Source: Chthoniobacterales bacterium (GTDB lineage Bacteria; Verrucomicrobiota; Verrucomicrobiia; Chthoniobacterales; UBA10450). Taken from it: a stretch of DNA of 36,503 nucleotides. The notes beneath the pieces are model-generated. The model was not told the DNA's origin. It saw only the letters and a program-made list of their open reading frames with translations, and did no database searches. Below, one piece after another: positions 1 to 36,503 of this stretch. Location: NCBI GenBank assembly GCA_013821455.1, contig JACDGS010000039.1, positions 1 through 36,503 on the forward strand. Direction: 5' to 3'. Within the stretch, counting starts at the first letter, position 1. Each line of letters begins with the position of its first letter. The position numbers and the translations under genes were made by a program.

Positions 1-28
1 ACGGGCTGACAGCCCGTCCTCCCCGGAT
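1..28. repeat. Right end of a REPIN-like repeat (family A), cut by the window edge
   Basis: The first 28 bases contain a short hairpin (ACGGGCT then AGCCCGT) followed by CCTCCCCGGAT. The same end sequence closes three complete elements at 16294-16478, 22634-22849 and 34391-34607, so this is very probably the right arm of a fourth copy. It lies downstream of the M20 peptidase gene. No coding capacity is seen. Confidence 0.75.
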
Positions 29-61
29 TTCCGACTACCGCACTCGTTAGGCGACACGGAG

Positions 62-1399
62 TTATTTTTTCATTAAATCCAAGACCGCGGTCGCGACGCC
101 GATGACGCCAATCTTGATCGTCGGTTCCGGCACGGGGGCGAACTTCGGCGAGTGCAAGCTCGGCAACGGCTCGCCGCCCTTTTCGCTCGCCGCGATTTTT
201 GCCGGATCGACCGCGCCGATCCAGAAATCGCAGGCTGGGATGGAGTGATCCGGCAGACTGAATTCCGAGAAATCTTCGCCGCCCATCGTCGGATCTTTTT
301 GCACCACGTTCCCGTCGCCGAGCACGCTCTTCCAATCTTTGGCCAGCCGCGCAGTCAGCTCCGGATTGTTGTAGGTCGCGGGCGTGAATTCATCCTCCTC
401 CACTTTTACGATCGGCATTTTGTCCTCGGGAAAACCGCCGGCGATCGCCATCCCTTTGGCCACGCGCGCGATCGCGTCGAGCACGTGTTTGCGCACCTCC
501 GCTTTATAGGTGCGCACGGTGACCTGCATCTTCACTTCGTCGGAAATGATGTTGTGCTTCGTCCCGCCGTGGATCGACCCGACGGTGATCACGATCGGAT
601 CGAGCGGGTTGTTCTCGCGGCTTACGATCGTTTGCAATCCGAGGACGATCTGGGCCGCGAGCACGACTGGGTCCTTTGTCTTGTGCGGATACGCGCCGTG
701 ACCGCCGACGCCGCGGACTGTGATATCAACCGAATCGACATTGGCCTGCACGTAACCGGGGACGTAAGCGATCTTGCCCGTCTCGAGTTCGGCGTTGTCG
801 TGAAACCCGATCGCGAAATTTGGTTTCGGGAATTTCGTGTAAAGACCGTCGGCAAGGAGCGCCTTCGCGCCGGAACCGGTTTCCTCCGCGGGCTGCCCGA
901 CGAAAACGAGAGTGCCGTGCCACTGGTCTTTCAGTTTCGCGAGCACGCGCGCCGCGCCAATGAAGAGAGCCATGTGCGCGTCGTGCCCGCAGGCATGCAT
1001 GACGTGGACTTCTTTCCCGTCGTTATTCTTCGTCGTGACCTTGCTCGCGTAAGGCAGCCCAGTCGCTTCCTCGACCGGGAGCGCGTCCATGTCCGTGCGA
1101 ACAAGCACCGTCGGGCCGTCGCCATTTTTCATCACGCCGACCACGCCATAACTCGTTAGGCCAGGCATTTCGTATTTGCCGAAGTGATCGGTCACCTCGC
1201 AGCCCGCGGCTTTCAATTCCTTCGCGACAAGGGCGGAAGTTCGCTCTTCCTGGGTCGATAATTCCGGATGCGCGTGGATGTCCTTGTAAATCGCGAGAAG
1301 CGACGGCAACTCCTGTTCGGCGAGTTGAGTGGGCGTTTCGTCCGCGCGCACGAAGCAGGCGGCAGCGAGGAAAAGGAGCGGCGCGATGAAGAATTTCAT
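62..1399 (-). CDS. Secreted M20-family amidohydrolase (N-acyl amino acid / hippurate hydrolase type)
   Basis: Metal-dependent peptidase of family M20 that would remove the acyl group from N-acylated amino acids or peptides. Seen in the 445-residue product: a signal peptide (residues 1-19, ending CFVRA before DET), the metal-site motifs RTDMDALPVEE (about 101-111), HACGHDAH (about 135-142, Cys137 and His139 as expected in the amidohydrolase branch) and GQPAEETGSGAKA (about 168-180), and a C-terminal GGEDFSEF. An upstream in-frame ATG would add 30 residues running into the divergent larC start, so I take the ATG at 1399, directly before the signal peptide. The signal peptide implies export. Substrate cannot be told from sequence. 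The gene is divergent from larC; the 79-bp gap holds a motif core at 1421. Confidence 0.9.
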   Translation of the reverse strand: MKFFIAPLLFLAAACFVRADETPTQLAEQELPSLLAIYKDIHAHPELSTQEERTSALVAKELKAAGCEVTDHFGKYEMPGLTSYGVVGVMKNGDGPTVLVRTDMDALPVEEATGLPYASKVTTKNNDGKEVHVMHACGHDAHMALFIGAARVLAKLKDQWHGTLVFVGQPAEETGSGAKALLADGLYTKFPKPNFAIGFHDNAELETGKIAYVPGYVQANVDSVDITVRGVGGHGAYPHKTKDPVVLAAQIVLGLQTIVSRENNPLDPIVITVGSIHGGTKHNIISDEVKMQVTVRTYKAEVRKHVLDAIARVAKGMAIAGGFPEDKMPIVKVEEDEFTPATYNNPELTARLAKDWKSVLGDGNVVQKDPTMGGEDFSEFSLPDHSIPACDFWIGAVDPAKIAASEKGGEPLPSLHSPKFAPVPEPTIKIGVIGVATAVLDLMKK

Positions 1400-1478
1400 C
1401 CCGCAGACTAGGGCGGAAATCCTAACGAGCAACGCCGCGCGGCCACGTGTTTTCTTCTGTGCTACGCTGCTCGCGCCG

Positions 1479-2666
1479 ATGAAACGCACGCTCTATCTCG
1501 ACTGCTTTTCCGGCATCAGCGGCGACATGACCGTCGGCGCGCTCTGCGATCTCGGGGCCGCGCCGGCAAAGCTGGAAACGGAGCTGCGGAAACTGTCGTT
1601 AGGCGAAGTGCGTTTCGCGTTCGAACGCCAGTCGCGACAAGGAATCAGCGGGACGAAGTTCGAGGTGCAGGCCGCTGCGTCCGGTCATGCGCATACCCAC
1701 CACGCGGAAATCCGGGAGCGGCTGGAGCGCAGCGGACTTTCGGAGTTCGTTAGGCAAAGGGCGCTTGCCATTTTTCAGCGCATCGCCGAAGCGGAGGCGA
1801 AGATTCACGGCGTGGCCGTCGCAGAAGTCGCATTTCACGAAGTAGGCGCGATCGATTCCATCGCCGATATCGTCGGGGCCTGCGTCGCCTTGGAGGAATT
1901 GGGGCAACCGCGCGTGATTGTCTCGCCGTTGCGCGAAGGGCGCGGCTGGATCGATTGCGCGCATGGGCGTTTCCCGCTCCCGGCGCCGGCGACGCTCGAG
2001 ATTCTGCGCGGCCTAACGATCGAGCAGGTCGATGAGAACTGGGAATCGATCACCCCGACCGGCGCAGCGATCGTGGCGGAATTTGCCGAATCGTTAGGCA
2101 CAATGCCATTCATGAAAATCGAACGCGTCGGTTACGGGATCGGCACCCGCGACCTGCCGAGCCGCCCGAATGTGCTGCGCGCCGTCCTCGGTGAAGCGAT
2201 TTTGCCTAACGACTCCGAAACGGACACGGTGATCGAGATTGAAACTAATCTCGATGATCTCTCTCCGGAATTTACCGGCGCGGCGATTGAGCGGCTGCTC
2301 GCGCTCGGCGCGCTCGACGTCACCCTCACGCCGGTGCAGATGAAAAAGAATCGGCCGGGCGTGCGCCTCTCTGTCCTCTGTGAGCCGGCGCTGGAGCAAA
2401 AAATTGTTCGTCTTCTGCTCACTGAAACGAGCGCGTTCGGCGTGCGCCGATGCGAAAAGCGGCGCTACAAACTCAAGCGGCGTTTCGAGAAAGTGGCCAC
2501 GCCGTTTGGCGAGATTTCCCTCAAGCTTGGATTGCTCGACGGCGAAGTGGTGCAGATCGCACCGGAGTTTGAAAGCTGCCGCGCCGCCGCCGAGCGCACC
2601 GGGCAAAGCCTGCGCCTCGTCTATCAGGCGGCGCTGTCAGCCTTTGACCGGAAGGGCGCTTCGTAA
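1479..2666 (+). CDS. larC: LarC, nickel-pincer cofactor biosynthesis protein
   Basis: LarC (formerly DUF111) is the nickel insertase that completes the nickel-pincer nucleotide cofactor of lactate racemase and related LarA enzymes. Seen: the family start [13 protein letters not shown], a His-rich AHTHHAEI segment, the [17 protein letters not shown] motif, and the C-terminal half beginning [12 protein letters not shown]. The 395-residue length is close to the usual full-length protein in one frame, so there is no sign of the frameshifted LarC1/LarC2 arrangement known in some lactobacilli. I use the ATG at 1479; longer reading frames overlap the divergent M20 gene. No larA, larB or larE is present here, so the partners must lie elsewhere. 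It contains five copies of the dispersed motif, giving SLG, VR, LT and PND at the protein level. Confidence 0.92.
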
Positions 2667-2757
2667 GCGCCGTCCGCTTGGCGTGAGTCGCCGCACGCGA
2701 AAGGCCGGGCAAACCCGATTCATTTTACAGAGACTTCCCCTACGAAATTGCCTAACG

Positions 2758-4350
2758 ATGGAGCAACCACCGAATCAAAAAATGCCCGCCGGCCTTGAAG
2801 TGCGCGGCGAAATCACCGCGGCCTTCGCCGAAATTCTCACCCCGGAAGCGCTCGCCTTCGTCGCGAAATTGCACCGGGCTTTCAACCCGCGGCGTCTCGA
2901 AGACCTCGCTCGCCGGGAAGAACGCCAGGCGGCGCTCGATCGCGGCGAGACATTGGATTTTTTACCGGAGACAAAAAAAATCCGAGACAGCGACTGGAGC
3001 TGCGCGCCGATTCCATCAGACATCCGCGATCGCCGAGTCGAGATCACCGGCCCGACCGATCGCAAAATGGTGATCAACGCACTTAATTCCGGCGCGAAAA
3101 TTTTCATGGCCGATTTCGAGGATGCAAACTCGCCGACCTGGGAAAACATGATCGGAGGCCAGATCAATCTGCGCGACGCGATTCGGCGGACAATCGAGTT
3201 CACGAATCCGAATGGGAAAAAATATCGGCTCAACGAGCAGGTCGCCGTTCTCATGCCTCGGCCGCGCGGCTGGCATTTGGTCGAGAAGCATTTGGTCGTC
3301 GATGGCCAGCCGATCGCCGGAGGTCTGTTCGATTTTGGGCTCTTCTTCTTTCACAATGCGAAGGAGCTGATCGCACGCGGGAGCGGTCCGTATTTTTATT
3401 TGCCGAAAATGGAAAGCCATCTTGAGGCACGCATTTGGAACGATGTTTTCAAACTCGCGCAGGACGAGATGGGGATTCTGCAGGGGACGATCCGCGCCAC
3501 GGTGCTGATCGAGACGATCCCGGCTGCGTTCGAGATGGACGAGATTCTTTACGAGCTGCGCGAACACTCCGCCGGGCTGAATTGCGGCCGCTGGGATTAC
3601 ATTTTTTCCTGTATCAAACGCTTCCGCAACAAACCCGATTTTCTCCTCGCCGATCGCGCGTTGATCACGATGACAACGCATTTTATGCGCTCCTACTCGC
3701 TCCTTTGCATCGAGACTTGTCATCGCCGGAAGACCTTCGCGATGGGCGGAATGGCGGCGCAAATTCCGGTGAAAGACAATCCGGCGGCGAATGAAGAAGC
3801 GTTCGCGAAAGTGCGCGCGGACAAGGAACGCGAAGCACGCGACGGGCACGACGGAACCTGGGTCGCGCACCCCGGCATGGTGCAGCTGGCGCTCGATGCT
3901 TTTAATGCCGCAATGCCGCAGCCTAACCAGATCGAGCGTCAGCCTAACGATGTTGCCGTGACCGCGAGAGACCTGCTCGATTTCGCTCCGAGCGGCCCGA
4001 TTACGGAAGCGGGCTTTCGGCAAAACATCAGCGTCGGTGTGCAATATCTGGAGGCGTGGCTGCGCGGACATGGTGCGGTGCCGCTGTTCAATCTGATGGA
4101 AGACGCGGCCACCGCGGAGATCTCGCGTGCGCAAGTCTGGCAATGGATCCGCCATCCGGACGGTGTTTTGCAAGATGGACGGAAAGTGACGAAGGAACTT
4201 TTTCGCAGCGTGCTCGCGGAGGAATTGGGGAAGGTGAAGCGCTCTGAACGCGATCGATTCGAGGCGGCGCGCGAACTTTTCGACAAGATTACAACCGATG
4301 ACGAGTTCGCCGAATTTTTGACATTGCCGGGTTATGAGAAGCTCGATTGA
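2758..4350 (+). CDS. aceB: Malate synthase A
   Basis: Condenses glyoxylate with acetyl-CoA to malate, the second step of the glyoxylate bypass, in the cytoplasm. The 530-residue product matches malate synthase A in length and carries the family signature around [15 protein letters not shown], preceded by [15 protein letters not shown] and followed by [16 protein letters not shown]. The start ATG at 2758 shares its first base with a copy of the dispersed motif (2750-2758), and no Shine-Dalgarno sequence is visible before it. It begins 91 bp after larC, and is followed by a perfect 30-bp inverted repeat and then aceA and aceK, giving the classic aceBAK order. A 482-residue antisense reading frame across this gene is a shadow. 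Confidence 0.97.
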
Positions 4351-4353
4351 TCT

Positions 4354-4484
4354 GGGGAGCGCACGCGCCTCGCGTGCTGGTTTCGGCGCCGCGCCGAAAC
4401 GAACTTTTTCCGGCAATGATCCCACAATGACGCCCGGGTTTGCGCGAGGCGCACAAACCAGCACGCGAGGCGCGTGCGCTCCCC
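4354..4484. repeat. Perfect 30-bp inverted repeat in the aceB-aceA gap
   Basis: Arm 4354-4383 (starts GGGGAGCGCACGCG) is exactly complementary to arm 4455-4484 (ends CGTGCGCTCCCC), with a 71-base spacer. The spacer starts with a second small hairpin (TTTCGGCG/CGCCGAAA, sharing the last bases of the first arm). The right arm ends directly before the aceA Shine-Dalgarno sequence at 4485-4491. It may be a mobile REPIN-like doublet, and as RNA it would put a very stable stem between the two cistrons, which could protect or stop the transcript from either side. No other copy is seen in this window. Confidence 0.9.
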
Positions 4485-4491
4485 GGAGGAG
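4485..4491 (+). promoter_or_regulatory. Shine-Dalgarno sequence deciding the aceA TTG start
   Basis: GGAGGAG stands six bases before TTG at 4498. It is one of the few strong ribosome binding sites in the window. It directly follows the 3' arm of the inverted repeat, so folding of that repeat could change its access. Confidence 0.75.
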
Positions 4492-4497
4492 ATTATC

Positions 4498-5757
4498 TTG
4501 AACAAATCGACATCTGATTGGAAGAACAACCCACGCTGGAAGGGCGTGAAGCGCCCTTACTCGTTAGGCGACGTCCAGCGCCTGCAAGGCAGCGTTGTGC
4601 CTGAGTACACCCTCGCACGGCGCGGCGCGGAAAAGCTTTGGGATTTGCTGCACGCGGAATCTTTCATTCCAGCTCTTGGCGCGCTCACCGGCAACCAGGC
4701 CGTACAGCAAGTGCGCGCGGGACTGAAAGCAATTTATCTCAGCGGCTGGCAGGTCGCGGCCGACGCGAATCTCGCTGGCCAGATGTATCCCGACCAAAGT
4801 CTCTATCCGGCAAACAGCGTTCCCGCAGTCGTTAGGCGGATTAATCAGGCGTTGCAGCGCGCCGACCAGATCGATCACGCGGTAGGGAAAAGCGACGTCG
4901 ATTGGTTCGTCCCGATCGTGGCGGATGCGGAAGCCGGCTTTGGCGGTCCGCTTAACGTTTTCGAATTAATTAAAGCGATGATCGAAGCGGGCGCAGCGGG
5001 CGTTCATCTGGAAGACCAGCTCGCCAGCGAAAAAAAGTGCGGACACATGGGCGGCAAAGTTCTTGTCCCAACGCGCGCCGCGATTGCGCATCTCGTCGCC
5101 GGGCGGCTTGCCGCCGACGTCGCGGGCGTGCCAACGATTCTTATCGCGCGCACCGATGCGGGCGGCGCAGCTCTTCTCACGAGTGATATTGACGAGCGCG
5201 ATCACGACTTCGTGACCGGCGACCGGACCGCCGAAGGTTTCTTCCGTGTTCGCGCCGGAATCGATCAGGCGATTGCGCGCGGGTTAAGTTACGCGCCTTA
5301 CGCCGATCTGCTCTGGTTCGAAACTTCGAAACCGGATTTGGAAGAAGCGAAGAAATTTGCCGAACAAATTCACGCAAAATTTTCCGGCAAATTGCTGGCC
5401 TATAATTGTTCTCCGTCCTTCAACTGGAAAGCGAAACTCGATCGCCTAACGATCGAGAAATTCCAGCGCGAACTCGGCGCGCTCGGCTACAAATTCCAAT
5501 TCGTCACCCTGGCCGGATTTCACGCGCTCAACTACAGCATGTTCAAACTGGCGCATGATTATCGCGACCGTGGGATGGCTGCTTACTCCGAGCTGCAGGA
5601 AGCGGAATTCGCCGCCGAAGCCGACGGATACACCGCGACCAAACATCAGCACGAAGTCGGCACCGGCTACTTCGACGAAGTGGCGCGCGTGATTTCCGGC
5701 GGAGAATCTTCCACCGGTGCGTTGCGAGGTTCGACCGAAGAAGAGCAGTTTCATTGA
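4498..5757 (+). CDS. aceA: Isocitrate lyase
   Basis: Cleaves isocitrate to glyoxylate and succinate, the first step of the glyoxylate bypass. Seen: the active-site motif KKCGHMGGK with Cys181, the preceding DAEAGFGG and [10 protein letters not shown] segments that bind Mg and substrate, and FNWKAKL near the C-terminus. The 419-residue length fits the short bacterial form. I choose the TTG at 4498 because GGAGGAG at 4485-4491 sits six bases before it; the alternative GTG at 4474 lies inside the inverted-repeat arm and has no such signal. The stop overlaps the aceK start by three bases within TTGA, so translation is probably coupled. Confidence 0.96.
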
Positions 5758-7499
5758 GCTCCGCGCTTCCCTCTGCCAGCCTAACCGACAGCCGGTTGGC
5801 AGCCCTCTGCGCGGAGGAAACGCGGAACGCATTCGGCGATTACGAGTCGCGTTTCGGTGCGATCACCGTGCGCGCGCGTGAACGTTTTCTGGCGCGTGAC
5901 TGGCGCGGCAGCCACGACGACGCGGCCGAGCGGCTGCGTCTTTATTCGAGCGTGCTCGATGGCCTAACGAACCGAGTGACGGAGCTGATGGGCGAGCGGC
6001 TGCAGGAACGCGCCGTCTGGCAGGCGATAAAAGCGGTGTATTCGTCGCTCATCTCCCAGTCGATCCGGTGGGAAGTCGCCGAGAGTTTTTTCAATTCTCT
6101 GACCCGCCGTGTTTTTGCCACGGAAGGCGTTGAGCAGACGATTGAGTTTGTCGATACCGATTTCGACGCGCCGCCGGCGGTGCATGAGGCCGAACTTTGT
6201 CGCGCGTCCGCCGGCGCCGTTTTGACCGACTTAATCTCCGGCGCCCTAACGAATGCAGAGAGCGGTTTTGCTCACGATAAGTGGTGCGACCTGCAGGATG
6301 CCATCGCGACGGCGGCGGATCGGATTTCGGCGAAGATCACGGCACAAACAGCGACACGTCTGGAAATATTTCGCGGCGTTTTCTACCGCGGTCGCGGCGC
6401 ATATTTTGTCGGACGAATCCTCGCCGGCGAGCAGGCGGTTCCCCTGGCATTCTGCGTGCGCCATCCCGATGAAAGCGGGCTCACCCTCGATGCGGTTTTG
6501 ATCGGCGAAGGGGATCTCGCGATTCTGTTTTCGTACACCCGCGCCTATTTCCGCGTCGCCACGGCGTCGCCCTTCGAATTGGTGCAATGGCTGCGTGAGT
6601 TAATGCCGCAAAAGCGCACGGCGGACCTCTACAACGCGATCGGTTTCAACCGGCATGCGAAGACCGATTTCTATCGCGACTTCGTTAGGCATCTGCAAAA
6701 TTCCGGTGATCGTTTCGTCGCCGCGGAGGGCGCGCGCGGGATGGTCATGCTCGTCTTCACGCTCCCGAGTTACGATGTCGTTTTTAAGCTGGTGCGCGAC
6801 AAATTCGATGCGCCCAAAGACATCGATCGCGCGGACGTGCTGCGGCGTTACCGGCTGGTCTTCGAACATGATCGCGCCGGCCGCCTGGTGGAAGCGCACG
6901 AGTTCGAGCATCTGCGCATTCCGCGCGATCGGTTTGAATCTTCGCTGCTCGAGGAACTCACGCGCGACGCGAGCAAGACGGTAAAGATCGACGGCACCGA
7001 TGTAGTGATCGCGCACGCCTACGTCGAGCGCCGCGTCCGCCCGCTCAATCTTTTCTTCGCCGAATGCGACGAAGAAGCCGCGATCGCCGCAGCTTGTGAT
7101 TGGGGACAATCGATCAAGGATCTGGCGCGCTCGAATATTTTCGCGGGTGATTTGTTGACGAAAAATTTTGGTCTCACCCGGCGCGGGCGCGTTGTCTTCT
7201 ACGATTACGACGAGCTGGCCATGCTCACCGATCTCAACTTTCGCGCCATGCCGCAGGCGCAAAGTTACGACGAAGAGATGTCGGCGGAGCCCTGGTTTTC
7301 GGTTCGGCCTAACGACATTTTCCCTGAGGAATTTCCGAGCTTTCTTTCCTTTCCTCCGGCAGCCCGGGATGCGCTCTTCGCGCGCCACGGCGATTTGTTT
7401 CGCCCGGATTTCTGGCGCGGAGTGCAGGAGAAATTGCGCGCAGGCGAGCTGCCGGAAATCCCGCCGTATGCGCGCGAGCGGAGAGTGACTTCGACGTAG
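5754..7499 (+). CDS. aceK: Isocitrate dehydrogenase kinase/phosphatase
   Basis: AceK phosphorylates and dephosphorylates isocitrate dehydrogenase, deciding how carbon divides between the TCA cycle and the glyoxylate bypass. The 581-residue product has the family length and its main motifs: the nucleotide-binding region [20 protein letters not shown] (about 320-339), [11 protein letters not shown], the catalytic segment [18 protein letters not shown], then [14 protein letters not shown] with the conserved acidic pair. It starts at a TTG overlapping the aceA stop. AceK is known chiefly from Proteobacteria, so its presence here in a complete aceBAK order in a probable verrucomicrobial genome is notable. 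Base composition and the density of the dispersed motif (four copies) match its neighbours, so any transfer would be old. Confidence 0.95.
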
Positions 7500-7523
7500 C
7501 CGAGCCGGGTCCGAAAAATACTT

Positions 7524-7622
7524 GTCATCCCGAGCCGCGCAGACGGCGAGGGACCCCGCAGTCGCTCACACGCGTTCTGAGTCTGTGAGGTTCCTCGCCG
7601 TCCTTCGGCGGCTCGGAATGAC
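7524..7622. repeat. Family B hairpin repeat (GTCATCCC type) between aceK and the polymerase gene
   Basis: GTCATCCCGAGCCG at the left pairs with CGGCTCGGAATGAC at the right; the inner parts (GGCGAGGGACC and GGTTCCTCGCC) also pair. It fills most of the aceK to polB gap and ends just before the polymerase start. Related copies: 24433-24565 complete, 13460-13497 one arm, 36468-36503 cut by the window edge. Confidence 0.85.
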
Positions 7623-7648
7623 AGCCAAGCTGTGCCATCGTCTCGGCG

Positions 7649-9850
7649 ATGGCTTTCGAGGATAACCAACTTCTTTTCGGCTCCGATCCGACGGCGCGAA
7701 TCGTTGCGATCGAGCTCGGCGACACCGGAACCGTGAAAGTTTATCGGCGCGAAAAAGATGGCTCAACCGTCTGCGACACCGAGGACTTTCATCCTTTCGT
7801 CTGGGCAGACAGCGACGTGGCCGATCTTGGCCTAACGAACGCAGAAAAGCTGGCGGGCGATCTGAAATACGGTTGGCTCGTGACGACGAACAGCTGGAAG
7901 GAACTGATCGCGCTGCGCAACGGTTTAAAGAACGCGGGCCGCGGTTATTTCGCGCTGAGCGATCCGGTGCAGCATTATCTTACGCACACCGGGCGCACGC
8001 TTTTCAAGCAGTTGCCGTTTGCGGAGCTGAAGCGAATGCAGCTGGAAGTGCTATCGTTCGCCGGCGGCGATCTCGAGGCGACGGCGGACGATCACATCAC
8101 GAGCATTGCCCTCGCGGATAACAGCGGTTGGGAGGAGTTGATCGTGATCGATCCGAACGCGATCGAGGAATCAGAGCGCGCCGCGATTAAGCGCCTAACG
8201 AGTCTAATCAAAGAGCGCGATCCGGATGTGATCGAAGGCCATAATCTTTTCAAATTCGACCTGCCCCTTCTCGTCGCGCGCGCGCGGAAGGCGAAAACGA
8301 AACTCGATTGGGGACGCAGCGGTGGCTTCCTCCGTTCGCGTCCTTCGCGTCTGCAAATAGCGGAGAAGACGATCGATTATCCGAAGTTTACCGTCGAGGG
8401 TCGGCACTTTGTGGACACGTTTCTGCTCGCGCAGTTCTACGACGTGGGCATGCGCACCTTGTCTGGTTTCGAGCGCACAGATGTCGCGCAGCATTTTGGC
8501 CTAACGAGTATAACTGAAGTGTCACAGTTATCCGGCAAGGAATTGCAAGGTGCCTGGACTAACGACATTTCGCGCTACCGCGAGCGAGCTCTTTGCGCGG
8601 TGAAGGAAACGCGCGCGGTGGCCGATCTCCTAAGTCCAAGCTACTTCATCCAGACACAGATATTTCCTTATAACTACCAGGACGTGATCGTGAGGGGAAA
8701 TGCCACCCGGATCAACGCGCTCTTCCTGCGCGAATACTTCCGCAAACGCCACAGCATTCCCGAAATGCCAATGGCGCGCGGCTTTCAAGGCGGTTACACC
8801 GACATTTTCTTTACCGGCGTCGCGCGCGACGTTTGGCATTGCGACGTCGCTTCGCTTTATCCCTCGATCATGTTGCAGTTCGATTGCTTCCCGGTGACGG
8901 ACCAGTTGCAGATGTTTCGCAGCCTCCTGACCGACCTGCGCACCTTCCGCTTGCAGGCGAAGTCCGACATGCGCGAGGCGAAGGACGAGCCGGCGCGACG
9001 CTACTTCCACGCCCTGCAAAATACCTTCAAGATTCTCATTAACAGCTTCTACGGCTACCTCGGTTTCGCCCAGGGGCATTTCGCCGACTTCGAAGCCGCC
9101 GCGCGAGTGACCCAGATAGGACGTGACCTACTCAAGAAGATGATCGACTGGCTTAAAGCCCAGGGCGCGCAAGTCATCGAAGTCGATACCGACGGCATCT
9201 ATTTCGTCCCGCCTAACGAGTATAAGATCGGCGACTTGCGCCATGGGCTGGCGCAAGAGTTACCGCCCGGCATCGAAGTAGAATTCGACGAGCACTTCGA
9301 AGCCATGTTCAGCTATAAGGCGAAGAACTACGCGCTCCTCGACCAGAAGGGCGAAGTCACCTTGAAAGGCGGCGCCTTAAAGTCGCGCGGACTGGAGAAG
9401 TTCCAGCGCGTTTTTCTGGAGGAAATGATCAAGCTCCTCATGCAGGAAAAGCCGGAGGAGATCGCGAAGTTGCGCGAAGAGTTCGAGCAGAAAATCCGCG
9501 GTCGCGGCTGGCCGATCGAGATGCTGATGAAGACCGACACGTTGCAGGATTCGCTCGAGAAGTATCGCCAAAAAATCGCGGGTGGCGGCCGCAACCGCGC
9601 CGCCGCCTACGAGCTCGCCCTAACGAGCGGCCGCAGCTATAAACCGGGCGACCAAATTAGTTACTACGTCAAAGCCACTCCGAAAAAGGTCGCCGCCTAC
9701 GAAGCCGCCAAACTGGTGACCGACTTCGACCCGCAAAACCGCGATGAAAACGTCGACTATTACGCCGCCAAGCTCGGGGAGCTGATGAAGAAGTTCGGTC
9801 ACGTGCAGTCTTCGCCGACGGAGCAGAAGCAAGGCAGTCTGTTACTTTGA
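7649..9850 (+). CDS. Family B DNA polymerase with degenerate proofreading site
   Basis: DNA-directed DNA polymerase of family B (the E. coli Pol II / archaeal PolB superfamily), 733 residues. Polymerase motifs are intact: motif A DVASLYPSIM with Asp399, motif B KILINSFYGYLG with Lys461, and motif C VDTDGIYF with Asp513 and Asp515. In the exonuclease domain only Exo II is clear (GHNLFKFD, Asn199 and Asp204). At the expected Exo I position (about 129-136) the sequence reads RMQLEVLS rather than the usual D-x-E, and at Exo III (about 313-320) RALCAVKE lacks the usual Tyr-x3-Asp. I infer weak or absent 3'-5' proofreading. The short N-terminus and the WEELIVID region fit a bacterial branch of the family. 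The start at 7649 follows a hairpin repeat; five copies of the dispersed motif lie inside. Confidence 0.93.
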   Translation: MAFEDNQLLFGSDPTARIVAIELGDTGTVKVYRREKDGSTVCDTEDFHPFVWADSDVADLGLTNAEKLAGDLKYGWLVTTNSWKELIALRNGLKNAGRGYFALSDPVQHYLTHTGRTLFKQLPFAELKRMQLEVLSFAGGDLEATADDHITSIALADNSGWEELIVIDPNAIEESERAAIKRLTSLIKERDPDVIEGHNLFKFDLPLLVARARKAKTKLDWGRSGGFLRSRPSRLQIAEKTIDYPKFTVEGRHFVDTFLLAQFYDVGMRTLSGFERTDVAQHFGLTSITEVSQLSGKELQGAWTNDISRYRERALCAVKETRAVADLLSPSYFIQTQIFPYNYQDVIVRGNATRINALFLREYFRKRHSIPEMPMARGFQGGYTDIFFTGVARDVWHCDVASLYPSIMLQFDCFPVTDQLQMFRSLLTDLRTFRLQAKSDMREAKDEPARRYFHALQNTFKILINSFYGYLGFAQGHFADFEAAARVTQIGRDLLKKMIDWLKAQGAQVIEVDTDGIYFVPPNEYKIGDLRHGLAQELPPGIEVEFDEHFEAMFSYKAKNYALLDQKGEVTLKGGALKSRGLEKFQRVFLEEMIKLLMQEKPEEIAKLREEFEQKIRGRGWPIEMLMKTDTLQDSLEKYRQKIAGGGRNRAAAYELALTSGRSYKPGDQISYYVKATPKKVAAYEAAKLVTDFDPQNRDENVDYYAAKLGELMKKFGHVQSSPTEQKQGSLLL

Positions 9851-9925
9851 GAATCTGCCACCGCGACAAGGCCCAAGAGGTGGTGAAGTCCTTTACTCGT
9901 TAGGCTGATCGGTCTTGCCTGACGA

Positions 9926-10969
9926 CTAAATAAGGGCGACTCCATTCTTCGTCGAACGGGCCGGATTGCGGGGCAGGGTTTGCCAGGCAATCCAGGCCAG
10001 CCGCCAGGCGAAGATCCCGCCGACGACCAGAATGCCGAGCCACAGGGATGTCACACTCAGGGAGACAAGGCTTTGGATTTGCGCGCTTTGATGCGGGCTC
10101 AGGGCCAGGCCGTTCGGCTCACTCAGCGAAAGCAAAGGCGACGTGCCTAACAATGGATAGAGAACGACCAGACTGAGCGCGCTCGTGAGCACGCCGGTCG
10201 CCGGCGGGAGCCAGCGCCAGTTGGGCTCGGCGAGGTTAATCCAATGTTGCGCGAGGCTGATCAACGCGATGATCAGAACCGGCCAGTAGAGGCCGGTCAG
10301 GAGCGGAGCGAAATGCATCTGCGCGCCAGCTTTGGTGATCACGAGGTAAGGAAGGCTCCCGTGCTTCCACCACCAAAGGATGAAGAGGGATTGGATGATA
10401 ATTCCTGCAATGGAATTCGACCGGCGCACTTGCTTCGCCTGAAGCGCTGGAGTTGGGAGTGTCTTCGGATCCCAGCGGCTGCCCCATTTTTCCAGGAGGC
10501 GGAAGTGAGTTAGCCCGAAATCGATCGCGGCAAAGACGAGGGTGACAAGCACCAAGGCGGGGAGTGATACCCAGGCGACGCGAATGAGCGCGTCACGGAG
10601 TTGAGCGAAGGGTTGTCCGTGCGCCTGGGTTCCAAACACGACCGCCGGGATGATGCCGGGAACGAGCAGGAGAACGAGCGTGACTCGGAGCGCGGTCCAA
10701 TAGAACGGAAAGACGATCGGCCCGATAAGTTGCCGGCCAAAAGTGACCGTGCGGTGCTCTTGCTGGTAGCGCGAAGCCATCAGGATCGGCGACCCGTGCT
10801 CTTTGAGGAGCGCGGCGATTTCGTCGTCGGTAAGCGGGCGTTCGAGCGCGGCGGCGCGGTCGTCGATTTCGGCCTGGAGGTTGCTGGCGAGCTCGGCGGC
10901 GATGTCGTCGCGCTGTTTTTTCGGGAGCCAGAATTTTATGGCGGTGAGGTAGCGGTCGAGGAGTTGCAT
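9926..10969 (-). CDS. HAAS-domain multi-pass membrane protein
   Basis: A 347-residue inner-membrane protein. The first 75 residues (LLDRYLTAIKFWLPKKQRDD, then ELASNLQAEI and DEIAALLKEHGSP) form the helical HAAS-type domain (formerly DUF1700-like) usually encoded next to PadR regulators. About six hydrophobic segments follow (roughly 80-110, 130-152, 195-212, 233-255, 270-288 and 318-338). Function is unknown; such proteins are thought to act in envelope signalling. It lies 18 bases downstream of padR on the same strand, with the dispersed motif (10980-10987) in the gap. It converges with the polymerase gene. A near-match of the motif (GCCTAACAA) lies at 10144, but no exact copy is inside the gene. 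Confidence 0.85.
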   Translation of the reverse strand: MQLLDRYLTAIKFWLPKKQRDDIAAELASNLQAEIDDRAAALERPLTDDEIAALLKEHGSPILMASRYQQEHRTVTFGRQLIGPIVFPFYWTALRVTLVLLLVPGIIPAVVFGTQAHGQPFAQLRDALIRVAWVSLPALVLVTLVFAAIDFGLTHFRLLEKWGSRWDPKTLPTPALQAKQVRRSNSIAGIIIQSLFILWWWKHGSLPYLVITKAGAQMHFAPLLTGLYWPVLIIALISLAQHWINLAEPNWRWLPPATGVLTSALSLVVLYPLLGTSPLLSLSEPNGLALSPHQSAQIQSLVSLSVTSLWLGILVVGGIFAWRLAWIAWQTLPRNPARSTKNGVALI

Positions 10970-10987
10970 AGTCTTATGTTCGTTAGG

Positions 10988-11323
10988 TTAGATGATCCGG
11001 GTGAGTGAAGAATTGATCTGCTCCAGTTCGGCGAGGAGTTGTTTGAGGATGGCGCGGCCGTCGCGCGAAAGTTTGTAGAAACGTTTTTTGCGGTTGTTCT
11101 CCTCACGCCATTCGCTTTCGAGGAGGCCCTGGGTTTCGAGCCGGCGGAGGAGCGGGTAGAGCGTCCCTTCGTCGATCTCCATCCCGAGGGCGGCGAGATC
11201 TTTGCGCAAGGTGTAGCCGTAATGTTCGCGCCGGAGTTGGGCGAGGACGGCGACGATGAGGAGGCCGCGGCGCAATTCGAGGCGCAGATTATTAAAGAGG
11301 TCGGAATTCAGGTCGCTGCTCAT
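10988..11323 (-). CDS. PadR-family transcriptional regulator
   Basis: A 111-residue winged-helix repressor. Seen: LRRGLLIVAVLAQLRREHYGYTL (first helices), the DNA-binding segment EIDEGTLYPLLRRLETQGLLES typical of PadR, the wing KKRFYKLSRDGR, and a short C-terminal dimerisation helix as in the small PadR-s2 class. It very probably controls itself and the HAAS membrane protein downstream. The upstream region has a good promoter (11355-11383) overlapped by a dyad (11337-11359). The signal sensed is unknown. No Shine-Dalgarno sequence is evident. Confidence 0.93.
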   Translation of the reverse strand: MSSDLNSDLFNNLRLELRRGLLIVAVLAQLRREHYGYTLRKDLAALGMEIDEGTLYPLLRRLETQGLLESEWREENNRKKRFYKLSRDGRAILKQLLAELEQINSSLTRII

Positions 11324-11336
11324 TTTACGATGCGCA

Positions 11337-11359
11337 ATACACTATGTAACACACAGTAT
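11337..11359. promoter_or_regulatory. Probable PadR operator
   Basis: An imperfect 23-base dyad: ATACACTATGT, a central A, then ACACACAGTAT (8 of 11 arm positions pair). It also contains direct repeats of the form xTATGTAxCACAC. It overlaps the -10 region of the padR promoter, as expected for autorepression. PadR operators often contain ATGT/ACAT half-sites; the assignment is inference. Confidence 0.55.
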
Positions 11360-11383
11360 GTAGCACACGGTATAATGCGTCAA
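11355..11383 (-). promoter_or_regulatory. Sigma-70-like promoter of padR
   Basis: On the minus strand TTGACG (11378-11383) is followed after 17 bases by CATACT (11355-11360), 32 bases before the padR start codon. The match to TTGACA/TATAAT is 5/6 and 4/6. Confidence 0.6.
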
Positions 11384-11896
11384 ACCATTTTCGGAAATTA
11401 TTTTCTTCTTCTCTTGGTCGAACACGGGCGAGGCTGGCCGTAGCGGTTAACGTTTCTCGCGTTCCCCGGTGGCGGTTGATTCGCAAACGCGTCGCTTAGC
11501 TCAGCGGCCGGCTCGGCAAACGTCGATTCCGTAATGGGGAATGGGAAGTTCGCTCGCGGCGCGAATCGCTACGTCCGAAAATCCTGGAACGGAAGCCACC
11601 TTATAGTCCTCGGCAGTGAGCCCGCGTACACGACCGCTCGTCCCGCGCTTCTCGTTAGGCGCCGGCTACTCCCTGTTCTCAGCAGGAAGTGAGCGACCTC
11701 CTTGGAGTTTGCCATTGCCGCACGGGCCCAGCATGAAAAGCCATGAATCGCCCGACACTTCTCATTATGGTCGTCAGGCTCGCCGCGATTCCACGAACCC
11801 TAAAGTGCAGGGTTACGACGGCGCGGTGATGTCATTCGTAGAATATCTCTACGAGCTGGCGAAGTGACGCGTCAGCCGGCCTTCATCGACGCGCAA
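11384..11896. other. Stretch without a secure gene
   Basis: Between the padR promoter and the terminator at 11897 there is no recognisable gene. One reading frame of up to 83 codons lies on the plus strand (see 11733-11867), and one motif copy at 11652 falls in its permitted frame (Ser-Leu-Gly). A tRNA-like string near 11488 was examined and rejected. Confidence 0.6.
11733..11867 (+). CDS. Doubtful small hypothetical protein (44 residues, or 83 from a GTG at 11616)
   Basis: From the ATG the peptide begins MKSHESPDTSHYGRQARR and ends SFVEYLYELAK. It is polar and basic, with no signal peptide, membrane segment or family I recognise. No good ribosome binding site is visible. The only support is an open frame and a motif copy in the frame that avoids a stop. 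It could be chance or a gene remnant. Confidence 0.2.
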   Translation: MKSHESPDTSHYGRQARRDSTNPKVQGYDGAVMSFVEYLYELAK

Positions 11897-11927
11897 ACAC
11901 TGCCGGGGAAAAATCACCCGGCAGTGT
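11897..11927 (-). terminator. Hairpin terminator of the small membrane protein gene
   Basis: A perfect 11-bp stem, ACACTGCCGGG with CCCGGCAGTGT, around a 9-base loop. It starts 44 bases past the stop of the minus-strand gene at 11972. On the minus strand it is followed by a weak T run (GTTTGCG). Its place supports that gene being real. Confidence 0.6.
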
Positions 11928-11971
11928 CGCACGAAGAATTCGAAGACAGGGTTCGCGAAAACGCCAGGGCG

Positions 11972-12292
11972 TTAACCGCTCGCGGTCTGCGCCAGTGTGA
12001 CTACGAGCGAGGCCAACGACCAGGCCGCCAGACCCGCGACGATCGCGAAGGCGATCATCTCCACGAGGTAGCCATGGTGGTTTTTCTCGTCGAGGTAATC
12101 GCTGCTCATGCGGCGAAAGGCGCGCAGCTCGGCGCGTCCAGCAGTGGCGTGCTGTGCACGCCAAGCGGCAACGTCCTCGGCCGGGGCGTGGAAATGGTAA
12201 TCGGTCTGCGGAAAACTCCGCGTTGAAAGGCGCTCGGCCCGGTCATGGTGACGTGTTGGCGACGGTGAGATTGATAGAGGTAATGGTTTCAT
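11972..12292 (-). CDS. Small hypothetical membrane protein
   Basis: A 106-residue product with a polar N-terminal two thirds (DYHFHAPAEDVAAWRAQH, RRMSSDYLDEKNHHG) and one strong C-terminal membrane segment, about residues 77-100 (LVEMIAFAIVAGLAAWSLAS). I do not recognise the family. A hairpin just past the stop acts as a plausible terminator. The start is unsure: the ATG at 12292 has no Shine-Dalgarno sequence, and internal starts are possible. It lacks the dispersed motif. The plus-strand frames over the same bases look like shadows. Confidence 0.5.
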   Translation of the reverse strand: MKPLPLSISPSPTRHHDRAERLSTRSFPQTDYHFHAPAEDVAAWRAQHATAGRAELRAFRRMSSDYLDEKNHHGYLVEMIAFAIVAGLAAWSLASLVVTLAQTASG

Positions 12293-12641
12293 TGGTATTG
12301 TGGTGTTTGCGTTTCGTGATACCCGAAGAGACTTCGGATAACCCGGGCGACAGCCACGGGGAAAAGTTCAGCCGATTAGTTACCGCGTGGTGCGGGATGG
12401 CTGAGATCGAAGCACGGCGAAGGCACCGGCCGGAAATCGGCGGTGCAAATCATTGTGCTGATCGTTTTCATCGGCGACATACTTGCATCGCTTTATATTT
12501 TTGTCCAGCGGTGCGTGGCGATGTCTTTATAAGATGCTGTTTATCAGCTAGAAACAGTTATGAAATTTATCTGGGCTCGCGGTGATTGTTGACTCTAGCA
12601 AGGTTTTGCGCACGCCTCGGACACACCTCAAAACGTGCGTT
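12293..12641. other. Stretch without a secure gene
   Basis: About 350 bases upstream of the sulfotransferase-like gene. It is more AT-rich in its last part (12480-12600) than its surroundings. A 143-codon plus-strand frame crosses it but its product is not protein-like. A 29-codon frame at 12443-12532 encodes a hydrophobic peptide (see that entry). No clear promoter or terminator is seen. Confidence 0.5.
12443..12532 (+). CDS. Possible hydrophobic micropeptide or gene remnant
   Basis: A GTG-initiated frame of 29 codons reads VQIIVLIVFIGDILASLYIF, then VQRCVAMSL and a TAA stop, forming one credible membrane segment. The frame is open upstream for about 18 more codons without a better start. 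No ribosome binding site is clear. It may be a small membrane peptide, the tail of a broken gene, or chance. Confidence 0.15.
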   Translation: MQIIVLIVFIGDILASLYIFVQRCVAMSL

Positions 12642-12650
12642 GCCTAACGA

Positions 12651-13394
12651 ATGATATCCTCGCCTTTACGTCTCGCGATGTGGTCCGGCCCGCGCAATAT
12701 CTCGACCGCAATGATGCGGGCCTGGGGAAATCGGGCTGATACGGCGGTGATCGACGAACCGTTTTACGCCTTTTATCTCCAAGCCACCGGCAAGCAGCAT
12801 CCCGGCGCCGCCGAAGTGATCGCGCGAGGCGAGACGAACTGGCGAAAAGTAGCCACTGGCCTAACGAATGAGTCTCCCGCCGGCGCGCGCGTTTTCTATC
12901 AGAAACAGATGACGCACCATCTACTTCCCGAGATGGATCGCGGGTGGATTCTTAGCCTAACGAATTGCTTTCTCATCCGCGATCCGGCCGAAGTGATCGC
13001 TTCCTACCTTCGAAAAACCGACGATCCCGCGCTGGAAGATTTGGGCTTCGTGCAGCAGGTCGAATTGTTCGACTGGGTGCGTGCGAATTCCGATCGCGTC
13101 CCGCCGGTGATCGACGCGCGTGACGTGCTCGAAAATCCTGAAGGCATTCTCAGGATGCTCTGCGCTGCGGTGGGCGTGGAGTTTGCTCGGGCGATGCTTT
13201 CGTGGCCGCCCGGCTTGAGGGAGACAGATGGGACCTGGGCCAAACATTGGTACGGCGAAGTGGCCCGCTCGACTTCTTTTCAGCCTAACGAACGCAAGAC
13301 CGCGCTCGTGCCGTCACGGCTGCGAGCAGTGCACGAGCGATGCCGGGAATGCTACGACGCGCTTTTTCCGCACCGCTTAACTCTGTCATCGTGA
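12651..13394 (+). CDS. Sulfotransferase-like P-loop protein
   Basis: A 247-residue cytoplasmic protein of the sulfotransferase-like superfamily. Seen: the 5' phosphosulfate-binding-type loop MWSGPRNISTAMMRAWG (about 10-26), the 3'-phosphate-binding-type segment FLIRDPAEVIASYLRK (about 104-119), and LENPEGILRMLCAAVGV. It is followed 110 bases later by a class IV aminotransferase-like gene. In plants and some other eukaryotes these two domains are, to my recollection, fused in branched-chain-aminotransferase-like proteins, which supports a joint pathway. The true substrate is unknown. The start ATG directly follows a motif copy (12642-12650) and lacks a Shine-Dalgarno sequence. Three more copies lie inside. 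Confidence 0.8.
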   Translation: MISSPLRLAMWSGPRNISTAMMRAWGNRADTAVIDEPFYAFYLQATGKQHPGAAEVIARGETNWRKVATGLTNESPAGARVFYQKQMTHHLLPEMDRGWILSLTNCFLIRDPAEVIASYLRKTDDPALEDLGFVQQVELFDWVRANSDRVPPVIDARDVLENPEGILRMLCAAVGVEFARAMLSWPPGLRETDGTWAKHWYGEVARSTSFQPNERKTALVPSRLRAVHERCRECYDALFPHRLTLSS

Positions 13395-13459
13395 GCAACC
13401 GCATGACCTCGCTAGTGTCACTCGACTTTGTTTGAAAATGGATGACCGAAAAACGCTTG

Positions 13460-13497
13460 CGGGGTCCTTCGCCGCGCTGCGCCGGCTCAGGATGACA
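13460..13497. repeat. Single arm of the family B hairpin repeat
   Basis: GGGGTCCTTCGCCG through CAGGATGAC resembles the right arm of the elements at 7524-7622 and 24433-24565. The left arm is missing or decayed. It ends eight bases before the aminotransferase start codon, leaving no room for a normal ribosome binding site. Confidence 0.65.
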
Positions 13498-13504
13498 AAT
13501 TAAA

Positions 13505-14419
13505 ATGCTTCAGCAATTCAACGAAAAAAACCGCGACTTGATCGTCAACATCAACGGCCGGCTCGTCCACCGGGACGAGGCCGGAATAAGCCCGTTCGAC
13601 TCCGCAGTGCAGGGCGGCGACGCCGTTTGGGAGGGCCTGAGGCTTTATCGCGGTCGCATCTTCAAATTGGAGGAACACCTCGAGCGGCTGCGCCGTTCCG
13701 CGACGGCGCTTTCTTTCGCGGAGATCCCGCCTAACGAAAAGATAATCGAGGAAATCAGGCGCACCCTCGCTGCGAACGAGATGGAAGACGGCGTCCACCT
13801 CCGGCTCACTCTCACGCGCGGGGTAAAAATTACTTCCGGAATGGACCCGCGCCTCAATCAAAGCGGTCCAACTTTGATCATCCTCGCGGAACACAAGGTG
13901 CCGGTTTATGCGACGACCGGTCTCTCGTTAGTCACGAGTAATATGCGCCGTCCGCCGCCGGAAATTCTCGACCCGCAAATCCACCACGCCAATCTGCTCA
14001 ACTCCATCCTGGCGAAAATCGAGGCCAACGCGGCCGGCGCCGACGACGCGCTCATGCTCGACACGCGCGGCTTCGTCGCCGAGACCAACGCGACCCATCT
14101 ATTTCTCGTTAGGCAGAACGAAGTCGCGACTAGTCGCGTGCTTGCCTGTCCCGCGGGTATTACGCGCGCGACGATCCTGGAGATTTGCGCAACGCAAAAG
14201 ATTCCGTGCCGCGAAGCCGATCTCTCGCTCGAAGAATTTTACGGTGCCGATGAGGTTTTCTGTTCCGGCACCATGGGCGAGCTGGCCGCAATTACGCAAA
14301 TCGACGGGCGCGCCATCAGCCACGGTGAAATCGGCTCGATGACGCGGCGCTTGAGCCAACTCTATGCCGAGCGCACGGCGAACGAAGGCACCCCTGTGGT
14401 CGAGGTTGCAGAGCGCTGA
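13505..14419 (+). CDS. Class IV aminotransferase-like protein lacking the PLP lysine
   Basis: A 304-residue protein of the fold-type IV PLP family (branched-chain and D-amino acid aminotransferases, aminodeoxychorismate lyase). Seen: SPFDSAVQGGDAVWEGLRLY at the N-terminus, GVHLRLTLTRG, then the usual Schiff-base region reading QIHHANLLNSILAKIEA (158-174), and ADDALMLDTRGFVAETNATH. In family members a lysine lies three or four residues before the Asn of that region. Here those positions are Ile159 and His160, and there is no lysine between 132 and 170. The rest of the fold looks intact, so I infer a changed or non-PLP activity. It is encoded after the sulfotransferase-like gene, probably as its partner. 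The name branched-chain aminotransferase should not be transferred without care. Confidence 0.88.
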   Translation: MLQQFNEKNRDLIVNINGRLVHRDEAGISPFDSAVQGGDAVWEGLRLYRGRIFKLEEHLERLRRSATALSFAEIPPNEKIIEEIRRTLAANEMEDGVHLRLTLTRGVKITSGMDPRLNQSGPTLIILAEHKVPVYATTGLSLVTSNMRRPPPEILDPQIHHANLLNSILAKIEANAAGADDALMLDTRGFVAETNATHLFLVRQNEVATSRVLACPAGITRATILEICATQKIPCREADLSLEEFYGADEVFCSGTMGELAAITQIDGRAISHGEIGSMTRRLSQLYAERTANEGTPVVEVAER

Positions 14420-14569
14420 CGAAACCCGAAGTCCAAAGTTGCGTGCAGTTCGTTAGGTGTGTGGGGACATCATCATTCCTCGACCACTTCGTTGACGCTT
14501 TCCGCCCCGGAAGATACTCTCTCTCCTGCGAATCCCGCGGTGCTGACCCGCCGCTGCCTTCCCTCATTC

Positions 14570-16273
14570 ATGCCTCCGCCTAACGAAGAATTTGTGCTCG
14601 ATCTCCTGCGCGACGTGGGCCTCGTCACGCGCAAGCAGGTCGAGGAAGCGCGCACTCGCCTCAACGGGTCGAACAGTGTCGTCGCCGCGCTCGTGCGCGA
14701 CCGCATCATTTCGGAGGACGACGTTTCGCGCAGCCTCGCGGCGCAGGCGCACATGCATTGGATCGACCTCAGTGAGATGGTCGTGACCCAGGAAATCATC
14801 GACGAAATAAAACCGGCGGACGCGCGCCGTTTTCGCATGATCCCGATCGCGCGCAACGAGTCCGGCCTGGTCGTCGCGACCGGCGATCCGCTCGACTTCG
14901 ACAGTATCGACACCCTCACTTTTATCCTGAAACGGGAAGTCGAACTGGTCTGCACCACCCCGGAAAAAATCAGCGAGGCGCTGGTAAAATATTACGGCAC
15001 CGCGGACGAGGCCGCCGAAAATCTCCTGCGCCGCATCGGCGATCCAACGCTCGATTTCGATCTGGAAGAAGGCGTGGAGCTGGGCGAAGGCGACACGGCC
15101 GACGCGCCCATTGTGCGCATGGTCTCGATGCTTTTGCTCGAAGCGCACAAGCTCGGCGCGAGCGACATCCATCTCGAGCCGCTCGAGAAAAGTTTCCGCG
15201 TCCGCTTCCGCATCGACGGCGTCCTGCAGGAGATGCAATCGCCGCCGAAGAAGCTGCAATCCGCGATCGTGAGCCGGCTCAAAATTATGACCGGCTCCAT
15301 GAGCATCGCGGAGAAGCGGCTGCCGCAGGACGGCCGCATTCAGGTGAAGATGGGGAAAAAATCGGTGGACCTCCGCGTTTCCACTTTGCCGACGAATCAC
15401 GGCGAAAGCATGGTCATGCGTTTGCTCGACAAAACGAGTTTGCTTCTCGGTTTGCCGGAGCTCGGTTTCCTCAGCGACGACCAGGAAAGTTTCGAGCGTC
15501 TGTTGCGCGCGCCTGACGGCATTTTGCTCGTCACCGGCCCGACCGGTTCGGGTAAGACGAGCACGCTTTACGCGTGTCTGAATTACATCAACAAACCCGA
15601 CCGCAAGATCATCACCGTTGAGGAGCCCGTGGAGTATCAGATGAACGGGATCAACCAGGTGCAGGTGAACAGCGAGATCGGCATGACTTTTCCCGCGGCC
15701 TTGCGCTCCATCTTGCGGCAGGCGCCGAACATCATCATGATCGGTGAGATTCGCGATCTCGAGACGGCGTCGATCGCGACCAACGCCAGCCTCACGGGGC
15801 ACCTTGTCTTTAGCACGCTGCACACCAACGACGCGCCCTCTGCGGTCGCGCGGCTGATCGACATCGGCGTGCAGCCGTTTCTCGTCTCCACTTCTATTCG
15901 CGCGATCATGGCGCAACGACTCGTTAGGCGACTTTGCTCCAAATGCCGCGAGCCGGGTCATCTGACGGATTCGGAGCTGCGCGCCTTGCGCATCGAAGGT
16001 TCCCAATTGAGCGAAGCGAACGTGATGCGCCCGGTCGGCTGCGAGCGTTGCCGGCAGACCGGTTACAAAGGACGGATGGGAATTTTCGAGCTCTTCGAGA
16101 TCGACGATGAAGTGCGTCACATGGTGAACGATCGCGCGTCCACGCTGGAGCTGCGGCAGCGCGCGCGCGAGCTCGGCATGCGCACGTTGCGCGAGGATGG
16201 CGTGCGCAAAGTGCTCGCCGGCATGACGAGCGCGGAGGAAGTGATCTCGATCACCATCGGGGATTTGAATTGA
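14570..16273 (+). CDS. Type IV pilus / type II secretion assembly ATPase (first copy)
   Basis: A 567-residue hexameric ATPase of the GspE/PilB family that powers pilin or pseudopilin assembly at the inner membrane. Seen: an N-terminal MshEN-like domain (EEFVLDLLRDVGLV onward), ASDIHLEP, Walker A GPTGSGKT (323-330), the Asp box near EEPVEYQ, Walker B-type MIGEIRDLETASIA, the His box GHLVFSTLHTND, and a zinc-binding C-terminal part with CSKC and CERC. I choose the ATG at 14570; its codons 4 to 6 carry the dispersed motif, and 37 upstream in-frame codons look non-coding. A paralogue follows at 16531. The 518-codon antisense frame here is a shadow. Confidence 0.94.
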   Translation: MPPPNEEFVLDLLRDVGLVTRKQVEEARTRLNGSNSVVAALVRDRIISEDDVSRSLAAQAHMHWIDLSEMVVTQEIIDEIKPADARRFRMIPIARNESGLVVATGDPLDFDSIDTLTFILKREVELVCTTPEKISEALVKYYGTADEAAENLLRRIGDPTLDFDLEEGVELGEGDTADAPIVRMVSMLLLEAHKLGASDIHLEPLEKSFRVRFRIDGVLQEMQSPPKKLQSAIVSRLKIMTGSMSIAEKRLPQDGRIQVKMGKKSVDLRVSTLPTNHGESMVMRLLDKTSLLLGLPELGFLSDDQESFERLLRAPDGILLVTGPTGSGKTSTLYACLNYINKPDRKIITVEEPVEYQMNGINQVQVNSEIGMTFPAALRSILRQAPNIIMIGEIRDLETASIATNASLTGHLVFSTLHTNDAPSAVARLIDIGVQPFLVSTSIRAIMAQRLVRRLCSKCREPGHLTDSELRALRIEGSQLSEANVMRPVGCERCRQTGYKGRMGIFELFEIDDEVRHMVNDRASTLELRQRARELGMRTLREDGVRKVLAGMTSAEEVISITIGDLN

Positions 16274-16293
16274 TCACGGTCGCGACCAGGCAA

Positions 16294-16478
16294 ATCCGGG
16301 GAGGACGGGGTGTCACCCCGTCGTTCGGTGCAGTCTGCGCCGAACCGTCCGGAGAGAGGAGTTGGAGCGACCAAGAGCTGTCGTCGTCACTTTGGGTTCC
16401 GAGCACGTGGCTTGCGCGCGAGGCCTTGGGCGAGGCTCGCCCAAGTGCGACGGGCTACCAGCCCGTCCTCCCCGGATT
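16294..16478. repeat. REPIN-like element (family A), 185 bp
   Basis: Starts ATCCGGGGAGGACGGGG and ends with the inverse CCCGTCCTCCCCGGAT. Each end holds its own small hairpin (GGGGTGTCACCCC at the left, GGGCTACCAGCCC at the right). The left end continues into GTTCGGTGCAGTCTGCGCCGAAC. The inner right part has a further hairpin around CTTGGGCGAG/CTCGCCCAAG. The middle differs from the other copies. It fills the gap between the two ATPase genes. Confidence 0.9.
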
Positions 16479-16530
16479 TTCCCGCATCTCAGCCCCTCTG
16501 CACTTGTGGCCTAACGATTGTGCCTAACGA

Positions 16531-18216
16531 ATGAATAACGAGCGCATCGCCGATCTTTTCATCGAGCAGGGCCTGATGGATCGCGCCCAGGCGGACGATG
16601 TGCTCCTCGAAACGACGCAGAACGGCAAGGCGATGGATCGCGCCATGGTCGATCACGGTATCGTCGATGAGCGCGAGTTTTACCAGACCATTGCCGACGC
16701 ACTCAGTACCGAGGTGGTCGATCTCGACGCGATCGAGATTTCTCCCGCGATTCTGAAGCTCATTCCGGCCGGCCTCGCGCGTTTGCATCGGGCGCTCCCA
16801 ATCGGCGTGCAGGATGGCGCGGTGCGGGTCGCGCTCGTCGATCCGCTCGACACCCAGACGATCGAAGACCTGCGTTTCGCTCTCGGCCACGACATTCAAG
16901 TGGTCCTCGCGCCGCTGCTGCAAATCGAGGAGCGGCTGCGCAAACACTACGGCGAGGACACCTCGAGCATGGAGGACATCCTCAAGCAGCTCGGCGAGGC
17001 AGGTGAGCTCATGACGCTCGCGGGCGATCGCGCGACCGGCCCCGGCGTAGAAGCGGCGGACGCGACGCCGATCATTCGCTTCGTCGATCTGATTTTGTAC
17101 CAAGCCATTCAGGACCGTGCGAGCGACATCCATTTCGAGCCGTTCGAGAACGAGTTCAAAGTTCGTTATCGAGTGGATGGCGCGCTTTACGAAATGGCGC
17201 CGCCGCCGCGCCATCTCGCGCTGCCCGTGATCTCGCGCGTGAAGGTAATGGCAAACATGAATATCGCCGAACGCCGTCTCCCGCAGGATGGGCGTATTCA
17301 GAAAAACATCGCCGGCCGCGCGGTCGATCTGCGCGTCTCGACTTTGCCGACGCAGTTTGGCGAGAGTGTCGTCCTGCGCGTGCTTGATCGCTCGACCGTG
17401 AACCTCGATCTCGAGGCGCTCGGGATGCCCGATTACATTTACAAATACATCCTCGAGGTGATCAATCGGCCTAACGGAATCTTCATCGTCACCGGGCCGA
17501 CCGGCTCGGGCAAAACGACGACGCTTTATTCCTGTCTGCGCAAGATCAACACGATCGACTCAAAGCTTCTGACCGCGGAAGAGCCGGTCGAGTACGACCT
17601 CGAAGGCGTGATGCAGGTGCCGGTGAACGACAACATCGGGCTCAGCTTCGCGCGTGTGCTCCGCGCGTTTTTGCGCCAGGATCCGGACCGCATCATGGTG
17701 GGTGAAACGCGCGATCTCGAGACCGCGCAAATCGCGATCCAGGCCTCGCTCACGGGGCATCTCGTTTTCACCACCTTGCACACGAACGACGCGCCGGGGG
17801 CGATCGCGCGTCTCATCGACATGGGCGTCGAGCCATTCCTTATTTCCTCGACGCTCGACGCCGTTCTCGGGCAGCGGCTTCTACGCAGTATTTGCAAGGA
17901 ATGTAAAACATCTTACGAGCCTAACGATTCCCTGTTGCGGCAGCTTAATCTTTCGCCGCGCGAGATTGGCGACCGGAAATTTTATTTCGGTGCCGGCTGT
18001 GAGCGCTGTAATCGCACGGGCTACAAGGGCCGCATCGGCATTTACGAACTGATGGAAATTACCGATCCAGTTCGCGCCTTCATCAACCAGCGTTCCCCGT
18101 CGGTTGTTCTAAAACAGAAGGCGATCGAGCTCGGCATGACCACACTGCGTCAGGATGGGGTTCGGAGTATTTTTGCAGGCGATACGACAATTGAGGAAGT
18201 GCTCAAATACACTTGA
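16531..18216 (+). CDS. Type IV pilus / type II secretion assembly ATPase (second copy)
   Basis: A 561-residue GspE/PilB-family ATPase, paralogous to the one at 14570. Seen: an MshEN-like N-terminus (IADLFIEQGLMDRAQADDVL), ASDIHFEPFENEFKVRYR, Walker A GPTGSGKT (322-329), EEPVEYDLEGVMQ, MVGETRDLETAQIA, GHLVFTTLHTND, and zinc-site cysteines CKEC and CERC. It lacks PilT-type features, so it is an assembly rather than retraction motor. Two motif copies (16509 and 16522) stand directly before the ATG, the second touching it, and there is no Shine-Dalgarno sequence. GspF/PilC follows 104 bases later. The two copies may serve different pili or work as a mixed pair. Confidence 0.94.
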   Translation: MNNERIADLFIEQGLMDRAQADDVLLETTQNGKAMDRAMVDHGIVDEREFYQTIADALSTEVVDLDAIEISPAILKLIPAGLARLHRALPIGVQDGAVRVALVDPLDTQTIEDLRFALGHDIQVVLAPLLQIEERLRKHYGEDTSSMEDILKQLGEAGELMTLAGDRATGPGVEAADATPIIRFVDLILYQAIQDRASDIHFEPFENEFKVRYRVDGALYEMAPPPRHLALPVISRVKVMANMNIAERRLPQDGRIQKNIAGRAVDLRVSTLPTQFGESVVLRVLDRSTVNLDLEALGMPDYIYKYILEVINRPNGIFIVTGPTGSGKTTTLYSCLRKINTIDSKLLTAEEPVEYDLEGVMQVPVNDNIGLSFARVLRAFLRQDPDRIMVGETRDLETAQIAIQASLTGHLVFTTLHTNDAPGAIARLIDMGVEPFLISSTLDAVLGQRLLRSICKECKTSYEPNDSLLRQLNLSPREIGDRKFYFGAGCERCNRTGYKGRIGIYELMEITDPVRAFINQRSPSVVLKQKAIELGMTTLRQDGVRSIFAGDTTIEEVLKYT

Positions 18217-18242
18217 ACCCGAGGCTTTATCGCATCGTGCGG

Positions 18243-18258
18243 GTGCATGAAAATGCAC
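18243..18258. other. Small GNRA-type hairpin between ATPase and GspF/PilC genes
   Basis: GTGCAT, loop GAAA, ATGCAC. There is no T run, so it is not a convincing terminator. It could be an mRNA stability or processing element, or chance. Confidence 0.35.
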
Positions 18259-18320
18259 AAAGGCTCGACAGCTTTCCGCGCGCGTCCTAATCTTCTTGGA
18301 ACCGCTAAGAAAACCAATTT

Positions 18321-19607
18321 ATGCCGAAATTTAACTACATAGCGCTCGACGCTCGTGGACAGGAATCAACCGGTTTGGTCGAGGCCGGCTCGAACAACGA
18401 AGCCATCGGGCAGCTTCGCCAAGCGGGATATTTTCCGACGAGCGTTTACGAAGAGGGGCGCGGAGGCGTGGTCGAGAAAAAAACGCTCAAGGCTGCGAAG
18501 GGCTCGGCCAAAACCGCGCCCAAAGCGAAAGGAAAAGGAATCGTCCTCTACCAAAAGAAGACGGTAAAGGCGAAGACGCTCATGATTTTCACGCGCCAGC
18601 TCGCGACTTTGATCGACGCCGGCTTGCCGCTGCTTCGCGGTCTCAATGTGCTCTCCAAACAGGAACGCGACCCTGTTCTTAAGACCACGATCGATCAACT
18701 CGCCGATTCCGTGCAAGGCGGCAGCACGTTCTCGGAAGGGCTCGGGCAGCATCCGCGTATATTCAACAAACTTTACGTCAACATGGTGAAAGCCGGTGAG
18801 CTCGGCGGTGTGCTCGAGCTCGTTCTCGGACGGCTCGCGGAGTTCCAGGAAAAAGCGCAGAAGGTCAAAAACAAGGTCAAGTCCGCGATGATCTATCCGA
18901 TCATCGTGCTCTCGCTCGCGATGATCATCATGGCGTTCCTCATGGTTTTCATCGTGCCGAAATTTCAATCCATCTTTCACGACATGCTGGGCGACAAACC
19001 GCTGCCCGCGATCACGCAGTTCGTCATCGATATCAGCAACTTCATGCAGCACGATTGGCTCATCCTGATCGGTGGCCTGATTGCGTTATTCGTCGGCTTC
19101 AAATTCTTCGCGCGCTCGACTTCAGGTCGCGCGATGCTCGATCGCATCGCGTTGCGCGCGCCCCTTTTCGGCGACCTCACGCGCAAGAGCTCGATCTCCC
19201 GTTTCGCGCGCACGCTCGGAACGCTGGTCACCAGCGGCGTGCCGATCTTGCAGGCGCTTAATATTACGCGTGAGACCGCGGATAATACTGTGATTGCGAA
19301 AGCGATCACGCAGGTGCACGACTCGGTGAAAGAAGGCGAGTCGATCGTCCAGCCGCTGGAAGCGAGCAAAGCTTTCCCGCCGATGGTCATCAGCATGATC
19401 GACGTCGGCGAAGAGACCGGTCAGTTGCCCGAAATGCTGCTCAAGATCGCCGAGGTTTACGACGATGAAGTGGACAACTCCGTCGCCGGCCTGACCTCGA
19501 TGCTCGAACCGATCATGATCGTTTTGCTTGCCGTGATTGTGGGCACGATCGTCATCGCCTTGTTCATGCCCTTGGTCAGCATCATCAGCGGCCTGCAGGC
19601 TTCATAG
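18321..19607 (+). CDS. Inner-membrane platform protein GspF/PilC
   Basis: A 428-residue polytopic protein that anchors the assembly ATPase and pilin in type IV pilus and type II secretion machines. Seen: the N-terminal MPKFNYIALDARGQE, a Lys/Ala-rich linker (about 50-90), then two GspF domains (LMIFTRQLATLIDAGLPLLRGL about 90-215 and ISRFARTLGTLVTSGVPILQAL about 290-415) with membrane segments near 190-213, 240-258 and 393-420. The order ATPase, ATPase, platform, pilin suggests one operon. It is the longest gene in the window without any exact copy of the dispersed motif; the gap runs from 17927 to 19628. No Shine-Dalgarno sequence is visible. Confidence 0.95.
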   Translation: MPKFNYIALDARGQESTGLVEAGSNNEAIGQLRQAGYFPTSVYEEGRGGVVEKKTLKAAKGSAKTAPKAKGKGIVLYQKKTVKAKTLMIFTRQLATLIDAGLPLLRGLNVLSKQERDPVLKTTIDQLADSVQGGSTFSEGLGQHPRIFNKLYVNMVKAGELGGVLELVLGRLAEFQEKAQKVKNKVKSAMIYPIIVLSLAMIIMAFLMVFIVPKFQSIFHDMLGDKPLPAITQFVIDISNFMQHDWLILIGGLIALFVGFKFFARSTSGRAMLDRIALRAPLFGDLTRKSSISRFARTLGTLVTSGVPILQALNITRETADNTVIAKAITQVHDSVKEGESIVQPLEASKAFPPMVISMIDVGEETGQLPEMLLKIAEVYDDEVDNSVAGLTSMLEPIMIVLLAVIVGTIVIALFMPLVSIISGLQAS

Positions 19608-19609
19608 GA

Positions 19610-20224
19610 ATGTCGGATCCCGCGGGATCGTTAGGCAAGACGGCGCTACGAACGCGAAGCGACGCCTTCACAGTGGTGGAACTGCTGGTCGTGATGGCGA
19701 TCATCCTAGTCTTGGCAGGCTTGGTTCTCGGGACGAGCGGTTATGTCCATAGCAAAGCCGCCACCTCTCGCGCGCAAGCCGAAATTCAGGCGATGTCAGC
19801 GGGACTCGAAAATTACAAGGCGGATAATGCGATCTATCCGAGCAACGCCGATACCGATGCTTTAGACGCTAGAGCAATGGCATCCTCCACCTACGATCCG
19901 ACCACGACCAGTTATACAAAAACTGGTCAATACTTATATGTAGCCCTCACTGGCGACAGCTCTGGTAATGGGAGTCCCGCCACCGGGAAGAGCTATATCA
20001 CTTTTAAGACGAACCAACTTAGTTCTACCACCCCCTACACCGTGATTGATCCGTTTGGCTACAGTTATGGATATTCGACAGCGTACCCAGCGGATCTAAA
20101 CAAGACACCTCCGGTTGATCCTCCGACGCATGGCTACAATCCGACGTTCGATCTCTGGAGCACTGCCGGCACCCTCACTTCGGCTGCCTCCAATATTAAA
20201 GTGTCGTGGGTCAAGAACTGGTAG
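19610..20224 (+). CDS. GspG-like pseudopilin / type IV pilin
   Basis: A 204-residue prepilin with a 19-residue polar leader, then the type III signal FTVVELLVVMAIILVLAGLV. Glu5 of the mature chain is present. The residue before the expected cleavage site is Ala (SDA before FTVVE) rather than the usual Gly, so processing needs a tolerant prepilin peptidase or the site differs. The long helix continues through SRAQAEIQAMSAGLENYKAD, and the globular part ends in a GspG-like PDLWS-type region (NPTFDLWSTAGT). It begins two bases after the GspF/PilC stop, so it is in the same operon. One motif copy lies in its leader (Ser-Leu-Gly). It could be a major pseudopilin or a minor pilin. Confidence 0.9.
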   Translation: MSDPAGSLGKTALRTRSDAFTVVELLVVMAIILVLAGLVLGTSGYVHSKAATSRAQAEIQAMSAGLENYKADNAIYPSNADTDALDARAMASSTYDPTTTSYTKTGQYLYVALTGDSSGNGSPATGKSYITFKTNQLSSTTPYTVIDPFGYSYGYSTAYPADLNKTPPVDPPTHGYNPTFDLWSTAGTLTSAASNIKVSWVKNW

Positions 20225-20248
20225 CAACCCTTTCGCCCGTGCCGTCCG

Positions 20249-21283
20249 TTAATGCACCACCACCACTACACGCCGATTCACTTCCTGCTCTTCGATCGAA
20301 GCACTTGGTGAAGTGAGCAGATTCGCTTTCCCAAACCCGCGCGTCGCAATCTGTTCGGGATTAATCCCGAGCGCCTGCACCAAGTATGCCTTCACCGCTT
20401 CCGCGCGGCGCCGGCTCAATTCCAGGTTGTAGTCGTCCGAGCCGTAAGAGTCGGTGTAACCCTCGAGCGTGAAAGTCGCGTTCGGGTTGCGCTTGATCAG
20501 CGTCGCTACTTTCTGTAACTGCTCGACGGCATTCCCCTGTAAATCCGCGCTGTCATACTGAAAAAGTTGATTGTTAGGCATCTGGAATTTCGTCCCCGCG
20601 CCGATCGGTCCTTTTTGCGAGAGCAACGATTCGAGATCGCTGAAACCGGGCGCGCGATCCGTGCGCGGGCCGGCGCTGTCCCCCGGGATGCCATTGAAAG
20701 TGTTCGGCCGTTTGATCGTGGTGCTCGTGGCCAATTCCGCGCCGTTCAGCGCCGGTTGTGGCCGGCCGGAATCGGCGACGTTATTCAGCAGCGCCTGCTC
20801 GCGCGTCGCGTTCGGGCTTTTCGTTAGGCTCTGCGCCGTCGTTTTCTCGATGTCGTTGATGACAGAATTGAGATTTGTCTGCTCGACCTTCGGCTTATCG
20901 GGAAGGACATCGCGCGTATCATCCGGCAGCGCGGCGCTCGAGTGCACTTCCTGCAGCAATTTGTCGAAAGATTTTTGATCCTCGGGCAGCTGGACCTCGG
21001 TCTTGTCGGGATTTGGTTTGGCCGCCTCGTTCGCGCTTGCCGCGGCCGGTTGCTCAACCGGTTTCGGTGTGAGATCGACGCTCTTCACCTTAAATGTTGG
21101 CGGCTCGCGTTGCTCCAAACCGAGCGCGGCCGCGGGTTGAAAACCGGTGCGATAAAAGAAAAAGCAGAGCACCGCGTGCAGCGTGAGCGAAGCGATCAAA
21201 CCGACGAGAAGCCAGTTGCGTTGCTTGCTTCGGCCGGCCCAAACCGGCAAAGGCGCGGCGGTGCGTGCAGTGACAGCCCTCAT
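20249..21283 (-). CDS. TonB-like N-terminus fused to an OmpA-type peptidoglycan-binding domain
   Basis: A 344-residue envelope protein. After a short basic start there is one membrane anchor (about 22-42, LLVGLIASLTLHAVLCFFFY), like the TonB N-terminus, then a long polar, low-complexity region with Pro, Asn and Asp (about 60-225), and a C-terminal OmpA domain containing LEGYTDSYGSDDYNLELSRR, with the Asp and Arg that bind peptidoglycan, and ATRGFGKANLL. It would link the inner membrane to the cell wall. I choose the ATG at 21283, 48 bases past panB; the longer frame overlaps the end of panB. It may share a transcript with folK and panB. It carries one exact motif copy at 20821 and a near-match at 20571. 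Confidence 0.85.
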   Translation of the reverse strand: MRAVTARTAAPLPVWAGRSKQRNWLLVGLIASLTLHAVLCFFFYRTGFQPAAALGLEQREPPTFKVKSVDLTPKPVEQPAAASANEAAKPNPDKTEVQLPEDQKSFDKLLQEVHSSAALPDDTRDVLPDKPKVEQTNLNSVINDIEKTTAQSLTKSPNATREQALLNNVADSGRPQPALNGAELATSTTIKRPNTFNGIPGDSAGPRTDRAPGFSDLESLLSQKGPIGAGTKFQMPNNQLFQYDSADLQGNAVEQLQKVATLIKRNPNATFTLEGYTDSYGSDDYNLELSRRRAEAVKAYLVQALGINPEQIATRGFGKANLLTSPSASIEEQEVNRRVVVVVH

Positions 21284-21330
21284 CCTGGGTAAGACAAACG
21301 ACTTACGAAAAACTTTGTCAAACTTTGCGC

Positions 21331-22104
21331 CTAACGAATCCCGCTCAGCGTTCGCTCCGCAAAAATCCGCGCCGCGCGCCGAATCTCGTCGGCCACGTGA
21401 ACCTCGGGTGAAACGAATTTCGGCGTGAACCACGGATAGAGTCCAATGAGATCATGCGTCACGAGAATCTGCCCGTCGCACCCGTCGCCCGAGCCGATCC
21501 CGATCGTGGGAATGCCGATGCGCGCAGTGATTTGGCGCGCCGTCTCCGCCGCGACGATCTCGAGCACGACCGCGAACGCGCCTGCGTTTTCCACCGCCTC
21601 GGCGTCGGCGAGCAGACTTCTCGCTTCCGCTTCGCTCCGGCCTTTGACTTTGTAGCCGCCTTCGGCGCGCACGCTCTGGGGCAGCATGCCGATATGCGCC
21701 ATCAATGGAATGCCCGCCCTAACGACCGCCTCGATTTGCGCAACATGACTCGCTCCGCCTTCCAGTTTCACCGCTTGCGCTCCCGCTGCGACCAGTTGCC
21801 GTGCGTGCTCGACCGCGGACTCAGGCGTGTCGTAGGTCCCGATGGATAGGTCGCCCACGAGCAACGCCCGTTTCACGCCACGCGCCGCCGCGCGCGTGTG
21901 ATGGAGCATCTCCTCGAAAGTCACCTGCGTCGTGTCGGTATAACCGAGCACGACCATGCCTAACGAGTCGCCCACGAGGATGATGTCGATCCCGCTTTCA
22001 TCGAGCAGGCGAGCCGTCGGATAATCGTAAGCCGTGAGCGCGGTGATGCGTTCGCCTCGGCTTTTGCGCGCGCGAAAATCTTCCATGGTTTCCGATCTTA
22101 CCAC
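21331..22104 (-). CDS. panB: 3-methyl-2-oxobutanoate hydroxymethyltransferase
   Basis: Transfers a hydroxymethyl group from methylene-tetrahydrofolate to alpha-ketoisovalerate, the first committed step to pantothenate and CoA. Seen: ITALTAYDYPTARLLDESG, the metal and substrate motif VGDSLGMVVLGY, KLEGG, AHIGMLPQS and GIGSGDGCDGQILV. The length of up to 257 residues is normal. The GTG at 22104 overlaps the folK stop; the ATG at 22086 is an equally good start. The dispersed motif at 21329-21337 supplies the TAG stop codon (ATT CGT TAG). Coupling to folK makes sense because both serve one-carbon/cofactor synthesis. Confidence 0.96.
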   Translation of the reverse strand: MVRSETMEDFRARKSRGERITALTAYDYPTARLLDESGIDIILVGDSLGMVVLGYTDTTQVTFEEMLHHTRAAARGVKRALLVGDLSIGTYDTPESAVEHARQLVAAGAQAVKLEGGASHVAQIEAVVRAGIPLMAHIGMLPQSVRAEGGYKVKGRSEAEARSLLADAEAVENAGAFAVVLEIVAAETARQITARIGIPTIGIGSGDGCDGQILVTHDLIGLYPWFTPKFVSPEVHVADEIRRAARIFAERTLSGIR

Positions 22105-22598
22105 TGGAGCGAAAGGCGCACCACTGAGGGCATCGGTCCCAACTCATCGGCCAGTTGGCGCACAGTTTTTCGTTCGTTAGGCAGAATCAAATTGGGGCGA
22201 ATCTCCGCCAGTGGTGCGAGGACAAACGCACGCAGTTGCGCGCGGGGGTGTGGGAGCGTGAGATGAGGTTGATCGACTGTGTGGCTGCCGTGATAAAGCA
22301 GGTCGAGGTCGATCGTGCGAGAGCGATTAAATTCATGGATCGAGGGACGGCCGAGCGCGTTTTCGATCCGCTGCAGTTCGCGGAGCAGCTCGTGCGGAGG
22401 GCTGTTGAACCCGAGCTCGATCACGGCGTTGAGAAATTTCTCCGCCCCTTTTTCGCAATCGACCGGCTCCGTTTCGTAAAGCGAAGAAGAAAGCAGCGGC
22501 GGCTCCGCCACGGCCAGCGCGAAGATCGCCCTGCGCGCATTCGTTAGGGCGGCGAGCCGATCGCCGAGGTTCGAGCCGAGCGCAACACCCGCTCTCAT
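22098..22598 (-). CDS. folK: 6-hydroxymethyl-7,8-dihydropterin pyrophosphokinase
   Basis: Transfers pyrophosphate from ATP to hydroxymethyl-dihydropterin in folate synthesis. The 166-residue product begins MRAGVALGSNLGDRL, with the family GSNLGD motif, followed by SSLYETEPV, FLNAVIEL, and the signature NRSRTIDLDLLYHG. Length is normal for HPPK. A longer reading frame adds 57 codons that run into the REPIN-like element at 22634, so the ATG at 22598 is the real start. Its stop overlaps panB. Two motif copies lie inside, one of them with G as the ninth base. Confidence 0.95.
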   Translation of the reverse strand: MRAGVALGSNLGDRLAALTNARRAIFALAVAEPPLLSSSLYETEPVDCEKGAEKFLNAVIELGFNSPPHELLRELQRIENALGRPSIHEFNRSRTIDLDLLYHGSHTVDQPHLTLPHPRAQLRAFVLAPLAEIRPNLILPNERKTVRQLADELGPMPSVVRLSLQW

Positions 22599-22633
22599 GG
22601 GGCGTGGTTCGCCTTCAGCGGCATCGCACATTT

Positions 22634-22849
22634 CCGGGGAGGACGGGCTGCCAGCCCGTCGTTCGGCGCAGGTTGCGCCGAACCCGTCCGGAGTGGGCGC
22701 TCGGAGCAAGACTTCATCGTGCGCGCGAAGAAATCCTTTGCTGCCATCATCACTTCCGCTATTGCGCAAATGTTAGTCTGCAAGTGGCGCGCAAAGGCCT
22801 TGGGCGAGACTCGCCCAAGTGCGACGGGCTACCAGCCCGTCCTCCCCGG
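22634..22849. repeat. REPIN-like element (family A), 216 bp
   Basis: Starts CCGGGGAGGACGGGCTG and ends with the inverse CCCGTCCTCCCCGG; each end carries its own hairpin. The left end continues with GTTCGGCGCAGGTTGCGCCGAAC. The right inner part around CTTGGGCGAG is nearly the same as in the copy at 16294, but the rest of the core differs. It fills the dapB-folK gap. Confidence 0.9.
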
Positions 22850-22872
22850 CAAGGAGTGCCGCCGCGCGTCTT

Positions 22873-23556
22873 CTATAATCCGAGCACATTTTCCATACTG
22901 TAAAGTCCCCGGGGTTTTCCAATCACCCAGTGCGCCGCGCGCAGTGCGCCGCGCGCGAATGTTTCCCGGCTCGAAGCGCGGTGCGTCAGCTCGAGTCGCT
23001 CGCCGCGCCCTGCAAAAATTACCTCGTGATCGCCCACGATGTCGCCGGCGCGCACGGAATGAATCGGCAGTTCCTTCCCACCGCGTGTCTCAGCGAGAAT
23101 CTCCGCGAGCTTTTTCGCGGTTCCGCTGGGCGCGTCCTTTTTCGTCCGATGATGGGATTCGATAATTTCCACATCAAAGTCTTCGCCTAACAATATCGCC
23201 GCGCGCCGCGCCAGCACGAAAAGCGCGTTGACGCCGAGGCTAAAATTAGCCGCAAAAACGATTGGGATTTTTTCTGCCGTCTCTGTCACCGAATCTTTCT
23301 GCGCAGCGGTGTGGCCGGTCGTCCCCAGAACTAACGGGCGATCGTGCTCGGCGCAGGCTTGGCAAACGGCCGCGGTCGCGTCGGCGGTGCTGAAGTCGAT
23401 CACGACATCGCAAGTATTCGTTAGGCCGGAGAGACCGTCTCTGCGATCGATGCGAGCGACGATCGTTAGGCCAGAGTCCGCTTCGGCCGCGGCGCTGATC
23501 GCCTTTCCCATGCGACCGTTGGCGCCGATCAGAAGCACACGCACGGGAGCATTCAT
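22873..23556 (-). CDS. dapB: 4-hydroxy-tetrahydrodipicolinate reductase
   Basis: NAD(P)H-dependent second step of the diaminopimelate/lysine branch. Seen: the nucleotide-binding GANGRMGKAI near the start, VIDFSTADAT, GTTGHTAAQK, the substrate-binding ESHHRTKKDAPSGTA, and a C-terminal LTHRASSRETFARGALRAA. At 227 residues it is a little shorter than the common 240-270. The ATG at 23556 overlaps the dapA stop as ATGA, so the two are translationally coupled. Two motif copies (23418 and 23463) lie only 45 bases apart in the same gene. Confidence 0.95.
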   Translation of the reverse strand: MNAPVRVLLIGANGRMGKAISAAAEADSGLTIVARIDRRDGLSGLTNTCDVVIDFSTADATAAVCQACAEHDRPLVLGTTGHTAAQKDSVTETAEKIPIVFAANFSLGVNALFVLARRAAILLGEDFDVEIIESHHRTKKDAPSGTAKKLAEILAETRGGKELPIHSVRAGDIVGDHEVIFAGRGERLELTHRASSRETFARGALRAAHWVIGKPRGLYSMENVLGL

Positions 23557-24422
23557 CGGAGCGCGTCGATTGTTTTGCGCAGGCGCTCTTCGTTCGCACG
23601 CGACATTTCCACCAGCGGCAGGCGGCACTCCGCGGTCATCGCGCCGCGCCATTGCAGCGCCGTCTTGGCCGGCACCGGATTGGGCTCGATGAACAAATCC
23701 CTAAACAACGGCAGGAACCTCCGGTGCAACTTTTGCGCCTGTTCCAAATCACCTTCCTGAAATGCCCTAACGAGTTGTGAAATCTCCGCCGGGAAAAGGT
23801 TGGAAGCGACGCTCACGACTCCGGCCGCGCCGACCGCGAGAAAAGCGAGCGTGAGCGAGTCGTCGCCGCTCAAAACGGTGAAGCCTTCCGGCACGCGCGC
23901 GACCAATTCGCCGACGCGATCCACGCTGCCACTGGCTTCCTTGATCGAGACGATATTCTTGCAGGTTTGCGTCAGCCTAACGACGGTATCGGCGGCGATG
24001 TCCACCGCGCAACGTCCAGGGATGTTGTAAAGCATGAGTGGCAATTTCGTCGCCTGTGCGATGGCCTGAAAATGCCGGAAGAGTCCTTCCTGGCTCGGCT
24101 TGTTGTAATACGGAGCAACGAGAAGTGCGCCGTCCACGCCGAGCGCCTCTGCCTCCTGCGTGTGCGCGATCGCGTCACGAGTTGAGTTCGAGCCGGTGCC
24201 GGCGATGACCTGACAGCGCTTTCGTGAAAATTTTACCGCGAGCTCGATCACTTGATGTCGCTCGTCGTGACTGAGCGTGGGCGATTCGCCCGTCGTCCCC
24301 ACCGGCACAACGCCACTGACTCCGCCCGCGACTTGCGTTTCGATCAGCCGCTCGAGAGCATCGATGTCGATCGCATCGTTTTGGAACGGCGTCACCAGCG
24401 CCGTGTAAGTGCCGCGAAACAT
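23553..24422 (-). CDS. dapA: 4-hydroxy-tetrahydrodipicolinate synthase
   Basis: Condenses pyruvate with aspartate semialdehyde, the entry to diaminopimelate and lysine. Seen: the N-terminal TYTALVTPF, GTTGESPTLS with the conserved Thr pair (43-44), the catalytic Tyr in LYNIPGR, and the Schiff-base Lys in VSIKEASG (near 161). The 289-residue length is normal. The start at 24422 follows a motif copy (24424-24432) by one base, in the orientation TCGTTAGGC on the coding strand. A family B hairpin repeat lies between it and dapF, so dapA may be on its own transcript or joined with dapF. Confidence 0.96.
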   Translation of the reverse strand: MFRGTYTALVTPFQNDAIDIDALERLIETQVAGGVSGVVPVGTTGESPTLSHDERHQVIELAVKFSRKRCQVIAGTGSNSTRDAIAHTQEAEALGVDGALLVAPYYNKPSQEGLFRHFQAIAQATKLPLMLYNIPGRCAVDIAADTVVRLTQTCKNIVSIKEASGSVDRVGELVARVPEGFTVLSGDDSLTLAFLAVGAAGVVSVASNLFPAEISQLVRAFQEGDLEQAQKLHRRFLPLFRDLFIEPNPVPAKTALQWRGAMTAECRLPLVEMSRANEERLRKTIDALR

Positions 24423-24432
24423 CGCCTAACGA

Positions 24433-24565
24433 GTCATCCCGAGCGGAGCGCAACGGAGTCGAGGGGTCCCGTGGCGCTTCCTGAAAGTTTGGTTACCGGA
24501 AGATTGCGAGCTTCCCAGAAATTCCCCGGGATCCCTCGACTCCGTTCCGCTTCGCTCGGGATGAC
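24433..24565. repeat. Family B hairpin repeat (GTCATCCC type) between dapF and dapA
   Basis: GTCATCCCGAGCGGAGCG at the left pairs with CGCTTCGCTCGGGATGAC at the right; GGAGTCGAGGGGTCCC and GGGATCCCTCGACTCC also pair. The 133-bp element starts on the base after a copy of the dispersed motif and ends just before the dapF stop. As RNA it would form a strong stem between two genes of one pathway. Confidence 0.9.
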
Positions 24566-24568
24566 AAT

Positions 24569-25372
24569 TCACAACTCGATGGCGCCGTCGAAGACAAAGT
24601 CGGCCGGTCCGGTCAGGGTGACGTTGCGAAACTCTTCGCCCTCGCGCGTGAAATCAACCGACAGAAAATCGCCGCCGCGCACCAGCACTTCGATTGGACC
24701 GTTCACGTTCTCGCTCGCCGCAAAAATGAGCGCGCTCGCGACGACGCCGGTGCCGCAGGCGAGGGTTTCGTCCTCCACTCCGCGCTCGTAGGTCCGGATG
24801 GCGATGGCGTGCGAGCCGCGTTGTTCGACGAAGTTGGCGTTCGCGCCGCGTGGAGCAAACATCGGGTGATGTCGCAACTTTGCGCCTAACGAACGCACAT
24901 CGATGTCGTCGATACGAGCGACGCGCACGGTCACGTGCGGCACGCCGCTATCCACATAGGCCGCGGCATATTTTTCGCCCCCCGCGGGCACTTCAAGGTC
25001 GAGCCGCAAATCCTGCGGCGCGCTCATTTGCAGCGTCACTAATTCGCCGGATAACTGCGCGCCGATCACGCCCGCGGGCGTCTCGAAGGAAAGCGTCGGC
25101 AACGGTCCGGCGGCGCGATTGGCGAAGCGCGCGAAACAGCGCGCGCCGTTGCCGCACATCTCGGCTTCACCGCCGTCGGCGTTGTAATAGCGCATGCGAA
25201 AATCGGCGCCGTTCGCCGGCTTTTCCAAAAGGAGGACTCCGTCCGCGCCCACTCCGCGATGCCGATCGCAGAGCCGCGCGATTTGCTCGCTCGTTAGGCG
25301 AAGATCGCCCGCGCGATTATCGAGGAGGACGAAATCGTTCCCCGCGCCGTTCATTTTGGTGAACTTCAGCAT
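24569..25372 (-). CDS. dapF: Diaminopimelate epimerase
   Basis: Cofactor-free epimerase making meso-diaminopimelate for peptidoglycan and lysine. Seen: FTKMNGAGNDFVLLDN at the start, the first catalytic Cys in EMCGNGARC, GVPHVTV, and the second catalytic Cys in LACGTGVVAS. About 267 residues from the ATG at 25372; the ATG at 25390 would add six residues (MLTKTA) and cannot be excluded. It is divergent from the GH9 gene. Two motif copies lie inside. Confidence 0.95.
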   Translation of the reverse strand: MLKFTKMNGAGNDFVLLDNRAGDLRLTSEQIARLCDRHRGVGADGVLLLEKPANGADFRMRYYNADGGEAEMCGNGARCFARFANRAAGPLPTLSFETPAGVIGAQLSGELVTLQMSAPQDLRLDLEVPAGGEKYAAAYVDSGVPHVTVRVARIDDIDVRSLGAKLRHHPMFAPRGANANFVEQRGSHAIAIRTYERGVEDETLACGTGVVASALIFAASENVNGPIEVLVRGGDFLSVDFTREGEEFRNVTLTGPADFVFDGAIEL

Positions 25373-25461
25373 GGCGGTTTTGGTTAACATACTCTCGCGC
25401 GAAAGCCAACCGACGCGCGGGAGAGGATCGACTTCTCCGGCGAAGGAGGTCACTCTCAGGC

Positions 25462-27396
25462 ATGCAAAAACGAAGAAACAAAAAGTTCGTTAGGGCGTTG
25501 AGCATTTTGTTAATTTCGCTCGCCGCCACGACCGCGGCGCGAGCAGCGGATGGATATGTGCGGGTGAATCAAGTCGGCTACGAAGCCGGCCGCCCGATGC
25601 GCGCCTACCTGATGACTTTGGGATTTGATACAGGCGCGAGTTTCCGCGTGCTCGATGCCAGCGGTGCGATCGTATACTCCGCGCCGATCGGGCCGAACCT
25701 CGGAGCGTGGGGCGCGTTCACGGTTTACGCGCTCGATTTTCGTTTGCGGCCTAACGAGGGCTTCACCATTTCGGTGACTGGTCCGATCGCGGCGACGTCG
25801 CCGGTTTTTCCCGTGACAGCCGCGCACAAGCTTTACGGGACTGCGTTGAGCAACGCGCTCTACTTTTTTCAAAACGAGCGCGACGGCGCGGACTTCATCC
25901 CGACGCCGCTGCGCACTGCGCCAGGACATCTCAACGATGAATCGGCTGCGGCTTACCTGACTCCTGTGATCGATCGCAACGACATTCTCGTGGGCGATCT
26001 GGAACCAACCGGCGCGACGCTGAATGCGAGCGGCGGCTGGTGGGACGCGGGTGATTATTTGAAGTTCGTCGAAACGACGAGTTTCACCGAGGCGCTGATG
26101 CTCATTGGTGTGCGCGATTTTCCGCGAGCAATGGGCGCAGCTTCGTGCGACGCCGATTTCACGGCGGAAGCGAGATTCGGCGTCGAATGGTTGCAACGAA
26201 TGTGGAACGACGACACCCAGACACTTTATTACCAAGTCGGAATTGGCACGGGCAACGACGACATCGTGAGCGATCATGACATCTGGCGGCTGCCGCAGGT
26301 GGACGATAATTACGGCGGCGATTCGACGCCGCTTTATCGCTACATCCGCCATCGGCCGGTCCTGCTAGCGGGACCAAATGGTTCACTCGTTAGTCCAAAT
26401 CTGGCCGGCCGCCTGGCCGCGGCTTTCGCGGAGGCTTATCAAGTTTTCCGAACGAGCGATCCGATGCTGGCGCGTCGCTGTCTTTTCTCGGCGGAACATC
26501 TTTTCGATCTCGCGAACACTTCCATCCGCGGAAATTTGCTCACCGTGGCGCCGTTTGATTTCTATCCCGAGACCGAGTGGCGCGATGATTTGGAGCTGGG
26601 CGCGACCGAGCTTTATTTCGCGCTCGCGACTGCGCGGCCGCCCGCGGGCTTGCCGCATACCGATCCGTCTTTGTATCTGGCGGCGGCGGCGAATTGGGCC
26701 CGCGCTTACATCGATGGGCCTAACGACGGCAGCGATACTCTGAACCTCTACGACGTGAGCGGCCTCGCGCACTTTGAGTTGTTTCGCGCTCTTGCCCTTG
26801 CCGGAAATCCCGACGGGCTCGCCGTGACTCAGGCCGACTTGTTAGGCGACTTGGAGGCGCAACTCGGCACTGCGATTGCGACCGCCTCGTTCGATCCCTT
26901 TGGCTTCGGTTTTCCCTGGCGCGACTACGACAGCGCGACGCACGGCGCGGGTCTTTCCGTGATGGCGAAGGAGGTGGCTTTTCTCACCGGCGACGCGAGC
27001 TACGAAAACGACTCGCGCATCTGGCTCGGAAATATTTTGGGCGCGAATGGCTGGGGTTCCTCGTTCATCGTCGGCGACGGGAGCACCTTTCCGGATTGCA
27101 TGCAGCACCAGGTGGCCAACCTCGTCGGCTCGCTCGACGGGACCGATCCGGTGCTGCGCGGCGCGCTCGTGGAAGGTCCAAATTCTTTCGCGGCGCGAGG
27201 TTTCCTCGACGGCATGCGCCGTTGCCCACCGGGCGGCGGCGATGTCTTTGCGCAGTTCAACGCCAACGGCGCGATCTATCAGGACAACGTGCAGTCGTAC
27301 TCGACGGTGGAGCCGGCGATTGATCTGACCGCGCCCTCGCTGCTCATGTTTGCCTGGCGCGCGAGCGGCCGGCCGATGCCCGACGCGGGCTTTTGA
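25462..27396 (+). CDS. Secreted family 9 glycoside hydrolase (endoglucanase-like)
   Basis: A 644-residue exported beta-glucanase of family GH9. Seen: a basic start and signal peptide (about 1-29, ending AARA), an N-terminal Ig-like CelD_N domain (VRVNQVGYEAGRPMRAYL, about 33-120), then the (alpha/alpha)6 catalytic domain with the catalytic aspartates in GGWWDAGDYLKF and the C-terminal catalytic Glu in SYSTVEPAIDLTAPSLL. There is no binding module. It suggests plant-polymer use in a soil setting. GGAGGT at 25445-25450 is a rather distant Shine-Dalgarno sequence. The motif copy at 25487 falls in the signal peptide and two more lie inside. Confidence 0.9.
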   Translation: MQKRRNKKFVRALSILLISLAATTAARAADGYVRVNQVGYEAGRPMRAYLMTLGFDTGASFRVLDASGAIVYSAPIGPNLGAWGAFTVYALDFRLRPNEGFTISVTGPIAATSPVFPVTAAHKLYGTALSNALYFFQNERDGADFIPTPLRTAPGHLNDESAAAYLTPVIDRNDILVGDLEPTGATLNASGGWWDAGDYLKFVETTSFTEALMLIGVRDFPRAMGAASCDADFTAEARFGVEWLQRMWNDDTQTLYYQVGIGTGNDDIVSDHDIWRLPQVDDNYGGDSTPLYRYIRHRPVLLAGPNGSLVSPNLAGRLAAAFAEAYQVFRTSDPMLARRCLFSAEHLFDLANTSIRGNLLTVAPFDFYPETEWRDDLELGATELYFALATARPPAGLPHTDPSLYLAAAANWARAYIDGPNDGSDTLNLYDVSGLAHFELFRALALAGNPDGLAVTQADLLGDLEAQLGTAIATASFDPFGFGFPWRDYDSATHGAGLSVMAKEVAFLTGDASYENDSRIWLGNILGANGWGSSFIVGDGSTFPDCMQHQVANLVGSLDGTDPVLRGALVEGPNSFAARGFLDGMRRCPPGGGDVFAQFNANGAIYQDNVQSYSTVEPAIDLTAPSLLMFAWRASGRPMPDAGF

Positions 27397-27463
27397 AAAA
27401 TCGCGCCTAACGAATAGCGCCGCGCGTTCTTGCCGCGCGAGTATTTCCTTCTATTGATCACGA

Positions 27464-28228
27464 GTGCGTTTCGCTGCCGTCGTCGTTTTCGCCGCGCTCA
27501 ATCTTTTCGCGCACCTCGCGCAGGCGCAGCTCGCGCCCAGCCCGATCAACGAAATCATTCTCGACCAGATAAAAGCCATGCCGACTGGCGGGAGATATTC
27601 GGCTTCGCGCACGGCCACGATTCGCCTCCAATCCGCGGCGCATTTTGAGTCGGGAAAATTTTTCATCTTCCCGGGTGCGGCCTCACCGAGTTACTGCTCG
27701 GGCGCGACTTATCTCGTGTTCATGAAAACGATCGAAGCTTTACGCGCTCGCGGCGTGCTCGAGCTGAATTACGAAACGCTCGATCATCTGATGATCCGCG
27801 GGCAACGCGACGGCGAGGGAGTTTGGGGCCGTTGGAATGCGAATGGTCCAGGGACAGCGCGCCTTTTTTACGAGCTCGGGATGGGTCGAAATTTCGACGA
27901 CTTCGAGGAAGCGGAGCCGGGCGATTTTATGAAAATTTTCTGGTCGCCGGAAGTGGGGAAAGAAGAGCATGGCCACTCCGTCATTTTTCTTGGGATGGAA
28001 AAGAAGATGGGACTCGAGTACGTGCGTTTTTGGTCGAGCAACATCCCGTTTGGCTACGGTGAAAAGTCGGTCCCGCGCACGAAGATCGTCCACGCCATTT
28101 TCTCGCGGCTCTACGAACCCTCGAACCTGACGAAGATTTCCACTGTTCCTGTGCTCGATCGTTATCTCGCGAGTCTGGAACGCGTTCGCTCCAGCTACGA
28201 CGAGGCGCGGGAAAAGTGCGGCTTCTGA
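27464..28228 (+). CDS. Secreted NlpC/P60- or CHAP-like cysteine hydrolase
   Basis: A 254-residue protein with a signal peptide (about 1-22, MRFAAVVVFAALNLFAHLAQ). A papain-like fold is suggested by Cys78 in SPSYCSGATYL, followed by EPGDFMKIFW (151-160) and a His-containing EEHGHSVIFLG (167-177), the same Cys-then-GD-then-His order as in cell-wall amidases of the NlpC/P60 and CHAP groups. The exact family is uncertain. It starts at a GTG 67 bases after the GH9 gene and holds no exact motif copy. Confidence 0.6.
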   Translation: MRFAAVVVFAALNLFAHLAQAQLAPSPINEIILDQIKAMPTGGRYSASRTATIRLQSAAHFESGKFFIFPGAASPSYCSGATYLVFMKTIEALRARGVLELNYETLDHLMIRGQRDGEGVWGRWNANGPGTARLFYELGMGRNFDDFEEAEPGDFMKIFWSPEVGKEEHGHSVIFLGMEKKMGLEYVRFWSSNIPFGYGEKSVPRTKIVHAIFSRLYEPSNLTKISTVPVLDRYLASLERVRSSYDEAREKCGF

Positions 28229-28241
28229 AGTTTGCCTAACG

Positions 28242-28907
28242 ATGAGCGGTGTCTCCGGCGCGACGATCCTCAACGGTCTCATCTTGGGCTGGTCGGTGGC
28301 GTGGCCGCCGGGACCGATCAACGCCGAGATGATCCGGCGCGCGCTAATTCCGCGCGCGCAGGGCGGGGGATTTTGGACGGCGTACCAACTCGGTCTCGGC
28401 GCGTGCTCCGGAGACTTTTGCTGGGCCCTGGGCGTGGCGGCGGGCGCCGGCGCGCTGCTCGCGTCGCCGCGGCTGCATCTGGTCCTGGGCGTGATCAGTT
28501 TTTCGCTTCTTCTCTATCTTGCTTTCAATTTTGCGCGCGGCGCGTGGCGCACGGCATATGCCGAGCGCGAGCCGAGCGATGCGGCGCTTCGCCTCCGCCA
28601 GTCCTCGCTCCGGCGCGGTTATTTTCTCGGTCTGATTCTTGCCCTAACGAGTCCCTGGAACATCGGTTTCTGGTTTGCCGTCATGGGCGGACAAGGCAGC
28701 ACGCAGCGCCACACCAGCTTCTTCGATTCTTTCACGCTCGCGGTCGCAGTCGTCGCCGGAGCGGTCACGTGGGGGACGGTTCTATGTGTTGCCTTGAAAT
28801 TGGGCGCGCGAATTTTTGCCCGGCCAGTGTGGCAAGTGGCGACGCAAATCCTGAGTGCGCTCGTCATGTTATTTTTTGCGGCGCGCTTGGTTTGGTCCTG
28901 GCGTTGA
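28242..28907 (+). CDS. LysE/RhtB-type amino acid exporter
   Basis: A 221-residue inner-membrane protein with the LysE-family pattern: a first helix followed by WPPGPINAEMIRRAL (about 21-35), then about five further hydrophobic segments (45-68, 77-97, 128-150, 160-180 and 195-217). The family exports amino acids or small amphiphilic compounds; the substrate is unknown. Its ATG shares a base with the motif copy at 28234-28242, and it lies 13 bases after the cysteine hydrolase gene with no Shine-Dalgarno sequence. Confidence 0.85.
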   Translation: MSGVSGATILNGLILGWSVAWPPGPINAEMIRRALIPRAQGGGFWTAYQLGLGACSGDFCWALGVAAGAGALLASPRLHLVLGVISFSLLLYLAFNFARGAWRTAYAEREPSDAALRLRQSSLRRGYFLGLILALTSPWNIGFWFAVMGGQGSTQRHTSFFDSFTLAVAVVAGAVTWGTVLCVALKLGARIFARPVWQVATQILSALVMLFFAARLVWSWR

Positions 28908-28920
28908 GCGGCCGGTGCCG

Positions 28921-28984
28921 CTGTCGCGTGCGCTGTCCTCAGCGCAAATCTCCGCCGCTCCGCTGAGGACAGCGGACGCTACAG
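28921..28984. repeat. Inverted repeat downstream of the LysE-type gene
   Basis: 24-base arms (28921-28944 and 28961-28984), 22 of 24 paired, around a 16-base loop; the inner 14 bases CGCTGTCCTCAGCG pair perfectly. It may act as a transcript end for the upstream gene, though no T run follows. Its form suggests a dispersed repeat family. Confidence 0.8.
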
Positions 28985-29010
28985 AGCTTCGATGGTAAGT
29001 TTACGCTTCG

Positions 29011-29670
29011 ATGTCCGAGCAGGAAAAAAAGCTGACGATCAACGAGATTTACTTCTCGGTGCAGGGTGAAAGCACCTGGGCAGGGCTGCCATGCGTGTTC
29101 GTTAGGCTGACGTTCTGCGATCTGCGCTGTAATTATTGCGACACGGAATACGCCTTTTACGAAGGGAAGAAGCAGTCGTTAGGCGAAATCGTGGAGGCGG
29201 TCGCGGCTTATGGGTGTCCGCTGGTCGAGGTCACTGGCGGTGAGCCGTTGCTGCAAAAAAATGTCCTGCCGTTGATGACGCTGCTGGCCGACGCCGGCCA
29301 CACGGTCTTGCTTGAGACCAGTGGCGCGCACGATATCGCGGCGGTCGATCCGCGCGTGCATCGTATCATGGATTTGAAGACGCCCGGCAGCGGGGAAGTC
29401 GCGCGGAATTTATTTTCCAACATCGAGTGCCTAACGAGTCGCGACGAAGTGAAGTGCGTCATCGGTTCGCGCGAAGATTACGAATGGTCGCGCGAGAAAT
29501 TGCGCGAGCATCGCCTCGCGGAACGCTGCCGCGCAGTCCTGTTCTCGCCCATCTTCGGCCGGATCGATCCTCGAGAGATCGTCGATTGGATTTTGGCGGA
29601 TAAGTTGCCGGTGCGTTTCCAACTGCAAATGCACAAGTTCATCTGGACGCCGACGCAGCGCGGCGTGTAG
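29011..29670 (+). CDS. queE: 7-carboxy-7-deazaguanine synthase
   Basis: Radical SAM enzyme that contracts the pterin ring in synthesis of queuosine (7-deazaguanine tRNA modification). Seen: the substrate-binding start INEIYFSVQGEST, the iron-sulfur motif CDLRCNYC (Cys36, Cys40 and Cys43), the glycine-rich EVTGGEPLLQ, and a C-terminal QMHKFIW. The 219-residue length is normal. queD, for the preceding step, lies 2 kb away with two unrelated minus-strand genes between. It contains three motif copies in 340 bases, giving VR, SLG and LTS. Confidence 0.95.
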   Translation: MSEQEKKLTINEIYFSVQGESTWAGLPCVFVRLTFCDLRCNYCDTEYAFYEGKKQSLGEIVEAVAAYGCPLVEVTGGEPLLQKNVLPLMTLLADAGHTVLLETSGAHDIAAVDPRVHRIMDLKTPGSGEVARNLFSNIECLTSRDEVKCVIGSREDYEWSREKLREHRLAERCRAVLFSPIFGRIDPREIVDWILADKLPVRFQLQMHKFIWTPTQRGV

Positions 29671-29677
29671 CGGGTTG

Positions 29678-29799
29678 GCCGGAAGTCGGGCTTCCAGCCT
29701 GATTCGGCGAGCAGGCATCCTGCCGGCCGCTTCTTGCGCCGAAGAGTCGACCGGCTGGAAGCCCGCCGGCCGAGTCAGGCAGGATGCCTGACTTCCGGC
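29678..29799. repeat. Complex inverted repeat between queE and the MFS gene
   Basis: GCCGGAAGTC at the left pairs with GACTTCCGGC at the right. Inside, GGGCTTCCAGCC pairs with GGCTGGAAGCCC, and GCAGGCATCCTGCC pairs with GGCAGGATGCCTG. The two halves are therefore related but rearranged copies. The right end overlaps the last codons of the MFS gene. Confidence 0.85.
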
Positions 29800-31001
29800 A
29801 GCAGTGCTGTCAACAAACCAATTAGCGGGAGAAATGAGCAAACCTGAAAGACGTAGGCGATACTAGTGTGATCGGCGAGATCGCCCAGCAACGCGGAGCC
29901 GATGCCCGCCATGCCAAAGGCCAGCCCGAAAAATAAGCCCGAGATGAGGCCGACTTTTCCCGGCACCAATTCCTGCGCGTAAACCAAAATGGCTGAGAAA
30001 GCCGAGGCGAGGATGAGGCCGATGATGACGGTGAGCACGCCGGTCCAGAGAAGATTGGCGTGCGGCAGCGCGATGGTGAACGGGGCGACGCCGAGGATGG
30101 AAAACCAGATGACTAGTTTGCGTCCGTAGCGATCGCCGATCGGTCCGCCGATGATCGTGCCGAGGGCGACAGCCAAGAGAAAGAGGAACAAATGCATCTG
30201 CGCGCCTTGGACGGAGAGATGGAATTTTTGAATGAGATAGAAGGTGTAGTAGTTCGTTAGGCTGGAGAGATAGAAATATTTCGAGAAGATGAGCACGCCG
30301 AGGACGACGAGCGCGAAGAGAACGCGGCGCGACATCGGCTGGGACTCAACGTCGGGAGCGGAACGATTTTTCTCGGCTAGATGATTGCGGTACCAATTCC
30401 CGACCGCGGAAAGAATCGCGATGCCCAGCAGCGCCGGGAGCGCAAACCAAAGCACGCTCGTCTGCCCGCGCGGGACGACGATGATCGCCGCGAGGAGCGG
30501 GCCTAACGAACTCCCCGCGTTTCCGCCCACCTGAAAAACCGACTGCGCGAACCCGCGCCGTCCGCCGGAAGCGAGATGCGCGACGCGCGAAGATTCCGGA
30601 TGAAAGATCGACGAACCCATGCCGACAAGCGCGGCCGCGGCGATGACCACGCCAAAACTCCACGCGCGGGAAAGAAGCGCGAGGCCGCAGAGCGTGAGTC
30701 CCATGCCCCACGCGAGCGAAAACGGCTGCGGATGGCGATCGGTGAAAAGGCCGACGAACGGTTGCAGAATCGAAGCCGTCATTTGAAACGAAAGCGTGAT
30801 CAAGCCGACCTGCACGAAGCTGAGATGAAAGCTGGTTTTGAGCAGCGGATAAATCGCCGGGATGAGCGACTGGATGGTGTCGTTCAGGAGGTGCGAGAAA
30901 CTAATCGCAAAGAGAATCGCGAGCACCGTAGGCGGCGCGGCGGATGGGACAGGTGCGGCCGCGCTCCGGGTCAGGTGTGGTTCGGTGACGGGCGAGTCCA
31001 T
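29775..31001 (-). CDS. MFS transporter, fosmidomycin-resistance (Fsr) type
   Basis: A 408-residue twelve-helix exporter. The start of the membrane part (ISFSHLLNDTIQSLIPAIYP), TDRHPQP in the first cytoplasmic loop, and GSSIFHPESSRVAH with GGRRGFAQSVFQVGGNAGSS are typical of the Fsr group; GGPIGDRYGRK is the second-half MFS motif. The group expels small toxic compounds in E. coli; the substrate here is unknown. The last seven codons (PEVRHPA) are read from the arm of the inverted repeat at 29678-29799, so the original C-terminus was probably replaced. It follows the thioredoxin-like gene on the same strand by 73 bases. Confidence 0.9.
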   Translation of the reverse strand: MDSPVTEPHLTRSAAAPVPSAAPPTVLAILFAISFSHLLNDTIQSLIPAIYPLLKTSFHLSFVQVGLITLSFQMTASILQPFVGLFTDRHPQPFSLAWGMGLTLCGLALLSRAWSFGVVIAAAALVGMGSSIFHPESSRVAHLASGGRRGFAQSVFQVGGNAGSSLGPLLAAIIVVPRGQTSVLWFALPALLGIAILSAVGNWYRNHLAEKNRSAPDVESQPMSRRVLFALVVLGVLIFSKYFYLSSLTNYYTFYLIQKFHLSVQGAQMHLFLFLLAVALGTIIGGPIGDRYGRKLVIWFSILGVAPFTIALPHANLLWTGVLTVIIGLILASAFSAILVYAQELVPGKVGLISGLFFGLAFGMAGIGSALLGDLADHTSIAYVFQVCSFLPLIGLLTALLPEVRHPA

Positions 31002-31074
31002 GGGCGAAGCGCGAACGTTATGCGCGCGTCGATTTGAATGCGAGCGACCCGGCGAAGCTGACGGCTCCGACCCG

Positions 31075-31695
31075 TTAGGGCGATTTCTTTTTGAAGGTCG
31101 TGTCCCAGTCGGTGCCGGTGGGCGATTTGTTCGAGGGCTTAGCCGGGCTGGCGCTGGTTACTGCGCCCGCGGGTTCGTTGCTCAACAGTTTCTTCAGGTC
31201 GTCCATCGCCTGGTAAGCGCCGAGATAAACGGAACCCTTGAAGCTGTCGGCGACGACCACACCCTTCTGGTCCACCACCACGAGACAGGGAATGCCGGGA
31301 CCGCAGTATTTGTTCAGCAAGGGATTGCTTTTGGCGAAGCTATAACGCAGCGCGGGCCAGGGCATGTTCATCTGCGCCATGTATTTCTCCATGTCGTTAG
31401 GCGATTCGTCGCGGCTCATGAAGACGACTTCGAAGCCGGGATATTTTGGCTTCATTTCGTTATAAAATTTCACCAGTTCGGGTGTGAATTTATGACAGGG
31501 TCCGCACCAACCGGCGGAGTAATAGAGCGCGATATATTTTTCCTGCGCCAGCTCCGGTCCAGTGTAGGTCTGGGTGGAATTTCCCTGCAGGGTGACAAGC
31601 TGGCCATTGAAGTTGGCGCCGAAATCGGCGGCGTTGACCGCGCAGGGTGCTAGGAGGACGACAGCAAGAAGGAGGCGGAGGGCGTTTGCTTTCAT
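31075..31695 (-). CDS. Secreted thioredoxin-like (nucleoredoxin/tryparedoxin type) protein
   Basis: A 206-residue exported thiol oxidoreductase. Seen: a signal peptide (about 1-22, ending AVNA), the thioredoxin-fold start LAQEKYIALYYSAGWCGPCH with the WCGPC active site, EVVFMSRDESPNDMEKYM as in the nucleoredoxin/tryparedoxin branch, and GIPCLVVVDQKG with the cis-Pro preceded by Ile. A low-complexity Ser/Lys/Pro tail follows. It may act in the periplasm on disulfides. One motif copy at 31394. Confidence 0.9.
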   Translation of the reverse strand: MKANALRLLLAVVLLAPCAVNAADFGANFNGQLVTLQGNSTQTYTGPELAQEKYIALYYSAGWCGPCHKFTPELVKFYNEMKPKYPGFEVVFMSRDESPNDMEKYMAQMNMPWPALRYSFAKSNPLLNKYCGPGIPCLVVVDQKGVVVADSFKGSVYLGAYQAMDDLKKLLSNEPAGAVTSASPAKPSNKSPTGTDWDTTFKKKSP

Positions 31696-31760
31696 GAGCT
31701 GCTGTTATCGTGGCGCGTGGCGACGGTCAAGGCGGGCGCGGATGACAGCCGCACCGAGCG

Positions 31761-32141
31761 ATGGCAATTTTCGCCAAGATGCGCGCCCGCCTAACGAAAG
31801 ACTTCACCTTCGAGGCCGCTCAGACTTTGCCTGCGGCGCCGGAAGGACATAAGTGCCGCAAGATGCACGGGCACAGCTTCAAAGTGGAAGTCTCGGTCGA
31901 GGGCGAAGTCGAGCGGAGCAGCGGCTGGGTTTACGATCACGCGCAGATCGGCGCGGCGATGAAGCCGCTCATCGCGCAGCTCGATCATTCGTATCTGAAC
32001 GACATTGCGGGGTTGGAGAATCCGACGATCGAAAATATGGCGGCGTGGTTTTGGGAAAAGATCGCGCCGCAATGTCCGGGGCTGTGCGAGATCGTGATCC
32101 ACGAGACGCCGACGGCGCGGTGTGCTTATCGCGGGGAGTGA
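31761..32141 (+). CDS. queD: 6-carboxy-5,6,7,8-tetrahydropterin synthase
   Basis: Makes carboxytetrahydropterin from dihydroneopterin triphosphate on the way to queuosine. Seen in the 126-residue product: DFTFEAAQTLP, then EGHKCRKMHGHSFKVEV with the catalytic Cys32 and zinc ligands His36 and His38, LDHSYLND and VIHETPTARCAYRGE. Where E. coli QueD has the first zinc-binding His (FEAAHRLP), this protein has Gln21. The ATG at 31779 (MRARLTK) is an alternative start. It is divergent from the thioredoxin-like gene. One motif copy lies near the start (Leu-Thr). Confidence 0.93.
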   Translation: MAIFAKMRARLTKDFTFEAAQTLPAAPEGHKCRKMHGHSFKVEVSVEGEVERSSGWVYDHAQIGAAMKPLIAQLDHSYLNDIAGLENPTIENMAAWFWEKIAPQCPGLCEIVIHETPTARCAYRGE

Positions 32142-32152
32142 AGAGCAAAGAC

Positions 32153-32235
32153 AGACAGGATTTACAGGATTAACAGGATTGAGAAGAGGGAGAGAAGCCG
32201 GTTTTTAATCCTGCTGAATCCCGTTAATCCTGTCT
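32153..32235. repeat. ACAGGATT-type inverted repeat between queD and the hydrolase gene
   Basis: The left arm (32153-32180) is made of three ACAGGATT-like units. The right arm (32207-32235) is a slightly diverged inverse (AATCCTG, AATCCCG, AATCCTG). It lies between convergent genes and could end both transcripts. The right arm encodes the last codons of the minus-strand hydrolase. Confidence 0.85.
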
Positions 32236-32840
32236 AAAAAATCGGTGAAAAGCGGCCCATAAATCTCACCGCGTTCCGGGTGATACTGCACCGCCAAACC
32301 AAAAGGCCGATCCGTTAGGCGCACTTGTTCGATGATGTCGTCCTCCGCGCACCACGACTCGATCGTTAGGCCATCGGCCACGCGGTCGATCGCCTGGTGA
32401 TGCGAGCTGTTGACCTGCGGAAAACGGTGCGCCGCCGCGGCGTCGTTCCGCAGCGGCTGAATGTCGTGCGATTTTTGTTCGGGCAAATCGTGCCCGCGAA
32501 TATCGAGTCGGAGCGTGCCGCCGAGCGCGACGTTCAGAACCTGCAGACCTTTGCAAATGGCGAAGATCGGGAGCCCGCGTGTAAGCGCGTTTTGGACGGC
32601 GGTAAATTCCCATTCGTCGCGCGGCAAATCGCCCTCCTCAAGCACGGAAGAATCAGGCACGGGCTGACGCAGAAATTCCTGGGAAATGTCGCGTCCGCCG
32701 GTGAGTAGAAGCGCGTCCATTTCCGCAACCGCAACCGGTTGCCGCGCGGCGTTGCAGACTTCGATCTCCGGGCGCTGCGCGAGGATGGGATGGAAAAATT
32801 TCTCGTCCTTCGGGCGAATCCAACTGGCGAGCCGCGGCAT
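32205..32840 (-). CDS. Class I glutamine amidotransferase-like hydrolase (peptidase C26, PuuD-like)
   Basis: A 211-residue cytoplasmic enzyme related to gamma-glutamyl-GABA hydrolase. Seen: DALLLTGGRDIS, the nucleophile elbow FAICKGLQVLNVALGG with the catalytic Cys, NSSHHQAID, and AVQYHPE with the catalytic His-x-Glu. I take the ATG at 32840 (MPRLASWIRP); the 31 upstream codons look non-coding. The end of the protein (DRINGIQQD) is read from the arm of the repeat at 32153-32235, so it is not ancestral. The substrate is probably a gamma-glutamyl amide; this is inference. One motif copy at 32363. Confidence 0.88.
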   Translation of the reverse strand: MPRLASWIRPKDEKFFHPILAQRPEIEVCNAARQPVAVAEMDALLLTGGRDISQEFLRQPVPDSSVLEEGDLPRDEWEFTAVQNALTRGLPIFAICKGLQVLNVALGGTLRLDIRGHDLPEQKSHDIQPLRNDAAAAHRFPQVNSSHHQAIDRVADGLTIESWCAEDDIIEQVRLTDRPFGLAVQYHPERGEIYGPLFTDFLDRINGIQQD

Positions 32841-32977
32841 GGGCGAACCTTGCGACTGCGACGGTGGGCTGTAAAGCGACTGTCGCCTAACGATACTTTT
32901 TGAGATTGACGAAGAGCTTCCGCCGCACTGCAATCGCGCTCGTGTCCGGGAGAGCGCCGGGCAAACGAAGGAAAGTT

Positions 32978-33145
32978 ATGGCAACTAAAACAAAAAAGAC
33001 CAAAACCCAGAAATCGAACACGAAAGTAAAAGACCTTTCGACCCGGAAAGATCCGAAGGGCGGTGCGCAGAAAAAGGAAACGATGGGTTCCGACAACCGT
33101 CTGAGTCGCGGGCTCAGCAAAGGTTCTGGTCGTTTAGCGACCTAG
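32978..33145 (+). CDS. Small basic protein with a KDPKGG motif
   Basis: A 55-residue, lysine-rich product: a KTKKTKTQK start, then VKDLSTRKDPKGGAQKK (17-33), then a Ser/Gly/Arg tail. AAGGA at 32968-32972 gives a good ribosome binding site and decides this start over an ATG 26 codons upstream. The DL-x4-KDPKGG stretch resembles a motif I remember from unannotated short proteins of Acidobacteria and Verrucomicrobia and from double-glycine leader peptides; this is from memory and unverified. It is not clearly a toxin, a bacteriocin or a nucleoid protein. It is divergent from the C26 hydrolase, with a motif copy (32885) in between. Confidence 0.65.
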   Translation: MATKTKKTKTQKSNTKVKDLSTRKDPKGGAQKKETMGSDNRLSRGLSKGSGRLAT

Positions 33146-33210
33146 GGTCGGTCGTCCGCCAAGGGGAGGCCCATCGTTAGGCAACGCTGCTTGGAAAACG
33201 CGCGCGGCGG

Positions 33211-34227
33211 TTATTTATTTGAGCGCGCGGTTAGGGCGAGCGCGCCTAACAATCCCGCTGTAGCTGCGAGGAGGCCGGCAGCTACTCGGCCGCGATTCAT
33301 GTCGAGCGCAAGCTGAAGACTCGAGCTGCGCGCACGGGCGTCGAATCGGCCATGGGCTCCGGGGTCGCCGCCGACCGGTTCGTAGAGATTATTCGGGCGG
33401 GTAGGGTCCGCCTTTTCGTTAGTCTGCTGACCCTGCACTCCAGTGCGACCGAGGTAGAGATCGCCCAGTCGGGGGAAGAGTTTGTTTCCGATGATGGCGA
33501 TGACGGTCGGCAGCCCGACGTAAATTTCGCGGCGCGAGCTTTTCGAAGCGAAGACGATGGCGCGCGCCGCAACTTCCGGCTGGAAGATCGGCGGGACTGG
33601 TTGCGCGCGGTTAGACAGCCTGCTTTTGCACCAGTCGAATTGCGGCGTATTCAGCGCCGGCATTTGCACCATCGTCGCGACGATGCGGCTCTTTTCGTAA
33701 ATCAATTCCGCCTGCAACGAATCCATGAAGCCTTGGATGGCGTGCTTGCTCGCGCAGTAGGCTGCTTGCAGCGGAATCCCGCGATAAGCGAGCGCGCTCC
33801 CGACCTGGATGATGTGGCCGCGGTTGCGTGGCCGCATGCGTTTCAGCGCCGCGAGCGTGCCGTGGACGTAGCCAAGATAGCAGACTTCGGTCACGCGCTT
33901 GAATTCGTTAGGCGTAGTGTCTTTAATGAAGGCGAAGACGCTGGTCATGGCGACGTTGATCCAGACGTCGATCGCTCCCAGCTCGCGTTCGACGCGCTCG
34001 GCCGCGGCTTCCACCGCGTCGGCGTCCGCGATGTCGCATTGCAGAATGATCGCTTTGCCACCGCGCGCTTCGACGTCCCGCTTTGTGCCCTCGAGCGCGT
34101 CGCGTCCGCGGGCGAGCAGACCGATGTGCGCGCCTTCTGTCTCGGCCAGCATGCGCGCCGTGGCGCGTCCGACGCCCGCCGTTGCGCCGGTGATAACGAT
34201 GACTCTCGGTTTTTGTTGGTGATGCAT
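33211..34227 (-). CDS. Short-chain dehydrogenase/reductase with a C-terminal membrane anchor
   Basis: A 338-residue NAD(P)-dependent oxidoreductase. Seen: the Rossmann glycine motif TGATAGVGRAT (14-24), the NxAM-type INVAM segment, the catalytic Ser in QVGSALAY and Tyr-x3-Lys in AAYCASK, as in the classical SDR family. Beyond the usual 250 residues there is an extension with a polar linker and a single C-terminal hydrophobic segment (about 315-334, VAAGLLAATAGLLGALALTA), suggesting a tail anchor. The substrate is unknown. On the coding strand a motif copy (34233-34241) stands five bases before the start codon. Confidence 0.9.
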   Translation of the reverse strand: MHHQQKPRVIVITGATAGVGRATARMLAETEGAHIGLLARGRDALEGTKRDVEARGGKAIILQCDIADADAVEAAAERVERELGAIDVWINVAMTSVFAFIKDTTPNEFKRVTEVCYLGYVHGTLAALKRMRPRNRGHIIQVGSALAYRGIPLQAAYCASKHAIQGFMDSLQAELIYEKSRIVATMVQMPALNTPQFDWCKSRLSNRAQPVPPIFQPEVAARAIVFASKSSRREIYVGLPTVIAIIGNKLFPRLGDLYLGRTGVQGQQTNEKADPTRPNNLYEPVGGDPGAHGRFDARARSSSLQLALDMNRGRVAAGLLAATAGLLGALALTARSNK

Positions 34228-34666
34228 GGTGTTCGTTAGGCGAAGGAATTACGAAGCCGGATGGAATTGGTGTGGGCGCGAGAGCCAGATGAGCGATCTC
34301 GACGGAGCAGTTCAGGTTGAGACCGGCGATTAGGCGATCTTATTCCCGAAGGCGAAGCGGAGTTCGTTAGGCAACGTGCTGCTGCGGCCAATCCGGGGAG
34401 GACGGGCTGATAGCCCGTCGTTCGGCGCAGTCTGCGCCGAACCGTGCGGCCAATGAGAAGTGAACGACGAAAGCGCGTCTTCGCCATCGACGACCGGCTT
34501 GGGGCTATGCCGTCACGTCGGTCTCAGGATCGCTCCACTACTTTGACTCCGGACGGTTCGGCGCAGACTGCACCGAACGACGGGCTACCAGCCCGTCCTC
34601 CCCGGATCGGGCACGATCAGGCGGTATTATTGCAGGATCGCTACTTCGTTAGGCGAAGGCGTCGCG
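34228..34666. other. 439-base gap with a repeat element and three motif copies
   Basis: The gap between the DUF885 and SDR genes holds the REPIN-like element at 34391-34607 and exact motif copies at 34233, 34364 and 34646. No open frame in it looks like a protein. Confidence 0.75.
34391..34607. repeat. REPIN-like element (family A), 217 bp
   Basis: Starts ATCCGGGGAGGACGGGCT and ends with its exact inverse AGCCCGTCCTCCCCGGAT. The second module is also inverted: GTTCGGCGCAGTCTGCGCC near the left end and GGTTCGGCGCAGACTGCACC near the right. The central 100 bases differ from those of the other copies. No transposase is encoded. Confidence 0.92.
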
Positions 34667-36397
34667 TTATAAACCCATCGCCGCGCGAATGTATTTCACC
34701 GGCGGGCTGCCGAAGCTGAGGGCCTCGTCGTTGAATTTCTTCGCGTCGAAATGGTCATCCTCCTTTGCTTGCGCACGGGCGCGCAGGTCGAGCCATTCGC
34801 TCACGCCGACAAAATATGTCGAGAGTTGCGCCGAGCTGATGCGGGCGCGTTTCCATTTCGCGACCGCTTCGCCTTCCTGCTGGAAACCTTCGTTCTCCAT
34901 CATGCCGATCGCTTCCTTCTCGGTCATTTTTCCGGCGTGGATTTTTTGGTCGATGATCGCGTTGACGATGACGCGCAGACGCATTTTTAGCTGTTCGATT
35001 TTTACTTCCGGGCCGCCGAAGCCTTGCTCGGCCATGGTTTGCTCCATGTAAACGGCCCAGCCTTCGATCATGCTGCCGCTCTGATAAATTGCGCGCACCA
35101 GAGTGGGCGCTTTGAATTGATTCGAATGCTGGAGCTGCAGGTAATGGCCTGGCATCGCTTCGTGCACGGTGAGGTCGTGCACCATGTAGTTGTTATACTC
35201 GCGAAAGAACGAGTCCTTGCGCTCCTCGGACCAGTCGTTAGGCGTGGGCTCGATCGCGAAAAAGGTCTTCCCGTTTTTCTCCAGCGGCCCCGGCGAATCG
35301 CAATAGGCGATGCCTCCGCCGCGCTTGAATTCCGGCATGACGATGACGTCGAGCGGTTCGTCCGGGACGGTGACGAAATCCTTTCGCCTAACGAAGACGG
35401 TTGCATCGCCGACGACTTTCTTCGCGTAATCGACGATCGTGCCGTTGTCGGGATGGCGCTTCGCGAGTTGGTCGAGAACCGCGGCGGTCACTTTGTGCTG
35501 ATCGGTGAATGTCTTCGGATCGGCGTTGGGAAGGAATTGTTTGTAGAGCGGCAGTGCGGTCTGGTAGATTGTGGCCTGAGTGGCCTTGAGGTCGGCCTGG
35601 GCGCGCTTCATCACTTCTTCCATCGGCATGTCGGAGGCGAGAGCGAAATGGAGTTTCTTGCGGAAGTTTTTCTCGCCTAACCGAAAGTCGCCGGTCGACC
35701 GCGGCAGCAAATCTTTTTCCAGCCACGTCTTGTAATCGGCGAGAGCGGCGGCGGTTTTTTCCTGAAGTGGCCCAAGGTCTTTTTTCAAATCGGGCGCCTG
35801 ATCGAGCAACGGCGCGAGGCCTTCTTTGACTAACGAGATCGCGCCCTGGGTTTGATCGATCGCGACTTGCGTGTCGATCTCCGGCGGGTGTTGCAGATTG
35901 GCTTTGGCTTGCACGATGACGGCCGGGATCGCTTCGAGGCGCGCGCGCAGATTCGCGATGCGCTCAGGCGCTGGCGCGAAGTCGCGCGCCACGAGCAGGT
36001 AGAGGCTGTTGGCAAGGCTCTCGTTGTAAACCAGCGGATTCGATTCCCACTCTTTTAGCTCCTCAAGCTGGAAGAGTTCATAGTCGATCGCATCCTTTAA
36101 AATCTGCGCGTCGATTTTGTTCGCGCCGGTTAATTTGTCGTGGTCGATCTGCCCGAGTTGCTGGCGGGCGGCGCGGGTGGCAGCACGTGCTTTGGCGAAA
36201 GAGTCGGGGGAATAATCCGCTAGGCGCGCGTCGAATCGGTGATCGCCCAAAGCGGTTGCTTCCTCGGGATTGCGTTGCAAAGACTGTTCGATGTAATCCT
36301 TCGCGATCTTTTCGAATTGGTCGTCGGCCGGAGCGGCGCGGGCTATCACGGGGTGGAGCAGTAGGAGAAGCGAAATCAGAGTGAAGACGCGTTTCAT
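34667..36397 (-). CDS. Secreted DUF885 protein, probable metallopeptidase
   Basis: A 576-residue exported protein. Seen: a signal peptide (about 1-21, ending VIARA), the family start FEKIAKDYIEQSLQRNPEEATALG, and the conserved core VHEAMPGHYLQLQHSN with a metal-site-like HExxxGH, followed by MIEGWAVYMEQTM. The DUF885 family is usually thought to hold zinc peptidases, but few members are characterised. Length is normal. Two motif copies (35235 and 35386) and several near-matches lie inside. Its upstream end at 36398-36467 shows no clear promoter. Confidence 0.9.
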   Translation of the reverse strand: MKRVFTLISLLLLLHPVIARAAPADDQFEKIAKDYIEQSLQRNPEEATALGDHRFDARLADYSPDSFAKARAATRAARQQLGQIDHDKLTGANKIDAQILKDAIDYELFQLEELKEWESNPLVYNESLANSLYLLVARDFAPAPERIANLRARLEAIPAVIVQAKANLQHPPEIDTQVAIDQTQGAISLVKEGLAPLLDQAPDLKKDLGPLQEKTAAALADYKTWLEKDLLPRSTGDFRLGEKNFRKKLHFALASDMPMEEVMKRAQADLKATQATIYQTALPLYKQFLPNADPKTFTDQHKVTAAVLDQLAKRHPDNGTIVDYAKKVVGDATVFVRRKDFVTVPDEPLDVIVMPEFKRGGGIAYCDSPGPLEKNGKTFFAIEPTPNDWSEERKDSFFREYNNYMVHDLTVHEAMPGHYLQLQHSNQFKAPTLVRAIYQSGSMIEGWAVYMEQTMAEQGFGGPEVKIEQLKMRLRVIVNAIIDQKIHAGKMTEKEAIGMMENEGFQQEGEAVAKWKRARISSAQLSTYFVGVSEWLDLRARAQAKEDDHFDAKKFNDEALSFGSPPVKYIRAAMGL

Positions 36398-36467
36398 AAG
36401 CGAAGGAGATTTGCCCGGAGTGGGGCCGGAAGCGAGTGCGAACTATGGGAGAAGGGAGACGACATTT

Positions 36468-36503
36468 GTCATCCCGAGCGAAGCGCAGCGGAGTCGAGGG
36501 ATC
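36468..36503. repeat. Family B repeat arm, cut by the window edge
   Basis: GTCATCCCGAGCGAAGCGCA followed by GCGGAGTCGAGGGATC, the same left arm as the element at 24433-24565. It lies upstream of the DUF885 gene. Confidence 0.8.

Follow-up and report, generated by a model that had tools for sequence, protein, structure and literature searches.

A class IV aminotransferase-like protein with histidine (His160) at the position of the Schiff-base lysine is encoded in the window, which is the whole stretch of 36,503 nucleotides analyzed here. The invariant His in its relatives and the near-constant presence of a sulfotransferase partner suggest that this protein pairs with a Sulfotransfer_5 protein in a two-protein system for PAPS-dependent sulfonation, of which it is the half without Schiff-base chemistry, a reading to which a probability of roughly 0.5 is assigned. 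Loss of the residue that defines PLP enzymes is usually taken as the mark of a dead gene, whereas the lineage that carries it here is old, under strong constraint and associated with a sulfotransferase. The two genes are as follows.

13505-14419, + strand: Lys-less class IV aminotransferase-like protein (His type), 304 aa (ORF, PF01063, AlphaFold2 model)
12651-13394, + strand: Sulfotransfer_5 (PF19798) PAPS-type sulfotransferase, conserved partner (PF19798, E 3e-55), directly upstream of 13505-14419

Identification of the Lys-less aminotransferase-like protein

The open reading frame starts with an ATG at 13505, and its stop codon ends at 14419. A class IV profile check, proposed in the initial annotation, returned Aminotran_4 (PF01063) with an E value of 2.8e-44 and 152.1 bits (cutoff 28.5). 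Regarding more specific functions, the protein stayed under the cutoff in all 20 matches to the NCBIfam models for branched-chain aminotransferases (BCATs), D-amino acid transaminase and ADC lyase, the top match scoring 244.6 bits against a cutoff of 363. The seven lysines of the protein are located at residues 8, 54, 79, 108, 131, 171 and 232; therefore, the initial claim that residues 132 to 170 contain no lysine is exact. Residue 158 is the start of the motif QIHHANLLNSILAKIEA. The protein is thus a fold-type-IV protein without the Schiff-base lysine, in which His160 is found instead. The same genome also encodes a canonical class IV paralog (locus L002), in which the Lys is present, at another locus, so that ordinary transamination has another candidate. 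Profile searches would label Lys-less proteins as aminotransferases, an assignment that is likely wrong for a large group.

Conservation of His160

13982-13984, + strand: His160 codon (CAC), canonical Schiff-base Lys position (alignment with L002, 48 canonical sequences and N174 of 7z79)

In the alignment with canonical relatives, the catalytic Lys of the paralog L002 (NPAIKSLNYLNN; 'IKSLNYLNN') and that of 5cm0 align on His160, which leads the 'IHH' stretch; the His after it is Ser in some members of the His-type family. His160 was observed in all 113 family loci, some of which represent one genome in two collections, and in each of the 59 His-type sequences left once near-copies were removed. 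It is also kept in 8 further, more divergent members from Planctomycetota, giving a total of 121 of 121 family sequences from several phyla at 53-83% identity, with some genomes counted twice. Lys occupies this position in 48 of 48 canonical relatives and in one more (49/49, the own-genome paralog included). A scan of the genome collection with the family alignment yielded at least 589 confirmed relatives. The best 80 of these share 68-83% identity with the protein and lie on contigs labelled Verrucomicrobiota, Planctomycetota, Gemmatimonadota, Acidobacteriota, Armatimonadota and Gammaproteobacteria, although these contigs are mostly from MAGs and the phylum labels may be wrong. Within Verrucomicrobiota, a gap in score separates the His family (at least 334 bits) from the remaining matches (at most 191 bits).

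Since His160 is present in all of the 113 loci and the 8 divergent members, and Lys in all of the 48 canonical relatives and the additional one, the missing Lys is explained neither by chance nor by sequencing error. Comparison with two congeners gave dN of 0.10-0.11 and dS of 1.05-1.27, corresponding to a dN/dS of about 0.1 with dS near saturation. The initial annotation had proposed an entire subfamily instead of a dead gene, and this proposal is strongly supported by the invariance of His160 across phyla, by other invariant positions and by the dN/dS ratio. That the chemistry of the subfamily has changed may be soundly inferred from the sequences.

Active-site residues and predicted structure

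13685-13687, + strand: Arg61 codon, retained PLP-phosphate ligand position (invariant in the His, Asn and canonical clades)
14081-14083, + strand: codon of Glu193, kept as the partner of pyridine N1 by position (Glu in all 59 His-type and all 48 canonical sequences; Thr/Ser in all 36 of the Asn type)
13826-13828, + strand: codon of Lys108, a residue confined to the Lys-less clades and a candidate for substrate binding or for a relocated lysine (59/59 His; 33/36 Asn, the 3 others Arg; 0/48 canonical, which have Gly)

The His clade keeps the phosphate-cup positions R61, T220 and T256 together with the pyridine-N Glu, E193. The roles of these residues and of the substrate-loop positions are presumed to be those in E. 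coli IlvE and Bacillus D-amino acid aminotransferase. Compared with canonical enzymes, the His clade carries the replacements Y37G, F42W, Y98H, G108K, L111S and C118N (canonical residue first), and H98, K108, T110, S111, R116, N118, E129 and K131 are invariant within it. The initial statement that all other conserved parts remain is thus accurate for the phosphate cup and the pyridine-N Glu but not for the substrate-side loops, which are systematically changed; the new invariant residues would mark an altered substrate site.

An AlphaFold2 model based on 107 diverse sequences (mean pLDDT 92.8) adopts fold type IV, with a helix that begins at His160. The model resembles BCAT-type structures with a TM score of about 0.9 and Z scores of 34-37. 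Its best solved match is 7z79 (Z 37.0, 1.7 A over 295 residues, 38% identity), an 'aminotransferase-like protein' of Variovorax paradoxus that is likewise devoid of the Schiff-base lysine at the same position. Both proteins have Trp42, His98, Lys108 and Glu129, which the canonical enzymes do not have. However, 7z79 contains Asn (N174, aligned to His160) where the protein described here has His, and Ser/Thr replaces Glu193 in the clade of 7z79. Each of the 36 Asn-type sequences (35 obtained via genome scans plus 7z79) has Asn where canonical enzymes have the Lys, and all of them have Thr or Ser where the His clade has E193. The protein of the window, with His160 and Glu193, belongs to a sister clade of this set and is not a member of it. 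The Geoglobus and Archaeoglobus BCATs (5cm0/5e25, 5mqz) share the fold, 38-40% identity, the phosphate-cup residues and the pyridine Glu with the protein, but they group with the enzymes in which the catalytic Lys is retained and differ from it in the substrate-loop residues.

Phylogenetic analysis by maximum likelihood, with the motif columns left out of the alignment, placed the His, Asn and Lys groups each on one side of a branch. The His and Asn groups together are split from the Lys group with an SH-aLRT value of 100. Because the tree has no root, reading it as one loss of Lys presumes a root on the Lys side.

The sulfotransferase partner

The conserved Sulfotransfer_5 partner was absent from the initial annotation and is the main clue to function. 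Outside Gemmatimonadota, most His-type loci whose flanks are long enough show the sulfotransferase gene adjacent and in the same orientation. The gene order is sulfotransferase-aminotransferase in the His clade, whereas in the Asn clade, where the sulfotransferase gene often adjoins, it usually lies downstream. In one Verrucomicrobiota contig (L050:5077-6897), a single open frame of 607 residues spans Sulfotransfer_5 and the Lys-less aminotransferase domain; it may be a genuine fusion, or a linker of about 100 bases may be open by chance.

Sulfotransfer_5 also follows the Lys-less gene at the level of whole genomes. In Planctomycetota it is present in 31 of 31 Lys-less genomes versus 1 of 185 others, position 160 having been read directly for part of these matches, the most divergent included, and assigned by score for the rest. 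The corresponding counts are 32 of 36 versus 1 of 313 in Pseudomonadota (position 160 read directly in 30 of the 36 matches, the rest assigned by score) and 5 of 6 versus 0 of 234 in Verrucomicrobiota. Fisher p values range from about 1e-36 to 1e-39 for the Planctomycetota and Pseudomonadota sets (about 1e-39 for the latter) and ignore shared ancestry. Where the two genes are not adjacent in Planctomycetota, Sulfotransfer_5 is usually found elsewhere in the same genome, and unlinked pairs are still kept within one genome. The single extra Planctomycetota match (G724) retains the Lys, is canonical like the archaeal BCATs, and comes from a genome without Sulfotransfer_5. Furthermore, the sulfotransferase tree and the aminotransferase tree each divide broadly into His and Asn groups.

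There are several exceptions to this pairing. Although Sulfotransfer_5 adjoins the His-type gene on one Gemmatimonadota contig (L094), it is absent assembly-wide in all 8 Gemmatimonadota genomes that have no adjacent copy. It was also not found in the genome of L102 or in four Pseudomonadota Lys-less genomes, namely G652 and the closest Variovorax-like genomes sampled (G594, G619 and G706). Therefore, the partner is either not strictly required or lost to incomplete assemblies in these cases.

When gene neighbors were compared across phyla, none recurred except the sulfotransferase, and hence the neighborhood does not point to a pathway or substrate. At two Gemmatimonadota loci (L085:3548-6068 and L099:3538-5975), the His-type gene follows genes that resemble, by sequence alone, those for homoserine kinase and threonine synthase and that occupy the place of the sulfotransferase in other phyla; these neighbors are a possible substrate hint. 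Two Variovorax-like Asn-type loci without Sulfotransfer_5 (L201 and L202) adjoin an amino-acid-type ABC transporter (SBP_bac_3, BPD_transp_1, ABC_tran) and an MmgE/PrpD gene.

Regarding the sulfotransferase itself, W11-S-G-P-R-N16, R110 and S118, which resemble the PAPS-site motifs of sulfotransferases in general, are conserved in both clades, and H90 is also kept. The genome additionally encodes two APS kinase domains for PAPS supply. The solved structures nearest in sequence are the sulfotransferase domains of CurM (4gbm, E 1.5e-5) and an olefin synthase (4gox, E 7e-5). These are polyketide synthase domains that act on beta-hydroxyacyl chains; the similarity is low and does not indicate what the partner sulfotransferase acts on. 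Searches of the open literature accessible here returned no description of a Lys-less class IV family, of 7z79/9j32, of plant BCAT-like proteins or of an aminotransferase/PF19798 pair, which is not proof of novelty; the Variovorax structures may be published elsewhere. PF19798 appears solely as a sulfotransferase domain in one report (PMC11625862) and serves only as a search model in another (PMC12506393).

Proposed function of the pair

In the proposed sulfonation system, the Lys-less protein would be functional and would have given up the internal aldimine. The Sulfotransfer_5 protein would move the sulfonate from PAPS, and the rebuilt pocket of the aminotransferase-like partner would bind the same small anionic metabolite, similar to an amino or keto acid. 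The old phosphate cup may hold non-covalent PLP/PMP, or alternatively a phosphate or sulfate carried by the ligand, and His160 may take over from the lysine, either in proton transfer or in positioning the ligand. This scheme presupposes a physical complex of the two proteins, a shared substrate, a ligand in the cup and a catalytic role of His160, all of which are inferred.

A broader and more tentative proposal is a widespread, sometimes possibly fused, PAPS-dependent enzyme in which a protein of the aminotransferase fold, devoid of Schiff-base chemistry, serves as the second catalytic or substrate-binding half for an undescribed sulfated metabolite. If this is true, such a metabolite would occur in Planctomycetota, Verrucomicrobiota and Pseudomonadota. 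It would also occur in plants, provided that the plant BCAT-like proteins have a similar His-His-Asn stretch, as the initial annotation proposed, and carry a long N-terminal extension, which may correspond to the sulfotransferase domain. A route from serine via aminoacrylate to cysteate, with a PAPS:2-aminoacrylate C-sulfotransferase, would be speculation for the pair, and no support for it was found in the open literature searched. The discovery of the pair makes the question of what the Lys-less protein does directly testable with both proteins together.

The first alternative is that the protein is a PLP/PMP enzyme that binds its cofactor non-covalently and in which the His serves as the catalytic base for a dehydration, elimination or isomerization of the substrate or product of the sulfotransferase. 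ColD-type sugar dehydratases are PMP enzymes of fold type I in which His replaces the Lys. A His is likewise present in the protein described here, which possibly works like ColD, but its fold is type IV. The His at position 160 is invariant rather than variable, and the retention of the phosphate cup and of Glu193 in the His clade speaks for this alternative; Glu193 would mainly serve a bound pyridine ring. However, the Asn clade has lost both the Lys and Glu193 (36/36) and keeps the same partner; thus the function of the pair need not use the PLP electron sink, and electron-sink chemistry is not a safe assumption for a function shared by both clades. This alternative is regarded as rather unlikely.

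An improbable alternative is a non-catalytic pseudoenzyme, that is, a regulatory or structural subunit that stabilizes or allosterically tunes the sulfotransferase. Such a role would agree with the absence of the catalytic Lys, with the additional loss of Glu193 in the Asn clade and with the near-obligate pairing. It fits poorly with the active-site loops, whose residues show some of the strongest conservation in the protein, with the single fixed residue at the Lys position (His, or Asn in the sister clade), and with Gemmatimonadota, which retain the aminotransferase-like protein without the partner.

Relocation of the lysine, by which another Lys would form the Schiff base and the protein would still be a PLP aminotransferase, has a small chance of being correct. 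The foremost candidate would be Lys108, located in a loop that in this fold nears the site of the neighboring subunit; it is invariant in the His clade, present in 33 of 36 Asn-type sequences and Gly in canonical enzymes, but three Asn-type members have Arg instead. Lys131 is also invariant in the His clade, yet it is Ser in 19 of 36 Asn-type sequences. Moreover, that the depositors made an N174K mutant of the 7z79 protein (9j32) suggests that it has no other lysine in this role. As Lys171 also occurs in 46 of 48 canonical Lys-bearing enzymes and lies 11 residues (about three helical turns) past position 160 in the modeled helix 160-176, its replacement of the Schiff-base lysine is very unlikely on the model and it was rejected. 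Position 158 was rejected as well, being Gln or Arg in many members, the protein of the window included. The initial annotation had called for a structure prediction to see whether another lysine reaches the cofactor. Lys171 drops out as above, and Lys131 and the more interesting, clade-specific Lys108 stay candidates for pocket residues.

Finally, a decayed or mis-assembled gene without function, for which the missing lysine is the single argument, is ruled out by the conservation of His160 in the 121 sequences and the dN/dS ratio.

Other features of the window

The 9-mer GCCTAACGA / TCGTTAGGC occurs in 63 copies in the 36.5 kb window versus about 0.2 expected, and its core, CTAACGA, in 78 copies versus 2.6 in shuffles. 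The copies (for example, at 12643, 12860, 12956, 13284, 13730, 14449 and 14579) lie on both strands and across genes at about one per 580 bases, a distribution that resembles DNA uptake sequences or HIP1. The 9-mer is also dense in the congeners L003, L004 and L030 and in L041, and nearly absent in other phyla. Downstream of the Lys-less gene, 14459-20224 encodes two tandem T2SSE ATPases, a T2SSF protein and a pseudopilin-like protein, which form a gene set for type II secretion or a type IV pilus in this 9-mer-rich genome. In addition, a family B DNA polymerase with an exonuclease domain (733 aa) is encoded at 7649-9850.
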